Shown here piece by piece: positions 1 to 64,000 of a stretch of DNA of 64,000 bases. Origin of the DNA: Rhodohalobacter mucosus (GTDB lineage: Bacteria; Bacteroidota; Rhodothermia; Balneolales; Balneolaceae); NCBI RefSeq assembly GCF_003150675.1, contig NZ_QGGB01000004.1, forward strand, positions 1 through 64,000. The letters run 5' to 3'. The notes under the pieces are model-generated. The model made no database searches, was not told the origin of the DNA, and saw only the letters and a list, made by a program, of their open reading frames with translations. Position numbers and translations under genes: made by a program. Each line of letters starts with the position of its first letter. The stretch's first letter is position 1.

Positions 1-384
1 CATCGGGATCCGTGTCATTGGCCAGCAGGCCGGTGGCAGCATCCACAATCAAATCTGTGCCCGGCCGTGTTGTGTAACTATCATCGTTGGCAACCGGAGG
101 CTGGTTCTCCACAGCAATGGTCACGGTGCCTGTTGCAGTAGCCGTCCCGTCAGTGATGGTATATGTGAGGGTTTCGGTACCTGTAAACCCTGCATCCGGT
201 GTGTATTCGAATGACCCGTCGGTGGCAATATTTATTACCCCGTTTACCGGTGCTTCGATCGACTGCACGGTAAGCGGGTCCCCATCGGGATCCGTGTCAT
301 TGGCCAGCAGGCCAGTGGCAGCATCCACAATCAAATCTGTGCCCGGCCGTGTTGTGTAACTATCATCGTTGGCAACCGGTGGTT
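1..384 (-). repeat. 282-bp cadherin-like domain repeat
   Basis: The segment starting at base 1 recurs at 283 with few differences, a period of 282 bp or 94 codons. Each copy encodes one cadherin-like (Big_9/VCBS-type) domain with the NDTDPDGD calcium-site-like turn. More copies probably lie left of the window. Confidence 0.8.
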
Positions 385-3300
385 GATTTGCTACAGTGGT
401 AAAACTCCAGACCGTACTCCAGTCGCTTTGGCCGGCTGCATTGACCGCCCTCACCCTCCAGAAGTATCCAGTGGAATACGACAGTGCCGGAGCCTGGAAT
501 TCCGTGGCAGCTATTCCGGTCTCATTGACCGCGGTGCTCGAAAAGTCTGAGGCCGTGGACACCTGGATATCATAGGTTTCTGCATCGGTGGACGCCTGCC
601 AGGTAAACAGAGGCGATACCGATACATCTGTTGCCCCATCAGCCGGTGAACTCAGCGTCACTACCCCGGGTGGACTCAACGGCTCGGCTTCGGTCGTAAA
701 GCTCCAGACCGTACTCCAGTCACTTTGCCCGGAAGCATTAACCGCTCGTACTCTCCAGAAGTGCTGGGATTCGTAGGCCAGATCAGAAACGGTCAGTTCT
801 AAAGCCGTGATTCCGCTTTGATCTATAATGGGTGCAGCAAAGTCACTGGTCAGTGATACCTGCACGATATAGCTGGCTGCATCAGTAGAGGCTTGCCAGC
901 TAAGCGTCGGACTGATGGTCACGTCGACTGCTGCGTCACTAGGTGCACTTAGGGTCACAACACCCGGTGGGCTTAGCGGCTCGGCCTCTGTGGTAAAGCT
1001 CCAGACTGTACTCCAGTCGCTCTGACCGGATGCGTTTACCGCCCGGACTCTCCAGAAGTAGCCGGTTGAATAAGCCAGCTGCGGCGACTGAAATTCCGTG
1101 GCAGCAATACCGGTCTCATTGACCACGGTGCCCGAAAAATCTGAGGCCGTGGATACCTGGATATCGTAGGTTTCTGCATCGGCCGAGGCCTGCCAGGTGA
1201 ACAGTGGAGCAACTGCTACATCGGAGGCGTTATCGGACGGGCTGCTCAGTGTGACTACTTCCGGCGGACTTAGTGGTTCAGCTTCCGTGGTGAAGCTCCA
1301 GACCGTGCTCCAGTCGCTTTGTCCCGCTTCATTCACAGCACGGACCCTCCAGAAGTAGCCGGTTGAATAGGCCAGCTGCGGCGACTGAAATTCCGTGGCA
1401 GCAATACCGGTCTCATTGACCACGGTGCCCGAAAAATCTGAGGCCGTGGATACCTGGATATCGTAGGTTTCTGCATCGGCCGAGGCCTGCCAGGTGAACA
1501 GTGGAGCAACTGCTACATCGGAGGCGTTATCGGACGGGCTGCTCAGTGTGACTACTTCCGGCGGACTTAGTGGTTCAGCTTCCGTGGTGAAGCTCCAGAC
1601 CGTGCTCCAGTCGCTTTGTCCCGCTTCATTCACAGCACGGACCCTCCAGAAGTAGCCGGTTGAATAGGCCAGCTGTGGCGCCTGGAATTCGATCGCGGTG
1701 ACCCCGGTTTCATTAACCACCGTGGAGGAAAAATCTGAAGCTGTCGATACCTGGATCTCATAAGTTGCCGCATCGGCCGAAGCCTGCCAGGAGAACAGCG
1801 GAGCGACCGCCACATCGGTGGCATTATCGGACGGTGTTGCCAATACAGGAGCATTGGGTGCCGTAAGTGCGCTTTCAACCAGAACGGTGCCGCCGAATTC
1901 GGACGTATTTCCGGTTGACGAAATGGCCAGTGCCGTAACCTGATCTCCTTCTGAAATTAAATCATTCGCTGTCAGCGATACCGCAACTTCTTTTTCCGAT
2001 CCAAAGTCCGCTGTTTCATATTGTGCTGAACCTAAATAGACCTCTCCCTGCCTGTTTCCACTGTTTTTGTAGAATTCTATGCGAAGCGGATAATCTGAGT
2101 TGGCGGGATCTGACGGAACAGAGAACGTGGACGTCAGTTGAGAGACTGCACCATCATACACTGCCGATGTCAATACCGGAAAGTTCTGCAGGTTGTTGGG
2201 TCCTGTTACGGAATCATCAGCATCATTATCCGTGGTACCGTCGCCCCCCAGGTCAATACCGGTAGTCAGATTTCCAAAAATAGAGTTACCTGAAATGCGG
2301 TTGTTTAATGAATTATTATCCACAACGGTGACCCCGCTTTCATCGATTTCACCGTTACCGGCGATGATGTTTCTCAAACCGGCCCCGGTTTCATCCAATC
2401 CGATGATATTGTTGCTGGCACCCTGCTGTATTTTTATCCCATCACTGAAGTTCCCGGTATCCGCCTGAGGCGCACCATTCAGATCGGTACCGATGAAATT
2501 ACCCTGAATGACGTTTCCGCTGGCGGTACCGCTGATTAGAACTCCACCTCCACGAAACAATGTGGCATTAAATATCCCGCCATTTCCGGATATCAGATTC
2601 CCGAAAGACGTGTCGTCACCGCCAAGGGTATTGTTCACCGCATCTACAAGAGCTACCCCGGAAAACCGGTTGGAAACCTTTGTCACTCCATCACTTCCCA
2701 ACCCTATGATATTTCCCGTAACCACATTCCCTGTACTTTGAGACCCATTGATTTCAAGTCCATTGCTGTCGTTGCCGGACAACACGTTTGAATTAATCTG
2801 GTTATTGCCGGACTGCTCAATTCGAATGCCGTCTCTGAAGTTCGGTATTCTTGACGTTGTGAGTGCGTTTGTCCCAACCCTGTTGGCTGATACATTGTTG
2901 TTCGAAGTGCCGAAACCCAGGATATCAAATATGTATATTCCGTTTCCGCCATTTCCGGAAATAAGGTTATCAACAATCTCGTTTCCATTGGGACCATTGC
3001 CCAAACGGATTCCATCCACTTCATTTGGAATGGCTGTATTTCCTGCCAGATCCAGTCCGATTATATTCTCCTGTAAAACATTACCCGTTGCACCTGCAAG
3101 TTGCAGAAATATCCCTGAATTATTTCCTGATATCAGATTTCCTACAATTTCATTATTTGGAACATTGTCAATAAAAACGCCTGCTGATCCATTCGAAGCA
3201 GCAGCATCACCCGATGATGTTGTTCCTATAAAGTTATCTACTATGCTATTTCCACCGTTTTGTTGAATCTCAATTCCATTTCCTGAAAAATTATTAATCA

Positions 3301-5512
3301 CCAATGCCAAAACGTTTGAATTACCTCCATTCAGTTCCAATCCCGAGGCCGTTCCCGCATTCGTTCCGTTTATCTCAATAACAGGAGTCGGTTCAAGGGA
3401 TCCGTCAAAGTAACCCGGCTGTGAGGTTCCGTTAATGGTAACCGGTTTATTCAGAGTTGGTAGCGGTGAATTGGGTGCTATGGAATAGGGCGGGTCGCCT
3501 GGTATATTGAATTGAATGGTTGAAGCCTGAGGAGAAAAGTTTGATAGCGTCATCGCCTCTCTTAGCGATCCGGCTCCCGAATCGTTGGTATTGGTTACAA
3601 CGAATAGAGAAGTTCCGGTAACAGCGGCCGATAGCTCAGACGTGTTCCCGGCTGCATCCGTTGCAGTTGCCACAAGCAGATCTCCGTCACCGAAATCACC
3701 CGGTGAAGGCAGCGTAATCGTGACAAATTTATTGCCGCTGCTGTAATCCGTCGACGTATAACTATCGGACCCCAGATAGGTTCTTGCCTGGGTGAAATCC
3801 GTACTTGGCCGGAAAAACTCAACCCTGACCGGATAGGCTGTATTTGCAGGGTCGGAATTAAGTGAATAAGTAATGGAAAGCTGGTCACTGCTCAGACTAT
3901 AGGCAGAGATGTCCGGAGAGTTCTGCAGATTATTCGGTCCGGAATCCGTATCCAGGTCATCATTTTGCGTAATGCCGTCGCCGGCCAGGTCGATCCCGAT
4001 ACCGCCATTTGCATAAATTTGATTGCCCAGAATTGAATTGTTCAGCGACAGAATACCGCCGGAATCTGTCACTTCCACCCCATCGAGGGTATTGTTGGCA
4101 ATGATATTTCCCTGACCTGCGAGCGTACCGCCGATAAAATTACCGCTGCTTCCTTCAATATCGACCCCACTTCCACCGTTTCCGAAAGGATCCCCCGAAC
4201 TGTTTAATCCAATTCTGTTGCCAATTACCGAATTTCCGGTACCGCCCTCAAACAGTACGACACCCGTGCTGCTGTTACCGGCTATAATATTTGCAGAGCC
4301 GGCTGTTGTTTCACCAATTGTGTTGCTGTTATTCTCTCCCCATAAAAATACACCAGCGGTGTTGCCAAGATCTGCTGTTTCTGAGGCGTTCAGTCCAATA
4401 ATATTGCCTTCGATATCGTTGGATTCGACGGGTGCTTCAAGGCTTCCCTGCAGGTAAATGCCGTACAAACCATTCCCTGAGACCAGGTTGCCCTCACCCG
4501 CGGCACTGCCCCCGATTTTGTTTTCGGTTGCTCCAAACAGCAACAGTACACCTGCCCTCTCATTTGGCAATGCTACGGTACCGGTTACATCCGTTCCGAT
4601 ATAATTTCCCTGAACGGTATTGCCGGTGGGGAGAATGCGATTGTCTGGAGAAAGAAAACCACTGGTAATTACAATCCCGCTTCCACCTTCATTCTGTCCG
4701 TCCACCTGTTCAAAAAATGCCCCGGAAATAACATTTCTTTGTGCCGCAGTACTGCCTCCAACCGTATTATTGGACGATCCTCTGATCTGCAGATTAAACT
4801 TGTTTCCGGCTGAGGCCGATCCGTCCGAGGTGGTTCCGATATAGTTGCCCTCAATCACATTCTGTCCGCTGCCCGCCTCCAGGTCAATCCCGATATTATT
4901 GCCCGAAATCACATTCCTCTGCGATGCGTTTGTACCGCCAATTTGATTACCTGTTGTGCTGGTCACGCTGATACCGGTTCCGTTTCCTGCCACGTTTCCG
5001 TCTGCGTCAAGACCGATGAAATTTCCCTCTATTGTGCTGCCTCCACCCACCAGCCGGATTGCAAAACTATCAAAGTTAATAATGGAGAGACCTCTCACGA
5101 TGCTGTTATCTGCAGAATTGGTGAAAACCAGAGCAGGAGTATCCGTTGTTAAACTGCCGTCAAAAACAATGACCGGGGCACCATCCGCATATCCAGTCTG
5201 GGTTGTTCCGTCAACAGTAACCGAATTCGTGAAGGATGTATACTGAGATTGTGGCTGAATCACATGCGGCCCGGTTCCAGTGATGTCGAATGCAATAATT
5301 GCCGGATTTGCGTCTGCATTCACCTGATCAACGGCCCACCTGAATGAACCGGTACCCGAATCATCCGTATTGGTAACGGTATACGTATTCTGTGCAACGG
5401 CCGCACCCATCGTTGTGAGAACCATTGCTAACAGGAGTGCAAAAGATCTCACTAACTTTTTTGAAATGGTGACTGCATACTGATTACTGAGACTAACAGA
5501 CAAATTTGTCAT
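1..5512 (-). CDS. Giant secreted modular protein: beta-helix, FN3 and cadherin-like repeats (3' end outside window)
   Basis: About 1,837 residues lie in the window and the frame runs off the left edge without a stop. The ATG at 5512 is followed by a long signal peptide ending near GAAVAQ (about residue 41). Residues ~45-635 and ~636-1210 are two similar modules. Each opens with a VTNT(D/N)DSG motif followed by G-S-(F/L)-R, continues as parallel beta-helix repeats rich in NxISGN and NxIGT motifs, and ends in an Ig-like segment with GNTSE. Residues ~1216-1710 are five fibronectin type III units with conserved W-R-V-R-A-V and SDWSTVWSF motifs. The rest is cadherin-like (Big_9 type) repeats of about 94 residues with NDTDPDGD. 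It is probably a cell-surface or secreted adhesin or structural protein, possibly with a type IX-like sorting tail beyond the window. The exact function is unknown. It is divergent from the sigma factor/kinase pair. Confidence 0.85.
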   Translation of the reverse strand, partial: MTNLSVSLSNQYAVTISKKLVRSFALLLAMVLTTMGAAVAQNTYTVTNTDDSGTGSFRWAVDQVNADANPAIIAFDITGTGPHVIQPQSQYTSFTNSVTVDGTTQTGYADGAPVIVFDGSLTTDTPALVFTNSADNSIVRGLSIINFDSFAIRLVGGGSTIEGNFIGLDADGNVAGNGTGISVTSTTGNQIGGTNASQRNVISGNNIGIDLEAGSGQNVIEGNYIGTTSDGSASAGNKFNLQIRGSSNNTVGGSTAAQRNVISGAFFEQVDGQNEGGSGIVITSGFLSPDNRILPTGNTVQGNYIGTDVTGTVALPNERAGVLLLFGATENKIGGSAAGEGNLVSGNGLYGIYLQGSLEAPVESNDIEGNIIGLNASETADLGNTAGVFLWGENNSNTIGETTAGSANIIAGNSSTGVVLFEGGTGNSVIGNRIGLNSSGDPFGNGGSGVDIEGSSGNFIGGTLAGQGNIIANNTLDGVEVTDSGGILSLNNSILGNQIYANGGIGIDLAGDGITQNDDLDTDSGPNNLQNSPDISAYSLSSDQLSITYSLNSDPANTAYPVRVEFFRPSTDFTQARTYLGSDSYTSTDYSSGNKFVTITLPSPGDFGDGDLLVATATDAAGNTSELSAAVTGTSLFVVTNTNDSGAGSLREAMTLSNFSPQASTIQFNIPGDPPYSIAPNSPLPTLNKPVTINGTSQPGYFDGSLEPTPVIEINGTNAGTASGLELNGGNSNVLALVINNFSGNGIEIQQNGGNSIVDNFIGTTSSGDAAASNGSAGVFIDNVPNNEIVGNLISGNNSGIFLQLAGATGNVLQENIIGLDLAGNTAIPNEVDGIRLGNGPNGNEIVDNLISGNGGNGIYIFDILGFGTSNNNVSANRVGTNALTTSRIPNFRDGIRIEQSGNNQINSNVLSGNDSNGLEINGSQSTGNVVTGNIIGLGSDGVTKVSNRFSGVALVDAVNNTLGGDDTSFGNLISGNGGIFNATLFRGGGVLISGTASGNVIQGNFIGTDLNGAPQADTGNFSDGIKIQQGASNNIIGLDETGAGLRNIIAGNGEIDESGVTVVDNNSLNNRISGNSIFGNLTTGIDLGGDGTTDNDADDSVTGPNNLQNFPVLTSAVYDGAVSQLTSTFSVPSDPANSDYPLRIEFYKNSGNRQGEVYLGSAQYETADFGSEKEVAVSLTANDLISEGDQVTALAISSTGNTSEFGGTVLVESALTAPNAPVLATPSDNATDVAVAPLFSWQASADAATYEIQVSTASDFSSTVVNETGVTAIEFQAPQLAYSTGYFWRVRAVNEAGQSDWSTVWSFTTEAEPLSPPEVVTLSSPSDNASDVAVAPLFTWQASADAETYDIQVSTASDFSGTVVNETGIAATEFQSPQLAYSTGYFWRVRAVNEAGQSDWSTVWSFTTEAEPLSPPEVVTLSSPSDNASDVAVAPLFTWQASADAETYDIQVSTASDFSGTVVNETGIAATEFQSPQLAYSTGYFWRVRAVNASGQSDWSTVWSFTTEAEPLSPPGVVTLSAPSDAAVDVTISPTLSWQASTDAASYIVQVSLTSDFAAPIIDQSGITALELTVSDLAYESQHFWRVRAVNASGQSDWSTVWSFTTEAEPLSPPGVVTLSSPADGATDVSVSPLFTWQASTDAETYDIQVSTASDFSSTAVNETGIAATEFQAPALSYSTGYFWRVRAVNAAGQSDWSTVWSFTTVANQPPVANDDSYTTRPGTDLIVDAATGLLANDTDPDGDPLTVQSIEAPVNGVINIATDGSFEYTPDAGFTGTETLTYTITDGTATATGTVTIAVENQPPVANDDSYTTRPGTDLIVDAATGLLANDTDPD
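1081..1674 (-). repeat. Perfect 297-bp tandem duplication of one FN3 unit
   Basis: Bases 1081-1377 and 1378-1674 read as identical over 297 bp (99 codons). The flanking FN3 units are only similar. The unit equals one fibronectin III domain plus linker, so the reading frame is kept. The identity includes third codon positions, which points to very recent duplication or gene conversion. Confidence 0.9.
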
Positions 5513-5871
5513 CTTATTATATGTTATGATCTGGTTAACACACGAAACGGAAAGGTGTAATATCACTGCTCAACCCCTATACCTACATGCGGGAAAAACT
5601 CCTGAATCATATCACGCTGTACAGCCAAATTTTAAAAAGAGGAACCCTTTTAATAAAAATCCTTCATTATATTAGAAACCTATAGTACTATTTTTCAACT
5701 GTTTATATGCACATCATTGAATCGGAATAATTATTAATACCTATCTGTACAGCCGCAGTTTGTTAATCCGTGTAATTTTTTTACTATGGAAATCGGGTTA
5801 GCCGATTATTCTTAATAGGGTTGGCATCCGTTTTCGCAGATTGAAAATTGAGTATTCATCAAAAGGCCATT
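5513..5871. other. Divergent intergenic region, no gene seen
   Basis: An AT-rich spacer between the giant secreted protein (leftward) and the sigma factor (rightward). It must hold both promoters, but I could not pick a convincing -33/-10 pair. The short string CTGTACAGCC occurs twice (about 5610 and 5746). No ORF of interest was found. Confidence 0.5.
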
Positions 5872-6429
5872 ATGGAAATTACACAGCTGCTGAAGCGAGT
5901 CGGCAAAGGAGATCAGGCTGCATTTGAGGAGCTCTATCCGATGGTGTATGAAAAGCTGAAGAGACTCGCACAGGTTCAGCTAAACCGAGAATATCAGACG
6001 CATACGCTATGCAAAACCGAGCTGGTTCATGAAGCGTATGAAAAGATGATTGATTATCCAGATCCGGACTATCAGAACAGAACCCATTTTTACGCCATTG
6101 CGGCCAAATCAATGCGCCAGATTTTGGTTGACTATGCCCGCAAAAAAAAGGCCCTCAAACGCGGCGGTGAATACTCAATCCAAAATATGGACATGCAGGA
6201 GATCCATATTGAAAATCATGCCGAGCAAATAATTCTTTTCGATGAGCTTCTTGAGGAACTTAAAAAGCTGGATGAGCGAATGGCAGCTGTGGTTGAACTC
6301 CGCTTTTTTGGAGGCTTAAGTATTGAAGACACCGCCGACAGCCTGGGCATCTCACCCAGCACCGCAAACCGCGACTGGCTGAAAGCAAGAGGATGGCTCT
6401 ATGGTAAATTACAGGAGCAGTCGGATTGA
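5872..6429 (+). CDS. ECF-like sigma-70 factor (TIGR02999 / Sigma70_ECF type)
   Basis: 185 residues from the ATG at 5872. An upstream in-frame TTG at 5848 would add eight residues but looks less likely. Region 2 is visible as AFEELYPMVYEKLKRLAQ, followed by TELVHEAYEKM and HFYAIAAKSMRQILVDYAR. Region 4 is VVELRFFGGLSIEDTADSLG plus a helix-turn-helix with STANRDW. This is the sigma family found in Planctomycetes, Acidobacteria and Balneola next to Ser/Thr kinases and tends to direct expression of nearby surface or signalling genes. The TPR kinase gene starts 92 bp downstream on the same strand, suggesting one signalling unit. No anti-sigma factor is visible. Confidence 0.92.
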   Translation: MEITQLLKRVGKGDQAAFEELYPMVYEKLKRLAQVQLNREYQTHTLCKTELVHEAYEKMIDYPDPDYQNRTHFYAIAAKSMRQILVDYARKKKALKRGGEYSIQNMDMQEIHIENHAEQIILFDELLEELKKLDERMAAVVELRFFGGLSIEDTADSLGISPSTANRDWLKARGWLYGKLQEQSD

Positions 6430-6450
6430 TTGAAAATTAAAAATGTGCGT

Positions 6451-6478
6451 TGACTGATACAGTCACGGATTTTTTGTC
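6451..6478 (+). terminator. Weak hairpin plus T-run between sigma factor and kinase genes
   Basis: TGACTG-ATA-CAGTCA (6451-6465) is a perfect 6-bp stem, followed within a few bases by six T. It could act as a weak terminator or attenuator lowering kinase expression relative to the sigma factor, or be chance. Confidence 0.3.
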
Positions 6479-6521
6479 GCAATATTCTATATAAGACAGT
6501 TTTCCATGTAAATCCGCTTCG

Positions 6522-9047
6522 ATGGAACCTAAAAACTGGCATACCATAACGTCGATCGTAGATCAGGCACTTGAACTGCCTGAGGAGAAACGTATGGATT
6601 TCGTTCAATCGGTTTGCAAAAATGACGAAGAAACCCGTATACAGGTAGAACGCTTTTTAGAATCGATCAGTAAATCGGAGGGGCTTTGGAGCGATTTATT
6701 GCAATCCAACCGGATTTTAGCAGACGATTATATGTCAACCAAACCCGGTTTCTCTGATGATGAGAGCGTCAATCCGGAAAAAATTGGCCGCTATACAATA
6801 TTGGACAGGATTGCATCGGGCGGGATGGGGCATGTTTATCTTGCGGAGCGGAATGACGGACAGTTCTCCCGAAGGGTAGCCATCAAGGTGCTGCGCAACG
6901 AACTGCATTCTGATAAGAATATTGACCGATTTTACAAAGAGCGGCGCATTCTTTCATCTCTGGAACACCCGAATATCGCCAGGCTCTATGATGGCGGAAT
7001 GACCGAAGATGAACGCCCCTACCTGGTAATGGAGTACGTGGATGGCGTTCCCATCCACAAATACGTCCGTGAAAACGACCTGTCCCTTCATGATATTCTG
7101 GATCTTTTTGAACAGGTGTGTGAAGCCGTTCGCTACGCACATAACCACTTCGTAATTCACCGCGATCTCAAACCGGATAATATTTTTGTAACCGGGGAAG
7201 GAACCGTCAAGGTCCTGGACTTTGGCGTGGCCAAACTGGTGGATCCCGCAAATACCGAATCGTCCGTTTCGCAGGATGAAAAAAAGGAACTGATTCTTTC
7301 ACTTCTCTATGCTGCGCCCGAACAGGTGCGGCAGGATAAAATTACGGCCGCTACGGATGTGTACATGCTTGGCGTCGTACTCTATGAGCTGTTCACCGGC
7401 ATTCAACCCTTCGCAAAGACGAAAACATTGAGCTTTGCAAAAGCATCAAACGTGATTGCGGAATATGTCCCGCCGCCACCCTCTCTAACCATGGATTCCA
7501 AACTCCTTAAGCGTGATCTGAGAGGCGATCTGGACGCCGTGGTCGGCAAAGCGATGCAAAAGAAACCGGACGATCGGTACCAATCCGTGGATGCCTTTTT
7601 GACCGACCTTGATAACTACAGGAGACACCGTCCGGTTTCAGCCAGGTCATCTACCCTCTCCTATCGTTCATGGAAATATGTGAACAGAAACCGGCAGCTT
7701 GTCGGAACCAGCAGTCTTTTCCTGGTTCTCATCACATTTTTTCTGGTTTACCATATATCACAGCTTACCGAAGAGCGAAATATCGCACAGCTGGAGGCTG
7801 AAAAAGCACAGACGGTAACCGCCTTTATGACCGATATCTTTTCATCTGCAAATCCAAGCCGGAATTTTGAGGATACTCTGACGGTCTTTCAACTGCTCGA
7901 CCAAGGTATGCAAAGAGTTGATAACCTGAACAGTCAGCCCGCACTTCAGTCCGATCTGCTGGTTGCAATGAGCGGGGCTTATTCCAAACTGGGAAGCTAT
8001 GAACAGTCTGAAAGACTGATCCATCGCGCGGATTCACTGGCTCAGACTCATTTTCCGGACGATGATGTAAGACAGGTAACCATAGCCAATCAATTGGGCT
8101 TTTTATATCTGGCCATGAGGGATTTTGAATACGCCAACTACTTTTTCGAACGTTCATATGGGCTTCTTGATCAATTAACTGAAAAGGATTGGCGACTTCT
8201 TCGGAGCACCTATAGTGGACTTGGCAGATCACGCACCCAGATCGGAGACCCGGAGGATGCCGAACATTGGTTTCATAAAGCCATGAAAATAAATGATGAA
8301 TATGGAAATACCGCAACTAACAACCGGACTATCAAAACAGATTTAGCAATGAATCTTCGCGCTCAAAATCGTTATCGGGAAGCGGAAGAACTTTATACGG
8401 ATGTTCTGGATGGACTGAAAGAAAATAATATCGATGACTATGAAGATTTGGTAATCACCTTGAATAATCTGGGATACCTGAATCGCGTATTGGAGCGCTA
8501 TGCAGAGTCTGAGGAGCACTACCGGCGTGCACTTCGTACAGCAGCAGATCTGTATGGGGAGGACCATCCCCACATATTGATGATCATGAACAACCTGGCT
8601 GGAACTTTAAGCGCTCAGGAAAAGCATGAAGAAACACTGGTGGTCCTTGAAAACAAAGCTTCTCTCACCCAACAAAGATTTGGGGATCACTGGCGAACCG
8701 CCCGTGCAATCAGTGTGATCGGCAGATTTCATTTTCAGAGAAAAGAGTTTGACAGGTCATCTGAAAAACTACTTGAAAGTGAGGAGATGTACCGGGACGT
8801 GTTTGGGAATAACCATTTCTGGACCGGATATGAAAATCTGTACCGCCACATTGCCCTGAAAAATGCGGGTCGTTTTAATGAACCGCTGACCGATTTGCCG
8901 GCCTTTCAGGCGATGGTGAGGCATCGTAACACATTTACGTATCAGGACAGTACATCCATCGCATATCTTATTGACCAAACTGAAAAGCATAGTTCTGCTG
9001 TCATGGAAGAAGATCTGAAGGAGTTGAAAGCTCTGCTCAATCGCTGA
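6522..9047 (+). CDS. Membrane Ser/Thr protein kinase with C-terminal TPR repeats
   Basis: 841 residues. A short N-terminal helical region (1-85) of the kind seen in sigma-linked kinases precedes a Hanks-type kinase domain (~90-370). Visible are the glycine loop IASGGMGHVY, catalytic lysine in AIKVLR (K122), HRDLKPDN (213-220), DFG (233-235) and the APE motif near 265. A single transmembrane helix follows at ~394-411. The C-terminal ~420 residues are tetratricopeptide-like repeats with N-N-L-(G/A) motifs, predicted on the far side of the membrane. The likely role is signal input by protein binding to the TPR part and phosphorylation of a cytoplasmic partner, plausibly the sigma factor encoded just upstream; that link is inferred from context only. 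Confidence 0.93.
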   Translation: MEPKNWHTITSIVDQALELPEEKRMDFVQSVCKNDEETRIQVERFLESISKSEGLWSDLLQSNRILADDYMSTKPGFSDDESVNPEKIGRYTILDRIASGGMGHVYLAERNDGQFSRRVAIKVLRNELHSDKNIDRFYKERRILSSLEHPNIARLYDGGMTEDERPYLVMEYVDGVPIHKYVRENDLSLHDILDLFEQVCEAVRYAHNHFVIHRDLKPDNIFVTGEGTVKVLDFGVAKLVDPANTESSVSQDEKKELILSLLYAAPEQVRQDKITAATDVYMLGVVLYELFTGIQPFAKTKTLSFAKASNVIAEYVPPPPSLTMDSKLLKRDLRGDLDAVVGKAMQKKPDDRYQSVDAFLTDLDNYRRHRPVSARSSTLSYRSWKYVNRNRQLVGTSSLFLVLITFFLVYHISQLTEERNIAQLEAEKAQTVTAFMTDIFSSANPSRNFEDTLTVFQLLDQGMQRVDNLNSQPALQSDLLVAMSGAYSKLGSYEQSERLIHRADSLAQTHFPDDDVRQVTIANQLGFLYLAMRDFEYANYFFERSYGLLDQLTEKDWRLLRSTYSGLGRSRTQIGDPEDAEHWFHKAMKINDEYGNTATNNRTIKTDLAMNLRAQNRYREAEELYTDVLDGLKENNIDDYEDLVITLNNLGYLNRVLERYAESEEHYRRALRTAADLYGEDHPHILMIMNNLAGTLSAQEKHEETLVVLENKASLTQQRFGDHWRTARAISVIGRFHFQRKEFDRSSEKLLESEEMYRDVFGNNHFWTGYENLYRHIALKNAGRFNEPLTDLPAFQAMVRHRNTFTYQDSTSIAYLIDQTEKHSSAVMEEDLKELKALLNR

Positions 9048-9168
9048 GAAGCAGGGTGTTTTCATTTTTAAATAGTAAAATGATGCAGATCTGCGGTTAA
9101 TTCGAATAGGTGATCCTTTTCCTTATCTTTAGCCACTCATACGCAGCTATCACATTTATTCCCTGATC

Positions 9169-10044
9169 GTGACCCAACAATCTGTCCGGAAGACGGATAA
9201 ATCCACACCCATAATCTGCATCAAGGTAGGCGGCAACGCTCTTGTTGATGAAAGCACCAAAAAATCCATCATATCCCAGGTTTGCGATCTGCATCACCGT
9301 GGCTTTCATCCCGTTATTATCCACGGCGGCGGCATTGAGATCCAGCAGCTGCTGGATGATACGGGCACAGAATCACAGTTTATAGGCGGCCACCGCAAGA
9401 CGGATGCGCGCTCTATTCGATATGTAGAGATGGCCCTCAGCGGTGCCGTAAATAAGGAACTGGTTGGCCTCTTGAATAAGGCTGGTGTGAAGGCGGTTGG
9501 CATTTCGGGCAGGGATGCCGGCATGGTGAAAGCCAAAAAGCGAAAACACACCGAAAACGGTGAGGAATTCGATCTTGGATTTGTGGGCGACGTTGATGTT
9601 GTAGATACGTCCCTGGTACAAACCCTTACCGCAGCCGGGTACCTTCCGGTGATCTCCCCTGTGTCGGCAGGTGAAGACGGCCACAGCTTTAATATCAATG
9701 CCGATATGTTTGCGGGTCATCTTGCCGGTGCACTTCAGGCTGACAAATTTATTGCACTCACCAATATCGACGGACTTCTGCGGGATGTAAAAGATCCAGA
9801 CTCGATCATCGAGAGCCTGACCCCGGCCGAAGCACGGTCTCTTTTCGGATCTGTAATTCAGGGTGGCATGATCCCAAAAATAGAAGCCTGCCTGATCGCC
9901 ATTGAGAAAGGCGTAAAATCAGCCCACATCGTCAATGGAACGAAAGAGGGGAATTTATTGCGTATATTCAAGGGCACTGACAAAGTTGGAACCACAATCA
10001 GTAAAAATTCCAAATCCCAAATTCCAAATTCCAAACAGCCTTAA
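9169..10044 (+). CDS. argB: Acetylglutamate kinase ArgB with repeat-derived C-terminal tail
   Basis: 291 residues from a GTG start at 9169; no upstream ATG fits. It phosphorylates N-acetyl-L-glutamate with ATP, the second step of arginine synthesis. Motifs: IKVGGNAL (~18-25), IHGGG (~51-55), the substrate loop GISGRDAGM and FNINADMFAGHLAGAL. First gene of argB-argD-argC-argJ. The normal domain seems to end near VGTTIS. The last ~13 residues (KNSKSQIPNSKQP) are encoded by a heptanucleotide tandem tract (10005-10092), so this tail was probably acquired when the repeat spread over the original stop. Function is likely intact. Confidence 0.95.
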   Translation: MTQQSVRKTDKSTPIICIKVGGNALVDESTKKSIISQVCDLHHRGFHPVIIHGGGIEIQQLLDDTGTESQFIGGHRKTDARSIRYVEMALSGAVNKELVGLLNKAGVKAVGISGRDAGMVKAKKRKHTENGEEFDLGFVGDVDVVDTSLVQTLTAAGYLPVISPVSAGEDGHSFNINADMFAGHLAGALQADKFIALTNIDGLLRDVKDPDSIIESLTPAEARSLFGSVIQGGMIPKIEACLIAIEKGVKSAHIVNGTKEGNLLRIFKGTDKVGTTISKNSKSQIPNSKQP

Positions 10045-10092
10045 TGGAATGAAGACATTGGAATTTGGTGCTTGTTATTTGGAATTTCATTT
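10005..10092. repeat. Heptanucleotide tract 1 (argB-argD), with inverted second half
   Basis: Units ATTCCAA, ATCCCAA, ATTCCAA, ATTCCAA run on one strand. After a short spacer the complementary unit TTGGAAT/TTGGTGC/TTGTTAT/TTGGAAT follows, so the two halves can pair as a long hairpin. The argB stop codon (10042-10044) lies between them. Confidence 0.8.
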
Positions 10093-10123
10093 GATTCACT
10101 TTAATAAAATCGAATTTTAAACC

Positions 10124-11374
10124 ATGCCAACAAACATCCCCGGCAAAGTATTTAAGGCTGCAAAGACCCTGATCGGTAAGCAGCCTGCTCAGAAAAAAGC
10201 TGAAAAGTATCATTTTGATCTGTATAAACGATACCCTCTGACCCTTGTTAAAGGAAAGGGATGTAAAGTATGGGACGATGAGCACAACGAGTATATCGAC
10301 GCCCTGGCCGGCATTGCTGTCAATAGCCTGGGCCACAGTCATCCGCGAATCGTAAAAGCCATTCAGAAGCAGGCCGGCAAGCTCATCCACGTATCCAATT
10401 TTTACTACAACGAACCCCAGAGCAACCTGGCCGAGAAACTTGTAAAAATGTCCGGACTCGACCGCGCATTCTTCTGCAACAGCGGTGCGGAAGCCGTTGA
10501 GGGCGCCATCAAGCTGGCCAGAAAGTATTCCTTTAATAAAGGAAAGACGGGAACCATCCTCTCCATGGAAAACTCCTTTCACGGACGAACACTCGGTACC
10601 ATTGCCATGGGCAAGGACAAGTATCAAAGCGGATTTGCCCCCATGCCCTCCGGTTTTGAGCGGGTTCCCTTTAATGACGCGAACGCTCTTGAGGATCGGG
10701 TGAATGAACATACAGTTGCAATTATCCTCGAACCCGTGCAGGGTGAAGGAGGAATCCGGCCTGTGAGTCAAGAGTATCTGAAAAAGGTACGTGAGATTTG
10801 TGACGAGCATGATATTCCCATGATTTTGGACGAAGTGCAATGCGGTATTGCGCGGACCGGCAAAATGTTTGCCTATCAGCATTACGATGTGAAGCCCGAC
10901 ATTGTGGCTTCCGCCAAGGCACTGGGTTCCGGCTTCCCGATCGGGGCCGTTATTGCGCGCGAGCAATTTGCGAAAGCATTCGATTATGGAAACCACGGCA
11001 CCACCTATGGCGGGAATCCGCTTGCATGTGCCGCTGCGCTTGAAACCCTGAAAGTGATCGAGGATGAGGATATCTGTGACATGGCCAGGGTCAGAGGCGA
11101 GTACATGATGACCCGCCTGCGCGACCTTTCCATAAACTGGCCTGCCATTCGTGAAGTTCGCGGACTCGGACTGATGATCGGCGTGGAGCTCTCCTTCCCC
11201 GGGGCAGACGTTGTTGTGGAAATGATGAAACGGGGCGTACTTTCAAACTGCGCATCCGATGTGGTAATCCGTCTCGTACCCCCACTCATTATGAGCAAGG
11301 AGGAGATCGATAAAGTGATTGAAGTGCTTGTGGAATCGATCAAGGAAGTGGAAAGAGTGAAAAGGCAGAAGTGA
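10124..11374 (+). CDS. argD: Acetylornithine aminotransferase ArgD
   Basis: 416 residues, a class III PLP aminotransferase that converts N-acetylglutamate semialdehyde to N-acetylornithine with glutamate as amino donor. Visible are SGAEAVEGAIKLAR (~120-133), FHGRTLG, LDEVQCGIARTG (~235-246) and the PLP lysine in SAKALGSG (K265). Identification rests partly on its place between argB and argC; sequence alone could also fit an ornithine-type aminotransferase. The N-terminus is ~25 residues longer than usual. The C-terminal EVERVKRQK is encoded inside a heptamer tract that begins near 11345, so the end of this protein may also be repeat-derived. Confidence 0.93.
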   Translation: MPTNIPGKVFKAAKTLIGKQPAQKKAEKYHFDLYKRYPLTLVKGKGCKVWDDEHNEYIDALAGIAVNSLGHSHPRIVKAIQKQAGKLIHVSNFYYNEPQSNLAEKLVKMSGLDRAFFCNSGAEAVEGAIKLARKYSFNKGKTGTILSMENSFHGRTLGTIAMGKDKYQSGFAPMPSGFERVPFNDANALEDRVNEHTVAIILEPVQGEGGIRPVSQEYLKKVREICDEHDIPMILDEVQCGIARTGKMFAYQHYDVKPDIVASAKALGSGFPIGAVIAREQFAKAFDYGNHGTTYGGNPLACAAALETLKVIEDEDICDMARVRGEYMMTRLRDLSINWPAIREVRGLGLMIGVELSFPGADVVVEMMKRGVLSNCASDVVIRLVPPLIMSKEEIDKVIEVLVESIKEVERVKRQK

Positions 11375-11545
11375 AAAGTGAGAAGTGAAAAGGCAAAAGA
11401 TGTTAGCAGTCAGTTCTCAATTGGTTGAAAGGTGCTATCGAATAGTGCGATACCTATTTAGGCTTCCAACCCTTTTCACTTTTGCCCTCTGCCTTTTCAC
11501 TCACTACACAATACTCATTACTCATTACTCATTACCCAATACTAG
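11345..11545. repeat. Heptanucleotide tract 2 (argD-argC)
   Basis: Period-7 units GTGAAAA, GGCAGAA, GTGAAAA, GTGAGAA, GTGAAAA, GGCAAAA begin inside the argD 3' end. A less regular middle part follows, then TTCACTT, TTGCCCT, CTGCCTT, TTCACTC and ACTCATT three times up to argC. The first and last parts are partly complementary (GTGAAAA against TTTTCAC). Confidence 0.8.
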
Positions 11546-11554
11546 TTTTCCCCC

Positions 11555-12592
11555 ATGCCCAAATTTAAAGTAGGAATCGTCGGCGCAACCGGATATACGG
11601 GATCAGAGCTTCTGAGACTCTTAATCCACCACCCGGACATCACCATTGAATGCGTAACCAGTGAAACGCATGCGGGCAAACGTATTACCGACATTCATCC
11701 GCACCTTCTTGATATTTCTGACATCAGGCTTGAATCTTCCGATAATATCAGTGATTACGACCTGGATCTTGTATTTCTGGCCCTTCCCCACGGTGTATCC
11801 ATGAGCTTTGTGAAGGAACACGGTTTAGATAAATTTCTTACCGTTGACCTCTCCGGTGATTTTCGATTACCCAACAAGAAAGTGTATGAGAAGTGGTATA
11901 AAAAGAAGCACGTGGCAGAAACGTACTTTGAGAATGCCGTTTTCGGCCTGCCGGAACTTTACCGGCATGAAATCCGCAACGCACGGCTGGTGGCAAATCC
12001 CGGATGTTACCCAACCTCGGCTATCCTGCCGCTTACACCGCTCGTTAAATATGATATGATCCAGACCTCCGGAATCGTTGTGGATTCCAAGTCGGGAGTA
12101 ACCGGTGCCGGTGCGAAAGCCAAACCCGGAACGCATTTTCCCGATCTTTTTGGAAATTTCTCCGCCTATGGACTCACAAGCCACAGGCATACACCTGAGA
12201 TCGAATCCGTCATTCACAACTACACGGGTTACACGACCGAAGTGCTGTTTTCACCGCATTTGCTGCCGATCGATCGGGGGATCCTCACAACAACCTACTC
12301 CACGCCCAAAAAAGAGGTAAGCAAAGAGATGGTTGAAGAGCTGTTCTACTCGGTTTTTGAAAAAGAACATTTTATCAGGGTTGTCGACCGTCCGCCACTG
12401 CTGAAGCACGTGCGCGGATCAAACTACTGCGATGTGCATGTAACCTATGATGAACGCACCAATAAAATTATAACTGTATCCACTATCGACAACCTTATGA
12501 AGGGTGCTGCCGGTCAGGCCGTTCAGAATATGAATATCATGTTCGGGCTGATCGAATCGACCGGATTGCAGCACATTCCGTTAAATCCATAA
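11555..12592 (+). CDS. argC: N-acetyl-gamma-glutamyl-phosphate reductase ArgC
   Basis: 345 residues, usual length for the family. It reduces N-acetylglutamyl phosphate to the semialdehyde with NADPH. The N-terminal Rossmann motif is GIVGATGYTGSELLRLL (~7-23). The catalytic cysteine is in VANPGCYPTSAILPL (C151). SHRHTPEIE and HLLPIDRGILTT are the expected substrate-side motifs. Third gene of the arg operon; the start ATG directly follows a heptamer tract, leaving no room for an ordinary ribosome binding site. Confidence 0.96.
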   Translation: MPKFKVGIVGATGYTGSELLRLLIHHPDITIECVTSETHAGKRITDIHPHLLDISDIRLESSDNISDYDLDLVFLALPHGVSMSFVKEHGLDKFLTVDLSGDFRLPNKKVYEKWYKKKHVAETYFENAVFGLPELYRHEIRNARLVANPGCYPTSAILPLTPLVKYDMIQTSGIVVDSKSGVTGAGAKAKPGTHFPDLFGNFSAYGLTSHRHTPEIESVIHNYTGYTTEVLFSPHLLPIDRGILTTTYSTPKKEVSKEMVEELFYSVFEKEHFIRVVDRPPLLKHVRGSNYCDVHVTYDERTNKIITVSTIDNLMKGAAGQAVQNMNIMFGLIESTGLQHIPLNP

Positions 12593-12676
12593 TAAGCCAT
12601 AAGCGGCAAGCAACAAGCCGCAGGGTAATCGAACCTGTAGCCTGTAGCCTGTAGCCTGTAGCCTGAAACCTGATAT
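12590..12676. repeat. Heptanucleotide tract 3 (argC-argJ)
   Basis: The whole gap from the argC stop codon to the argJ ATG is period-7 sequence: AATAAGC, CATAAGC, GGCAAGC, AACAAGC, CGCAGGG, then GCCTGTA repeated and GCCTGAA. The argC TAA itself lies in the first unit. Confidence 0.85.
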
Positions 12677-12677
12677 C

Positions 12678-13889
12678 ATGCTTAAAAACATCACCCACGT
12701 CCGCGGTTTTACCTGCTGGGGCGCCCATATGGGAATCAAATCCAAACGTCGAGACCTGGCGCTGATCTATTCGGATGTACCTGCTTCTGCAGCAGCCGTA
12801 TTTACACGCAATGTGGTGTGTGCGGAGCCGATCAAACTCAGCAGAAAACACATTAAAAACGGTAAAGCCCAGGCTTTTGTGATCAACTCCGGCAATGCAA
12901 ATGCATGTACGGGTACAAAAGGCATGGAAGGTGCCGTGGCAATGGCCGAAACAACAGCAAAAGAGTTGAAGATTCCGGTCAACTCAGTGATCGTAGCTTC
13001 CACAGGTCTGATAGGGGAGCCCTTCCCTACTGACAAGGTGCTCAGTGGGATACGGGAAAGCGCTAAGAAACTTTCAAGCCGTGACATTGCGGGCTCACTG
13101 GCTGCCAATGCGATTCTAACCACAGACACCTTTGCCAAAGAAGGATTCACGTCCTTCAATATCGAAGGAATAGAAATAAACATGGCCGGAATTGCGAAAG
13201 GGTCCGGGATGATTCATCCCAACATGGGTACCATGCTGGGGTTCATTGTTTGCGATATTGCGATAACTTCAAAATTGCTTGATGAGGCACTGCGAACAGC
13301 CGTCGATAAATCATTCAATATGATCACTGTGGACGGGGATACCTCTACGAATGATATGGTATCTGTGATGTGCAACGGCAAAGCGGGCAACCCGGAAATA
13401 AATAAGAAGGATGCCAACTATGATCTGTTTGTATCCAACCTGACGGATCTTTGTGCGCACCTGGCACGATTGATTGTTTCCGACGGGGAAGGATCCACAA
13501 AATTGATCGAATACCGGGTGAATGGAGCCAAATCGGAAGAAGATGCGAGGCAAATTGTACGCACCGTCTCCAATTCCAATCTGGTGAAAACAGCCATATT
13601 CGGTTCGGACCCCAACTGGGGACGAATTATCGCTGCGGCCGGACGAGCAGGCGTTAATTTCGATCCGGACAAGCTGGATCTCTTTCTGGGAACCGAAATG
13701 AACAGTTTATATCCGGTTCTTAAGCAAGCCCAGCCTGTTGAGGGTGTACGAAAGAAACTGCTTAAAGTGATGAACTCCTCCACCATTATCATCGTGGTCG
13801 ACCTGAATCAGGGTGATGAGGAAGCCGTTGGCTGGGGCTCTGACTTCTCGTATGAGTATGTGAGAATCAACGCGGAGTACACTACGTAG
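12678..13889 (+). CDS. argJ: Glutamate N-acetyltransferase / amino-acid acetyltransferase ArgJ
   Basis: 403 residues. It transfers the acetyl group from N-acetylornithine to glutamate (cyclic arginine pathway) and, in bifunctional members, also uses acetyl-CoA. ArgJ is made as a precursor that cleaves itself before a threonine; here the site is KGSGMIHPNMGTMLGF (T185), with glycine in place of the usual alanine before the nucleophile. SGNANACTG, STGLIGEP and GSDPNWGR are further family motifs, and the C-terminus EYVRINAEYTT matches the family end. An ArgJ in the operon means no separate acetylornithine deacetylase is needed for this pathway. Confidence 0.96.
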   Translation: MLKNITHVRGFTCWGAHMGIKSKRRDLALIYSDVPASAAAVFTRNVVCAEPIKLSRKHIKNGKAQAFVINSGNANACTGTKGMEGAVAMAETTAKELKIPVNSVIVASTGLIGEPFPTDKVLSGIRESAKKLSSRDIAGSLAANAILTTDTFAKEGFTSFNIEGIEINMAGIAKGSGMIHPNMGTMLGFIVCDIAITSKLLDEALRTAVDKSFNMITVDGDTSTNDMVSVMCNGKAGNPEINKKDANYDLFVSNLTDLCAHLARLIVSDGEGSTKLIEYRVNGAKSEEDARQIVRTVSNSNLVKTAIFGSDPNWGRIIAAAGRAGVNFDPDKLDLFLGTEMNSLYPVLKQAQPVEGVRKKLLKVMNSSTIIIVVDLNQGDEEAVGWGSDFSYEYVRINAEYTT

Positions 13890-13970
13890 AGGGTTCACCG
13901 CAGAGGCGCAAAGGGCGCGGAGAAATATGTATAATGCTTCATCGGATGATTTCGCGTCATTCGATGAAAC
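13890..13970. repeat. Short 8-mer tract and palindromic element after argJ
   Basis: CGCAGAGG-CGCAAAGG-GCGCGGAG is an imperfect 8-mer repeat at about 13901-13922. It is followed by TTCATCGGATGA (13938-13949) and TCATTCGATGAA (13957-13968), two imperfect palindromes around TTTCGCG. The second element matches the family seen at 14482-14512. Confidence 0.55.
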
Positions 13971-14024
13971 ATATCCTTGCAATGTACTGTAATTGTTTGC
14001 TTTGATGATTCATCGGAAAAGGCT

Positions 14025-14348
14025 ATGATTTCAAAGGTCATTAACTCGAGATATCTGCAATACATGGTCCCAAATAAAAAAAATCGTTCGGAAATTAACA
14101 TTGATGAGGATTCCCTCACTGATGAGCCATCAATTGCGCATAGATTTTTTTATTCCGTATATGCAATCATATTGGGGATAGTTCTCGTTCAGGTCATCTT
14201 TTTTATTTTTAACCCTACGGGATCTGTCATCTTATTATTTGATAACATCCTCTTTCTGGCATTCCTTGCAGTATGTGCAATTCTAGGATGGTTCTCGGGA
14301 GTAAATTTTATTGCCAGACTTAAAAATGAGATCGGTAAGTTTTGGTAA
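14025..14348 (+). CDS. Small membrane protein, unknown function
   Basis: 107 residues from the ATG at 14025, which has a purine-rich GGAAAAGG just upstream; an in-frame ATG at 13977 would add 16 residues but lies next to the palindromic repeat. A charged N-terminal ~45 residues precedes two predicted membrane helices (IILGIVLVQVIFFIF and ILFLAFLAVCAILGWF). No family recognised. It stands alone between argJ and repeat elements, on the same strand as the arg operon. Confidence 0.55.
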   Translation: MISKVINSRYLQYMVPNKKNRSEINIDEDSLTDEPSIAHRFFYSVYAIILGIVLVQVIFFIFNPTGSVILLFDNILFLAFLAVCAILGWFSGVNFIARLKNEIGKFW

Positions 14349-14444
14349 ATCTGCCTGGCAGCTAATTCAAAAAGCGAGTACTTGTGGCTTTCCCAGAATT
14401 CCGACAATGAATCTGCCCCTCTCAGGAATCATTGCCCCAACAAA

Positions 14445-14512
14445 CTCATCCGATCACGTGAAGTGATGGGATGAGGTCCCCTTCATCGGATGAATTCGCT
14501 TCATCCGATGAA
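14445..14512. repeat. Tandem palindromic elements (REP-like)
   Basis: A hairpin CTCATCCGATCAC-GTGAA-GTGATGGGATGAG (14445-14475, one mismatch) is followed by two palindromes, TTCATCGGATGAA (14482-14494) and TTCATCCGATGAA (14500-14512), separated by TTCGC. Related pieces occur at 13938-13968, 16770-16784 and, for the 18-bp CTCATCCGATCACGTGAA in opposite orientation, at 51355-51372. Confidence 0.75.
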
Positions 14513-14593
14513 TCCCCGGACTTACACCTAACCATCATTTAAAGCGCCGCTTTCTAAATTTCCGGGTGGCATTTCATATCATGCAAGAGAAAC

Positions 14594-16528
14594 TTAATCC
14601 CAGAGCTCATTTCGCCAGTATCGTGGCGGGTGACTCTCCCTGACTTCGATGGTTATTCTGTCTGTGCTGACTTCTCCGTGCCGGTCTGTAATCACAACTT
14701 CAATCGGATGCACACCCAGCGGCAGTTCGGGAAGCTGAACCCTCCAGAGATGCATATTACTTAACGCAATGGAGCTTTGAGGCCGGGGAGCAGCAGGTCC
14801 CATATTCGATCCGCGGAACAGTTCCTGGCCCTGAGCCCGCTCCGGTCCCATGGTACTTTCGTAGGCATAACGCGCTACGGAAAGCTGCCGGGCAGCCGCA
14901 AACGGGTCGGCCCATTGCGCACCCGTTTTGGGAGACTCCCCCTCACCGCTCTGCGTACGCTCCATGGTTAAACGCTGATCACCAGGTAAAATAGCTTTCA
15001 CTTCCGTCTCAGCGGAACCTGCCCAGACATTGACCGTCAGCCAAACTCCCTCCTCAATGTCGCCGGGAGTCACTATTTTTGTATCGGGCAAATCATTGAT
15101 GGAATACGGAGGAATCGGATTGCGGTTTTCCGCACTTGATCTGTTCCATTCTATAATGCGGTTAAACCACTGTCGAAAAGCAGGTGTATTCACACCGATC
15201 CAGTGTCCTCTTTCAGGATCGACCCCCGCGCCTACATACCGCTCTCTGTAATCCGCACCTGTAAATTCCACATGCAGATACCCCATGGGTGCACCCAGCC
15301 GCATCAGCGCCATGGGAACGCCTTCAACGGTAAAGTCACCCTGGTACCAGGCACCGGAGGCTGCTCCCGCAATGATATGGCGGAACGGCAGAGGACCTAT
15401 GCCGGTCTGTTCCGTCCAGCCGTTAAAAAGCTGTCCGGGTGAGTGATTTTCCATTGTGTGGGTATGCCCCGAAAATGACAGCGCTTCGTGGTTTTCCAGA
15501 ATGGCGTGCAACCGGTGAAGCTCATCCGTCTGGTGCTGACCGCTTGTACCGTCTGCAAATGAGATAAGGGGGATATGCGTATTTACAACGATTAAACGAT
15601 CTTCCGGGGTACGCTGAACCAGTTCGTCAAGCCACTGAAACTGGGTCTCCGTAAGACGGCCGTTATAGGTAGACCTGCCCTGCCCGCAGTGTGTTCGCCC
15701 CATGGCAACATCTTCTTCTCCGCATGGGTAGTACACGTTGTCGAGCACGACGAAAAGTACGTTCCCCATTTCAAAGGCATAATAGTCAGGCCCGTAAATC
15801 CTTCTCCAGCTGTCTGCCTTGTCGGCATTGGTACGGGCATCAAAATCAATATCGTGGTTACCCAGTACCATCCACTGCGGTACATTATTCACCGAACCGA
15901 GCTCCAGAATACGGTCAAGCAGTCCCAGATCGTCCCCCACTACATCACCCAGGTAGAGCATGCAGTCTCCGGGTTTCAAACCGTTATCCAGAATATCGGA
16001 AAGCGCACCATCGCGAAGCCATGATACCTGCTCATTGGAGTATGTCTGCGTATCGCCCAGCACTGCGCATGTAAACTCCTCACCTGCAGCGCCATCCCGG
16101 TGAAGCGGAAAGTTAATTTCAGAAGGTGCCGGACCCGTATCCGGAAGCCCGCCAAAACGCATGTCGTATCCTGTTCCTCCCTCCTTGTGAATGTAGAAGA
16201 ATTGCGGAACCATCCGCTGATCGGTCGGAACACGCCAGCCGGATGGCTGCACAATGGTGAGATTCATGTCCTCCCTCACTCCTATTTCGTACCTGCCCGA
16301 TTCATCCGTAGACGTCCAGTTCAGTCCGTTTGAAACCAGCACGTCCCCGACACCGGGTTCTCCCCTATCTAACAATCCGTTTTGATTCAGATCATTGAAT
16401 ACCACTCCGGATATTTGATCCCCGCCCGCACCTGCCCCCACGACTTGAGGCTTGCCGTACCAGGGTTGTGCGTTAACTGTTAAAGGGAGAATCAGGGAGA
16501 GACAGATCAAAAATGAAATCCGTTTCAT
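14594..16528 (-). CDS. Secreted calcineurin-like metallophosphoesterase
   Basis: 644 residues from the ATG at 16528, which gives a clean signal peptide (MKRISFLICLSLILPLTVNA); a longer frame to 16585 lacks one. Residues ~30-110 form an SdrD/Metallophos_N-like beta domain with VVFNDLNQNGLLDRGEPG. The metallophosphoesterase domain (~130-370) shows LGDTQ, LGDVVGDD, VLGNHDIDFD, VNTHIPL and SFSGHTHTMENH, giving the full two-metal ligand set. The remainder is Metallophos_C-like. Bacteroidota homologues are periplasmic or outer-surface phosphoesterases; the substrate cannot be told from sequence. Confidence 0.9.
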   Translation of the reverse strand: MKRISFLICLSLILPLTVNAQPWYGKPQVVGAGAGGDQISGVVFNDLNQNGLLDRGEPGVGDVLVSNGLNWTSTDESGRYEIGVREDMNLTIVQPSGWRVPTDQRMVPQFFYIHKEGGTGYDMRFGGLPDTGPAPSEINFPLHRDGAAGEEFTCAVLGDTQTYSNEQVSWLRDGALSDILDNGLKPGDCMLYLGDVVGDDLGLLDRILELGSVNNVPQWMVLGNHDIDFDARTNADKADSWRRIYGPDYYAFEMGNVLFVVLDNVYYPCGEEDVAMGRTHCGQGRSTYNGRLTETQFQWLDELVQRTPEDRLIVVNTHIPLISFADGTSGQHQTDELHRLHAILENHEALSFSGHTHTMENHSPGQLFNGWTEQTGIGPLPFRHIIAGAASGAWYQGDFTVEGVPMALMRLGAPMGYLHVEFTGADYRERYVGAGVDPERGHWIGVNTPAFRQWFNRIIEWNRSSAENRNPIPPYSINDLPDTKIVTPGDIEEGVWLTVNVWAGSAETEVKAILPGDQRLTMERTQSGEGESPKTGAQWADPFAAARQLSVARYAYESTMGPERAQGQELFRGSNMGPAAPRPQSSIALSNMHLWRVQLPELPLGVHPIEVVITDRHGEVSTDRITIEVRESHPPRYWRNELWD

Positions 16529-16947
16529 GGCATTAAAAGAGGTTAAATGAGGATTGAAAGGTGAAATAGTACAGGCTCGTTGCACGTCATATACTTGTAT
16601 ACATGCATTATAAAATATAACACAGAGAGGAGAGAATGGCGGTTAACAAAAAATTATCATTTTTGTTAATACGGCCATCGGGCAATTCAAAAAGTTTTTT
16701 TAACGTCCCGAAGTCCAGGGGCAAAGTACGATAGGAACATTTGTTCGATCATCACCGGTTGAGCGCACCTTCATCCGATGATTTGCCGCCTGACTCAATA
16801 AGCAATTGCTTTCAGGAGGGATTGCGGTACCTGAATAGCTATAATTGGCCGGTTCACCAGTTCTTTAATACCTCTGACGAATGATTAACTCAAAAGAGTT
16901 GCAAAGTTGACACTGACAAGATTAAAGGATTTACATATGTTTATTGA
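16529..16947. other. Divergent intergenic region with inverted repeats
   Basis: Lies between the phosphoesterase (leftward) and apbE (rightward). It holds the perfect inverted repeat TTAACAAAAA-N7-TTTTTGTTAA (16643-16669), a GAACATTTGTTC palindrome (16735-16746) and one fragment of the TTCATCCGATGA repeat (16770-16784). No ORF is supported. Confidence 0.6.
16643..16669. promoter_or_regulatory. Perfect 10-bp inverted repeat, candidate operator
   Basis: TTAACAAAAA, seven bases, then TTTTTGTTAA. It lies about 115 bp upstream of the phosphoesterase start. It is symmetric and AT-rich, so it could be an operator or a bidirectional hairpin; there is no gene end close enough to call it a terminator with confidence. 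Confidence 0.4.
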
Positions 16948-17982
16948 ATGAAGTTGATCAGATACCTTATTACCGGATTTTTTGGCGCAATTTGCCTGCT
17001 TTTAGCAACTCTTCTGCCTGGTTTTGCCCAGGAGCTGCAGCGCTACACGTTCGATTCCCGTCATATGGGAACACAGGTTAACATTATTCTTTACGCCGGG
17101 AATGAAGCTCTGGCCATTCGCGCCTCAGAGGCAGCATTTGACAGAATTGAAGAGCTGAATCAATTAATGAGCGATTACATTGCAACCAGCGAAGTGAACC
17201 TGGTTTCTGAAAAATCAGGCTCCGGAGAGTGGGTCAGCATCAACGAGGACTTGTATGGTTTGCTTCAAACGTCTGGACAGCTTTCGGAGATGACAAATGG
17301 GCTGTTTGATGTTACAATGGGTCCATTAACCCATGAGTGGAGATATATTCGAATGATGGCTGAACCGGAACCGCCGGATGATGAGAAACTGGAGCGTTTG
17401 CTTAAGAAAGTCGGATATCAACACCTGGAATTTGATGAACAGACAAGATCAGTGCGTTTAAATAAAAGAGGCATGCAGCTTGATCTGGGAGGAATTGCCA
17501 AAGGTTATGCAGCAGATAAAGCCATAGAAAAACTGAAGGAGTTTGGCATCAAATCGGCACTGGTAGATGCGGGGGGAGATATTACGGTATCCGCTCCACC
17601 TCCCGGCCGGGAGAGCTGGACCGTGGCCGTACCAAAGAGTACCGCGGCAGATAAAAATTCAACGGCATCGCTGAAGTTGCATAACAAAACTATTACAACA
17701 TCCGGTGATATGTTCCAGTTTCTGGAATTTGAAGGAGTACGCTATTCACATATTATCAATCCAAAAACCGGACTGGGGTCAACATTTAGAATTCAGGCTA
17801 CCGTAATTTCAGAAGACGGGATGGTAGCCGACGCCCTTGCATCAGCATGTACGCTGATGCTGCCCGACCAGTGCCTGAGACTTATCAACGGAATTGACAA
17901 CGCGGAAGCAATTATTTTCAGGTCGCGGGAAGGAGAAATTGAAGAGTGGACAACCGCAGGTTTTGACCGTTTTCTGGATTAA
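16948..17982 (+). CDS. apbE: FAD:protein FMN transferase ApbE
   Basis: 344 residues with a signal peptide (~1-28, ending GFAQ). ApbE attaches FMN through a phosphoester bond to Thr/Ser of exported flavoproteins such as RnfG, NqrB/C or NosR. Motifs: FDSRHMGTQVNI near the mature start, LDLGGIAKGYAAD (178-190), GGDITVS, and the C-terminal SHIINPKTG and DALASACTLML regions that bind FAD and Mg. No target flavoprotein is encoded nearby. It appears monocistronic. Confidence 0.93.
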   Translation: MKLIRYLITGFFGAICLLLATLLPGFAQELQRYTFDSRHMGTQVNIILYAGNEALAIRASEAAFDRIEELNQLMSDYIATSEVNLVSEKSGSGEWVSINEDLYGLLQTSGQLSEMTNGLFDVTMGPLTHEWRYIRMMAEPEPPDDEKLERLLKKVGYQHLEFDEQTRSVRLNKRGMQLDLGGIAKGYAADKAIEKLKEFGIKSALVDAGGDITVSAPPPGRESWTVAVPKSTAADKNSTASLKLHNKTITTSGDMFQFLEFEGVRYSHIINPKTGLGSTFRIQATVISEDGMVADALASACTLMLPDQCLRLINGIDNAEAIIFRSREGEIEEWTTAGFDRFLD

Positions 17983-18293
17983 ACATTCTCCTACCGGGGT
18001 GAGTTTGATATGAAAGATTTTTGAAAAGTCTCACTCCGTGGGCTTCCGAAGTGCAAGGAAAGACTCCCCCTGATGGGATTACCGCCTCACGCCTGGAGGA
18101 GTGATTGTGCCATGGGCGAACCTTTGCAGTTAAAGGACAATGAATCAACTTTTTTAAAAATGAAACCTTGAGAATAGTGCAGTTAATCACATCGACCCCA
18201 CCTTACAAATGAGGGGTGACTCATAGTACGATAACTTTGAATCGCCCCTCATGACTCCCTTTGTGGAACTACGCTATTAATTACCCTGCCGCT
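17983..18293. other. Intergenic region with two hairpins
   Basis: Between convergent apbE and the Gfo/Idh/MocA gene. One weak hairpin pairs GGGGTGAG (near 17996) with CTCACTCC (near 18032). A stronger one pairs ATGAGGGGTGA (18209-18219) with TCGCCCCTCAT (18242-18252). No gene is seen. Confidence 0.5.
18209..18252. repeat. 11-bp inverted repeat between convergent genes
   Basis: ATGAGGGGTGA and TCGCCCCTCAT pair over 11 bp with one G-T, separated by 22 bases. There is no T-run on either side, so a simple intrinsic terminator is not supported; it may still shield mRNA 3' ends of the convergent genes. Confidence 0.4.
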
Positions 18294-19631
18294 TTAGTGA
18301 GGCTCTGTAACTCCGGGTACCGGAACCGGGTAGAATCCGTTTTCATCGGGCCTTACCGGGGGTTCCATATCCCAGCCAACATAATCAGGCATTAACTGCG
18401 CATCTGAATTGATTGCTTCATCCCAGGTCATAAACTTTCCTGAATATGTAGCCATTCTGCCCATTATAGCCGTCATAGTTGTTTTTGCTCCATAATCCGT
18501 ATCATCAATTACGTCTCCCCTTCGGATGGCACCGAAAAGTTCGTCATGCTCCTGCTGATATGGATTTGGATCATTAAAACCATCGTGCTCATACCTCAGT
18601 ATACCGTTATAATCACGGATAACGGCGTTATGCCCGCTGTCAAGAGAAACGGTTCCCCGCGCTCCCATCAGATTCTCAGCGACCCTTGAAAAGGTATCTT
18701 TCTGATGGCGGCACTGTGCGGAAATCACCGCACCGCCGGGGTAGGTGTATTCAACAAAATGATGATCGAATATCTGCCCGTACTCTTTTCCGGTTCGGAC
18801 CTCACGGCCGCCCATTCCCTGTGCTGAAACAGGGTACTCTCCAATGAACCAATTGGCTATGTCAATGTTGTGAATATTCTGTTCGAGCAGCATATCCCCT
18901 GCAAGCCATGTGAAATAGAACCAGTTATGAACCTGATAAGCCACTTCCGACATACCCGGATTTCGATGGCGAACCCATACGCCCGCATCATTCCAGTACA
19001 CCTGTCCTGAAATGATCTTTCCAATCGCATTATCAGAAATACGTTTGAAGGCTTCGCGGTAATTGTTCTGATACCTGCGCTGAAGGCCGATAACAACATT
19101 CAATTTCTTTTCTCTTGCAATTTCGGCAGCATCCATGAATTGCCTCACGCCCGGCGCATCCGTTGCGATGGGTTTTTCACAGAACATATGAACACCCGCT
19201 TTAACGGCTTCTTCAAAATGTGCGGGACGGAATCCCGGAGGAGCAGTCAAAATGACCACATCGGCCAGGGCAATTGCGTCTTTGTATGCATCAAAGCCCA
19301 CAAATTTATGCTCTTCGGGCACATCCAGCCTTCCTGAGTCCAGATGGCGCTGTGCCAGCGTATCGTAACAAGAATCAAGCCTGTCTCTGAACAGATCGGC
19401 AAGGGCAACAATTTTTACACCCGGATCGGCATTTAGGGCCTGGTTGGCGGCACCTGTTCCTCTTCCCCCGCATCCAATTACTGCCAGCTTTAAAGTATCA
19501 TTCCCTGCAGCATATGCACTTTGTCCGACGGGAAGCGAGCTTAGAATAAATCCCCCTCCTGCTGCAAGTGTCGTTTTTCTCATGAAATCACGCCGGCTTA
19601 TTCCTTGTTTGAAAATATCTTTTGTTTCCAT
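18294..19631 (-). CDS. Tat-exported Gfo/Idh/MocA family oxidoreductase
   Basis: 445 residues. The N-terminus carries a twin-arginine signal (SRRDFMRK, ~12-19, then a hydrophobic stretch ending QSAYA). The Rossmann part follows with VIGCGGRGTGAA, and the catalytic-type motif CEKPIATD is present. The C-terminal half is the GFO_IDH_MocA alpha/beta domain with GNMLLEQNIHNID-like D-M-L-L-E-Q-N-I-H-N-I-D. Such exported members occur in sugar or inositol catabolism loci of Bacteroidota and Planctomycetes. The substrate is unknown. The SUMF1-domain gene lies 39 bp upstream on the same strand, so the two may be an operon. Confidence 0.92.
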   Translation of the reverse strand: METKDIFKQGISRRDFMRKTTLAAGGGFILSSLPVGQSAYAAGNDTLKLAVIGCGGRGTGAANQALNADPGVKIVALADLFRDRLDSCYDTLAQRHLDSGRLDVPEEHKFVGFDAYKDAIALADVVILTAPPGFRPAHFEEAVKAGVHMFCEKPIATDAPGVRQFMDAAEIAREKKLNVVIGLQRRYQNNYREAFKRISDNAIGKIISGQVYWNDAGVWVRHRNPGMSEVAYQVHNWFYFTWLAGDMLLEQNIHNIDIANWFIGEYPVSAQGMGGREVRTGKEYGQIFDHHFVEYTYPGGAVISAQCRHQKDTFSRVAENLMGARGTVSLDSGHNAVIRDYNGILRYEHDGFNDPNPYQQEHDELFGAIRRGDVIDDTDYGAKTTMTAIMGRMATYSGKFMTWDEAINSDAQLMPDYVGWDMEPPVRPDENGFYPVPVPGVTEPH

Positions 19632-19670
19632 GCCTGCTACCTTTCGTTTTAGATTTAACCTATTGCGATT

Positions 19671-20741
19671 TTAGTTGTAGTCCTGGATGGCCTCAATCCA
19701 ATATTTTTCCATCTCTTCTGCCGATTCAGGTTGATTTTCAGGCATGACTACCCTTATTCCAATGTTGAAAGCATTCGTATGCCACCAAAGGCTTTTCGGG
19801 AGCTGCGGATCATCTCGTTTCCAGTTTGGATCCGATCCTCTTCTTTCAAAACAACCGGCCTGTTCTTTGCTATCCATCCACGATCCACCCCTTACTGAAC
19901 GGGGGTAGAGTTCGTCGGGCCTGAACCAGGGGTTTACCGCAGGTTCATCTTCTAGATGCTGAAAATAGGCTTCATGAAACTGGTCAAAGGTCCATTCTGC
20001 AACATTTCCAAGCATGTCGTGAATACCCAGCGAATTGGGCTCTTTACTGCCGGTTTGATGATATTTTCTATCACTGTTTTCTCTGTGCCATGCGTACTGA
20101 TCTACCTCTCCCGGGTGCCCCTCACCCTCTATACCCCCGCGGCAGGCCAGTTCCCACTCAGCTTCGGTGGGCAGCCGATAAAATTTTCCGGACTTGACCG
20201 TCAGCCACTTCGTAAACATATATGCGGCAAAGTGGGTCACATTTACGGCGGGATAGCCATCTGTTCCCATTCCACGCGTTAAGTCGCCCCATGAGGGAGA
20301 TGGTGTGGAAATGACATCAGTGGGGATATCAGCCTCACGAAGCACCTCAAGCAATTCTTCGGTCATGGTAGGTGAAGAGATGGCATCTGCATCGATATCC
20401 ACGCCATAAAACGTCTTGAACACCTCTCTCCTCAGATCCTCCGGACTGGCATTCGCAAATTGATTGTACAAATCCCAGGAGATTTCAAATTTACTGATCC
20501 AGAACGAGTCTACTTCAACTTCATGTATGCCATCGCCTCCATCTGAACCCATGGCAAATAGACCGCCGGGTACCGGAACCATCTCAATGGTTTCGTCAAC
20601 TCCCTGTAACGTTTGAGAGAACTCTTCAAAAGGTATCGGATCGGTTTCCGGATGAACTTGCGTATTGGATAGGCCATATCCGGTAAGCAGAGAAGAGATA
20701 AGCAAAAGTAGACCGACAAATACGTAATTTTTAAAGCCCAT
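19671..20741 (-). CDS. SUMF1/FGE-sulfatase-domain protein, probably not a formylglycine generator
   Basis: 356 residues from the ATG at 20741, which gives a signal sequence (GFKNYVFVGLLLLISSLLTG); a longer frame begins at 20768. The SUMF1 fold is shown by PVPGGLFAMGSDGGDG, YPAVNVTHFAAYMFTKWL, FYRLPTEAEWELACRGG, LGIHDMLGNVAEWTFD and SVRGGSWMD. Formylglycine-generating enzymes use two cysteines close to the C-terminal end; here that part (QAGCFERRGSDPNWK) has only one, so a structural or other role is likelier. No sulfatase gene is nearby. Same strand as the Gfo/Idh/MocA gene just downstream. Confidence 0.85.
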   Translation of the reverse strand: MGFKNYVFVGLLLLISSLLTGYGLSNTQVHPETDPIPFEEFSQTLQGVDETIEMVPVPGGLFAMGSDGGDGIHEVEVDSFWISKFEISWDLYNQFANASPEDLRREVFKTFYGVDIDADAISSPTMTEELLEVLREADIPTDVISTPSPSWGDLTRGMGTDGYPAVNVTHFAAYMFTKWLTVKSGKFYRLPTEAEWELACRGGIEGEGHPGEVDQYAWHRENSDRKYHQTGSKEPNSLGIHDMLGNVAEWTFDQFHEAYFQHLEDEPAVNPWFRPDELYPRSVRGGSWMDSKEQAGCFERRGSDPNWKRDDPQLPKSLWWHTNAFNIGIRVVMPENQPESAEEMEKYWIEAIQDYN

Positions 20742-21135
20742 AGAGTAACTCTGCCCAATAATTGACATTCAGTTTATGTAATATCCGTTATTATGATCCA
20801 AAAAAACCATAGGGATTTCCCTGAATAATGGTGATTCATGGATGATTTTCTTCTCTTCAAGCCGTTTTCAGGACGAAAATAGCTCTTCTTTTTAGACATC
20901 AGCCGCATCGGAAAAAGATTTCAGGCGAACAGGAAATGATAATGTAAGAAGGGATAGCTTGACCCAGGGGCCGGATGGGAAAGCAGCGAAACGACGGGTT
21001 CAACTTTTAAGCTCGAACGGTTTTACTTATCGAAGTAGCGGTATTGATGTCCGGAAAACCTTTTAGTTGGCGGCCGTTTAAAAAATGTCGGCGTCAATCT
21101 GCAGGATCTCTGCCCGGCATGCGATCAACTGTACT
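20742..21135. other. Intergenic region, no gene seen
   Basis: About 390 bp between the SUMF1-domain gene and threonine aldolase, both leftward. It should carry the promoter of the SUMF1/oxidoreductase pair and the aldolase 3' end. I see no convincing ORF, repeat or terminator. Confidence 0.45.
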
Positions 21136-22155
21136 TCAATTGCCGTATCCCCTGACCACTTCGATCACCTTTTCCAGCTCTGCATCCCCAACCTGAAAAT
21201 GAAAAGTAGCCCGGATCGTTTTTGGGCCAAAAGGAATTATGCCGACACCTGCATCAGAGAATTCAGTAAGAACATCCTCAGCCATTGCGCTCTTCACGTC
21301 AAAAATAACAATGTTGGTCTCAACTGATGAAAGGTCAATTTGAAAAGAAGGGTTTTCGTCTACGGCTTCCGCAAATAACCTGGCGCGACGGTGATCTTCC
21401 TCCAATAGAGGAAAATGATGCTCCACGGCGTAATCGGCCGCAGCTGCAAGCAAGCCCACCTGGCGCATACCCCCGCCCCACATTTTTCTGAAACGTCGTG
21501 CTTTGGCAATGTGATCAGCCGAAGACAGCATCATGGATCCAACCGGAGCGCCGAGTCCCTTGCTGAAACAGATTGAGATTGTATCGGCAATGGAACCAAA
21601 AAACTCCGGCTCGATGTCTGTTTTAATAATGGCATTCCAGATACGCGCCCCGTCAAGGTGCAAAAAAATACCCTGCTCATCAGCCAGGTTGCTCAGCTCG
21701 AGCATCTCTTCCCGCGAATAGCATACACCCCCGCCTTTGTTGGTGGTATTTTCAATAGCAATTACGCGCGTGTGCGGGTCCCAGTCATTTTTTGGACGAA
21801 TAGCTTCTTCAGCCAGCTGCCTGGATAATTTTCCGTTTTTGCCTTTGAGCGGACGCAGCTGAACCGATGACAGGTGCGCCGCCGCACCCGATTCATAGTT
21901 AAAAACGTGACCCAGTTCGTCAATAATCACTTCATCGCCCGGCCGGGTCAATACCGCAATGCTTAACTGATTGCTCATGGTACCGCTTGGCACAAACAGC
22001 CCCGCTTCCATTCCGAACATGCCGGCCATTTTCTGTTCGAATGAATTCACAGTGGGATCCTCGGAAAACACATCGTCTCCCACTTCCGCTTCCATAATTG
22101 CATTCAGCATTCCAGGGGTGGGTTTGGTTACGGTGTCGCTACGAAGGTCGATCAT
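21136..22155 (-). CDS. ltaE: Low-specificity L-threonine aldolase
   Basis: 339 residues, family length. PLP enzyme that splits L-threonine and L-allo-threonine to glycine and acetaldehyde. Motifs: MIDLRSDTVTKPTPGML at the start, PSGTMSNQLSI (~56-66), IENTTNKGGG, HLDGARIWNA and the PLP lysine in SICFSKGLGAPVGS (K199). Cytoplasmic. The gene for 3-hydroxyacyl-CoA dehydrogenase lies upstream on the same strand across a heptamer tract, but the two functions are not obviously linked. Confidence 0.95.
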   Translation of the reverse strand: MIDLRSDTVTKPTPGMLNAIMEAEVGDDVFSEDPTVNSFEQKMAGMFGMEAGLFVPSGTMSNQLSIAVLTRPGDEVIIDELGHVFNYESGAAAHLSSVQLRPLKGKNGKLSRQLAEEAIRPKNDWDPHTRVIAIENTTNKGGGVCYSREEMLELSNLADEQGIFLHLDGARIWNAIIKTDIEPEFFGSIADTISICFSKGLGAPVGSMMLSSADHIAKARRFRKMWGGGMRQVGLLAAAADYAVEHHFPLLEEDHRRARLFAEAVDENPSFQIDLSSVETNIVIFDVKSAMAEDVLTEFSDAGVGIIPFGPKTIRATFHFQVGDAELEKVIEVVRGYGN

Positions 22156-22162
22156 GGAATGG

Positions 22163-22310
22163 CTTGTTGTTAGTTGTTGGTTGTCGATTGTTAATGGTTA
22201 GTTGGAAGTGGTTCTTTGTTGATGCCCGGATCATACCTTCACTTTTGCCTTTTGCCTTTTGCCTTCTGCCTTCTCACTTCTCAAGACTCAAGACTAATAA
22301 ACTAATACGT
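22163..22310. repeat. Heptanucleotide tract 4 (between hydroxyacyl-CoA dehydrogenase and ltaE)
   Basis: TTGTTGT, TAGTTGT, TGGTTGT, CGATTGT, TAATGGT units are followed, after a short break, by TTTTGCC three times, TTCTGCC, TTCTCAC, TTCTCAA, GACTCAA, GACTAAT. The stop codon of the dehydrogenase (22302-22304, minus strand) lies within the last units. Confidence 0.8.
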
Positions 22311-23156
22311 AAAAAACCCTTCTCCCGTCTTATCGCCCAGCTTCCCTGCATCCACCATCTTCACCAGGAGCGGACACGCACGGTATTTGGGGTCTTTGAA
22401 GCCGTCGTACAGTACGTTAAGAATATCGAGACAGACGTCAAGTCCGATAAAGTCTGCCAGACGCAGCGGCCCCATGGGATGTGCCATGCCCAGCTTCATC
22501 ACCTGATCGACATGCTCCGGTTCTGCTACGCCTTCATGTACGCAGAAAATCGCTTCGTTGATCATCGGCATAAGAACACGATTGGATACGAAACCCGGAA
22601 AGTCGTTTGCGGGAACGGGAACTTTGCCCAGCTTTTCCGAAATACTCATGATGCTTTTGGTAACCTCTTCGTCGGTATCGAGGCCGTTAATTACCTCCAC
22701 CAGCTTCATGACCGGTACCGGATTGAAAAAGTGCATTCCTATAAATCGCGACGGCCGGCCGGTAACGGCTGCCAGTTTTGTAATGGAAATTGAGGATGTA
22801 TTGCTGGCCAGAATGGCCTGGTCAGGTGCATGTTTGTCAACCTCTTCAAAAATTGATTTTTTCAGTTCAAAGTTTTCCGGAACAGCTTCAATAATAAGGT
22901 CAGCTTCCATAACAGCACCCGGAATATTGAGGTGGGGCTGAATTCGATCAATCGCTTCGCTTCTGTCTTTTTCACTGATTTTCTCCTTGCTCACCATCCG
23001 ACTTAAATTCTTGTCGATAGTGTTCATGGCACGGTCAACAAACTCCTGCTTCGTTTCCACCAGCTTCACATCAAATCCATTCATTGCAAATACATGAACA
23101 ATGCCATTTCCCATGGTACCGCCGCCAATAACGGCTACAGTCTTTACTTCACTCAT
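22302..23156 (-). CDS. 3-hydroxybutyryl-CoA / 3-hydroxyacyl-CoA dehydrogenase
   Basis: 284 residues. NAD-dependent oxidation of (S)-3-hydroxyacyl-CoA, as in butyrate metabolism, beta-oxidation or phenylacetate breakdown (Hbd/PaaH family). The NAD loop is AVIGGGTMGNGI (~8-19). IIEAVPENFELKK, LASNTSSISIT, MHFFNPVPVMKLVEVI (substrate histidine) and the C-terminal FVSNRVLMPMINEA and GEGFFTY complete the family pattern. No thiolase or enoyl-CoA hydratase gene adjoins it here. Confidence 0.94.
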   Translation of the reverse strand: MSEVKTVAVIGGGTMGNGIVHVFAMNGFDVKLVETKQEFVDRAMNTIDKNLSRMVSKEKISEKDRSEAIDRIQPHLNIPGAVMEADLIIEAVPENFELKKSIFEEVDKHAPDQAILASNTSSISITKLAAVTGRPSRFIGMHFFNPVPVMKLVEVINGLDTDEEVTKSIMSISEKLGKVPVPANDFPGFVSNRVLMPMINEAIFCVHEGVAEPEHVDQVMKLGMAHPMGPLRLADFIGLDVCLDILNVLYDGFKDPKYRACPLLVKMVDAGKLGDKTGEGFFTY

Positions 23157-23274
23157 TGGTTAGCTCCATTTTTTATTTCATCAATCATCGTTTCATTCGG
23201 CCTTGAGAGTATGTATTTTGACGGGAATTTTCAATTCAAACAGCCACATATTTCCATCTCTCTGCATTTTTATC

Positions 23275-25728
23275 ATGGGTTCTATTTTACGGCTAATCTT
23301 ATTGATCTTTCTTGTGCTGACCGGTTTTGCGGTAATCGGCATATACTGGACCTTTTTTAAACCCCTGCCCGACTACTCCGAAACCATTGAAACCCGACAG
23401 CTTGAAGACCCCGTGGATATACACTGGGATTCGTACGGCGTGCCCTATATTTACGCGGACAACGAACGTGATCTTTATTTTGCCGTCGGGTATATACACG
23501 CACAGGAACGTCTCTGGCAGATGACACTCTCCCAGATATCAGCGCAGGGCCGTTTTGCAGAGTTTTTTGGAGAAGACCTGGTTGAACTGGATAAATACCA
23601 GCGAACTCTCGGATTCTGGGAAACAGCAGGACGAATAGAGAGTGAAACCGATCCGAGGTTAACAGGTCTGCTTCAGAGCTACGCTGACGGTGTGAATGAA
23701 TATGTCAGGCAAAACCGACGCAATCTGCCGCTCCAGTTCACCCTGCTTGATGTTGAACCAATCGAGTGGACGGTCAGACACTCCCTGGCAATGACCCGCC
23801 TGATGGCGTGGGATCAGAATATTCACTGGTGGAGTGAGCTTACCTTTGCGTTCCTTGAAGAGTCACTACCCGCCTCCAGGCTACAGGAACTTTTTCCCGA
23901 ATATGACGACCGCTATCCTACAACAATGGATGACTCGCAGAGTCGCAATATTGCAGCCAGCATGCTGCCGTTAATTGAGAAAGAATTCAGCAGAAAAAAA
24001 ATCCTCTCTATGGAAGGAACCCAGGTTGGCAGCAATGCGTGGGCCGTACACGGTTCACGGACCGAATCGGGCTACCCCATTCTGGCCGGCGATCCTCATA
24101 TGGGGCTTAGTATTCCCGGTTTCTGGTTTGAAGTACACTACTCCGTTCCCGGCCATCGCATTACAGGCGCTACCATACCCGGAATGCCTTTTGTGGTACT
24201 TGGCAACAACGATCATGCTGCATGGTCTATTACCAATATGATGGCCGATGTGGCTGACTTTTTTATTGAGACGCCCGACAATCGCAATCCGGATCGATAT
24301 ATCACCGATGCAACAGGCAGCGAGCCTCTTAGTGAACCTTTTCAGATACGGAATGAAGTCATTCGTGTGAAGGGTTCAGATGATCAGTTATTCAGAGTTA
24401 GGGAAACGGTTAACGGTCCAATTGTAAGCGATTTGATTGCATCAGATGCAGATACGACGATCAACCAGACTATTTCTATGTCGTGGACAGGCCATCGGGT
24501 GAGCCATGAGACTCTGGCTGTTTATCGCATGAATCATGCAGAATCGATGCAGGAGTTCGAAGATGCCGTTCAGGAATTTCGCGCCCCGGCGATGAACTTT
24601 ACCTATGCAGACAAGGAGAACAACATTGCCATTTTTAGTGCAGGAGCTATTCCCATTCGAGACTTCAACCCGCTTTTATTCAGAAATGGTTCTGATCCGG
24701 AACACAGGTGGAGCAACATGGTACCGTATTCTGAACTTCCGAGGCTGGTGAACCCGGACCAGGGATATGTGGCTCATTCTAATAATAAACTCCATACGGA
24801 CAGCTATACTCACTATATCGGCTCATTCTGGGCCCCTCCCTCAAGAATTATGAGAGTAGGCCAGCTGCTGCGAACAGACAGCCTCATTACGGAAGAGTTT
24901 GTTCAGCAAATGCAGTTTGATGCCTACTCGGAGCATGCTCGCGAAATCACTGAAGACATTCTGCCAATGCTGCGCGGACCGGATAGTGAGGAATTTGAAC
25001 AGGTTCGATCCTACCTTGAAAACTGGGATTTCAACTATACGCCGAGTTCTACGGCGGCTACCATATTTGATCTCTTCTATCTGAATGTTGCACACAACAC
25101 GCTGTCGGATGAACTGGGAGATCATGCTTATCAGACACTTTCGACGCTTAGTTATCTTCCGGTCAGGATTATCCACCGCATGATCGACAACAACAGTGTA
25201 TTCTTCAATAATGTGCGAACGGATGAAGCTGAAGACAGGACCGATATTGTGCGTCAAAGTATGAGAGAAACCATTTTACAGCTTGAAGAACGATTCGGCA
25301 ATGAACCCTATGACTGGCGCTGGGAAAATGTGAATTCGCTGACGCTGAAGCCACCGCTTCTGGGTGAAGCAGCAGCAAACCCGGAAGCTCCCGGAACGCT
25401 GAAACTGATTGTTCAAAACATTTTTAATAAAGGCCCCTACAGTCCCCATGGCCACTCCATGTCGATTAATAAAGCAGAGTACAGCTGGGATTCCCCGTTT
25501 GAAGTATTTCTGGGCCCCTCTATCCGGCTGGTGGTGGATCTCTCCAATAACAGCCGCAGTTTTTCCGTTTTGCCTACGGGTCAGTCCGGTAATCCGCTCT
25601 CTACCCACTACGGAGATCAAACCGATATGTGGCTGGAAGGCAGATATCGGTCGGTCTATAAAGACAGCACGTTTTTTCAGCAGGCCAGCTATCAAACCAT
25701 GAAACTGTTACCGCAATCACCCCGATAA
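23275..25728 (+). CDS. Penicillin acylase family N-terminal nucleophile hydrolase
   Basis: 817 residues from the ATG at 23275, giving an N-terminal membrane/signal helix (MGSILRLILLIFLVLTGFAV); an ORF start 72 bp upstream is unlikely. The alpha part has DSYGVPYIYADNERDLYFAVGYIHAQERLWQM. The precursor is cleaved before the nucleophile serine in QVGSNAWA (S253), followed by SGYPILAGDPHMGLS and GNNDHAAWSITN. Family members hydrolyse amides such as acyl-homoserine lactones, beta-lactam side chains or lipopeptides in the periplasm. The substrate cannot be assigned; quorum quenching or lipid scavenging are possibilities. Confidence 0.93.
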   Translation: MGSILRLILLIFLVLTGFAVIGIYWTFFKPLPDYSETIETRQLEDPVDIHWDSYGVPYIYADNERDLYFAVGYIHAQERLWQMTLSQISAQGRFAEFFGEDLVELDKYQRTLGFWETAGRIESETDPRLTGLLQSYADGVNEYVRQNRRNLPLQFTLLDVEPIEWTVRHSLAMTRLMAWDQNIHWWSELTFAFLEESLPASRLQELFPEYDDRYPTTMDDSQSRNIAASMLPLIEKEFSRKKILSMEGTQVGSNAWAVHGSRTESGYPILAGDPHMGLSIPGFWFEVHYSVPGHRITGATIPGMPFVVLGNNDHAAWSITNMMADVADFFIETPDNRNPDRYITDATGSEPLSEPFQIRNEVIRVKGSDDQLFRVRETVNGPIVSDLIASDADTTINQTISMSWTGHRVSHETLAVYRMNHAESMQEFEDAVQEFRAPAMNFTYADKENNIAIFSAGAIPIRDFNPLLFRNGSDPEHRWSNMVPYSELPRLVNPDQGYVAHSNNKLHTDSYTHYIGSFWAPPSRIMRVGQLLRTDSLITEEFVQQMQFDAYSEHAREITEDILPMLRGPDSEEFEQVRSYLENWDFNYTPSSTAATIFDLFYLNVAHNTLSDELGDHAYQTLSTLSYLPVRIIHRMIDNNSVFFNNVRTDEAEDRTDIVRQSMRETILQLEERFGNEPYDWRWENVNSLTLKPPLLGEAAANPEAPGTLKLIVQNIFNKGPYSPHGHSMSINKAEYSWDSPFEVFLGPSIRLVVDLSNNSRSFSVLPTGQSGNPLSTHYGDQTDMWLEGRYRSVYKDSTFFQQASYQTMKLLPQSPR

Positions 25729-25781
25729 GCAGGCATGCAGATAACCCTGCACTTTGATTTGAATTTACAACCTCGCTATAC

Positions 25782-28736
25782 ATGAAGCATCAGTCCATCA
25801 TACATTATTTTTCGAATGCGGTTGTCTGTATACTACTGGCCTCTGCAATATTATACCTGGGAGGCTGTAAAAGTTCGGAACCCTTTGAGTTGAAAACGAC
25901 CGACAGAACCCATTTGTCCGAACCGCAGCCCTCGAACGGGCATATCGAACGCATTTCAGAGATGAGCGGAACCATACCGGTCGATTCCATGCTGAACAGC
26001 CTTACGCTGGATGAAAAAATAGGTCAGCTCTTCTCCGTGCCTGCTTACGGCAGCTTCACAAATGAACACGATCCCGGCTTCTTAAGGCTTAAGCGGCTTA
26101 TCCGTGACTACCATATCGGAGGGATAATCTTTTTCCGGGGTGATGTATACGGACAGGCAATCCTGCACAACAAGCTGCAACGAACCGCAAAACTCCCGCT
26201 TTGGGTTTCGCAGGACATGGAGTTCGGTGCTGCAATGCGTGTGGAGGGTACCACGCGCTTTACTCCTGCAATGGGTGTTGCGGCTACCGGTAATCCCGAA
26301 AATGCATATCTGAAGGGTAAAATTACCGCGAGAGAAGCAAAAGCTCTGGGAGTTCACCAGATTTATGCTCCCGTACTTGATGTGAACAACAATCCGGACA
26401 ATCCGGTCATCAATGTGCGTTCATTTTCAGCAGATCCTGATCTTGTAGCCCTGTTTGGAATGAATATGATTGAAGGCATAGAAAGCGAGGGTATTCTTGC
26501 CACCGCCAAGCATTTTCCCGGCCACGGCGATACCGATGTGGATTCGCATTTAAACCTCCCCGTAATCAATCATGGAATTACGAGGCTTGAGGAGATCGAA
26601 CTGGTGCCGTTCCGAAAAGCGGTTAATAACGGGCTGCGGAGCGTGATGAGTGCACACATAGCGTATCCGAACGTAAGCACAAACGGCAACCTGCCCGGAA
26701 CACTTGATGAAAGCATACTTCGATCGCTTTTAATCGATGAGCTTGGATTTAACGGCCTTGTTGTTACCGACGGTCTGGAAATGCAGGGTATTGCAGCAAA
26801 TTTTTCACCCGGAGAAGCGGTAGTGCTCGCTCTGAAGGCCGGAGCCGATAAAATGCTGATCAGTCCCGATGAAATGACCGCCATCCACGAACTGAAGCGT
26901 GCGGTGCAGTCCGGCACCATTTCAGAAGAACGGATTGACCGGTCGGTACGAAAAATTTTGTCTTTGAAAGCCGAGCATGGCCTGTTTGAAAACAGAATGG
27001 TTAACACCGATGACCTCAGCTATACCATCGATACGCCGGAGTACAGAGCCATATCGGAGCGAATTGCCCGCGAGTCGGTGACCCTTCTTAAAAATGACGG
27101 AAATGTACTTCCGGTCAGAGATGTCGATTACCTGAATGTACTGGCTGTTGCGCTGTCGGATGACCAATCCGGTTCAACAGGTTCCGGATGGGCACGCGAG
27201 CTTAGAAAATATCATAACAATGTTTCGTTTCATGTGCTCGACCGCAGAACCTCGGAAGAAGAGATAGACGAGATGAGAAAGGACGCAATGAAGGCAGATC
27301 TTATCATTATAGGATCGTTTATTGTTGTACGTTCATCCCAGCCGATGCAGATACAGCCTGAGCAGCTTGAGATAATCAATGAACTGACGGCCGGTGAAAC
27401 ACCGTCTGTTCTCATGGCATTTGGCAATCCCTATGTGGTGCGCGACGTTCCCGATGCCGATGTTCATCTGATGGCCTGGTCGGCAAGCCGTTCTCAAATT
27501 GACCAGACTGTTCCGGCACTGTTTGGAGCCTCCCACATTACCGGACAACTGCCTATCCGAATTCCCGGTATGTATGAAATAGGCGACGGCATTGAAATGC
27601 GTCAATCAACCCTTCGATATGACACGCCTGAAGCTGTAGGCATGAGTGGAGATTCACTTCTTGCCATTGATATGATCATGCAGGAAGCCATTAACGATTC
27701 CGTATTTCCCGGTGGAGTTGTGGCTGTTATGCACAAAGGTGCCCTGGTCTGGAACAACGGATACGGATATTACGACTATTCAAAAACCAAAGAAATCTCA
27801 GCGAATGAAGTGTACGACCTTGCATCTCTGACCAAAGTGGTTGCCACTACAACATCTATAATGAAGCTTGTGGATGAGGGACTAATCGGCCTGGATGATC
27901 CGGTTCAGCAATACATCCCGGAATTTAGTGAAGGCATTAAGAAGAACGTTACCATACGTCACCTGCTGCTTCATACATCCGGACTGCCGGCCTTTAAGGT
28001 ATATGTTGATGAACTTCAGACCCGGGATGAAATCATCAGCGCGGTTCGGCGCGAACCACTCATTTCCGACCCCGGCGAGGAGTACGAGTACAGCGACCTT
28101 GGCTTTATACTGCTGGGCGAGATTGTCGAACAGGTTTCCGGCCGCCGCCTTGACCGTTACGTCCGCACAGAAATGTTCTATCCTATGGGCATGTACTCCA
28201 CACATTTCAATCCATCCGCCGTTGGCGGCTGGATGTCGAACAGGATCCCCCCGACCGAAATCGATACGGTTTATGAAAGGGGGCTTGTTCAGGGAGTAGT
28301 ACATGACGAACGGGCCTACTATATGGAAGGAGTGGCCGGCCATGCGGGGCTTTTTTCAACCGCCCGTGACCTTGCCGTATATTCGTATATGCTACTGAAC
28401 GGAGGCCTTTATGCCGGTGAAAGGTACCTGTCGGATAGTGTAATAAATGAGTTTACAGAACAACGCTCTGAACTCAGTAACCGGGGTTTTGGATTCGACA
28501 GAAAAAGCAGCGGATTCAGTACGGCAGGCAGCCTGTCGGGGCCCAATACGTTTGGCCATACCGGTTTCACAGGTACGTCCATCTGGATCGATCCTGACCG
28601 GGAAACAGCAATAATACTTCTTACTAACCGTGTACACCCCAACCGCAGCTACGGAAGCGGCATCGGGGAAGTCAGGGCAAAAGTGGCAGATACGGTTCTG
28701 GGAAGTATTGTATCAGATAAAGAACAGAGTTTATGA
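25782..28736 (+). CDS. Lipoprotein fusion: NagZ-type GH3 beta-N-acetylglucosaminidase plus class C beta-lactamase-like domain
   Basis: 984 residues. A lipoprotein signal ends at LGGC (about residue 29). The GH3 domain (~65-410) holds the NagZ signature KHFPGHGDTDVDSHLNLPV with its Asp/His pair and the nucleophile in LVVTDGLEMQGI. A GH3 C-terminal-like domain follows (~425-600). Residues ~620-980 are a beta-lactamase/DD-peptidase-like serine hydrolase with SLTK (SxxK), Y-S-D in the YxN position and HTG near the C-terminus. The predicted role is surface or periplasmic breakdown of peptidoglycan fragments, one domain removing GlcNAc, the other acting on peptide or ester bonds. The stop overlaps the next gene (ATGA), so translation is coupled. 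Confidence 0.92.
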   Translation: MKHQSIIHYFSNAVVCILLASAILYLGGCKSSEPFELKTTDRTHLSEPQPSNGHIERISEMSGTIPVDSMLNSLTLDEKIGQLFSVPAYGSFTNEHDPGFLRLKRLIRDYHIGGIIFFRGDVYGQAILHNKLQRTAKLPLWVSQDMEFGAAMRVEGTTRFTPAMGVAATGNPENAYLKGKITAREAKALGVHQIYAPVLDVNNNPDNPVINVRSFSADPDLVALFGMNMIEGIESEGILATAKHFPGHGDTDVDSHLNLPVINHGITRLEEIELVPFRKAVNNGLRSVMSAHIAYPNVSTNGNLPGTLDESILRSLLIDELGFNGLVVTDGLEMQGIAANFSPGEAVVLALKAGADKMLISPDEMTAIHELKRAVQSGTISEERIDRSVRKILSLKAEHGLFENRMVNTDDLSYTIDTPEYRAISERIARESVTLLKNDGNVLPVRDVDYLNVLAVALSDDQSGSTGSGWARELRKYHNNVSFHVLDRRTSEEEIDEMRKDAMKADLIIIGSFIVVRSSQPMQIQPEQLEIINELTAGETPSVLMAFGNPYVVRDVPDADVHLMAWSASRSQIDQTVPALFGASHITGQLPIRIPGMYEIGDGIEMRQSTLRYDTPEAVGMSGDSLLAIDMIMQEAINDSVFPGGVVAVMHKGALVWNNGYGYYDYSKTKEISANEVYDLASLTKVVATTTSIMKLVDEGLIGLDDPVQQYIPEFSEGIKKNVTIRHLLLHTSGLPAFKVYVDELQTRDEIISAVRREPLISDPGEEYEYSDLGFILLGEIVEQVSGRRLDRYVRTEMFYPMGMYSTHFNPSAVGGWMSNRIPPTEIDTVYERGLVQGVVHDERAYYMEGVAGHAGLFSTARDLAVYSYMLLNGGLYAGERYLSDSVINEFTEQRSELSNRGFGFDRKSSGFSTAGSLSGPNTFGHTGFTGTSIWIDPDRETAIILLTNRVHPNRSYGSGIGEVRAKVADTVLGSIVSDKEQSL

Positions 28737-29413
28737 TCAACGGTTATACCCCCTATTCCGGAAATCAAAATACATGTTATGTGAAGGGAGAGTCAGGCAC
28801 CTTCTATCCCGGTGTACGCATCGAAAATGTCTCCTACCCGTTAACCATTTCGTCTGTCCAGGCAGCAGTATGCAGCTGCCTGGCGAACAGTGATAACCCC
28901 GTTGAGTATTATACGGGAGACCACCAGCCTGAGCTCCTTCAGGTTTGGGCTGATGAATACGATATGAAGCCGGGAGGCAAACTGCCCGACAGTCCGTTAA
29001 AGCTGTTTGATCCTCTGGTGCCATCCATACCCGACATCAAAAAAGAACTGGACGTTTTGACCGAAAAGTCCGTGACACCCAACTCAGGCTTTCCGGTCTC
29101 TGCATTGCTGCAGACGGAAAAGGGATATATCCGTGGAGTAAATATCGAATTAAGCTCCTGGGCACTTGGACTCTGTGCAGAGAGAGTGGCAATTTCAAGG
29201 GCCCTGACGGCGGGCTACACCCAATTTAAATCAATACATATTTATGCACCGGAAGCGGATTTTGTAAGCCCCTGCGGAGCATGCAGGCAGGTATTGCTGG
29301 AAGTTATGCCCGATGCAGACACGGAACTCTATCACGGTGACGGAACGTTATCCAAGCACATTGTTTCAGACCTATTACCCTTTGGATTTACGTCCCACAA
29401 ATTAAAAAAATAA
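28733..29413 (+). CDS. cdd: Cytidine deaminase with degenerate N-terminal half
   Basis: 226 residues. The C-terminal half (~115-226) is a zinc deaminase: NSGFPVSALL, then CAERVAI (zinc ligand C148, proton-shuttling E150) and PCGACRQVL (C181, C184). The N-terminal half (YTPYSGNQNTCYV, then VRIENVSYPLTISSVQAAV) resembles the same fold but lacks the CAE and PCxxC residues. In E. coli-type two-domain enzymes the C-terminal copy is the inactive one, so the order is reversed here. It overlaps the upstream fusion gene by 4 bp. Likely role: pyrimidine nucleoside salvage, perhaps linked to degradation of external material. Confidence 0.9.
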   Translation: MINGYTPYSGNQNTCYVKGESGTFYPGVRIENVSYPLTISSVQAAVCSCLANSDNPVEYYTGDHQPELLQVWADEYDMKPGGKLPDSPLKLFDPLVPSIPDIKKELDVLTEKSVTPNSGFPVSALLQTEKGYIRGVNIELSSWALGLCAERVAISRALTAGYTQFKSIHIYAPEADFVSPCGACRQVLLEVMPDADTELYHGDGTLSKHIVSDLLPFGFTSHKLKK

Positions 29414-29414
29414 G

Positions 29415-30017
29415 ATGGATTACATCGCAGTACTCTCGTACGAGCATCTCGACAACAGCATGTTTTTAAATGCGTTTACAAAAGCACTTTCGCGAAAGGA
29501 AAAAAGAGGGATTATTCTGCATGAAGACAGTGAGTACACCGACCGCCTTATCCAAACCGGAATGATGCGGGAGGATGCCAGAATCAGGGCTGTGAAAGAT
29601 CTGAATCACAGACTGGTTGCGCTGTTTGCCGACCAGGGAATTTCCACGATTGGACTTAACGGCTACCAGAAAGAACTGATAAGCTATGGCGAATCCGGAA
29701 TCTCGGTTGATGCCGGTCAATTTGCCCGTTTTCCCGACCACCCGGTTTTGCTGCTCTCAAATCTGATCCATCATTCAGGTTCAGAAAAACCGTTTTTTGC
29801 ACCCCTCGCGGAACTGACTGTATCGCTAAAGAATTCCCTTGGCATCGATGAGACGATTCTTTTCAGCACGGATGATCAAAGCAGTGTGATCAAGGGTGAT
29901 TTTCCCATGAGCATATCACCGGGAACACTTAGACAAAAAGAGCTGGAAACACACGTCCCTGAGGGTTTCAGGAACCGGCAGGAATCATTCATACTTACAT
30001 CAGCTGATCTATTCTAA
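29415..30017 (+). CDS. Uncharacterised protein resembling a degenerate amino-acid kinase
   Basis: 200 residues, starting one base after the cdd stop, so part of the same operon. No certain family. The stretch AVKDLNHRLVALFADQGIST followed by IGLNGYQKELI resembles the ArgB/amino-acid-kinase pattern VNKELVALLN-AVGLSGKDG, and AELTVSLKNSLGIDETILFS resembles the nucleotide-side helix of that fold. The glycine-rich nucleotide and substrate loops (KVGGN, HGGG) are missing, and the protein is shorter than true kinases. It may be a catalytically dead or repurposed member; this is a tentative reading. Confidence 0.7.
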   Translation: MDYIAVLSYEHLDNSMFLNAFTKALSRKEKRGIILHEDSEYTDRLIQTGMMREDARIRAVKDLNHRLVALFADQGISTIGLNGYQKELISYGESGISVDAGQFARFPDHPVLLLSNLIHHSGSEKPFFAPLAELTVSLKNSLGIDETILFSTDDQSSVIKGDFPMSISPGTLRQKELETHVPEGFRNRQESFILTSADLF

Positions 30018-30182
30018 TAGATTGCGGAATCAATGCAAAAGTGTTGTCTCTTAAAGCTAAAACCTGATTTAATTCGTTAAAATGGGGTTTTTTATTTGCC
30101 CCTTACCCCTCTGTTCAATAGTTTTACGGCAGATTCCAACGATTTAGATATGGACAAACATTAACTAACCAATGGAGTTATA

Positions 30183-30365
30183 ATGAACAGAATTGAACAG
30201 ATACAATCGATGGTAGCCGATCTTGAAGTGGATATGAACAAGTTCTATGAAAAAGGAAACAAAGCTGCCGGTACCCGGGCCAGAAAACAGCTCCAGGAAC
30301 TGAAGAAAGTAGCTCAGGAAATACGATTGGAAATCCAGGACATGAAAAACTCCGGAGAAGTTTAG
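30183..30365 (+). CDS. Histone H1-like (Hc1-type) small DNA-associated protein
   Basis: 60 residues: MNRIEQIQSMVADLEVDM, then FYEKGNKAAGTRARKQLQEL and a lysine-rich helix. It matches the short Hc1-like histone H1 proteins annotated in Salinibacter, Cytophaga and relatives, which are all-helical and abundant. Probably nucleoid-associated, though DNA binding of this subgroup is largely assumed. GGAG lies 9 bp upstream of the start, one of the clearer ribosome sites in the window. Followed by an intrinsic terminator. Confidence 0.88.
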   Translation: MNRIEQIQSMVADLEVDMNKFYEKGNKAAGTRARKQLQELKKVAQEIRLEIQDMKNSGEV

Positions 30366-30387
30366 ACCTGTTTGGTAACTGACTTAC

Positions 30388-30414
30388 AAGCCGCTTTACC
30401 AAGCGGCTTTTTTT
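30388..30414 (+). terminator. Intrinsic terminator of the histone-like gene
   Basis: AAGCCGC (30388-30394) pairs with GCGGCTT (30403-30409), followed by a run of T. It lies 22 bp after the stop codon. Confidence 0.85.
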
Positions 30415-30449
30415 ATATACGGCCAGCTTAAAAAAAAGCTTTTTTTATC

Positions 30450-30481
30450 TTGACTTCCGTTATCGCAACCCCGTATATTTG
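30450..30481 (+). promoter_or_regulatory. Promoter of tRNA-Asn
   Basis: TTG at 30450-30452 and TATATTTG at 30474-30481 are separated by 21 bases, fitting the Bacteroidota pattern TTTG-N19-21-TAnnTTTG. The tRNA starts 43 bp further on. Confidence 0.65.
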
Positions 30482-30523
30482 AGGCTCTGAACTTCACAGA
30501 GCGAGTTCTTTATCGATATTTAT

Positions 30524-30595
30524 TCCTCGGTAGCTCAGTGGCAGAGCAGTTGACTGTTAATCAATTGGTCGTAGGTTCGAATCCTACCCGGGGAG
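30524..30595 (+). tRNA. tRNA-Asn (GTT)
   Basis: Full cloverleaf: acceptor TCCTCGG paired with CCGGGGA (one G-T), D-arm GCTCAGTGGCAGAGC, anticodon loop CTGTTAA with anticodon GTT, T-arm ending GGTTCGAATCC. The discriminator is G30595; CCA is not encoded. Confidence 0.95.
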
Positions 30596-30600
30596 CTTCT

Positions 30601-30641
30601 AAAAGCCTCTATCCTATTCAATTAGGGTAGAGGCTTTTTTT
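30601..30641 (+). terminator. Intrinsic terminator after tRNA-Asn
   Basis: AGCCTCTATCCTA pairs with TAGGGTAGAGGCT with small imperfections, followed by seven T. Confidence 0.85.
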
Positions 30642-30991
30642 GTAGATGCATTATCAAAAAAATTAAGAGAAGACGCAGAGCCCCGATAAATACAGATGAA
30701 GGTTCTCCCGAAAAAACAGAATCCCCGCAGGTCTTTTGTGGATTGGATTTATATCCGTCTGTGATAAGCAGAAAAAGTATTTTGGCTGGTATCTCCACAT
30801 TTCAGCTTCAACACATCGGTTCTATACCGCCTGAAGGTCTTATGTATGCCAAATAAACGTCAACTTACGGATAGAAATAGTAAAGTGGCCCATATGCGTA
30901 TGCCCAGCGATAGTAACGCGGTAAACGATCTATAAGTGAACACAGATGCACCTGTAGTTCATTTTGAAATGCAGGAAGGACCAATTAGCTG
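30642..30991. other. Intergenic region, no gene seen
   Basis: 350 bp between the tRNA terminator and the 3' end of the leftward Cys-rich gene. No ORF with coding character, no clear repeat and no terminator for the Cys-rich gene were found. Confidence 0.45.
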
Positions 30992-31231
30992 CTATATCTT
31001 TGGCGCCCAGCTGGTGCAAAGCATCCCTTTTGTGGCAATGTCGGGGTGTACGCAGTCTTCCCGCTTAAATCGTGCACACGTACCGCAGTCAATGGACTTG
31101 TTCAGGTCGCCTTCACTGCTGAACTGATCGCAGGTGTATTTTTCGTTTACCTTCACTTCATGTGTGTTACAAAAGTTGGCGGCTGTAAATGAGGTGCACT
31201 GTCCACAGCTGCTTGCTATTCTGATAGGCAT
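30992..31231 (-). CDS. Small duplicated Cys/His protein, probable metal-binding
   Basis: 79 residues with two similar halves: C9-x2-C12-x8-C21-x2-H24-x9-C34-x2-F37 and C49-x2-C52-x7-C60-x-H62-x9-C72-x2-W75. Eight cysteines and two histidines in this spacing suggest one Zn or Fe site per half. No signal peptide, so cytoplasmic. I do not recognise a named family. It is divergent from a 39-residue ORF, and the palindrome between them (31303-31321) also occurs before an iron-binding lipoprotein gene, which hints at metal-dependent regulation. Confidence 0.75.
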   Translation of the reverse strand: MPIRIASSCGQCTSFTAANFCNTHEVKVNEKYTCDQFSSEGDLNKSIDCGTCARFKREDCVHPDIATKGMLCTSWAPKI

Positions 31232-31285
31232 GGTTCAAAGATTTGATTCGTATTTTTTACCATAATACCAATCGCCGGATTAAAA

Positions 31286-31342
31286 TAAATATATAGAGAT
31301 ACATTTAGAGATAGTCTAAATAGAATTACATTAATAACTTTG
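31286..31342. promoter_or_regulatory. Divergent promoter region around a 19-bp palindromic operator
   Basis: The palindrome ATTTAGA-GATAG-TCTAAAT sits at 31303-31321. On the plus strand TAACTTTG (31335-31342) matches the Bacteroidota -10 consensus. On the minus strand TATATTTA (31286-31293) matches 7 of 8 positions. The palindrome falls in the -33 area of both, as a shared repressor site would. The same 7-5-7 arms occur at 41771-41789. Confidence 0.6.
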
Positions 31343-31360
31343 GTCCAGTGTGTATGTAAA

Positions 31361-31480
31361 ATGAAAACCAGACTGCTACGGGGCTGCCGCTGGTTAATGA
31401 TCAAATGGCTGTACGTGAAGAAAACCGCTATGCCCCCCAACGCAGTTGATCCGGAATTTTATGAGTTGCAGGGCTTATAG
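31361..31480 (+). CDS. 39-residue small protein, unknown
   Basis: ATG at 31361, stop TAG at 31478. The product begins MKTRLLRGCRWLMIKWLYVK, strongly basic and partly hydrophobic, and ends PPNAVDPEFYELQGL. It starts 19 bp downstream of a good TAACTTTG -10 element. No family recognised. Its position opposite the Cys-rich gene across a shared operator-like palindrome supports it being a real gene, but this is inference. Confidence 0.45.
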   Translation: MKTRLLRGCRWLMIKWLYVKKTAMPPNAVDPEFYELQGL

Positions 31481-31679
31481 TTATTAAAACTATTCAGAAA
31501 AACTGATTTCTATCATATAAAGCAGACTCGATGGACTCTTACGCTTATCCTATGGGGAGTGAGCGGATGATCAGAAATGTCTGCCATTTTATGCTTCTCT
31601 TCTTATTGCCTGCCTGCATATTTATACGTACCCTGACCTTGAAGGGCTCACAATTATATCGGCAACTTCATAACGTACT

Positions 31680-32552
31680 ATGGACCTTTATGAAGCACAA
31701 ATTTCCAATCCTGACCTGTTCCGCCAGTTTTCGTTGAAAGACACGCTTTTCCTTCATTACTCATGTCCTCAGCGCGAAAAGGTACTGCAGCTCTACTCAA
31801 AGTACATTCAGTTTAATTTTACACTGAGCGGCAAACGTATTCTTAAGCAGGGAAATCATCGTTGGGTTGCCACACCTGATAATGGCCTGATTGTCAAAAA
31901 ATGTGCTTTCATGCAGGAGCTGCCCGACGATTACCAAGGGTGGGATGTGCTTATATTTTACCTTCGAGATCACTACCTGAGATCGTTATTTGAAGAATTC
32001 AGGCCTCATTTATCATTGGAAGATTTACCGGCCCCGAACAAAATTATGTTTGAGCCGTTTGCAATTGATGACCACATCAAGAATAGCTATCAAAGTTTCA
32101 TTCCATACATTCTGGAAAATAAAACGCTTCCTGACAACGTCTTTGAAAACAAATTCAAGGAATTGCTTTTCAACATTTTATCCCACCCGGATAACAAACA
32201 CATTCTGGCCTACATCCAAAGCATTGCAGAAAATTATCAATCGGCCATCTGGGAGGTTATGGAGGCAAATTACATGTACAACCTGAAAATCCGGGACTTC
32301 GCTACCATAGCCAATCGCAGCTTATCCACGTTTAAGAGGGAATTTAAAGAACATTACAATACCACGCCCGGGAAGTGGCTTACGGAAAGAAGGTTACAGA
32401 GGGCAGAAAGCATGTTGAAATCCGGAAATAAATCCGTTGGTGATATAGCCTTTGATTGCGGGTTTAAAAATACGTCGCATTTCAGCAGGGTGTTCAGGGA
32501 ACAGTATGGCCTCTCTCCTTCCGGTTATCAGAAAAAGTGGTCCGATAAGTAA
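31680..32552 (+). CDS. AraC-family transcriptional regulator
   Basis: 290 residues. The C-terminal ~100 residues form the double helix-turn-helix: LKIRDFATIANRSLSTFKRE and SVGDIAFDCGFKNTSHFSRV with the closing LSPSGYQ. The N-terminal ~170 residues resemble the ExsA/Bacteroidota AraC sensor type (CAFMQELPDDYQGWDVLIFY) rather than a sugar cupin. It may control the following genes (DUF4242 regulator, NTF2-like lipoprotein, FAD oxidase). A long inverted repeat CCTGTAA...TTACAGG (32583-32617) follows it, a possible operator for the next gene. Confidence 0.9.
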   Translation: MDLYEAQISNPDLFRQFSLKDTLFLHYSCPQREKVLQLYSKYIQFNFTLSGKRILKQGNHRWVATPDNGLIVKKCAFMQELPDDYQGWDVLIFYLRDHYLRSLFEEFRPHLSLEDLPAPNKIMFEPFAIDDHIKNSYQSFIPYILENKTLPDNVFENKFKELLFNILSHPDNKHILAYIQSIAENYQSAIWEVMEANYMYNLKIRDFATIANRSLSTFKREFKEHYNTTPGKWLTERRLQRAESMLKSGNKSVGDIAFDCGFKNTSHFSRVFREQYGLSPSGYQKKWSDK

Positions 32553-32707
32553 AATTTTTGAACTTTTTAGAAAAATTTTAATCCCTGTAATCATGTATGT
32601 TATTAGTGCACTTACAGGAATTTACAAGATAGCATTTCAGAGTCGTTAATTTGAAATCTCATTATTTTTTCTAGATTGAACTACTCCTTTCTAAAAATTT
32701 CTTTTAT

Positions 32708-33820
32708 ATGCCTTTATACATGGATTGTCACGATACGCCCGGAATTAAAATTCAGGAAGCCGAGAAAGCACATCTGAAAGACCTGGCAGTTCAGGAAAAA
32801 TTTGACGTAAAATACCTGGCATATTGGGTTAATGAAGAGAGTGGCAAGGTTTTTTGCTTGATGAAGGCCCCAAACAAAGAAGCCATTCGTAAGACTCATC
32901 TGCTGGCTAATGGGATAGAAACGTGCAACATAGTTGAAGTTGAGGGAGGCCTTTACTCAGCATTTATGGGAAAAGACCTGAGAGATAAAAACGACTTAGT
33001 TATTGATGAAAATGGAACACCGGATGGTGGGTATCGATTTATCCTGAACCTGGATATCATCGCTGTAACCCGGTTGTCCGGGTTTATCGATTTTGATGAA
33101 TTAAAATTACCCCGGAAACCGCTTGAAGCTGCAGAGCGACTCATTTTAAAAAACAATGGTAACGTTATAAACCAATTGTCCTATGATCGGGTCATCGCTG
33201 TTTTTAAAACCCCGGAAAGCTGTCTTCTTTGCGCAAAAGAGATTCAGGAGGAATTTCTCTCCCATCAAAATCAGTATCCTCCCAACGAATGGAATTTCAG
33301 GTTCACCATGGGATTGTGTATCGGAGAACCGGTTACTTCTATGGATGACCGGATATTTCAAAAAGCACTCAACCAAAGTATGTGGTATTGTAAAATTGCT
33401 GAAAATGGAAAAATTGTACTACCGGTTGAATTTCAGGAAATAAGTGTATTCTGCAGAACAGAAATGGATGTTCCTGATATCACCATAATCGACAAGTCTG
33501 ATCAGGAGTTTATTGAGCATTTGTTTGAGCTTATTAGCATCAATATTTCTAAAGACAATTTTACCATTGATAAATTGAGTAAAGAGATGCGACTGAGCAG
33601 AGCTCAACTGTACAGGAAAATAAACTCTATGTCTAACACCTCCCCGGTTCAATTTATCAGGGATATCAGGCTTAGAAATGCACTGAACCTGATTAAAGAG
33701 AGAAAATTATCGATCTCGGAAATTGCGTATGAGTTGGGCTTTTCAAATCCATCGTATTTCTCCAAGTGCTTCAAAGAAAAGTTTGGCATCTCACCGTCCA
33801 GAATAAAGGTTGAAGTTTAG
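32708..33820 (+). CDS. DUF4242 - cyclase-like - AraC HTH regulator
   Basis: 370 residues. N-terminus (~1-85) is a DUF4242 (SCO4226-like nickel-binding) domain: MPLYMDCHDTPG and YWVNEESGKVFCLMKAP. The middle (~100-245) follows the pattern of class III nucleotide cyclases: LDIIAVTRLSGF, LILKNNGNVI, YDRVIAVFKTPESCLLCAKEI and FRFTMGLCIGEPV, but the metal aspartates and the purine-site residues are not evident. The C-terminus (~270-370) is a full AraC helix-turn-helix with LSISEIAYELGFSNPSYFSKCF. It is probably a transcription factor sensing a metal or small ligand. This three-part arrangement is unusual. Confidence 0.85.
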   Translation: MPLYMDCHDTPGIKIQEAEKAHLKDLAVQEKFDVKYLAYWVNEESGKVFCLMKAPNKEAIRKTHLLANGIETCNIVEVEGGLYSAFMGKDLRDKNDLVIDENGTPDGGYRFILNLDIIAVTRLSGFIDFDELKLPRKPLEAAERLILKNNGNVINQLSYDRVIAVFKTPESCLLCAKEIQEEFLSHQNQYPPNEWNFRFTMGLCIGEPVTSMDDRIFQKALNQSMWYCKIAENGKIVLPVEFQEISVFCRTEMDVPDITIIDKSDQEFIEHLFELISINISKDNFTIDKLSKEMRLSRAQLYRKINSMSNTSPVQFIRDIRLRNALNLIKERKLSISEIAYELGFSNPSYFSKCFKEKFGISPSRIKVEV

Positions 33821-33983
33821 TTACATACAGAAAAAAGTCCGGTAAGCTATATTGGAAAGGGTGATTCCCTGCGGGCAGTGCAACAAATGTTGCAAATATT
33901 GAAACAAATGAGGTTGAAGAGATTCAGACCCGGAAGTATTTATAAACTGACAAAAATATTTAACCCCACAGATGGAGTTTATT

Positions 33984-34481
33984 ATGAACAGTTTATACAA
34001 AATTTTTCTGATTGGCACCCTTCTAACAAGTTTGATATGCACCGCATGCCAGGCTCAATCCAATGATGGAATAGCGGCGGAATATCCTGCAGAGAAAGCC
34101 GAAATCATGCAGACGTGGAATGAAATTGTGGAGAGCGTCAAAGCCGGAGACATTGACAAACTAATTTCTTTTCACGCTTATGGCCCCAAATTTACAGAAT
34201 TCAAACAGGGGGCTCCAAGAAACGGTGGAGTGGAAAACGAAGCCTTTGAACGCGGTGTGTTTGGCAGTGTCCTGGAAGTTGTAAGAATGGACGCAAATGA
34301 TCTGAAGATTGCCGTTTATCACGAAAATGTAGCCGTTGTTACCTTCCATTCCGACTTTCACCTGCAGTTTGAAGAAGAACTGGCCGTAGTGAATGACCAG
34401 ATCAGCCTGGTGTTTGCTAAAAATAATCAAGGGGATTGGAAAATCGTGCACGAGCATCACTCTCCGCTTAGTCAATCGTAG
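33984..34481 (+). CDS. NTF2/SnoaL-like lipoprotein
   Basis: 165 residues from the ATG at 33984; a start 12 bp upstream is less likely. Lipoprotein signal with lipobox ending ICTAC (about residue 20). The mature part has the SnoaL/DUF4440-type pattern: ILQTWNEI-like M-Q-T-W-N-E-I, AGDIDKLISFHAYGPKF, and the terminal NNQGDWKIVHEHHSP. Such proteins are small alpha+beta barrels of varied function. Followed 117 bp later by the FAD oxidase gene on the same strand; a joint role is possible but not shown. Confidence 0.85.
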   Translation: MNSLYKIFLIGTLLTSLICTACQAQSNDGIAAEYPAEKAEIMQTWNEIVESVKAGDIDKLISFHAYGPKFTEFKQGAPRNGGVENEAFERGVFGSVLEVVRMDANDLKIAVYHENVAVVTFHSDFHLQFEEELAVVNDQISLVFAKNNQGDWKIVHEHHSPLSQS

Positions 34482-34598
34482 GATAGGCAGACTCGTATTC
34501 TTTGCAAATGATCCGGCGTACAGCAACTTGAAGCGGCACGGTGAACCCGTAAAACAGATGCTTTTTATTAACAATCAACAACCCATCGGTAACACATA

Positions 34599-35981
34599 AT
34601 GAATATTGAGGAGCTGCAATCTACTTTCAGAGGTCGTTTAATTCTGCCAGATAATTCAGATTACGATAAGGAACGGCAAGTCTGGAACGGATACATCGAT
34701 AAACATCCATCCCTGATAGCACAGTGCAGCGGGACGGCAGATGTGATCGATGCCGTAAAATTTGCACGGAATAACAATATTGAGGTATCCGTTCGGGGCG
34801 GAGGTCACAATGTAGCAGGAACGGCTCTTGTCGATGACGGAATGGTTATTGATCTGTCTCGAATGCGAGCAGTGCACGTTGATGCACCGAAGAAACTCGC
34901 ACGGGTACAGGGTGGCGCAACCTGGGGCGATCTGGACCGCGAAACACAGGTCTTCGGACTGGCGGCTCCGGGCGGTGTGGTATCCACTACCGGGGTTGCA
35001 GGACTCACGCTTGGAGGCGGACTGGGATGGCTCAGGAAAAAGCACGGGCTGAGCTGCGACAATCTGCACTCTGTAGAAATTGTAACCGCAGAGGGTAACT
35101 TACTTACGGCCAGCAAAACAGAAAACCCTGATCTTTTCTGGGCATTGCGCGGCGGTGGCGGAAATTTTGGGGTTGTAACATCCTTTGTTTTTCATCTTCA
35201 TGAAGTAGGGCCAACCGTGATGATGTGTGCTATAATGTATCCGGTTGAAATAGCAGAAAGAGTACTTTCAACCTGGAAAGAGTTTATGATATCCTCGTCT
35301 GATGAAATCAGCGCACAGGCACTCTTTTGGGCTATACCGGATATCGAAGATTTCCCTGAACAGGCAAGGGGAAAGCATGTAATTTCCATTACAGCCATGT
35401 ATGCCGGAGATCCGGACGAGGGTGAAAAAGCTTTTCAGCAGTTACGGAATATTGATGAGCCGGTGATCGATCTGAGCGGAAAAATTCCGTATGCAGTAGC
35501 CAACACAATGTTTGACCCCTTCTTCCCGAAACATGAACGATACTACTATTTTAAGTCCCAGGATCTGGCGTCTCTGAACAAGGAAACTATGGATTTTCTG
35601 ATTGAAGCAGCGAATGACAGGCCTGTCGATTCTATGTTATTTGCCATCTGGCACTATGGCGGAAAAATGAATCGGGTTGGAAGTGAGGATACGGCCTTTG
35701 GAAGCCGTGATACCACTTTTCTCTTCAGTGTCGATTCCATCTGGGATGATTACAGCAAATCGGAGGAAGTCATCTCCTGGTCGCGGGATATCCTCGATAA
35801 AGCAAAGGAATTTTCAGGAGATGGCATGTATGTCAATTTCTCGGGCTTCGGAGAAGAAGGCGAAGACCTGGTACAATCAGCTTATGGTGATAATTATGAC
35901 CGGTTGTCCAAAATCAAATCAAAATATGATCCGGATAACTTCTTTCACATCAACCAGAATATTAAACCGGCGTCCAGCTAA
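34599..35981 (+). CDS. Berberine-bridge-type FAD-linked oxidase, predicted bicovalent flavin
   Basis: 460 residues, no signal peptide. FAD_binding_4 domain with SVRGGGHN (H70, 8-alpha histidyl site) and LGGGLGWLRKKHGLSCDNL (C153, 6-S-cysteinyl site), the pair that gives bicovalent FAD attachment in BBE-like enzymes. LRGGGGNFGVVTSF and the C-terminal BBE motif KIKSKYDPDNFFHINQNI complete the family. Members oxidise sugars, alkaloids or polyketides with O2. Substrate unknown. It follows the NTF2-like lipoprotein and two AraC-type regulators. Confidence 0.93.
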   Translation: MNIEELQSTFRGRLILPDNSDYDKERQVWNGYIDKHPSLIAQCSGTADVIDAVKFARNNNIEVSVRGGGHNVAGTALVDDGMVIDLSRMRAVHVDAPKKLARVQGGATWGDLDRETQVFGLAAPGGVVSTTGVAGLTLGGGLGWLRKKHGLSCDNLHSVEIVTAEGNLLTASKTENPDLFWALRGGGGNFGVVTSFVFHLHEVGPTVMMCAIMYPVEIAERVLSTWKEFMISSSDEISAQALFWAIPDIEDFPEQARGKHVISITAMYAGDPDEGEKAFQQLRNIDEPVIDLSGKIPYAVANTMFDPFFPKHERYYYFKSQDLASLNKETMDFLIEAANDRPVDSMLFAIWHYGGKMNRVGSEDTAFGSRDTTFLFSVDSIWDDYSKSEEVISWSRDILDKAKEFSGDGMYVNFSGFGEEGEDLVQSAYGDNYDRLSKIKSKYDPDNFFHINQNIKPASS

Positions 35982-36131
35982 TTCTGATTATAGGGACAAA
36001 CGATTCCTGAATAATCAGGAAACCTGACAATGAATGTTTTAGGCCCGGTAAAAGCCTGCCGCTTCTTGAGAATGCCCTTTTGGTGTTGATCAAGATGCGG
36101 TTATACATATCAATCAAAATCAGTTCCGGTT

Positions 36132-38573
36132 ATGAATGTTCATCCTCTGTTATGGTTCACGGGTATCCTGTTTATCTTTTGCTTATTACCTGTTCATGCT
36201 ATTTCTCAGGTACAGATAATAGGTACAGTTTCTGAAGCCGATAATACGCCCATACCTTCTGCAAATGTGTTAATTCTCAGTCCGGCAGACTCATCACTTG
36301 TAAAAGGAGCCGTAACAGATAGAGATGGTCAGTTCTCAATTGAAAACGTAGAATCAGGAACATACATCATTTCTATATCAATGATTGGATTTAAGGAGCA
36401 TGAACGTTCGATCGTATTAGACGACAGGAATGACAGTCAGCTGAACCTTGAGCGGATCATACTGCAGGAATCACTTGAACAATTGGGAGAAGTTGTAGCA
36501 ACTGCCCGCCGGCCGCTTTATGAACAGCAGGTGGACAGGCTGGTCGTAAACGTTCAAAGCAGAATCACAACTTCAGGGAGCAGCGCGCTGGAGGTGTTGG
36601 AAAAATCACCGGGTGTTCAGCTTAACCGTCAAAGCAATAATCTGTCACTCAATGGAAAGTCCGGTGTGATCATAATGATCAATGATAAAGTTGTTCGACT
36701 GCCACTCGAAGCCGTGATTACCATGCTGAATGGTATGAGCTCATCAAACATAGAAAAAATAGAGTTAATCACTACCCCTCCTGCAAGGTATGATGCCGAA
36801 GGAAATGCAGGCATCATCAATATCAGAATGAAAGATTACACGGATTTGGGATATACGGGCACCATTGGAACAGATGTTGGATACAATAGCGCTGAAACTC
36901 TCGGAGGAAACTTTTCATTCAGCAGCAGGAAGAGAAAAGTAGCTTTGCTGCTGAACTATTCGATCTCTTACAATAACTCAGAAGAGCATATGTTCAGCGA
37001 AAGGTTTGTTACCGAGAGTGGATTTACACAAAACGTTCGCACTGAAAATAGCAGAGACCCTATAACAGCCGTTCAAAATCTTACCGCAGGTATTGAATAT
37101 GCCATCACTAAAGATACAGACATTGAATTGATTTTGACCGGTTATCGCCGTCTGTGGGATACAGCAGATTTTTCAGAGAATTTAAATCACTCCAGCCCGG
37201 GTCAACTTCAAACCATGGAGCAGCGTATACAGGAAAAGAATCTATGGCAGAATGGAATTCTTAATTTAGGAATCGATCATGCGTTTCGTAGTGACAGAAC
37301 ACTTAATCTGGATCTGGATTATCTCTATTACAATAACAGCAATCCATCGGATTATCAGATTGATGTACTGAGCGGCACGATCGATCCGAACTCTGCAGAC
37401 ATCATCAACGTGGAGAAAGATACGCCGCTTAGTTTCTGGGTAACAAAGATGGATTACCGGCACGGGATTTCAGAATATGTATCACTTGAGACAGGCATTA
37501 AAGGAACCTTTTCTAATTTTTCCAACGATGTCCGGGTAAATGAGAGGATAAACGGGACCTTTCAAATGAATAATCTGTTCAGTAACGAGGCTGACCAGAA
37601 TGAGTTTATCGGGGCAGCATATGTAGCCTCAAATATAACACCTTCCGAGAGCATTCAGATCAATGCGGGAATCCGGTATGAATATGTTGACAGAAACTTA
37701 AGTTCTCCTGATGAGGGCTCGATTGTTGATCTGCAAACAGGTCGATTTTTCCCCAGCTTGTTTATTCAAAAAGGCTTTCAGGGACCCAATAGCCTGAATT
37801 TCTCCTATAGCCGCAGAATTACAAGACCCACTTTCTGGGACCTTGCTCCTTTTGTTTTCTTTATTGATCCAAACACTTTCCTGTCTGGAAATTCAAACCT
37901 CAAATCTGCCATCAGCGATAACTTTAGCCTTGGTTTTTCAAGAAATCAATTCCTGGTGACTCTATCATACTCACACAGCAGTGATGAAATTGCTCCATGG
38001 CAACCGGTTTACAACTCAGATACGGATAATCAAACATACAGTACCCAAAATCTGGATTATCTGGATACCTATGCCCTCACCTCCAGTTTTCCTGTGAACT
38101 TATCCAGGTGGTTGAATATACGCCTGAACGCAACGGGAACGTATCAATTCTACCGGTCAGCCCATCTGGAAGATAATTTCTCAGGTGAAGCTGCCGGATT
38201 TAATGCAAATATTGTGAATACCATAACCCTGACTGACAATCTGCTGTTTGAGGTTTCAGGAATGTATATTTCAAAATCAGTCTGGGGAATTACAAGATCC
38301 AGTCCAATGGGCACGCTGGATCTGGGTTTGCAGAAAAGTTTCAGCGATGGCCAGGGTACTTTGCGACTCAGAGCAAACGATATTCTGAACACAAATATAC
38401 TGCAGGCAAGGACCAATCTGGAAAGTGACGGATTGAGTTCAGTCTGGCGCTATAATCGCGATTTCAGATCTGTTGCAATTTCATTTTCCTGGAATTTTGG
38501 AAGCAGTGATTTTGAAAATGTTGAAGTCAACTCAGGTTCCGCAGAAGAGCAAAACAGGGTTGGCATTAACTAG
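36132..38573 (+). CDS. TonB-dependent-receptor-like outer membrane beta-barrel protein
   Basis: 813 residues with signal peptide (MNVHPLLWFTGILFIFCLLP, ending near AISQ). A CarboxypepD_reg-like domain (~28-110) is followed by a plug domain with EVLEKSPGVQLNRQSNNLSL and IEKIELITTPPARYDAEGNAG, then a large barrel of the OMP_b-brl_3 type with FNFSYSRRITRPTFWDLAPF-like N-F-S-Y-S-R-R-I-T-R-P. No SusD partner follows. Substrate unknown. Upstream is the FAD oxidase; there is no clear shared promoter. Confidence 0.92.
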   Translation: MNVHPLLWFTGILFIFCLLPVHAISQVQIIGTVSEADNTPIPSANVLILSPADSSLVKGAVTDRDGQFSIENVESGTYIISISMIGFKEHERSIVLDDRNDSQLNLERIILQESLEQLGEVVATARRPLYEQQVDRLVVNVQSRITTSGSSALEVLEKSPGVQLNRQSNNLSLNGKSGVIIMINDKVVRLPLEAVITMLNGMSSSNIEKIELITTPPARYDAEGNAGIINIRMKDYTDLGYTGTIGTDVGYNSAETLGGNFSFSSRKRKVALLLNYSISYNNSEEHMFSERFVTESGFTQNVRTENSRDPITAVQNLTAGIEYAITKDTDIELILTGYRRLWDTADFSENLNHSSPGQLQTMEQRIQEKNLWQNGILNLGIDHAFRSDRTLNLDLDYLYYNNSNPSDYQIDVLSGTIDPNSADIINVEKDTPLSFWVTKMDYRHGISEYVSLETGIKGTFSNFSNDVRVNERINGTFQMNNLFSNEADQNEFIGAAYVASNITPSESIQINAGIRYEYVDRNLSSPDEGSIVDLQTGRFFPSLFIQKGFQGPNSLNFSYSRRITRPTFWDLAPFVFFIDPNTFLSGNSNLKSAISDNFSLGFSRNQFLVTLSYSHSSDEIAPWQPVYNSDTDNQTYSTQNLDYLDTYALTSSFPVNLSRWLNIRLNATGTYQFYRSAHLEDNFSGEAAGFNANIVNTITLTDNLLFEVSGMYISKSVWGITRSSPMGTLDLGLQKSFSDGQGTLRLRANDILNTNILQARTNLESDGLSSVWRYNRDFRSVAISFSWNFGSSDFENVEVNSGSAEEQNRVGIN

Positions 38574-38609
38574 CCCGGCCTCTGCGACATGGAATAAACA
38601 GTTTACGCC

Positions 38610-39635
38610 TTACCTGTTTATTTCAATGAGATGACGCCGGCTCAGTTCCTGTATGGTGCCACAACCCAGAAGCGTTAGCAGTATTCGCATGTCGCTATAC
38701 CATTGGTCAAGCAGTTCTAAAAAGGCATCCTCCCCTCCATCCACAATGGCTTTGATGACGGGCTGTGCAGTTGCTGCAAAATCTGCCCCCAGTGCAAGCG
38801 ATTTGGCAATATCAAAGGATGACCTCACACCGCCTGAAGAGATCAGCTGAAAGCGAAATTTACTTCGCAAGGGCTGTATCTTCAGCAGACACTCTGTTGT
38901 TGGGATCCCCCAGTCATCAAACTGGTGCTTGGGTTCTTTGGCACTTTTTCGAAGATTTTCCACTTTGGCCCAGCTGGTACCACCCGCACCGGCAACATCG
39001 ATGCAGGACGCCCCGATACTGAGCAATCTGCGCGCGACCTGCCCCGAAATTCCCGCCCCCGTCTCTTTGACGATCACAGGTACGCTGCTGCTTTCAATAA
39101 GGTGCTTTATCCCATTTTCAATACTCCTAAAATCATGATCCCCCTCCGGCTGCATCAGCTCCTGAAGCGGGTTCAGATGCACGATTATTGCATCTGCTTT
39201 GATACTGCCGACCAGCAGATCGATTTTCGTTTTATCCAATCCGCCAATGAGCTGTGCACCACCGATATTGGCAGCGATAAAAGCATTGGGGGCATACTCC
39301 CTGACCACCGAAAACGATTCAACCTGGGACGGATCCTCCAGCATGGCGCGCTGGCTTCCCACGCCAAAGGGCAGATCCATTTTTTCGCATACCCGGGCTA
39401 TAACAGAGTTTACCGCACCGGCTTCGGTGTATCCGCCGGTCATCGAGGATATAAAGAGGGGAAAAGAAAATCTGTGTCCGAACAGTTCAGCCGAAAGATC
39501 CACTTCCGCGGGATTCACTTCAGGAAGTGCATTATGAATAAAATCATAGCGTTCAAATCCGGCTGTCTTTCGGTAGAACACATCTTCCTTTGCCGTAAGC
39601 TCAACATGATCTTTTTTACGCTGCTGGATGGACAT
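38610..39635 (-). CDS. fni: Isopentenyl-diphosphate delta-isomerase, type 2
   Basis: 341 residues. FMN- and NADPH-dependent interconversion of IPP and DMAPP in isoprenoid synthesis. Family motifs: RKKDHVELT at the start, FISSMTGG, FGVGSQRAM, IANIGGAQL-like A-N-I-G-G-A-Q, VIVKETGAGIS, DVAGAGGTSWAKVE and SSGGVRSSFDIAKSLALGADF. Cytoplasmic. Shares strand with the SDR gene upstream across heptamer tract 5; carotenoid or quinone synthesis may be the link but is not shown here. Confidence 0.95.
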   Translation of the reverse strand: MSIQQRKKDHVELTAKEDVFYRKTAGFERYDFIHNALPEVNPAEVDLSAELFGHRFSFPLFISSMTGGYTEAGAVNSVIARVCEKMDLPFGVGSQRAMLEDPSQVESFSVVREYAPNAFIAANIGGAQLIGGLDKTKIDLLVGSIKADAIIVHLNPLQELMQPEGDHDFRSIENGIKHLIESSSVPVIVKETGAGISGQVARRLLSIGASCIDVAGAGGTSWAKVENLRKSAKEPKHQFDDWGIPTTECLLKIQPLRSKFRFQLISSGGVRSSFDIAKSLALGADFAATAQPVIKAIVDGGEDAFLELLDQWYSDMRILLTLLGCGTIQELSRRHLIEINR

Positions 39636-39640
39636 TTTCA

Positions 39641-39858
39641 GAGTTAAGGTTGGGGTTGAGGTTGAGGCTCAGGTTGAGATTGAGGTTTTTACGTAGTCTC
39701 GGGACGGCGACCTGCACGCAGCGGGTTACGGGTAGTTTGAAAAAAATTTCTTAGATCACAAATCGCACATCGCCAGTCACCACTTTTCACTTTTGCCTTC
39801 TGCCCTCTGCCTTCTCACTCTTCAAGCCTCAAGCCTCAAGCCTCAAGACTATCCTCAA
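39641..39858. repeat. Hexamer and heptamer tract 5 (SDR gene - fni)
   Basis: 39641-39690 has period 6 (GTTGAG and variants). 39754-39858 has period 7: ATCACAA, ATCGCAC, ATCGCCA, then GCCTTCT, GCCCTCT, GCCTTCT, then CAAGCCT three times and CAAGACT. The stop codon of the SDR gene (39855-39857, minus strand) lies in the tract. Confidence 0.8.
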
Positions 39859-40586
39859 ATCATGTACGATCCGCCGTTGATATGGAAAGTGGAGCCGGTC
39901 ATGTGCCGCACTTCTCCCCTGCACAGAAAGGCTGCCAATGCGGCCACTTCTTCTGGCTGGGTAACTTCATCGAATGCGGAGTTTTTCGTAAGTGCTTCTT
40001 CTCCCAGAATTTTTATCGATTCACGGGCCATATCTGTTTCAATAAAGCCGGGTGCGATGGTATAGGCTACCACTCCTTTACTGCTGAAATCCCTGGCAAT
40101 ACTTTTGGTCATGGCGGTCATGCCGGCTTTTGAGGCAGCATATGCAGCGAACTCCTGGGTGTCTCCCCTGTACGCGGCCCTTGAGGCAATATTGATAATA
40201 ATACCCTTGCTTCCATGTTTAAAGTGCCGGTTAACAAACCACTTTGAGAGCAGCGCAGCCGACCTGAGATTTACATTCATGGTGCGGTCCCACACAGTAA
40301 GCCATTCGTCATCCTGCAGTGAAAAGTCTGCCTCGCTGAATATTCCCGCATTATTGATCAGCACATCCGGCACGCTATTGAAGAACAACGGCTTCAGCTC
40401 TCTTTGCGTGTGATCCTGGGAATTGAGATCCACCTTAAGGCCTGTAAACGCAGAATTCCGGTGCAGGTCTTCAGGAAAAGGTGTTTGATGATGTGTGCCC
40501 GTAACCAGAAATTTTTCGGAAAGAAGTTTCCGGGCGATGGCAAGCCCGATTCCCTTTGAGCTGCCTGTAATCAGAACATGTTTCAT
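39855..40586 (-). CDS. Short-chain dehydrogenase/reductase (FabG-like)
   Basis: 243 residues. Classical SDR: cofactor loop LITGSSKGIGLAIA (~5-18), LINNAGIF, catalytic S-Y-K shown by NIASRAAY and YAASKAGMTAMTKSIA, then APGFIETDM and the terminal GSTFHINGGSYMI. NAD(P)H-dependent carbonyl reduction; annotated as 3-oxoacyl-ACP reductase-like, but the true substrate is not determined. Likely cotranscribed with fni downstream. Confidence 0.92.
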   Translation of the reverse strand: MKHVLITGSSKGIGLAIARKLLSEKFLVTGTHHQTPFPEDLHRNSAFTGLKVDLNSQDHTQRELKPLFFNSVPDVLINNAGIFSEADFSLQDDEWLTVWDRTMNVNLRSAALLSKWFVNRHFKHGSKGIIINIASRAAYRGDTQEFAAYAASKAGMTAMTKSIARDFSSKGVVAYTIAPGFIETDMARESIKILGEEALTKNSAFDEVTQPEEVAALAAFLCRGEVRHMTGSTFHINGGSYMI

Positions 40587-40654
40587 GCTGGTAATTAATT
40601 AATCTGAGACCGTATGATGTTTTTTTTAAAATAGGATCTGGTCCGGTCAATTTC

Positions 40655-40695
40655 TTAAAAAAAAAGGCCGGACAGTAGAATATCTGCATCCGGCC
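40655..40695 (-). terminator. Intrinsic terminator of the iron-binding lipoprotein gene
   Basis: Read leftward: GGCCGGA (40695-40689 region) pairs with TCCGGCC (40672-40666), followed by nine T. It lies 32-72 bp after the stop of the leftward gene at 40727. Confidence 0.85.
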
Positions 40696-40726
40696 TCATT
40701 TTGCACAGAAAATATTTTGGCTTGAT

Positions 40727-41740
40727 TTATCTCCACCCTGCCCGGTCCATCAAACGAATGGCTGCGGGATTATTTTCGCCATAGTATGTTACATTGATTG
40801 CATCGCTTTCATAATCCCCGAATTCGCCCAGTACACCCGGCAGCTCCACAGAGTCGAGGATAGGGAATTCATTATTCGCAACGGCAAAGATCATTTGCGC
40901 CTCTTCGGTTGCTAAATATTCCAGGAATCTGACGGCGTTCTCCATATTGGGAGAGTTCACGGCGATGCCTGCACCGCTGATATTGACGTGCGCTCCGCCG
41001 TATTCAGCCGGAGGGAAATACATGCTAACCTGTTCAGCCACTTCCTGGTCTTCCGTATCTTCCGACTGCATCAGCCTGGCCAGGTAATAGTGATTAACAA
41101 CCGTAATGTCACACAAGCCCGCTGCAACAGCACGGATCTGATCGGTATCGCCGCCCTGCGGGTCTCGTGCAAAATTATTCACCAGTCCGCGTGCCCACTC
41201 TTCCGTGGCTTCTTCTCCCCGGCTTTCGATGAGCGATGCAACCAGCGATTGATTGTATATATTATTTGATGAGCGAATGCAGATACGTCCTTCCCATTCA
41301 GGCTCCGCAAGCTGCCAGTATCCCTGCAGCTCTTCGGGGTTCACCGCATCTCGATTGTACACAATTCCGCGTACACGCTCAGACAGGCCTACCCAGTACC
41401 CGTCCTCGTCCCGCATCTCGGCTGGAATCCGTTCATTCAGCGTTTCTGAACCGTGAGGTTGAAGCACATCCGCTTCCTTGGCTCTCCAGAGCCGCCCAGC
41501 GTCCACGGTAATGACGACGTCTGCCGGACTGTTTACACCTTCATTACGGATTCTTTCAATCAGTTCATCGCTCGTTCCTTCAATGAGGTTCACGGTTATG
41601 CCGGTCTGCTCCGTAAAATTGTCGTATAGCTCCGTATCGGTATCGTAATGGCGTGATGAGTAGATATTAACCTCTTCCTGGCCGGTACAGTTCATCAGAA
41701 AGAGAGATGTCAAAAACAGATATATCAGCTTTTTAAGCAT
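40727..41740 (-). CDS. Fe(3+) ABC transporter substrate-binding lipoprotein (FbpA/FutA type)
   Basis: 337 residues. Lipoprotein signal with lipobox LFLMNC (about C18). The mature start VNIYSSRHYDTDTELY is the FutA/FbpA pattern, with an early tyrosine/histidine ligand pair; INHYYLARL-like V-N-H-Y-Y-L-A-R-L carries the two adjacent tyrosines that bind ferric iron. GTSDELIERI and DVVITVDAGRLWRA fit the family. No permease or ATPase gene adjoins it, so the rest of the transporter is elsewhere. The palindrome ATTTAGA-N5-TCTAAAT lies 31 bp before the start, a likely operator for iron control. Confidence 0.93.
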   Translation of the reverse strand: MLKKLIYLFLTSLFLMNCTGQEEVNIYSSRHYDTDTELYDNFTEQTGITVNLIEGTSDELIERIRNEGVNSPADVVITVDAGRLWRAKEADVLQPHGSETLNERIPAEMRDEDGYWVGLSERVRGIVYNRDAVNPEELQGYWQLAEPEWEGRICIRSSNNIYNQSLVASLIESRGEEATEEWARGLVNNFARDPQGGDTDQIRAVAAGLCDITVVNHYYLARLMQSEDTEDQEVAEQVSMYFPPAEYGGAHVNISGAGIAVNSPNMENAVRFLEYLATEEAQMIFAVANNEFPILDSVELPGVLGEFGDYESDAINVTYYGENNPAAIRLMDRAGWR

Positions 41741-42069
41741 TGATTTTATTTTCTTTCAATTTGGGATTTAATTTAGACCCATTCTAAATAAAATCTGCCT
41801 CAGAATCAACGCTGAAAATTTTCAGATTGCATAAGGGAATTGCCTGGCCCGGTGAACAATAATGAGCAGTAACTCTCTGTGTCGCAGTGGAAATCAGAAT
41901 CACTTGCTGAAGAAGCAGATACTATTCCTGATGCAGTAACGAGCCTCAACCAATCATGAACGCAAAGAAAAACAGTCCGGATAGAACATCCGCCATGGGA
42001 ATGCTCTTCCGGAACTGATTCTTTGTCAACACCCTGAATCGGTGCGTAAACTTGGTTTAAAGCTGCATA
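41741..42069. other. Intergenic region carrying the second palindromic operator
   Basis: 330 bp between the iron-binding lipoprotein gene and the EF-G paralog, both leftward. Besides the palindrome at 41771-41789 no gene, repeat or clear terminator is seen. Confidence 0.5.
41771..41789. promoter_or_regulatory. 19-bp palindromic operator-like site
   Basis: ATTTAGA-CCCAT-TCTAAAT, 31-49 bp upstream of the iron-binding lipoprotein start. Both 7-base arms are identical to those at 31303-31321, while the 5-base centre differs, as expected for a dimeric repressor site. A DtxR- or Fur-type regulator is a reasonable guess; none is encoded in the window. Confidence 0.6.
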
Positions 42070-44193
42070 CTATGCATCAGCCGTTTCCAGGGTTTCTTCC
42101 ATTACGCGTTTCTGCACATCGTGGGGCACCTGCGTGTAGCTGTGGAATGCACGCGTGTAGGTTGCACTGCCCTGCGTCATCGATTTGAGCCTTGTGGTAT
42201 AATGATCGAGTTCCTGAAGCGGAACCTGCGCTTTGATCTTCTGGATGGACCCTTCCGAGTCCATTCCCTGTATTTGTCCGCGCCTTGAACTAAGATCACT
42301 GAGTACATCCCCCATATAATCTGCCGGAAGCGTCACCTCGATTTCATAGGTGGGTTCAAGCAGCTGCGGTGATGCGTTGAGGAAGCCCTCCTTGAATGCC
42401 ATTAGACCTGCCGTCTTAAATGCCGCTTCGTTCGAATCAACCGAATGCATTGAACCGTCATAAACGGAAACACGGATATCACGAGCCCGGCAACCGCTCA
42501 TCGGCCCGTTCGCCATCTTCTCCATCACCCCTTTCAAAATAGCCGGCAAAAAACGGTTGTCGATTACGCCACCTACAATACAGTTTTGGAATACCAGCTT
42601 GCCTCCCCACTCCAGGTCGATCTCCTGAACTCCGCGTACATTGAGATCGCTGCGTTCCGGCATTCCTTCATACCATGGCTCTATCGACAGGTACACTTCT
42701 GCATACTGTCCCGCACCGCCGCTCTGTTTTTTGTGCTTGTAATGCGCGTCAACCTTTTTGGTAATGGTTTCCCTGTATGGAATTTTTGGCGTTACAAATT
42801 CAACATCCAGCTTGAACCGCTCTTTCAGCTGATGGTGTATCACACCAAGATGTTCCTCGCCCAAACCGTGCAGAATGGTTTGCTGGAGCTCCTGGCTCTG
42901 TTCGACCTTCACGGACGGATCTTCCTTTTCAATTTGATGCAGCGCATTGGCCAGCTTATCCTCTTCTCCTTCATTGGTCACTTTCAGCGCTACACGTATG
43001 GTCGTATCGGGATATTCAACCGGAGCAAATTCGAGTTCGGTACCTTTCTCAGCCAGGGTATCACCTGAGTTTACATCCTTAAGCTTCACGGCTACTGCGA
43101 TGTCTCCTGCGGAGACGCTGTTTACTTCCATTCGTTTTTCACCCTGATCCATATAAAGTGAACCGATACGGATGCTGTCGCCGGTTCGCTGATTGATCAT
43201 TTCACTGCCATGAACTATTTCGCCTCCGGTTGCCTTGAAAAACGTGAGGTCGCCCACATGTGCCTCTGATGAAGTACGAAACACAAACATAGAGGGCGGT
43301 TTTTCCGGTGATATTCTGTGAGTGCCCCCATCCGCGAGTGAGAGTTCTCTCTGAAGCGGATCCGGAGTTACATTGCAAATGAAGCCCATCACGCGGCCGC
43401 TTCCCATATTTCTTTGCGCACAGGTACAAAAAAGAGGGAATATATCGCGATTATCCATGCTCAGCTTCAGTCCGTCCCTCATCTGGTATTCATCCAGTTC
43501 TCCGTTTTCAAAATAGAGGTCCAGCAGGGTCTCGTCATTCTCAGCTACGGCTTCTACCAGCTCATTGTGCAGCAGTTCAGCCTGTGCACGCTGTGAATCG
43601 GGGATCGGCAGCTTATCCGGCTTTCCACCGTCTTCCGGAAACTCATACATGGTCATCTTCAGTACATCGATGATGGCATGAAAGTCTTCGCCTTCACTGT
43701 AAGGGTACTGAACAACCGCCACACCCCTGCCAAAACGCTCTTTGGCCATGTCTACGGTTTTCTGGAAATTGGAATATTCGCTGTCCAGCTTATTAACCAC
43801 CAGCATGGTGGGCATGTTTTTCTCCTCCGCCGCTTTCCAGTAAGCTTCAGTACCTACTTCCACGCCCGCCTCACTGTTAAGCAGCACCATGGCTGAATCG
43901 GCCACATGCAGTGAATCGGAGATTTGACCCCAGAAGTCGGGCGTGCCCGGTGTATCAAACAGGTTTACTTTGGTTCCCCGCCAATCCAGGTGCATGAGCG
44001 ACCCGAATACGGATTTTTCTTTCTCCTTCTCTATGTCCCTGAAATCTGACACCGTGTTTCTGTTTTCAACCGAGCCGCGTTTGCGCATCATGCCCGACTC
44101 GTAAAGCATGGTTTCGGCCAGCGTGGTTTTGCCTGAGCCGGAGTGGCCGAGCAGCACAACATTGCGAATTTTTCCTGATGGGTAATTATTCAT
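42070..44193 (-). CDS. EF-G paralog (EF-G-2 / FusA2-like translation GTPase)
   Basis: 707 residues from the ATG at 44193, preceded by AGGAG at a 7-base spacing; a TTG two codons earlier is less likely. GTPase motifs: GHSGSGKTTLAE (G1), DTPGTPDF (G3), NKLD (G4). The switch I segment of canonical EF-G (RGITI) is replaced by KEKSVFGSLMHLD. Domain IV has HKKQSGGAGQYAEVYL, and domain V follows. This fits the EF-G-2 group of Thermus and Bacteroidota, which has ribosome-dependent GTPase activity but an unclear role. It is not the housekeeping fusA, as ribosomal genes are absent here. Confidence 0.9.
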   Translation of the reverse strand: MNNYPSGKIRNVVLLGHSGSGKTTLAETMLYESGMMRKRGSVENRNTVSDFRDIEKEKEKSVFGSLMHLDWRGTKVNLFDTPGTPDFWGQISDSLHVADSAMVLLNSEAGVEVGTEAYWKAAEEKNMPTMLVVNKLDSEYSNFQKTVDMAKERFGRGVAVVQYPYSEGEDFHAIIDVLKMTMYEFPEDGGKPDKLPIPDSQRAQAELLHNELVEAVAENDETLLDLYFENGELDEYQMRDGLKLSMDNRDIFPLFCTCAQRNMGSGRVMGFICNVTPDPLQRELSLADGGTHRISPEKPPSMFVFRTSSEAHVGDLTFFKATGGEIVHGSEMINQRTGDSIRIGSLYMDQGEKRMEVNSVSAGDIAVAVKLKDVNSGDTLAEKGTELEFAPVEYPDTTIRVALKVTNEGEEDKLANALHQIEKEDPSVKVEQSQELQQTILHGLGEEHLGVIHHQLKERFKLDVEFVTPKIPYRETITKKVDAHYKHKKQSGGAGQYAEVYLSIEPWYEGMPERSDLNVRGVQEIDLEWGGKLVFQNCIVGGVIDNRFLPAILKGVMEKMANGPMSGCRARDIRVSVYDGSMHSVDSNEAAFKTAGLMAFKEGFLNASPQLLEPTYEIEVTLPADYMGDVLSDLSSRRGQIQGMDSEGSIQKIKAQVPLQELDHYTTRLKSMTQGSATYTRAFHSYTQVPHDVQKRVMEETLETADA

Positions 44194-44426
44194 ATACAAC
44201 TCCTGTTTTTTTCCCGTTTAAATGCATCATCAAGTAGTTTAACCGGTTTGTTATTCTAAAATACCTGCCCTCTCAGGGCCTGTATCACAGAAAAGCCGGG
44301 AAAATCCATGCCTGCTTCATCTTCCCGGCAGAACCGTTCGACACTCGAATATCTGAAATCCTTTCTGAACTTCTCATCACTTCATTATCTTCCCCGTAAT
44401 TTATAAGCCCTGACGATCAAATCAAT

Positions 44427-45422
44427 ATGAAAAATATTCTTTTACTGCAGACCGGGGGAACCATTGCCATGCATATTGATCAGGGCGAATCTGAACTCAA
44501 CCCGGATCGTTGGGGTGAACTGCTCTGCAGGGAGATTCCCGAACTTGAAGACATTGCGCGCATTGAGATTCGAAAAGTCTTTTTTGAAGACAGCTCTGAT
44601 ATCAATCACACCCACTGGGCCACGCTTTGCAGAACCATTGCTGATCATTACGAGAATTATGACGGTTTTGTGGTTCTGCACGGCACCGATACCATGGCCT
44701 ATACCGCTTCCGCACTGTCATTCGGCCTTCAGGGTCTTACAAAACCGGTTATCATGACCGGGAGCCAGGTTCCCATGAGCAATATCCGAAGCGATGCAAG
44801 AAGAAACCTGGTGAATGCCATTGAACTGGCCACGCACCCTATTCCGGAGGTGGCCGTCTGCTTCAACGATCATCTTTTCAGGGGAAACAGAAGCACCAAA
44901 ATGAGTATCGGTGATTTTGATGCTTTCGCATCCCCGAACTTTCCACCCCTCGCCGAGATCGGCATTGACATACGCCTTGCCTCAAATCTGATTCGTTTAT
45001 CAGAATCATCCCTGAGCTGTATGCCAGAATTCAGCGATTCGGTTGCTGTGATAAAACTGCATCCCAGCCTGAAACCCGACCTGCTGATGAGCATGGACTT
45101 TTCGGGTCTGCGCGCGGTGATTATTGAAGCTTTCGGCAGCGGCAACATGCCGATCAAGGGGCTTTACAATATGCTGCCCTTTATCGAACTATGCAGAAGT
45201 AAAAACATTCATGTAATCATCACATCGCAGGCATCACATGATTCCGTGGATCTGAGTCTCTATCGCAGCGGCAGGGAAGCGCAGAAACTGGGCGCAATCG
45301 GTGCCGGCGACATGACCATGGAGGCGGCTGTAACCAAATCAATGCACCTTCTGTCATTCGCTCTTGCAGAGAACGATTTCAAATTGCAATTTGAGAGAAG
45401 CATTGCCGGAGAACGCAGCTGA
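44427..45422 (+). CDS. ansA: Type I (cytoplasmic) L-asparaginase
   Basis: 331 residues without signal peptide. Asparagine to aspartate plus ammonia. The two active threonines lie in LLQTGGTIAM (~6-15) and LHGTDTMAYTASAL (~84-97). MTGSQVPMSNIRSDARRNLVNA and IVITSQASHDSVDL-like I-I-T-S-Q-A-S complete the pattern. Starts a rightward group with the exonuclease 20 bp downstream. Confidence 0.93.
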   Translation: MKNILLLQTGGTIAMHIDQGESELNPDRWGELLCREIPELEDIARIEIRKVFFEDSSDINHTHWATLCRTIADHYENYDGFVVLHGTDTMAYTASALSFGLQGLTKPVIMTGSQVPMSNIRSDARRNLVNAIELATHPIPEVAVCFNDHLFRGNRSTKMSIGDFDAFASPNFPPLAEIGIDIRLASNLIRLSESSLSCMPEFSDSVAVIKLHPSLKPDLLMSMDFSGLRAVIIEAFGSGNMPIKGLYNMLPFIELCRSKNIHVIITSQASHDSVDLSLYRSGREAQKLGAIGAGDMTMEAAVTKSMHLLSFALAENDFKLQFERSIAGERS

Positions 45423-45442
45423 CCAATCAAACCAACCTGCCT

Positions 45443-46150
45443 ATGTTTTTTATTTTTGATGTTGAAACCATACCCGATTTTGAATTCGTCCGGCAGGTGA
45501 TGAACGATTCCGAGACCGGTGAAGATGATCTGCTTCTGAACGCATCAGAGCAGCTTGCACGAAACACGAGCGGATTTCTTCCTCCCATGTACCACAGAAT
45601 GGTTTCCTGGGTTGGCCTGTGGGTAGAAAACGATGGAAGTCCGGTTCAAAAGACTTCATGGAACGGAGAAAACGAAAAAGAGGGGTTGAGCGCACTGTTC
45701 GACAGCCTTCTCACCTACAAGGATTTTGGACTGGTGCACCACAACGGGCGCGGCTTCGACCTCCCGCTCATCACCTATCGATCCATGAAATACAACATGC
45801 AGATGCCCCTCCGGCTCAGCCATTACGACATCCGCTACAGGTTCAGCAAAGCCAATGTGGACCTGATGGATGAGTTCAGCAACTACGGGGCCAGCTCCTA
45901 TCCAAAACTGAAACATCTGGGCTATCTGATCGGGGTTCCTTTCAAGCAGACCGCAGAGGGAAATGAAGTGCTGGCCATGTACCGGGAGGGTAAACTGGAG
46001 GAAATTGAGCACTACTGCTACGAAGATGTAATGGCTACATACATCGTATGGCTGCGTATGAAGTACACCACAGGCGACATTTCAGAGGAAATTTTTACCA
46101 ATCTGAATCAGCGCGCTCTTACCAAACTGAAAGATATTCAAAAGTCATGA
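45443..46150 (+). CDS. Predicted 3'-5' exonuclease (DNA_pol_B_exo2, DEDDy type)
   Basis: 235 residues. Exo I: FIFDVETIPD (Asp, Glu). Exo II: LVHHNGRGFDLPLITYR (Asp). Exo III: HYCYEDVMATYIV (Tyr and Asp, YxxxD). All metal-binding residues of a DEDDy nuclease are present. The family (PolB-exonuclease-like 2) is found without a polymerase domain; a role in DNA repair or RNA turnover is presumed. Probably cotranscribed with ansA. Confidence 0.9.
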   Translation: MFFIFDVETIPDFEFVRQVMNDSETGEDDLLLNASEQLARNTSGFLPPMYHRMVSWVGLWVENDGSPVQKTSWNGENEKEGLSALFDSLLTYKDFGLVHHNGRGFDLPLITYRSMKYNMQMPLRLSHYDIRYRFSKANVDLMDEFSNYGASSYPKLKHLGYLIGVPFKQTAEGNEVLAMYREGKLEEIEHYCYEDVMATYIVWLRMKYTTGDISEEIFTNLNQRALTKLKDIQKS

Positions 46151-46209
46151 CATGATCGTCAGCACCCCCTGAATTTGTTTAAACAGGCATCACCCCCACC
46201 AGCAAAAAA

Positions 46210-46944
46210 ATGATCGCAGCAGAATCAATTTCCAAAACGTTTGATCAAAAAGTGCTGGACTCCGTATCACTTCAAATCGATGAGGGCACATCGGTTGCAC
46301 TGATCGGCCCCAGCGGCTGCGGCAAATCCACTCTTCTCAGAATTATCATGGGCCTCATTTCGGCGGATTCGGGCAGTGTAGAGGTGGGCGGAGATAGACT
46401 TACCGAGGAAAACAAGCTGCAGATTCGCAGGAAGATGGGATATGTTATCCAGCAGGGCGGGTTATTTCCGCATCTCACAGGCCGTGAAAATCTTACCGTT
46501 GTAACGCGGTATCTCGGCTGGAACCGGGAACGTGAAGAGGAACGGATCCATGAACTTTGCGAACTGACATCCATTGATCCATCTATTCTGTCAAGAAAAC
46601 CGGAAAACCTGTCGGGCGGTCAGGCTCAGCGCGTAAGCCTTATGCGCGCACTCATGCTCGACCCGCCTGTACTGCTCATGGACGAGCCGCTTGGCTCCAT
46701 CGATCCGCTCGTCCGGTTTGAACTGCAGAACGATCTTCAGCATATTTTTAAAGAGCTGGGCAAAACCGTTTTGCTGGTTACGCATGATCTGGGTGAAGCA
46801 GGATTCCTGGGAGATTCCATCGCATTGATGACTTCCGGCAGAATTGTCCAGCAGGGACCCATTGAGGATATCCTGAAGCATCCCGCCAATGATTTTGTGG
46901 AACGTTTTGTAAATGCGCAACGAAGTCCGCTGGAGAGGCTCTGA
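46210..46944 (+). CDS. Compatible-solute ABC transporter ATP-binding protein (OpuCA/ProV-like)
   Basis: 244 residues. Walker A GPSGCGKST (~34-42), Q-loop YVIQQGGLFPH, signature LSGGQAQR, Walker B VLLMDEPLGSID and the switch histidine in LLVTHDLGEA. It lacks the C-terminal CBS domains of full-length OpuCA/ProV. The next gene (one base after the stop) encodes a fused binding protein-permease, so together they form a complete importer, probably for betaine or a related osmolyte. Confidence 0.92.
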   Translation: MIAAESISKTFDQKVLDSVSLQIDEGTSVALIGPSGCGKSTLLRIIMGLISADSGSVEVGGDRLTEENKLQIRRKMGYVIQQGGLFPHLTGRENLTVVTRYLGWNREREEERIHELCELTSIDPSILSRKPENLSGGQAQRVSLMRALMLDPPVLLMDEPLGSIDPLVRFELQNDLQHIFKELGKTVLLVTHDLGEAGFLGDSIALMTSGRIVQQGPIEDILKHPANDFVERFVNAQRSPLERL

Positions 46945-46945
46945 T

Positions 46946-48415
46946 ATGGTTCGAGCCTTCTTTTTAACTCTTTTTATGTGCATCGCGGTCACTTTCGGCC
47001 TGAACACCATCTTGCAGGCACAGCAGCCGGTAAAAACAGGCACAAAAGCGTTTACCGAATCTGTTATACTGGGAGAAATGATCCGTCAGTCGATCGAAGC
47101 GGATGGAACGGATACAGAGATCTACAAACAGCTGGGAGGCACCCGGATTTTGTGGAGTGCCCTGGTCAGAGGCGAAATCGATATCTACCCTGACTATACC
47201 GGAACCATTACCGAAGAGATACTTGCCGACGAAGACATCCGCACTACCGGTGAATTATCAGCTGCATTAAACGAGTATGGAATCCGGATGAGTGAACCTC
47301 TCGGTTTCAACAATACCTATGCCCTTGGAATGAAGCGATCCCTCGCTCGCGAACTGGGCATACAGACCATCTCCGATTTGCGCGACCATCCTCAGCTGCG
47401 TTTCGGTTTCAGCAATGAATTTATGGATCGCAACGACGGCTGGCCCGGCCTTCGCGAAGCCTACAATCTGAGTCCGGCTCGCGTTGACGGCCTTGAGCAC
47501 GCACTGGCTTATCGCGGACTGGATGAAGGAAGCATAGATGTGATCGATCTCTATTCAACCGATCCCGAAATTGAATACTATGATCTTCTTGTTCTGAGTG
47601 ACGACCGGTCATTTTTCCCTGACTATGAGGCCGTTATACTGTATCGTATTGAAGTTCATGATCTTGTAGTAAATACAATAGAACGTTTAGAGGGAGCAAT
47701 CAGCTCCGATGAGATGAGTTCATTGAACGCTGCCGTCAAACTGGATGGGGTGCCGGATGCCGTTGCTGCATCGGAATTTCTTGAAGAGACGTTTCAGATT
47801 GAATCGGACGTCGCAGTAAGCAGTTTCCGTGATCGACTTGCAAAGAATACTGCCGATCACCTCTACCTTGTTTTGATTTCGCTTTCGCTGGCCATTGCGA
47901 TTGCCATTCCCATGGGAATACTGGCTGTAAAGATAAATATACTTGAAGGTGCCGTATTGGGGACAGTCGGGGTGATGCAGACCATTCCATCGCTTGCACT
48001 ACTGGTATTTATGATACCTCTGTTTGGTATCGGGGCGCTGCCTGCCATGGCGGCCCTGTTTCTCTACAGCCTGCTCCCCATTGTCAGAAATACGCACTCC
48101 GGTATAAAAGAAATACCACTACCCATCCTGGAATCTGCACGGGCACTGGGCTTGCCTGAAAGGGTGATCCTGCGCAGGATTGAGATCCCCCTTGCTCTGC
48201 CGTCTATATTGGCAGGTATCAAGACATCTGCGGTCATCAATGTGGGAGTGGCTACGCTGGGTGCGCTGATTGGTGCGGGCGGCTACGGTCAGCCAATTTT
48301 GACAGGCATAAGGCTCGACAATATCCAGCTTATTCTGGAAGGGGCAGTTCCCGCAGCTGTACTTGCATTGCTGGTTCAGGGAGTGTTTGATCTAATTGAA
48401 AAGAAAATCACCTGA
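46946..48415 (+). CDS. Fused osmolyte-binding protein and permease (OpuAC-BPD_transp)
   Basis: 489 residues from the ATG at 46946, one base after the ATPase stop, giving a signal peptide ending LQAQ. Residues ~28-285 are an OpuAC-type binding domain (KTGTKAFTESVILGEMI, LGGTRILWSALVRGEIDIYPD). Residues ~300-489 are the permease: five to six membrane helices, with QTIPSLALL and the EAA loop ESARALGLPERVILRRIEIP that docks on the ATPase. The binding protein is tethered N-terminally on the outer face. Import of glycine betaine, choline or a similar osmolyte fits a salt-exposed organism. Confidence 0.92.
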   Translation: MVRAFFLTLFMCIAVTFGLNTILQAQQPVKTGTKAFTESVILGEMIRQSIEADGTDTEIYKQLGGTRILWSALVRGEIDIYPDYTGTITEEILADEDIRTTGELSAALNEYGIRMSEPLGFNNTYALGMKRSLARELGIQTISDLRDHPQLRFGFSNEFMDRNDGWPGLREAYNLSPARVDGLEHALAYRGLDEGSIDVIDLYSTDPEIEYYDLLVLSDDRSFFPDYEAVILYRIEVHDLVVNTIERLEGAISSDEMSSLNAAVKLDGVPDAVAASEFLEETFQIESDVAVSSFRDRLAKNTADHLYLVLISLSLAIAIAIPMGILAVKINILEGAVLGTVGVMQTIPSLALLVFMIPLFGIGALPAMAALFLYSLLPIVRNTHSGIKEIPLPILESARALGLPERVILRRIEIPLALPSILAGIKTSAVINVGVATLGALIGAGGYGQPILTGIRLDNIQLILEGAVPAAVLALLVQGVFDLIEKKIT

Positions 48416-48447
48416 GCAGCAGCGCATCATGCCGTAAACGATGGATT

Positions 48448-48720
48448 TTATTTATTCCGGGTCAATAGTCCAACCGTTACCGTAAATACGACCGACCCGA
48501 TTATCGACCAGATCACCGGAAATGTGCTGTTCCCGATCTGAACGTTAAATAGGTCCGGCCAGCCAAGCTGGGTGCTGATCCACGACCCCAGAAGCGCACC
48601 GATAAATCCGACGACAATGGATACCACACACCCGCCGCGGGAAAAGCCTGCAATAGACTGACCGATGGACCCGCAAACGCCCGCAATAAAAAGCAGCAGC
48701 AAAAATTCAAGAAAAGTCAT
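48448..48720 (-). CDS. GlsB/YeaQ/YmgE-family small membrane protein
   Basis: 90 residues with three membrane helices and glycine-rich motifs (GFIGALLGSWI). The family (transglycosylase-associated, YeaQ/YmgE) is linked to general stress, but the molecular role is not known. Convergent with the ABC transporter operon, 32 bp between stops. Confidence 0.85.
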   Translation of the reverse strand: MTFLEFLLLLFIAGVCGSIGQSIAGFSRGGCVVSIVVGFIGALLGSWISTQLGWPDLFNVQIGNSTFPVIWSIIGSVVFTVTVGLLTRNK

Positions 48721-48785
48721 TGGGTTGATTGTTTATGATGTATTAATGATTAACCTGCTTATTTGTTGAACGGCACAGGCAATTT

Positions 48786-50606
48786 TCAATCGCCCATAAC
48801 CACGCCTTCCCTTCGTGGGTCAGCACCGCCGTAGTATCCGTTTTTTGTCACTCTGATCGCCTGCAGGCCGCTTGTGAGCGGCGACTCATCCACCTCATGG
48901 CCCATAGCTCTCAGAGCTTCAATTAATGCCGGAGGAAACCTATCCTCTTCAAGTAGAGTCGGGCCGTTGTAATTCACGAAATTGGGAAGATCGATTGCCT
49001 GCTGGGGATTCAGGTTCCACTCAAACATACCTATCATGGTTTTTGCCGTATAGTGAATGATGGCTGCACCGCCCGGTGATCCCAGGCTGGCAATCAGCTC
49101 GCCTGATTCCCGGTCGAACACCAAAGTGGGACTCATACTTGACCGGGGCTGTTTTCCCCCCTGCACCCTGTTTGCAATCAGATTGCCGTCTTCATCAACC
49201 GGCGCCCTTGAAAAGTCGGTAAGTTCATTGTTAAGATGAAAACCGCCGGGCAGGCCCGTCCCGCCGTCGCTCATAATCCGGCTGCCGAATGCGCTCTCAA
49301 TTGTGGTTGTCATCGACACCGCGTTGCCCTGCCTGTCGATAACGCTGATATGGCTTGTTCCGCTCTCAGGCTGTATCTCCATCATACCCGCCGTAGAGTA
49401 CTCCTCCCTGGGATATCCGGGCTGAGCCGTATCCATGCTCTGCTCGCCGATAAGGGCGGCACGGGTTGCAAGGTAGTCCTCTTTTAGCAGGCTCTGCCAG
49501 TCACCGGCGGGTGCGTCAACATATAACGGGTCCGCAACGTATAGGGCGCGGTCAGCGTAGGCCAGTTTGGCTGATTCAAGATAAAAATGCAGCCACTCCA
49601 CGGCAGGGAGACCGTTTATAAACGAGGACCCCTGGATTTCAAGGTGTTCCATGATTCCCAGCATCTGCATGATGGCCAGGTGCCCTGATGCGGGCGGCGG
49701 GAAGCCGCAAATCAGCCAGAGGCGCCACTCATTGCACATGGGTTCCACTTCAAATTCCCGATCCCTGTACACGCTTATATCCTCAACGGTCATTATACCC
49801 GGTCTGGGGTGTGAACGGACACGATTTACGATACTCTCAGCTGCTGCTCCGGTGTAGAAAGCCTCCGGGCCTTCATCCGCAATTTTCTGAAGCAGCTGTG
49901 CCAATGCCGGATTTTTCAGAAGGTTTCCGACGGGCAGCGCTTCTCCGTTCTCATCATAATACAGATCCCTGGCAATCGAATCCTGCCGGAGCGCTTCGTC
50001 TGCCTCAAGCAATCCGTGCAGCCTGGGACTCACATGAAACCCATCGCGCGCAAGCGTTATAGCAGGTTTAAACAGCTCTTGCCACGGCAGAATGCCCTGC
50101 TCCTGATGTGCATGGTAAAGCATCGCCACCGTACCGGGTATTCCCGGGGAGAGTCCGCTTCGTACCGCCTCGGAATATGACAGCGGATTCCCGTTTTCGT
50201 CCAGAAAATATGTCTCATCTGCCGAAGCGGGTGCAGTTTCGCGTCCGTTGTAGGCTTTCAGTTCGTTACCGTCCCAGTTAAGCAGAAAAGCTCCGCCGCC
50301 AATGCCGCTCGACTGCGGTTCAACCAGCGTAAGCACCATTTGAATTGCAATTGCCGCATCCACTGCCGAACCGCCTGCATTGATAACCTGGTAACCTGCA
50401 TCGGTTGCGAGTGGATTGGCGGCGGCTACGGCAAACTCTGTTGTCTCCCAGCCCGGTTTCGGATTGTACCCGCTGGGCAGCTCCGGCTGGGGCGGTACCG
50501 AGTAGGTAATTCCCGATGAGTCCGGAGTACCCGCGCAACCGGTGAAACAAAAAAGGGCTCCAAGTAGTGAAACAATCAGGGAAACGGTGCGGAAAAGGGT
50601 TCTCAT
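48786..50606 (-). CDS. ggt: Gamma-glutamyltransferase / glutathione hydrolase, lipoprotein
   Basis: 606 residues. Lipobox LFCFTGC (C24). It hydrolyses gamma-glutamyl bonds, e.g. of glutathione, in the periplasm after self-cleavage into two chains. The cleavage threonine is in ESGTSHISVIDRQGNAVSMTTTIES, the large-subunit motif VEPQSSGIGGGAFLL and the oxyanion GSPGGAAI are present. Usual family length. It stands alone on the minus strand; peptide or glutathione scavenging is the expected role. Confidence 0.95.
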   Translation of the reverse strand: MRTLFRTVSLIVSLLGALFCFTGCAGTPDSSGITYSVPPQPELPSGYNPKPGWETTEFAVAAANPLATDAGYQVINAGGSAVDAAIAIQMVLTLVEPQSSGIGGGAFLLNWDGNELKAYNGRETAPASADETYFLDENGNPLSYSEAVRSGLSPGIPGTVAMLYHAHQEQGILPWQELFKPAITLARDGFHVSPRLHGLLEADEALRQDSIARDLYYDENGEALPVGNLLKNPALAQLLQKIADEGPEAFYTGAAAESIVNRVRSHPRPGIMTVEDISVYRDREFEVEPMCNEWRLWLICGFPPPASGHLAIMQMLGIMEHLEIQGSSFINGLPAVEWLHFYLESAKLAYADRALYVADPLYVDAPAGDWQSLLKEDYLATRAALIGEQSMDTAQPGYPREEYSTAGMMEIQPESGTSHISVIDRQGNAVSMTTTIESAFGSRIMSDGGTGLPGGFHLNNELTDFSRAPVDEDGNLIANRVQGGKQPRSSMSPTLVFDRESGELIASLGSPGGAAIIHYTAKTMIGMFEWNLNPQQAIDLPNFVNYNGPTLLEEDRFPPALIEALRAMGHEVDESPLTSGLQAIRVTKNGYYGGADPRREGVVMGD

Positions 50607-50782
50607 CAGGCGAAAGAAGTTGCTTTAGTTAGCAGGTTCGTGACAGATCGTTATAGCCTGATGCAATAGAGCATGAGTTAAAACATTGTGCATTCGGCCG
50701 TTAATCAAAAAGGAATCAACGGTAATGTAAGAAAGGCTTTTAATGCTTATCAAGCCGGAACTGGTGAGATTCGGCCAGCCGA

Positions 50783-51211
50783 TCACGGCCAGGCCTGCCA
50801 TGGAATGCGAATTAGTATCAGAATAAGCCCAAGTGTGTAGTAGAGAATCACCGTTTTAAAGCGCCGTGCATCATCGCCCGGTTTTTTGGCCTTGATGTAG
50901 CCCACAGAGATCAGCACGATGGCGATGATCATGGTAAGCGGATGTTCAAGCGCGTAGAGTCTGGCAACAGAGTCCGACATCACGTCACCCGAATATGCGC
51001 TCAGGCCCAGTGGTGAAAGCACAAAAAGTACCAGTCCGATCAGCAGCTGCAGGTGTGAGGCTATAAAACCCCCAAGTGCCACCTTTCTGACACCTTCCGT
51101 AAATGACTGCTTGGTTACAAACTTGAAAATTGAATAGAGTATTGAAAACAGAAGTACGCCGAGAAGCAGATATGCGAGATAGGAGTGCAGATGTTGAAAT
51201 CCTGTGTACAT
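50783..51211 (-). CDS. Four-helix membrane protein, possible cytochrome b-like
   Basis: 142 residues with four hydrophobic helices and histidines at helix ends (HLHSYLAYLL, ASHLQLLIGL, ALEHPLTMII), a pattern that could bind heme. Homologues are widespread and uncharacterised in Bacteroidota, where some are called cytochrome B by similarity. The heme claim is inference. Confidence 0.75.
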   Translation of the reverse strand: MYTGFQHLHSYLAYLLLGVLLFSILYSIFKFVTKQSFTEGVRKVALGGFIASHLQLLIGLVLFVLSPLGLSAYSGDVMSDSVARLYALEHPLTMIIAIVLISVGYIKAKKPGDDARRFKTVILYYTLGLILILIRIPWQAWP

Positions 51212-51341
51212 GAGGCAGGGTTATTGTTTCCGGGCAATCCGGACATTCATGTTGACTATTCCGAATACAATGTATGTAAAAATTGCAGCACCGGAAACTA
51301 CCCGTATTAACGATAATTACGGCGTTTTGTTTCCATGGGCG

Positions 51342-51445
51342 CTCATCTCACCAGTTCACGTGATCGGATGAGTACGTGGGGTTATCCGATACTATAAAGG
51401 TGAAGGTTGTGAATCAGTGTCAGGTATTCACCGGATCACGTGAGG
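51342..51445. repeat. Palindromic repeats of the CTCATCCGATCACGTGAA family
   Basis: TTCACGTGATCGGATGAG (51355-51372) is the exact reverse complement of 14445-14462. A related TTCACCGGATCACGTGAGG lies at 51427-51445, 18 bp from the 3' end of the MerA-like gene. Upstream CTCATC (51342-51347) could close a hairpin with GATGAG. Confidence 0.65.
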
Positions 51446-51462
51446 TTATAATATGAAGGATA

Positions 51463-52941
51463 TTATACAATCCTGTCCGGGTTGCTGTAGTCGGGAATCT
51501 CTCCCCTGTACCTGAAGATTCTCTTGATCCATTTTACGAGGCTTTCCGACTGGTTTTTGATATACCACTGATCGGCTGCGCGTCGTGCCCCAAGACCATA
51601 GCTGGGATAGGGATGGATCGTATCTGCAAATTCTCGAAGCGACACACCGTTGCGCATGGCCAGCGCATACTGTGAGATCATCTCACCCGCATGCGCTCCT
51701 GCGACCGATGCACCCAGAATCCTGCCGCTCCATTTTTTGGCATGTACTTTGATCAGCCCTTCCGGAACGCCGTCTGTAACCGCACGGTCGATCTTGCTGA
51801 AGGGGAAACGATAGGTTTCATAGGTCACCCCCTTATCCTTCAGCTCTTTTTCCGTTGCCCCAATCTGGCCTATTTCAGGATCCGTGTAGGTTACCCATGG
51901 AACATGCTTTTTGTCAATCTTCATCGGAACCTTAATCAGCGCATTAGAAGCAGCTACTTTTGCCATGTGCTCACACATATGGGTAAACTGATATCTGCCG
52001 GTAACATCGCCAACCGCATAAATGTGGGATTTATTGGTGCGGCATGCATCATTCACCGTGATTCCCGAGCTGTCGTATGTAACTCCGGCCGCGTCCAGGT
52101 TCAATGCGTCAATATTGGCTTTGCGGCCGGTTGCGAGAAGCACACTTTCTGCTGATATGGACTCTGCCTTTCCATCTGCTTCAAAATACACCGAGATGGA
52201 ATCCCCCATCTGCTCTACGCGCTTCACTGCAGCATTCAGATGAAAAGTAACTCCCTCCTGTTCCATCTTCATTTTCAGAATATCACTCATCTCCCGGTCA
52301 TCGTTTATCAGAATTCCGGGAGCCATATCCACCAGATGAACCTCCGTACCCAATCTCTGAAAGCTCTGCGACATTTCTGAACCGATAGGTCCCCCGCCCA
52401 CAACAATCAATTTCCCGGGCAGGTTATCGATCTCAAAAAGGGATTCGTTTGTCAGGTACTTAACACCATCCAGACCGGGAATGGGTGGCACAAATGCCCT
52501 GGCACCGGTGCAAATAAAAATATACCTGGCGCTAAGGGTAGTGATCACCCCATTTTCGTCGGTAATTTGGACCGTATGATCGTCTGTAAAAGCGGCACTC
52601 CCAAAAACTACCTCAATACCCATCTCTTCAAATATCTCCGGGCGATCGGCATCCTCATAGATCTCCCTCCGTACGTTGTCAACATGTTTCATAACGCCGG
52701 CCGTATCTGTCTTCGCGGCATCCATGCGGAGTCCGTATTTTTCACCCTCGCGCATATGATGAATCACTGAAGCCGCCTTGATTAATGTTTTACTGGGAAC
52801 GCAACCGGTCCAGGTACAGTCTCCCCCAAGCCTTTCTCTCTCAATCATTACGGTTTTGGCACCAAAATTTGCCGCAATTCCGGCTGTGGTCAGTCCTGCC
52901 GCCCCGCCTCCAATCACCATCGCATCATAGTCGTATTTCAT
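51463..52941 (-). CDS. MerA-like pyridine nucleotide-disulfide oxidoreductase
   Basis: 492 residues. FAD loop VIGGGAAGLTTAGIA (~10-24), redox disulfide GGDCTWTGCVPSKT, NAD loop VVGGGPIGSEMSQ and the second FAD motif YAVGDVTGRYQFTH. The dimerisation domain ends HPYPSYGLGA, with the His and Pro near the active site. It is related to mercuric reductase and lipoamide dehydrogenase. It lacks the N-terminal HMA domain and the C-terminal vicinal cysteines needed for Hg(II), and there are no mer genes or 2-oxoacid dehydrogenase genes nearby, so the substrate is unknown. It overlaps the upstream membrane protein gene by 4 bp. Confidence 0.92.
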   Translation of the reverse strand: MKYDYDAMVIGGGAAGLTTAGIAANFGAKTVMIERERLGGDCTWTGCVPSKTLIKAASVIHHMREGEKYGLRMDAAKTDTAGVMKHVDNVRREIYEDADRPEIFEEMGIEVVFGSAAFTDDHTVQITDENGVITTLSARYIFICTGARAFVPPIPGLDGVKYLTNESLFEIDNLPGKLIVVGGGPIGSEMSQSFQRLGTEVHLVDMAPGILINDDREMSDILKMKMEQEGVTFHLNAAVKRVEQMGDSISVYFEADGKAESISAESVLLATGRKANIDALNLDAAGVTYDSSGITVNDACRTNKSHIYAVGDVTGRYQFTHMCEHMAKVAASNALIKVPMKIDKKHVPWVTYTDPEIGQIGATEKELKDKGVTYETYRFPFSKIDRAVTDGVPEGLIKVHAKKWSGRILGASVAGAHAGEMISQYALAMRNGVSLREFADTIHPYPSYGLGARRAADQWYIKNQSESLVKWIKRIFRYRGEIPDYSNPDRIV

Positions 52942-53282
52942 TGTACTGTCTCTTCTTCTGTTTCCGTAATCCGTTTTTGAATTTTACTGTAGGTGCTCCA
53001 TGCCCCGTAAAGCAGCATTCCGATTACCACAGCGTATACCCACCATGGAACATTCTCACCGGCAATCATCAGGTATACATACGCTGAAACAAAACATCCG
53101 GATGCACTTAATACAGGCAGAGCTATCGGCTTTTTCTTTTTGACGTTCCGAACAATCCAGGCTACCGAGATGGTAAAAAAGGGAATTGCACCAATATAGA
53201 TTGCGCCAAAGATAAATGGGTTCACGCCATACTGATCGCCCAAACTCAAAAACCATTTACTAAACGCTTCAACCCATTCCAT
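52938..53282 (-). CDS. Small membrane protein coupled to the MerA-like reductase
   Basis: 114 residues from the ATG at 53282, chosen because AAGGA lies just upstream; an in-frame start at 53300 adds six residues. Three predicted membrane helices (FIFGAIYIGAIPFFTISVAW, VLSASGCFVSAYVYLMIAG, WWVYAVVIGMLLYGAW) and a charged C-terminus. No named family known to me. The stop overlaps the start of the reductase gene (ATGA), so the two proteins are made together and may interact. Confidence 0.8.
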   Translation of the reverse strand: MEWVEAFSKWFLSLGDQYGVNPFIFGAIYIGAIPFFTISVAWIVRNVKKKKPIALPVLSASGCFVSAYVYLMIAGENVPWWVYAVVIGMLLYGAWSTYSKIQKRITETEEETVQ

Positions 53283-53351
53283 TTTTTCCTTGTTAATCAA
53301 TCAGTATCGTTTTGCGGCCGGTATGTTACAAAAGATATTCTGTAATGTTTG

Positions 53352-53365
53352 TCACAAAACTGTGA
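53352..53365. promoter_or_regulatory. TCACA-N4-TGTGA palindrome upstream of the reductase operon
   Basis: TCACA at 53352-53356 and TGTGA at 53361-53365, about 70 bp before the membrane protein start and 130 bp before the divergent exported protein. Could be an operator for a Crp/Fnr-like or other dimeric regulator. Confidence 0.3.
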
Positions 53366-53494
53366 TTTAAGCTCTTGGTGGGATAAGAACAAAATTCATC
53401 GAAATGCTGAAACAATATTTAACGTTAATCTTTGTTGATGTGATAGGTCGTTAGTGTGTATATTCGTACATACTTTTTTACAGCAGACTCTGCC

Positions 53495-53800
53495 ATGGCA
53501 TTCAAAATAAAGAACATATCGACTTTTTTTGTTCTGTTATTCATAACAGGCGTGCTCAGTGCGTCTTTTCACCTTCATGTGGATGAAGGGCACGCGGCAG
53601 ATTCTGAACCCCCACACTACGTACAAGACCACAATTTCTGTAGTCTTTGCGCTTCCCAGTTCACTTATTCCAAGGATCATGACCTGGAGTCGGAAACTGT
53701 ATTTGAACCCGGAGAATTTGTTCCGGACTTACAGCCGGCAATCTTTGCGCCCCCTCTGGTCCTTCTGCAGAATTATCGTGCTCCCCCTTTTTTGAGCTGA
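53495..53800 (+). CDS. Small exported His/Cys protein at the head of a metal uptake locus
   Basis: 101 residues from the ATG at 53495; an in-frame start at 53456 adds 13 residues without a better signal. Signal peptide (FFVLLFITGVLSA), then a His-rich segment SFHLHVDEGHAADSEPPHYVQDH and FCSLCASQF. The Cys/His content suggests metal binding; it resembles the small DUF2946-like proteins near copper or zinc receptors. Next on the strand are the His-rich lipoprotein and a ZnuD-like receptor. Confidence 0.7.
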   Translation: MAFKIKNISTFFVLLFITGVLSASFHLHVDEGHAADSEPPHYVQDHNFCSLCASQFTYSKDHDLESETVFEPGEFVPDLQPAIFAPPLVLLQNYRAPPFLS

Positions 53801-53921
53801 TTTACTCTCCTTACCCATCAAATTAACTCAAATCTACTGAAAACAGATCAAAAACCGTTCTGGATGCAGAAACGGCTTTTGTCCCAACATTTTTCTGTTC
53901 AACACTATAATTCTGAGAATT

Positions 53922-54782
53922 ATGAAATTTTATCGTTTACAATCACTTATTCTTTTCACAGTACTATTAAGCCTTTCCTTGCTGTTTGCCTCGTGCGAAA
54001 ACAGTGCATCCGTCGAAGAAGAAGAACACTCCGATCCATTTGGCGTGGCTCTGATTCTGAACGGAGTTGAAATTGCCAAACAGGAGAACGGAGTGGTGAG
54101 CTATGCGGAAGGTGATCACCTTGAACTGAAAGTAGGTGAGGAAACAAACCTCATTACTGTTCGATGGATCGCTGAAGATGGTGACCGTTTTGTTCCCGAT
54201 GAAGCTGAAGGTTACGGCCTGCAGTGGGTAATTGACAATGAAGCCGTTACCGAAGTGGAACAACACGAAGAGGACGGTGCCTGGAGTTTCCACCTTGTAG
54301 GAACCGGAACGGGTGAAACCGAGATTCGTTTTGAACTTTTTCACAACGATCATTCCGACTTTACCAGCCTTCCCTTCGAAGTACACGTAGAAGAAGCCGT
54401 ATCCGGTATGGAGCTAAGGGATGATACCGGTTCTGCCGTTGTAACCGTCGATTCCGAAGGTAATGTAACCGGATCCATTGATGTGGCTTCAGGCAGTCAG
54501 GCCGGTCCATTTACACTCGTTTTCTTCGATGACCAGGGAGGCGAGCTCGACACCAGTTCTGAGTATGAGCTTGAATGGCATACAACCGGTACGGAGTTTG
54601 CAACGATCACCGCTGACACAAACAATCCGTTTTCCATAATGGTTGACGGTGTAACTGCCGGTCAGGCAGAAGTTCACTTTGAGCTGATCAAGGGCCATAG
54701 TGAAGATGGAGGTGATGATCACGACCACGATCACGAAACCGTGGTATATGAATCACCTGACATTGCCGTAAATGTAAATTAA
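53922..54782 (+). CDS. Lipoprotein with His-rich C-terminus, probable zinc-binding
   Basis: 286 residues. Lipobox LLFASC (about C26). The mature protein is acidic, with repeated Ig-like beta segments (VRWIAEDGDRF, then LEWHTTGTEFATI) and a C-terminal His/Asp cluster (GDDHDHDHE) suited to zinc capture. Further EHSDP and FHNDHSDF motifs lie inside. Placed before the ZnuD-like receptor, it could pass zinc to or from it on the cell surface. An intrinsic terminator follows. Confidence 0.82.
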   Translation: MKFYRLQSLILFTVLLSLSLLFASCENSASVEEEEHSDPFGVALILNGVEIAKQENGVVSYAEGDHLELKVGEETNLITVRWIAEDGDRFVPDEAEGYGLQWVIDNEAVTEVEQHEEDGAWSFHLVGTGTGETEIRFELFHNDHSDFTSLPFEVHVEEAVSGMELRDDTGSAVVTVDSEGNVTGSIDVASGSQAGPFTLVFFDDQGGELDTSSEYELEWHTTGTEFATITADTNNPFSIMVDGVTAGQAEVHFELIKGHSEDGGDDHDHDHETVVYESPDIAVNVN

Positions 54783-54790
54783 TTTAACCC

Positions 54791-54822
54791 GGGGAACAGT
54801 CAGGCAAGCTGTTCCCCTTTTT
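54791..54822 (+). terminator. Intrinsic terminator between the His-rich lipoprotein and the TonB receptor
   Basis: GGGGAACAG (54791-54799) and CTGTTCCCC (54809-54817) form a perfect 9-bp stem followed by five T. The receptor gene begins 25 bp later, so this is either a partial terminator or the receptor has its own promoter within very little space. Confidence 0.85.
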
Positions 54823-54846
54823 AGTTTCCCTGAGCCGGCATTTTAC

Positions 54847-57084
54847 ATGATCTACTTATACAGACTGCTGCTGATATCACTCTTTTTCTTTCCTGCCATT
54901 TTGCAGGCACAATTCAGGGGTTTAGTGCATGACGCACAGACGCGTGAACCTGTTCCTTTCGCCTATGTACACCTGGCAGAGATCAACCGTACAGCAACTG
55001 CCGACAAAGAAGGGCTTTTCTTTTTTCAGAACGTGCCTCCGGGCACCTATACCCTTTCAATTCACAGAATTGGTTACAAAACCTACACATCGCAGATTCG
55101 CGTTGAAGATGAAACCGGCATGACCGAACCGGATCTTTTTCTGCTTACGCCTGAAAGTGTGGTGAGTGAGGAAATTACCGTAACGGGTCAGGCCGAAGAG
55201 GTAGCCGGATCAAGATTACAGCATGCATCATCCAAAATTATCGGTGAAAACCTGCGAAGAAATCTGGGCAGCACACTTGCAGAAACCATGAAAAACGAGC
55301 CGGGTTTCAATGAACGCAGCCTGGGGCCGGCTCCCGGCAGACCCGTGATCCGCGGTTTGGGCGACGAGCGTGTGCTTATTCTTCAGGACGGTGAACGCAC
55401 AGGTGATGTTTCATCGCAATCAGCCGATCACGCCGTTAGCGTGGATCCGATGGGTGCCGAAGAGATTGAGATTGCGCGCGGTCCGGCTGCCCTGGCCTAC
55501 GGTGCCAATGCAATCGGGGGAGTTATCAATGTTGTTAAAAATCAGATATCCACATCTGTACCAAGTGATTTTAGCGGTACCCTTTCGCTTCTCGGGCAAA
55601 CCGTAAACAGTGAGGCAGCCGCCTCGGTTGACGCTTCCATACCTTACCGCGACTGGGTAGTTAACCTGGACCTGAACGGTAAAAACGGTACCGACTACTC
55701 TGCTCCCGGAGAAACCATTACCAATTCATATCTGAAAAATTCACAGAATACGATCGGAATCAGCCGGGTTGGAAACAGCGGATATGTTGGGGCTTCAGCC
55801 TCCTATTACGTTTCCCGATATGGAATCCCACCCGATCCAAACGGCGGGCATCCGAACGGTGTGGATATTGAGATGGATAAGCTGCAGTTTGATGTGAGAG
55901 CTGAACGTATTTTCAGAAATTCTTTCATCAGCCTTCTAGAAGCGCGATACTCTTTTGTCAATTATGATCATTCCGAAATAGAGTCGAACGGAACACTGGG
56001 AACCCGGTTTGGCAACCTTAGCACGAATGTATCGCTGAAAGGGCATAATCGCAGCTGGTGGATTTTTGACAACGGTTCATTCGGGCTCTGGGGTGAGCTC
56101 CTCGACTATGCCGTAATTGGTGCTCGCACACCTGAATCAAACCAGTATTCGGGGGCAGCCTATATGATTCAGGAAGGCAATTCGGGAAACCTTCACTATG
56201 AAGTGGGAACCCGTTTCGAATATGTGCTATCAAAACCTGATGAGCAGAGAGTATCGCCCAGGATCGGGCTGATCGAGCAGCGCGAATTTGCCGCACTTGC
56301 CACATCTGCTTCACTGATTTACGGACTTACGAATACCGTTTTCCTGGGAACTACCGCCATTCACTCGTTCCGCCCACCATCGCTGGAAGAGCTCTATTCC
56401 GAGGGGCCTCATCTGGCTGCATACAGTTTTGAAATAGGCAATCCGCAGCTGGATGCTGAAAGAGGCCTTGGGCTTGAGCTCTTTTTGCGGCATAACTCAA
56501 ACAGATTTCAGGCACAGCTTACGGGCTACAGCAACCTATTTTCCAATTATCTCTATGCACGCGATACCGGAGAACAGAGTATCTCCGACCCTTCCCTGAA
56601 CAACTATCAGTTTGTGGGTGAAGAAGCACGATTTTTGGGTGTTGAATTTTCCGGAGAGGTGCGTATAACCCCAGGCCTTACAGCCGGGGGAATGCTCTCC
56701 TATACCTTTGCAGAACGAAACGTGAGTGAAGAGGAGCAGAATGTAACAGGCTTTACAGGTTCAACAAGGCCTCTGCCCATGATACCGCCCATCCAGGGGT
56801 CGCTGTTCGTGAGGCAGGAAATTGATAATTTTACCGTTTCCACCCGGTTTTCATCAACGGGCAGACAAACACGGGTTGGCGAATTTGAAACACCGACCGA
56901 CGGATTCAATCTCCTGAATGCATCCGTACAGTACCGCTTTTCAACCTCCGGCTTACTGCACACTATCTCCCTTAGAGGCTCAAATCTGCTAAACACTACG
57001 TACCGTAATCACTTGTCCAGAATAAAAGAGGTGTTCCCGGCACCGGGCAGAAACGTTAGCTTACTTTACAGAGTGTATTTTTAA
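54847..57084 (+). CDS. TonB-dependent receptor, ZnuD-like
   Basis: 745 residues. Signal peptide (LLLISLFFFPAILQAQ), CarboxypepD_reg domain (~22-100), plug with PVIRGLGDERVLILQDGERT, SSQSADHAVSVDPMGAEEIE and RGPAALAYGANAIGGVINVV, then a 22-strand-type barrel ending NVSLLYRVYF. The plug sequence follows the ZnuD zinc receptor closely. With the His-rich lipoprotein and small exported His/Cys protein upstream, zinc import is the best reading, though other divalent metals are possible. Confidence 0.92.
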   Translation: MIYLYRLLLISLFFFPAILQAQFRGLVHDAQTREPVPFAYVHLAEINRTATADKEGLFFFQNVPPGTYTLSIHRIGYKTYTSQIRVEDETGMTEPDLFLLTPESVVSEEITVTGQAEEVAGSRLQHASSKIIGENLRRNLGSTLAETMKNEPGFNERSLGPAPGRPVIRGLGDERVLILQDGERTGDVSSQSADHAVSVDPMGAEEIEIARGPAALAYGANAIGGVINVVKNQISTSVPSDFSGTLSLLGQTVNSEAAASVDASIPYRDWVVNLDLNGKNGTDYSAPGETITNSYLKNSQNTIGISRVGNSGYVGASASYYVSRYGIPPDPNGGHPNGVDIEMDKLQFDVRAERIFRNSFISLLEARYSFVNYDHSEIESNGTLGTRFGNLSTNVSLKGHNRSWWIFDNGSFGLWGELLDYAVIGARTPESNQYSGAAYMIQEGNSGNLHYEVGTRFEYVLSKPDEQRVSPRIGLIEQREFAALATSASLIYGLTNTVFLGTTAIHSFRPPSLEELYSEGPHLAAYSFEIGNPQLDAERGLGLELFLRHNSNRFQAQLTGYSNLFSNYLYARDTGEQSISDPSLNNYQFVGEEARFLGVEFSGEVRITPGLTAGGMLSYTFAERNVSEEEQNVTGFTGSTRPLPMIPPIQGSLFVRQEIDNFTVSTRFSSTGRQTRVGEFETPTDGFNLLNASVQYRFSTSGLLHTISLRGSNLLNTTYRNHLSRIKEVFPAPGRNVSLLYRVYF

Positions 57085-58073
57085 CGCTGCTCTTTCTGTT
57101 CCGTTTCCACGCTGTCATTCAGCTCCTGCTCTTTCAACTCGGCCAGGCTTTCCGATTTCGACACAGTTGAGAGGTACAGAAACAGAATGAGATTCATAAC
57201 TTTCCTCAGAGCACTCGAAACTAGAAGCATCCCCGCAACGGATGCCGTTGCCATGTTCAGCATTTTTGAGAGCTCTATGCCGACCCACATAAATACCAAA
57301 TCACGGCTTGGCAGCAGGGGAATGCGGTTAACTACAATCACCACGGTCAGAAAGAGCAGCCATACGGAGATTGGGGTATCTGGAATAACAACGGCCCACT
57401 GCACAACAATCAGTCCGTGATGAATCAGGAATCGCGTCATATAGATTCCAAATATTACCAGGGCTTTTTTCAGGGGCAGGTCAAAAATATACTTTCTGAA
57501 CTGCACGATAACCGCAACGATAAGCGCTAGAATAAAGACCGCTGCAGCAATGTAAATCCAGTCGATATCGCCAACAAGCTCTTCTATATCGATAAACCCG
57601 GTAAAGATCAGCACTCCCACCAGGGTAAAAGCAACCAGATTCGAGTTAATGGCGGAAAGGATGTTGTTATCGCGAATATTCTTCAGAATCTGTCTGTCGC
57701 CATCATCCAGAAATTTCCGCGCCTGCATAAAAAGAAAAAACTCTCCGGAGTAGCCTACTACCTCCTCATTGTACACCCGTTTCGTCATGAACAAACGAAA
57801 CAGCTTCCATCTTTTTACAGGCCAGATCTGCCGGTAGATAAAAATTTCGGTGAAAGGGAGCGAAAAATAGAGGATGAAGAAGATCAGGTAAAATAGTGGC
57901 TCTCCCGGGAGCGAGCTCAGAACCTCCCTCCAGCCGATATCGGCAATCTGATAGATGATAATGCCGACTATAAATGCAATTACGAGCCTTCTGGTAAATT
58001 TCTTAACCCGTTTTCCACCCGGGCTGGCAGAAAATTCTTTCCAGGTGTCCCTGATTTTCTTTTTTGAAATCAC
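57081..58073 (-). CDS. Multi-pass membrane protein, LPG-synthase/flippase TM-like
   Basis: 330 residues from a GTG start (uncertain). About seven to eight membrane helices (VIAFIVGIIIYQIADIGW, LFYLIFFILYFSLPFTEI, IYIAAAVFILALIVAVIVQF and others), in the style of the UPF0104/LPG_synthase_TM family that moves or modifies lipids or polyprenyl sugars. The C-terminal tail is acidic and cytoplasmic. Tail-to-tail overlap of 4 bp with the receptor gene. The Stealth gene is 64 bp upstream on the same strand, so a shared role in surface glycan assembly is possible. Confidence 0.75.
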   Translation of the reverse strand: MISKKKIRDTWKEFSASPGGKRVKKFTRRLVIAFIVGIIIYQIADIGWREVLSSLPGEPLFYLIFFILYFSLPFTEIFIYRQIWPVKRWKLFRLFMTKRVYNEEVVGYSGEFFLFMQARKFLDDGDRQILKNIRDNNILSAINSNLVAFTLVGVLIFTGFIDIEELVGDIDWIYIAAAVFILALIVAVIVQFRKYIFDLPLKKALVIFGIYMTRFLIHHGLIVVQWAVVIPDTPISVWLLFLTVVIVVNRIPLLPSRDLVFMWVGIELSKMLNMATASVAGMLLVSSALRKVMNLILFLYLSTVSKSESLAELKEQELNDSVETEQKEQR

Positions 58074-58137
58074 TGGGTAAATGCAGGCATTTTGGGATCC
58101 TCGGTTTGTGTGCAGATACTCATATTGACTCGTGCAG

Positions 58138-59190
58138 TTATGAGTTCACCGCTTCTTTCTTTTTTTCATCAGCCGGACCGGTTTTCGGAAATGGTGCGTT
58201 CAGGTCAAATTCATCCTTTAGCAGAGTCTTGATTTTTCTGCGCTGCGCCCGGCTGAAGGTCTCCATGCCCTGAATACATACAAACCGTGCCTGTCTGTTT
58301 TTTATACGGCTCAGCTTAGCCTGCAGAATGGGATAGATATCCATCTCTCCGTTCAGCATCACCGATTCATCCTTTCTTTCCAGAATCGCGTTTCCATCCC
58401 TGATCTCAAGGTGATTGGCAAGATAAATACCCGAAAACTGTTCAGTGCTTCTGAACCGATACCGGATATTTTCTTCGAACAGCGACGGCTTTTTATTGAA
58501 AAATTCGACGAGTGTCTCCTTTCTTACAGGATGAGGAACATGCGGTGACATGTAGTACGATTCATAAAATCCGGCAAGCTGCGCAGATTTTATTTGAAAG
58601 AGAAGATTCATGGTTCGCGTGATACCAAGCACTTTTTTCATTGCCATGCTCAGCATATCATTCAGTTTTAGCCGAAAGGAACCATACTGCCTCACTTTCT
58701 TCCATTTCCCCCGAAGTACAACTTTGTCACCCCGGAAAAAATCCTCCGGCTTTACGGGTTGTGTGATTACAAAATCATCATTGAAATAGATAAACCGGTC
58801 AGACAGTCCCTTTATTCTCCAAAGCGCCGTTTCCAGTGTGCGGCTGTTGAAGGTAGGAATGGCCCACTCATATCCCTCAAGTATTTCCCGGTGATCCACA
58901 ATTCGGATACGAAGCCGATTTCGCACCTCCTCGGTCAGAAAGTCGGGCACCTGGTCATCGGTAATGAGATAGATGTTGCGGATCCACGGAGCATGTTGCC
59001 TGATAGAGCGAATACAAAACTTTAGCTCTCCGTTATCAACAAAGCGGGTGCTGTCTCTGCCCGTAGGTATTTCAGACTGCTCCTTTCCCGTCTCAAGATG
59101 ATATATCCTGTTACGCTTGCGCTGATGGGACTCATCGCTCCCGTCAACCCAGGTAATTACGGCGTCAATCTGTGGTACTTCGTTATTCAT
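58138..59190 (-). CDS. Stealth-family sugar-phosphate transferase
   Basis: 350 residues. Stealth CR1 (IDAVITWVDGSDESHQRKRN), CR2 (DNGELKFCIRSIRQHAPWIR, ITDDQVP, IVDHREIL, PTFNSRTLET, FIYFNDDFVI) and a weaker CR3/CR4 are visible. Stealth proteins transfer hexose-1-phosphate from a nucleotide sugar to capsular or exopolysaccharide chains. No other capsule genes are in the window, so it seems isolated apart from the membrane protein downstream. Cytoplasmic. Confidence 0.92.
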   Translation of the reverse strand: MNNEVPQIDAVITWVDGSDESHQRKRNRIYHLETGKEQSEIPTGRDSTRFVDNGELKFCIRSIRQHAPWIRNIYLITDDQVPDFLTEEVRNRLRIRIVDHREILEGYEWAIPTFNSRTLETALWRIKGLSDRFIYFNDDFVITQPVKPEDFFRGDKVVLRGKWKKVRQYGSFRLKLNDMLSMAMKKVLGITRTMNLLFQIKSAQLAGFYESYYMSPHVPHPVRKETLVEFFNKKPSLFEENIRYRFRSTEQFSGIYLANHLEIRDGNAILERKDESVMLNGEMDIYPILQAKLSRIKNRQARFVCIQGMETFSRAQRRKIKTLLKDEFDLNAPFPKTGPADEKKKEAVNS

Positions 59191-59643
59191 TTCAAGTGAT
59201 ACTCAAATACGGAATTAAGATTCCGGATTGGAAAAAACATTCGGTGCAATAACGTTCATTCCGTACAGAGAACAAATTTATGAAAAAAGCACAGTCTGTC
59301 GTCCCGGTTCGGATTCAGGTATTGACCGATGCAGCTCTCCGTAAACCGTCTGTTCATTCTATTGCCGGAGCCGCACTGTCCAATTTTTTGTCAGCGAACA
59401 ATTTACAATTTATTCATGTAAAAAGCCTTTCCCGTGAGCTTACACCCTCAGGGTTTGCACATGCAGCCATATAACGATCCTGCAGGGCTCATCTGATGAA
59501 AGCGAAATGGAATGATGACCGAAGCATTTGATTTTTATCACGGAACAAACAGCAGGAATCATCTTACAAATCCATGGCTTAAATAGGATATAACTTAATG
59601 GCGCTGTCATCGTTATATTGTGCCAAAACATACCTGTGGCAAA
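59191..59643. other. Intergenic region, no supported gene
   Basis: A 450-bp spacer between divergent genes. It holds a 64-codon ORF (59280-59474) without recognisable features, which I do not call. No repeat or promoter stands out apart from a CTCATCTGATGAA string near 59488 loosely like the palindromic repeat family. Confidence 0.45.
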
Positions 59644-60738
59644 ATGCCTGAACACATTTTAATATCATTGAAGAAGCGGCTTTATCTTACATTTTTTCTA
59701 CATCTGCTACTGCTTGGCGGGAATGCCTCGTATGCACAGATTGATAATCCGGAAGGCGGTCTCACGACCGTGCCGGATGAACTCATATGGGCCCAGACTC
59801 TGAGCGGGAGCCACTTCAATGAGTTCTGGAACTACCAGTTCTATTTCGATAACGGAATGAAAGCTCATATTCTGTTTTCCGTGGCCAATTTCGGGAGTCT
59901 CAAAGACCCCGTTAGCGGCGTTCGGTTCTCCATCCTGTATCCTGACGGCAGTACATATCACGTATCCCGCGAGTATCCCCTTCACATGCTGATTCAGGAC
60001 AGGGAGACCCATATGTTCCGGCCGAGGCTGGAGAGGGAACTCTACTTTGTGGGAAAACTGCCTGATGAGCACAAGATAGTGATTGACACCCCGAAAGACG
60101 GGATTTCCTATCAGATAGAACTCACATTCACCAATATTGCCAGAGGATACAAATGGGCAGACGGAATGTTCGACATTCATAATGAAGAGATCGGTATTGT
60201 AACGCATATACCGTATGCGGAGGTTAGCGGATTCATTTCAGTGGACGGAGACCGAAGGCAGGTTGACGGTACCGGTTACATGGATCATACCTTCCAGAAT
60301 CAGACCACAACGCGCCTCATGAACAGCGGCTACAGGTTTGTGAATCATACAGACAGCCGGAACTGGGACCTGCTCTATTTTCTTCTTCCCGCAGACAACC
60401 GCGGCCGGAGCACGGCTGGATACAGGCTTAAAAGTGAAAACGGCCGGGTGAGCGTGCAGGGAATTGAAGCAATCCAGGAGACTCACGACAGTGAAGCATT
60501 CGGAAAGTCCATTCCGCGTATTATGGAACTGGAACTTGAGAATGGCGGCAGCCTCAGGCTCTACCGTACCGAGGATGAGGAGCGATTTTCAGTACTATCC
60601 GAACTGAACTGGCTTGCCAGGCGTGCAGCCAAAAGCTTTCTTGGGGGTGAAGTCATCGATTTCAGGGGGGATGCCACCCTGCAGGAGCCTTCGAACCGCC
60701 CCAAGCAGGGACACTACAACTACTTTTTTGTTGAATAA
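59644..60738 (+). CDS. Exported CrtC/Svf1-type lipocalin-like protein
   Basis: 364 residues from the ATG at 59644, giving a signal peptide ending GNASYAQ; a start at 59620 adds eight residues. The pattern YRQVDGTGYMDHTFQNQ-like R-Q-V-D-G-T-G-Y-M-D-H-T-F is the hallmark of the CrtC/AttH/Svf1 double-lipocalin family (G-x-G-Y-x-D-H). Members hydrate carotenoids or bind lipids. Without carotenoid genes beside it and with an export signal, lipid binding is as likely as hydratase activity. Confidence 0.75.
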   Translation: MPEHILISLKKRLYLTFFLHLLLLGGNASYAQIDNPEGGLTTVPDELIWAQTLSGSHFNEFWNYQFYFDNGMKAHILFSVANFGSLKDPVSGVRFSILYPDGSTYHVSREYPLHMLIQDRETHMFRPRLERELYFVGKLPDEHKIVIDTPKDGISYQIELTFTNIARGYKWADGMFDIHNEEIGIVTHIPYAEVSGFISVDGDRRQVDGTGYMDHTFQNQTTTRLMNSGYRFVNHTDSRNWDLLYFLLPADNRGRSTAGYRLKSENGRVSVQGIEAIQETHDSEAFGKSIPRIMELELENGGSLRLYRTEDEERFSVLSELNWLARRAAKSFLGGEVIDFRGDATLQEPSNRPKQGHYNYFFVE

Positions 60739-60786
60739 AATGTGCGCCTTTTTAAAGTAGTGAAATTACATAACCGGAGTATGATT

Positions 60787-61296
60787 TCACTCAACGGCCC
60801 GGATGCTTGCGGTCATACCCGGATGAAATGAGCAGATATAAAGACCAAAGGCCTCTGCCAGTTCCGCGGTAAGTGTGAATGTGATGTTATTTCCATTCAG
60901 TTCTGCATCAACATCAGCATCATCGTCGAACCGGCCATCGGCTCCGCTCTGGCCGAGAAGCTTCTCTCCTTCACTGTTCCTGAAATCAAGCGGGTGGGAT
61001 GCGGCCCCGCCGTTATTCACAAATGTAAAACGCTTGCCAATTTCGAGATCAATGGGAGAATTATTCTGATTAAGCATAGCACTGGCACCGTCTCCCTCTA
61101 TAGCGGTAACCACATAAGCGTTCGATCCCACGTTATCCAACGTAATTGAAGCATCCTGAAAGACTGAGTCTGTATCGCCCGGATCAGTATCGGAATAGCC
61201 TGTTGAATTGCCGCTGCAGGAAATTAAAATAAGACAAAGACCTGCGCAGAGCGTAAAATTAAGGTATGCGTTGAGGGATCGTTTTAAATTGTTCAT
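60787..61296 (-). CDS. Cupredoxin-like lipoprotein
   Basis: 169 residues. Lipobox LILISC (C27). The mature part is a cupredoxin fold: first copper histidine in ASHPLDF (H101), then C155, H158 and M161 in YICSFHPGMTASI, so all four type I copper ligands are present. Probable periplasmic electron carrier or copper-binding protein. Convergent with the CrtC-like gene. Confidence 0.88.
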   Translation of the reverse strand: MNNLKRSLNAYLNFTLCAGLCLILISCSGNSTGYSDTDPGDTDSVFQDASITLDNVGSNAYVVTAIEGDGASAMLNQNNSPIDLEIGKRFTFVNNGGAASHPLDFRNSEGEKLLGQSGADGRFDDDADVDAELNGNNITFTLTAELAEAFGLYICSFHPGMTASIRAVE

Positions 61297-61520
61297 AAAT
61301 GGTATTTTTTTGTTTGACCGGATGTTCTCATCTACGCAAATAAACGGACTATCGTTCAGGCCCCTTCCGATTGTGTTGAAATTTTTTTGCTAAAATGGCA
61401 GGACGATTTGGTGAGTTGAATCCACATAAGTCACCCTTCAAATAAAATAAAGGTTCAGAAGGGGCTTGGGATTGGGGAAACTGATTGGATAATCCATAAG
61501 GCGCGGGAGGACAGCACCTT

Positions 61521-61558
61521 CATAAAAAAATAAACCCCGGGACGATCAATCCCGGGGT
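61521..61558 (-). terminator. Strong leftward intrinsic terminator
   Basis: Read leftward: ACCCCGGGA, seven bases, TCCCGGGGT (61558-61534), then TTTATTTTTTTAT. It cannot serve the rightward amidohydrolase gene or the cupredoxin gene, which starts further left, so it implies a separate leftward transcript beginning right of 61560. Confidence 0.8.
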
Positions 61559-61680
61559 CATATGCTTTAGGTTCAGCATAATAGGAGTGACTAGTTGACT
61601 AACCAGAGTGAGATTAGTGCTATGCTGTTACACTAAAAGAGAATTGGCGCGGTCAATCGTTACAAATTTTCTCATTTTTC
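61559..61680 (-). ncRNA. Candidate small leftward RNA with a 15-residue ORF
   Basis: The terminator at 61521-61558 needs an upstream transcript. About 70 bp to its right on the minus strand is an ORF from ATG 61675 to TAA 61628, MRKFVTIDRANSLLV. Between ORF and terminator is an inverted repeat TATGCT-N8-AGCATA (61561-61580). It could be a small regulatory RNA, or a leader peptide or small-protein mRNA. The promoter was not identified. Confidence 0.4.
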
Positions 61681-61799
61681 TTTTCTTTTTTTCTGAAAAA
61701 ACCAGCAGGAAACCCTATTCTTGCAATCACTGAATCCTTGCACAGTTCAATTGCAATGCATGTTTCCACTCATTTTCAATCACTAAGACGTTTATTTTT

Positions 61800-63377
61800 A
61801 TGAAATCGATACTTGTACTGGCTATCACACTACTCTTCACCGTGCCTTTGTATGCTCAGATGCCGGACGCACCAGACAGAACAGAAGGTGAAGGACCTTA
61901 CGACAGGCTGATATTAAGAGGATTAACCATGATCGACGGTTCAGGGTCTCCAGCTGTGGGACCGGTGGATATAGTGATTGAGGGCAATCGGATCGCACAA
62001 ATCAGAAATGTAGGCTACCCGGGTGTTCCTATCAGCGACAGCAGACGTCCAGCCGCTCGGGAAGGCGATGTAGTGATGGACCTGGATGGAATGTACATCC
62101 TGCCCGGCTTTATTGATATGCATGCGCACACCGGAGGCTCCGCACAGGGTACCGTACCTGAATATGTCTATAAACTTTGGCTTGCACACGGCATCACTTC
62201 CATCCGCGAACCCGGATCGGGCAACGGTATGGACTGGACAATCAGGCACAAGGAAAAAAGCGATCGAAACGAAATTACCGCACCACGGATATTCGCCTAC
62301 GTAACCTTTGGTCAGGGTGCACCCGGCGGAATCAATTCACCGGCCGAGGCCCGCGAGTGGGTGCAAATGATACATGAAAACGGTGCCGACGGCATTAAGT
62401 TCTTCGGTGCGCGGCCCGAGATCTGGGAAGCAGCCCTTGACGAAGCAGATAAACTGGATCTGGGCTCTATGGCACACCATGCTCAAACCAGAGTGGTATA
62501 CGGGAATGTTGCCAGAACAGCGGAGCTTGGCCTTCGCGGCATGACCCATTGGTACGGCCTTCCGGAAGCGCTGTTTACCGACCGCGTAATTCAGGATTAC
62601 CCTCTTGATTACAACTACAGTGACGAACAGCATCGTTTTGAGGAAGCCGGCAGGCTATGGGCACAGGCTGCGCCGCCCGGGTCGGCGCGGTGGAATACAC
62701 TGATGAACGAACTGATCAAGCTCGACTTTGAAATAAATCCTACGTTTACCATTTATGAAGCCAGCCGCGATCTGATGCGGGCACGAAGGGCGGAATGGCA
62801 CGAAACCTACACCCTGCCCTCGCTCTGGGAGTTCTACAGCCCCGACAGACGGGCACATGGCTCTTATTGGTTCAATTGGGGAACCGAGCAGGAGGTGGCC
62901 TGGAAGCAGAATTATCATTTATGGATGCAGTTCATCAACGAGTACAAGAACCGCGGCGGTCTTGTTACGGTGGGTTCCGATGCAGGCTACATCTACAAGC
63001 TCTATGGATTCGACTATATCCGCGAGATGGAGCTCTTCCGTGAAGCCGGATTCCATCCGCTTGAAATTTTTATGTCGGCGTCACTTAACGGAGCCAAAGT
63101 TCTTGGAGTGGATCACGAACTTGGAACCATCGAGGTCGGAAAACTGGCCGATCTGGTGATAGTGGATGAAAACCCGCAGGAGAACCTGAAGGTACTCTAC
63201 GGAACCGGCGCCATCCGGGTCAACGAAAACAATGAAGCGGTTCGGGTTGGCGGGGTTCGATACACCATTAAAGACGGTATTGTGTACGACGCAAAAGAGC
63301 TGCTCAGGGATGTGGCGGATTATGTGGAACAGGTAAAGGCTGAAACAGGTTATGAAATCAAACAACCCGGAATGTAG
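61800..63377 (+). CDS. Exported amidohydrolase family protein
   Basis: 525 residues with a signal peptide ending LYAQ (about residue 20). Amidohydrolase fold: GLTMIDGSGSPAVGPVDIVIEGNRIAQI, YILPGFIDMHAHTGG (first metal histidines), TSIREPGSG, a lysine in GADGIKFFGA, SMAHHAQT and the late aspartate in VTVGSDAGYIY, followed by the GTIEVGKLADLVIVDENPQENL end. Such periplasmic members hydrolyse imidopeptides or cyclic amides, or act as prolidase-like enzymes; the substrate is unknown. Confidence 0.92.
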   Translation: MKSILVLAITLLFTVPLYAQMPDAPDRTEGEGPYDRLILRGLTMIDGSGSPAVGPVDIVIEGNRIAQIRNVGYPGVPISDSRRPAAREGDVVMDLDGMYILPGFIDMHAHTGGSAQGTVPEYVYKLWLAHGITSIREPGSGNGMDWTIRHKEKSDRNEITAPRIFAYVTFGQGAPGGINSPAEAREWVQMIHENGADGIKFFGARPEIWEAALDEADKLDLGSMAHHAQTRVVYGNVARTAELGLRGMTHWYGLPEALFTDRVIQDYPLDYNYSDEQHRFEEAGRLWAQAAPPGSARWNTLMNELIKLDFEINPTFTIYEASRDLMRARRAEWHETYTLPSLWEFYSPDRRAHGSYWFNWGTEQEVAWKQNYHLWMQFINEYKNRGGLVTVGSDAGYIYKLYGFDYIREMELFREAGFHPLEIFMSASLNGAKVLGVDHELGTIEVGKLADLVIVDENPQENLKVLYGTGAIRVNENNEAVRVGGVRYTIKDGIVYDAKELLRDVADYVEQVKAETGYEIKQPGM

Positions 63378-63465
63378 ATACCCGGGATCATTCCTGCAGC
63401 AATTAGGTAAGATTTGCAGAAATTACTCATTCATATTATCAAAACGTATTTAATCTGATCCCTTT

Positions 63466-63945
63466 ATGAAAAAATTGATACTAACGGTATTTCTCACAAC
63501 ATCGCTTCTCATTCTGGCAGAACAGGGAATGGCACAGGACAGAAACTTCGGAATCGGTGCGCAGGTAACTAGCCCAGCCGGCATCACCATGAAAGGCTGG
63601 GTATCTGAAACCGGGGCTCTTGCATCCGTCTTCAGTTTTAACCTCAGTGAAAACGCCTCCAGTTTCTATCTGCATCTCGACTATCAGGATCATAAAATCT
63701 ATGATGACCTGAACTGGGAATTTGGGTACCTCTCCTACTACTATGGCGGCGGTGTTCGCTATATCTGGAGGGAAATTGGCCTGGACGACTCCTTTTTTGC
63801 GCTTCGGCTGCCCGCAGGACTGAACGCAAACTTCACGGAACTTCCGGTTGAATTCTATATGGAAATTGCTCCAACATTTGAAGTTGTGCCAGACTTCAAC
63901 TTTGGTTTTGCAGGCGGATTTGGGTTTCGCTACTTCCTGAACTGA
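63466..63945 (+). CDS. Small outer-membrane beta-barrel-like protein
   Basis: 159 residues. Signal peptide (MKKLILTVFLTTSLLILAEQG, cut after GMAQ). The mature part has alternating aromatic/small strands (FYLHLDYQDHKIYD, YLSYYYGGGVRYIW, FNFGFAGGFGFRYFLN) typical of 8-strand OmpW/OmpA-like barrels and ends in an aromatic-rich strand. No named family recognised. Rightward after the amidohydrolase, 88 bp apart. Confidence 0.78.
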   Translation: MKKLILTVFLTTSLLILAEQGMAQDRNFGIGAQVTSPAGITMKGWVSETGALASVFSFNLSENASSFYLHLDYQDHKIYDDLNWEFGYLSYYYGGGVRYIWREIGLDDSFFALRLPAGLNANFTELPVEFYMEIAPTFEVVPDFNFGFAGGFGFRYFLN

Positions 63946-63958
63946 GCTGGCCGTACCG

Positions 63959-64000
63959 ATGACCATTCCCCAGTATGCCGATATCGAGGATGCCGCACGG
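63959..64000 (+). CDS. Start of a threonine/serine dehydratase-like PLP enzyme (5' end only)
   Basis: The frame from the ATG at 63959 reads MTIPQYADIEDAAR and leaves the window. This matches the N-terminal pattern of serine racemase/threonine ammonia-lyase proteins (P-x-Y-x-D-I-x-A-A-x-R). It begins 13 bp after the stop of the barrel protein gene. Only 14 residues are visible, so the call is tentative. Confidence 0.5.
   Translation, partial: MTIPQYADIEDAAR

Follow-up and report, generated by a model that had tools for sequence, protein, structure and literature searches.

A 79-residue, cysteine-rich protein, encoded on the minus strand at positions 30992–31231 of the window (the whole 64,000-nucleotide stretch of Rhodohalobacter mucosus DNA analyzed here), is, on sequence comparison, the founding member of a hitherto undescribed small-protein family of Bacteroidota and their relatives. 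We propose that the gene is repressed by Fur and that its product lies in the cytosol and binds metal at two Cys4 sites, with Fe-S clusters as the likeliest occupants; it would serve iron release or electron transfer during iron starvation, a reading to which we assign a probability of roughly 45%. This would make an unannotated family a likely component of the iron-starvation regulon of Bacteroidota and relatives. Among the papers listed in literature searches on the Fur box and on iron limitation in Bacteroidota, no title or opening abstract line describes the family, and its members may be hidden among the hypothetical proteins of transcriptome tables.

The 79-residue reading frame is conserved across family members and is therefore a real gene, as had been predicted. 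Identity to the window protein is 58-59% for two Balneolaceae homologues and 30-53% for the 40 other distinct members. In an alignment of 45 loci (43 distinct sequences, taking in 33 of the 65 matches from family f28, mostly the strongest), eight cysteines are kept at every locus, at residues 9, 12, 21 and 34 and at residues 49, 52, 60 and 72, and form two modules with the pattern CX2C-X7/8-C-X11/12-C-X2-[FWY]; Pro63 and Ala66 are likewise invariant in 45/45. The original prediction had described two copies of a C-x2-C-x7/8-C-x1/2-H-x9-C motif, of which the two modules and their cysteines stand but the histidines do not: His24 and His62 vary across the family and are replaced by Asn in many members, so the Cys/His reading was dropped and the candidate sites are Cys4. 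Profile and sequence searches of Pfam, NCBIfam and the PDB returned no significant match for the family, in agreement with the earlier view that the protein belongs to no known family; the PDB search yielded two serine proteases (E 0.27 and 0.49), which were taken as chance. Judged by eye, the protein lacks a hydrophobic N-terminus and is probably cytosolic.

The gene had been predicted to form one half of a divergent pair, sharing its operator with a translated 39-codon gene on the plus strand (31361–31480) and flanked by -10 elements on both sides. A TAnnTTTG element does lie on the plus strand at 31335, 14 bp past the box, as such a pair would have it, yet elements of this type show no excess in front of the window's genes (1 versus 2.4 in shuffles), and a sigma-70 scan likewise found one site versus 2.4 in shuffles, so the claim of flanking -10 elements was not borne out. 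The 39-codon frame exists, as the ATG-started part of a 46-aa frame, but when the stretch that holds it is shuffled with its dinucleotide composition kept, 30% of the shuffles contain an ATG-started ORF of at least 39 codons on the plus strand. Its only credible relative in 92 genomes of its own family is its own copy (best other match, E 0.02), and the ORF lists at the two closest homologue loci hold no counterpart. The frame looks like a chance occurrence and was judged not to be a gene; the divergent pair was dropped on these grounds, and we regard it as very improbable. Our model would instead place a single iron-starvation gene at this locus.

About 70 nt before the start of the 79-residue gene lies a Fur-type operator, ATTTAGAGATAGTCTAAAT (31303–31321, assigned to no strand), an inverted repeat with perfect 7-nt arms and a 5-nt spacer (ATTTAGA-N5-TCTAAAT). 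The palindrome that had been predicted here is real: its 17-nt core has four exact copies in the 3.9-Mb genome and a reversed control pattern has none, while the 19-mer with up to two mismatches finds 24 genome sites versus 11 control sites. With at most one mismatch there are seven genome sites, each no more than about 160 bp upstream of an ORF and together distributed over six promoters. Their targets, assigned to families from Pfam and NCBIfam matches, are a TonB receptor, a solute-binding protein (40727–41740), a DUF4856 lipoprotein, a multihaem cytochrome c, a succinate dehydrogenase cytochrome/flavoprotein pair and the 79-residue protein; the DUF4856 gene is preceded by two boxes, spaced 49 bp apart. 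On these assignments, the six targets look like genes of uptake or of haem/Fe-S respiration plus the 79-residue gene. At the eight inspected of the 17 two-mismatch sites, no clear iron gene was recognized. Near-perfect copies of the operator stand before the multihaem cytochrome gene (L131, G000:C3:86943) and the succinate dehydrogenase genes (L132, G000:C6:180838), hinting that the regulator may govern iron-rich respiratory complexes too; the operon of the box-bearing multihaem cytochrome c resembles alternative complex III.

Within the window, the operator arms recur exactly once more (41771–41789, no strand), 31 nt before the minus-strand gene 40727–41740, which encodes a protein resembling solute-binding lipoproteins (Pfam SBP_bac_6, E 2e-18). 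The predicted co-regulation with an iron-binding lipoprotein holds insofar as this solute-binding gene carries the operator; with its NCBIfam scores below the cut-off, iron is a candidate substrate. What survives of the suggested undescribed metal-response module is a Cys-rich protein whose gene shares a metal-type operator with uptake-like genes; the gene pair does not. Two adjoining AraC-type regulators are encoded at 31680–32552 and 32708–33820, and the latter carries an N-terminal SCO4226-like domain (nickel-responsive type) in an unusual fusion.

The TTTAGA/TCTAAA half-sites recall DtxR-type boxes, and the genome encodes one DtxR-type regulator (profile match), as would be expected if the operator were read by a DtxR-type protein responding to manganese or iron, with the rest of our model unchanged. 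The genome also encodes one FUR protein (profile match, E 9.4e-28), and the operator arms exactly match sites shifted by purified Riemerella anatipestifer Fur (PMC5609570), both of which speak against a DtxR-type reader and make it, in our estimate, distinctly improbable. We infer that Fur reads the box. The predicted Riemerella Fur box is ATTTAGAATTATTCTAAAT, and promoters picked from the list were bound by purified Fur (PMC5609570); all 14 arm bases of the window operator equal those of this box. A later Riemerella paper quotes a different, E. coli-type Fur box (PMC7976709), but we gave more weight to the former because it derives from a table of actual sites. The match suggests that the range of the Riemerella-type Fur box extends to a genome of the Balneolaceae.

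The original prediction was staked in part on conservation of the palindrome upstream of homologues of the Cys-rich protein. In the two Balneolaceae relatives, the operator is found at the same distance with one arm base changed. A Fur-box matrix built solely from 11 published Riemerella boxes was scanned over the 150 bp before 43 distinct homologues and 166 neighboring control ORFs; 33 of the 43 homologues score at or above the 95th percentile of the controls and 10 score below it, and 38 are at or above the 90th percentile (Mann-Whitney p 2e-19, a value that overstates independence since the homologues are related). Conservation extends to most of the homologues, and Fur control of the 79-residue gene is a well-supported prediction. 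Simple patterns place distal and proximal Fur-like elements 30-31 bp apart in 16/32 promoters of family f28 (for example L063, L069 and L085), and in some f28 promoters the proximal element is close to a TAnnTTTG element, which occurs in 12/32 of the f28 homologue promoters versus 2.2 in shuffles. A large dyad spanning the two f28 boxes, seen by eye, was dropped: exact arms of at least 7 nt were present in 5/32 promoters, against 8.5% expected from shuffles.

The gene is sporadic within the Balneolaceae, its own family. Among 92 genomes of the Balneolaceae, three hold a convincing gene (E <1e-29), namely R. mucosus and the relatives G081 and G082 (MAG contigs DEBM01000006.1 and PBJO01000008.1); 18 further listed matches (E 0.007 to 0.8) were counted as noise, and the three include none of the 27 other genomes of the same genus. 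A wider search with a profile from a 5-member alignment (E up to 0.001) matched 7 of 394 genomes in a phylum-wide sample, two of these Balneolaceae, 7 of 196 genomes of family f36, which includes Aureibacter, and 65 of 397 genomes of family f28, probably the Flavobacteriaceae, where the weakest six matches cover the first module only and six of the 65 hold a stop. The sole plasmid matches were two Persicobacteraceae records (39% and 32% identity) on replicons of 1.6 Mb and 0.6 Mb, and one f36 locus (L080 of G829) encodes a protein identical to that of a Persicobacteraceae plasmid record. A phage origin was considered and dropped, as viral contigs and phage records gave no match. A tRNA-Asn (GUU) gene lies near the 79-residue gene, at about 30524–30596 of the window, and likewise in both Balneolaceae relatives (L040 and L041), with side and distance relative to the gene differing among the three loci. 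The sporadic occurrence may mean that the gene was acquired at a tRNA site or was lost repeatedly.

The genomic neighborhoods of homologues were compared in 20 regions of about 12 kb each. Seven contain an imelysin-HTTM-TonB cluster, six of those with DUF4856; PepSY_TM proteins, which we take to be reductase-like, occur in the regions of G602 and G888, and a periplasmic binding protein occurs in that of G406. The other 10 of the 20 regions are without any iron marker, although in one of them (G517) a DUF4856 gene is found 5.4 kb away. Control regions of the same genomes had iron markers in 0/20 cases versus 10/20 of the test regions, a comparison biased by the choice of the markers from the test regions themselves. 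As a less biased measure, of 30 gene-bearing f28 genomes picked from the 65 with a match, 19 encode DUF4856, within 8 kb of the gene in 13 of those 19. DUF4856 is weakly more common with the gene than without it (19/30 versus 11/30, p 0.07), the gene-free genomes having been picked by handle and 13 of the 30 taken as gene-free from their absence among the listed f28 matches. An IMP dehydrogenase gene is a conserved neighbor in 11/20 regions (L091-L103), with no evident link to iron. No glycyl radical enzyme gene was seen among the scanned neighbors.

In G888, the homologue sits between a FUR gene and a PepSY_TM/DUF4374/TonB cluster. This arrangement, together with the eight cysteines and the Fur-type box, would also suit other ways of handling iron or clusters, in which the protein might buffer iron, provide a scaffold for Fe-S clusters or, as a sensor, adjust the activity of Fur. 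However, a FUR gene adjoins the homologue in only 1/20 regions, and profile scans revealed no similarity to known scaffold families; we consider such roles unlikely.

Zinc ribbons and rubredoxins have a second CX2C knuckle. Each module of the 79-residue family has one CX2C and two single cysteines rather than two CX2C knuckles, and this CX2C-Xn-C-Xn-C spacing without a second CX2C is why two [4Fe-4S] clusters are favored here as the cofactor. The corresponding cluster motif of HiPIP and HPIP_like proteins, CX2CXnCXnC, is present twice at 45/45 loci. Profile tests for membership fell short: HPIP_like (PF18524) matched 1/43 members (E 2.6), PF01355 was absent from the 25 families listed in the Pfam search, and the likeness to HiPIP in hhalign was no better than that of permutations with the cysteines held fixed, being reached by 8/100 and 5/100 of them. 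The similarity between the two modules was likewise reached by 6/100 of such permutations. Both HiPIP membership and internal duplication were accordingly dropped as claims. An AlphaFold2 model computed from three sequences had a pLDDT of 35.6 and was unusable.

The weak Pfam matches of the family lean toward zinc fingers, mostly RING-type (Prok-RING_2, 16/43) and FYVE_2 (7/43), and no Fe-S profile matched a family member significantly. These observations would fit a protein whose two Cys4 sites bind a zinc ion each and whose part in the iron-starvation response is that of a small adaptor or regulator rather than a redox protein. Yet the zinc-finger matches are all insignificant (best E 0.011), and the module spacing departs from the two-knuckle arrangement; we consider this zinc model unlikely. 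The synthesis of an Fe-S protein during iron shortage costs iron, which we count against the Fe-S model.

Under the Fe-S model, Fe-loaded Fur would occupy the 19-bp box at 31303–31321 when iron is sufficient and block transcription; under iron scarcity, the 79-residue protein would be produced along with the products of the other box-bearing genes, as the box and its targets suggest. The protein would remain in the cytosol and, given its eight invariant cysteines, would bind metal at the two Cys4 modules, their spacing favoring a pair of [4Fe-4S] clusters, each in a small HiPIP-like module of the kind found in the 4-hydroxyphenylacetate decarboxylase (HPAD) gamma subunit. It might then pass on electrons with which iron is released from ferritin stores or from ferric complexes taken up by the cell, much as Bfd does in Pseudomonas. 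The identity of the cofactor and the electron-transfer job are speculative. The clues to a Bfd-like job are that Bfd frees bacterioferritin iron and that a standalone Bfd is absent from 60/60 f28 genomes (30 with the gene and 30 without), in which PF04324 was found only in frames of 838-1210 aa. An opposite occurrence with Bfd, also considered, was not seen, since the standalone protein is absent alike from genomes with and without the gene. As a tentative and more doubtful extension, Bacteroidota may possess a tandem-cluster carrier of about 8 kDa, with two [4Fe-4S] clusters and no sequence kinship to Bfd, FhuF or known ferredoxins, which would be derepressed through Fur, reduce stored or imported ferric iron and replace the missing standalone Bfd. 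The 60 genomes checked raise the question of how ferric iron from stores or from import is reduced in bacteria that lack a standalone Bfd.

Four known systems offer points of comparison. Classical HiPIP (PF01355) resembles the window family in its CX2CXnCXnC followed by X2-aromatic, but the window family consists of two short tandem modules and shows no significant profile or profile-profile match to it. In HPAD, a 9.5-kDa subunit holds two [4Fe-4S] clusters and accessory subunits carry CX2CXnCXnC (PMC12358834); these gamma and HiPIP-like accessory subunits share with the window family a size of about 80 residues, the same spacing and two four-Cys or similar cluster modules. They differ in serving anaerobic glycyl radical enzymes, and the window family has no significant profile match to them. 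Bfd delivers the electrons that release iron from bacterioferritin (PMC7760384) and is a small Cys-rich cytosolic protein tied to iron shortage, as the window protein is predicted to be; we propose a similar job for the latter. In contrast to Bfd, the window protein has its eight cysteines in another arrangement, and its Pfam matches include no Fer2_BFD (PF04324) at E up to 5.

The regulatory side is most closely paralleled in Riemerella anatipestifer, which belongs to another bacterial class; we recognized no protein of the 79-residue family in its Fur study (PMC5609570). The Riemerella box has the same 19-bp length and 5-nt spacer as the window box, in addition to the same arm bases. The Riemerella Fur table also includes a cluster of TonB, vitamin K carboxylase, imelysin and hypothetical genes, for which Table 5 of that study gives no box (PMC5609570), and this cluster resembles the one that stands beside the 79-residue homologues in 7/20 regions.
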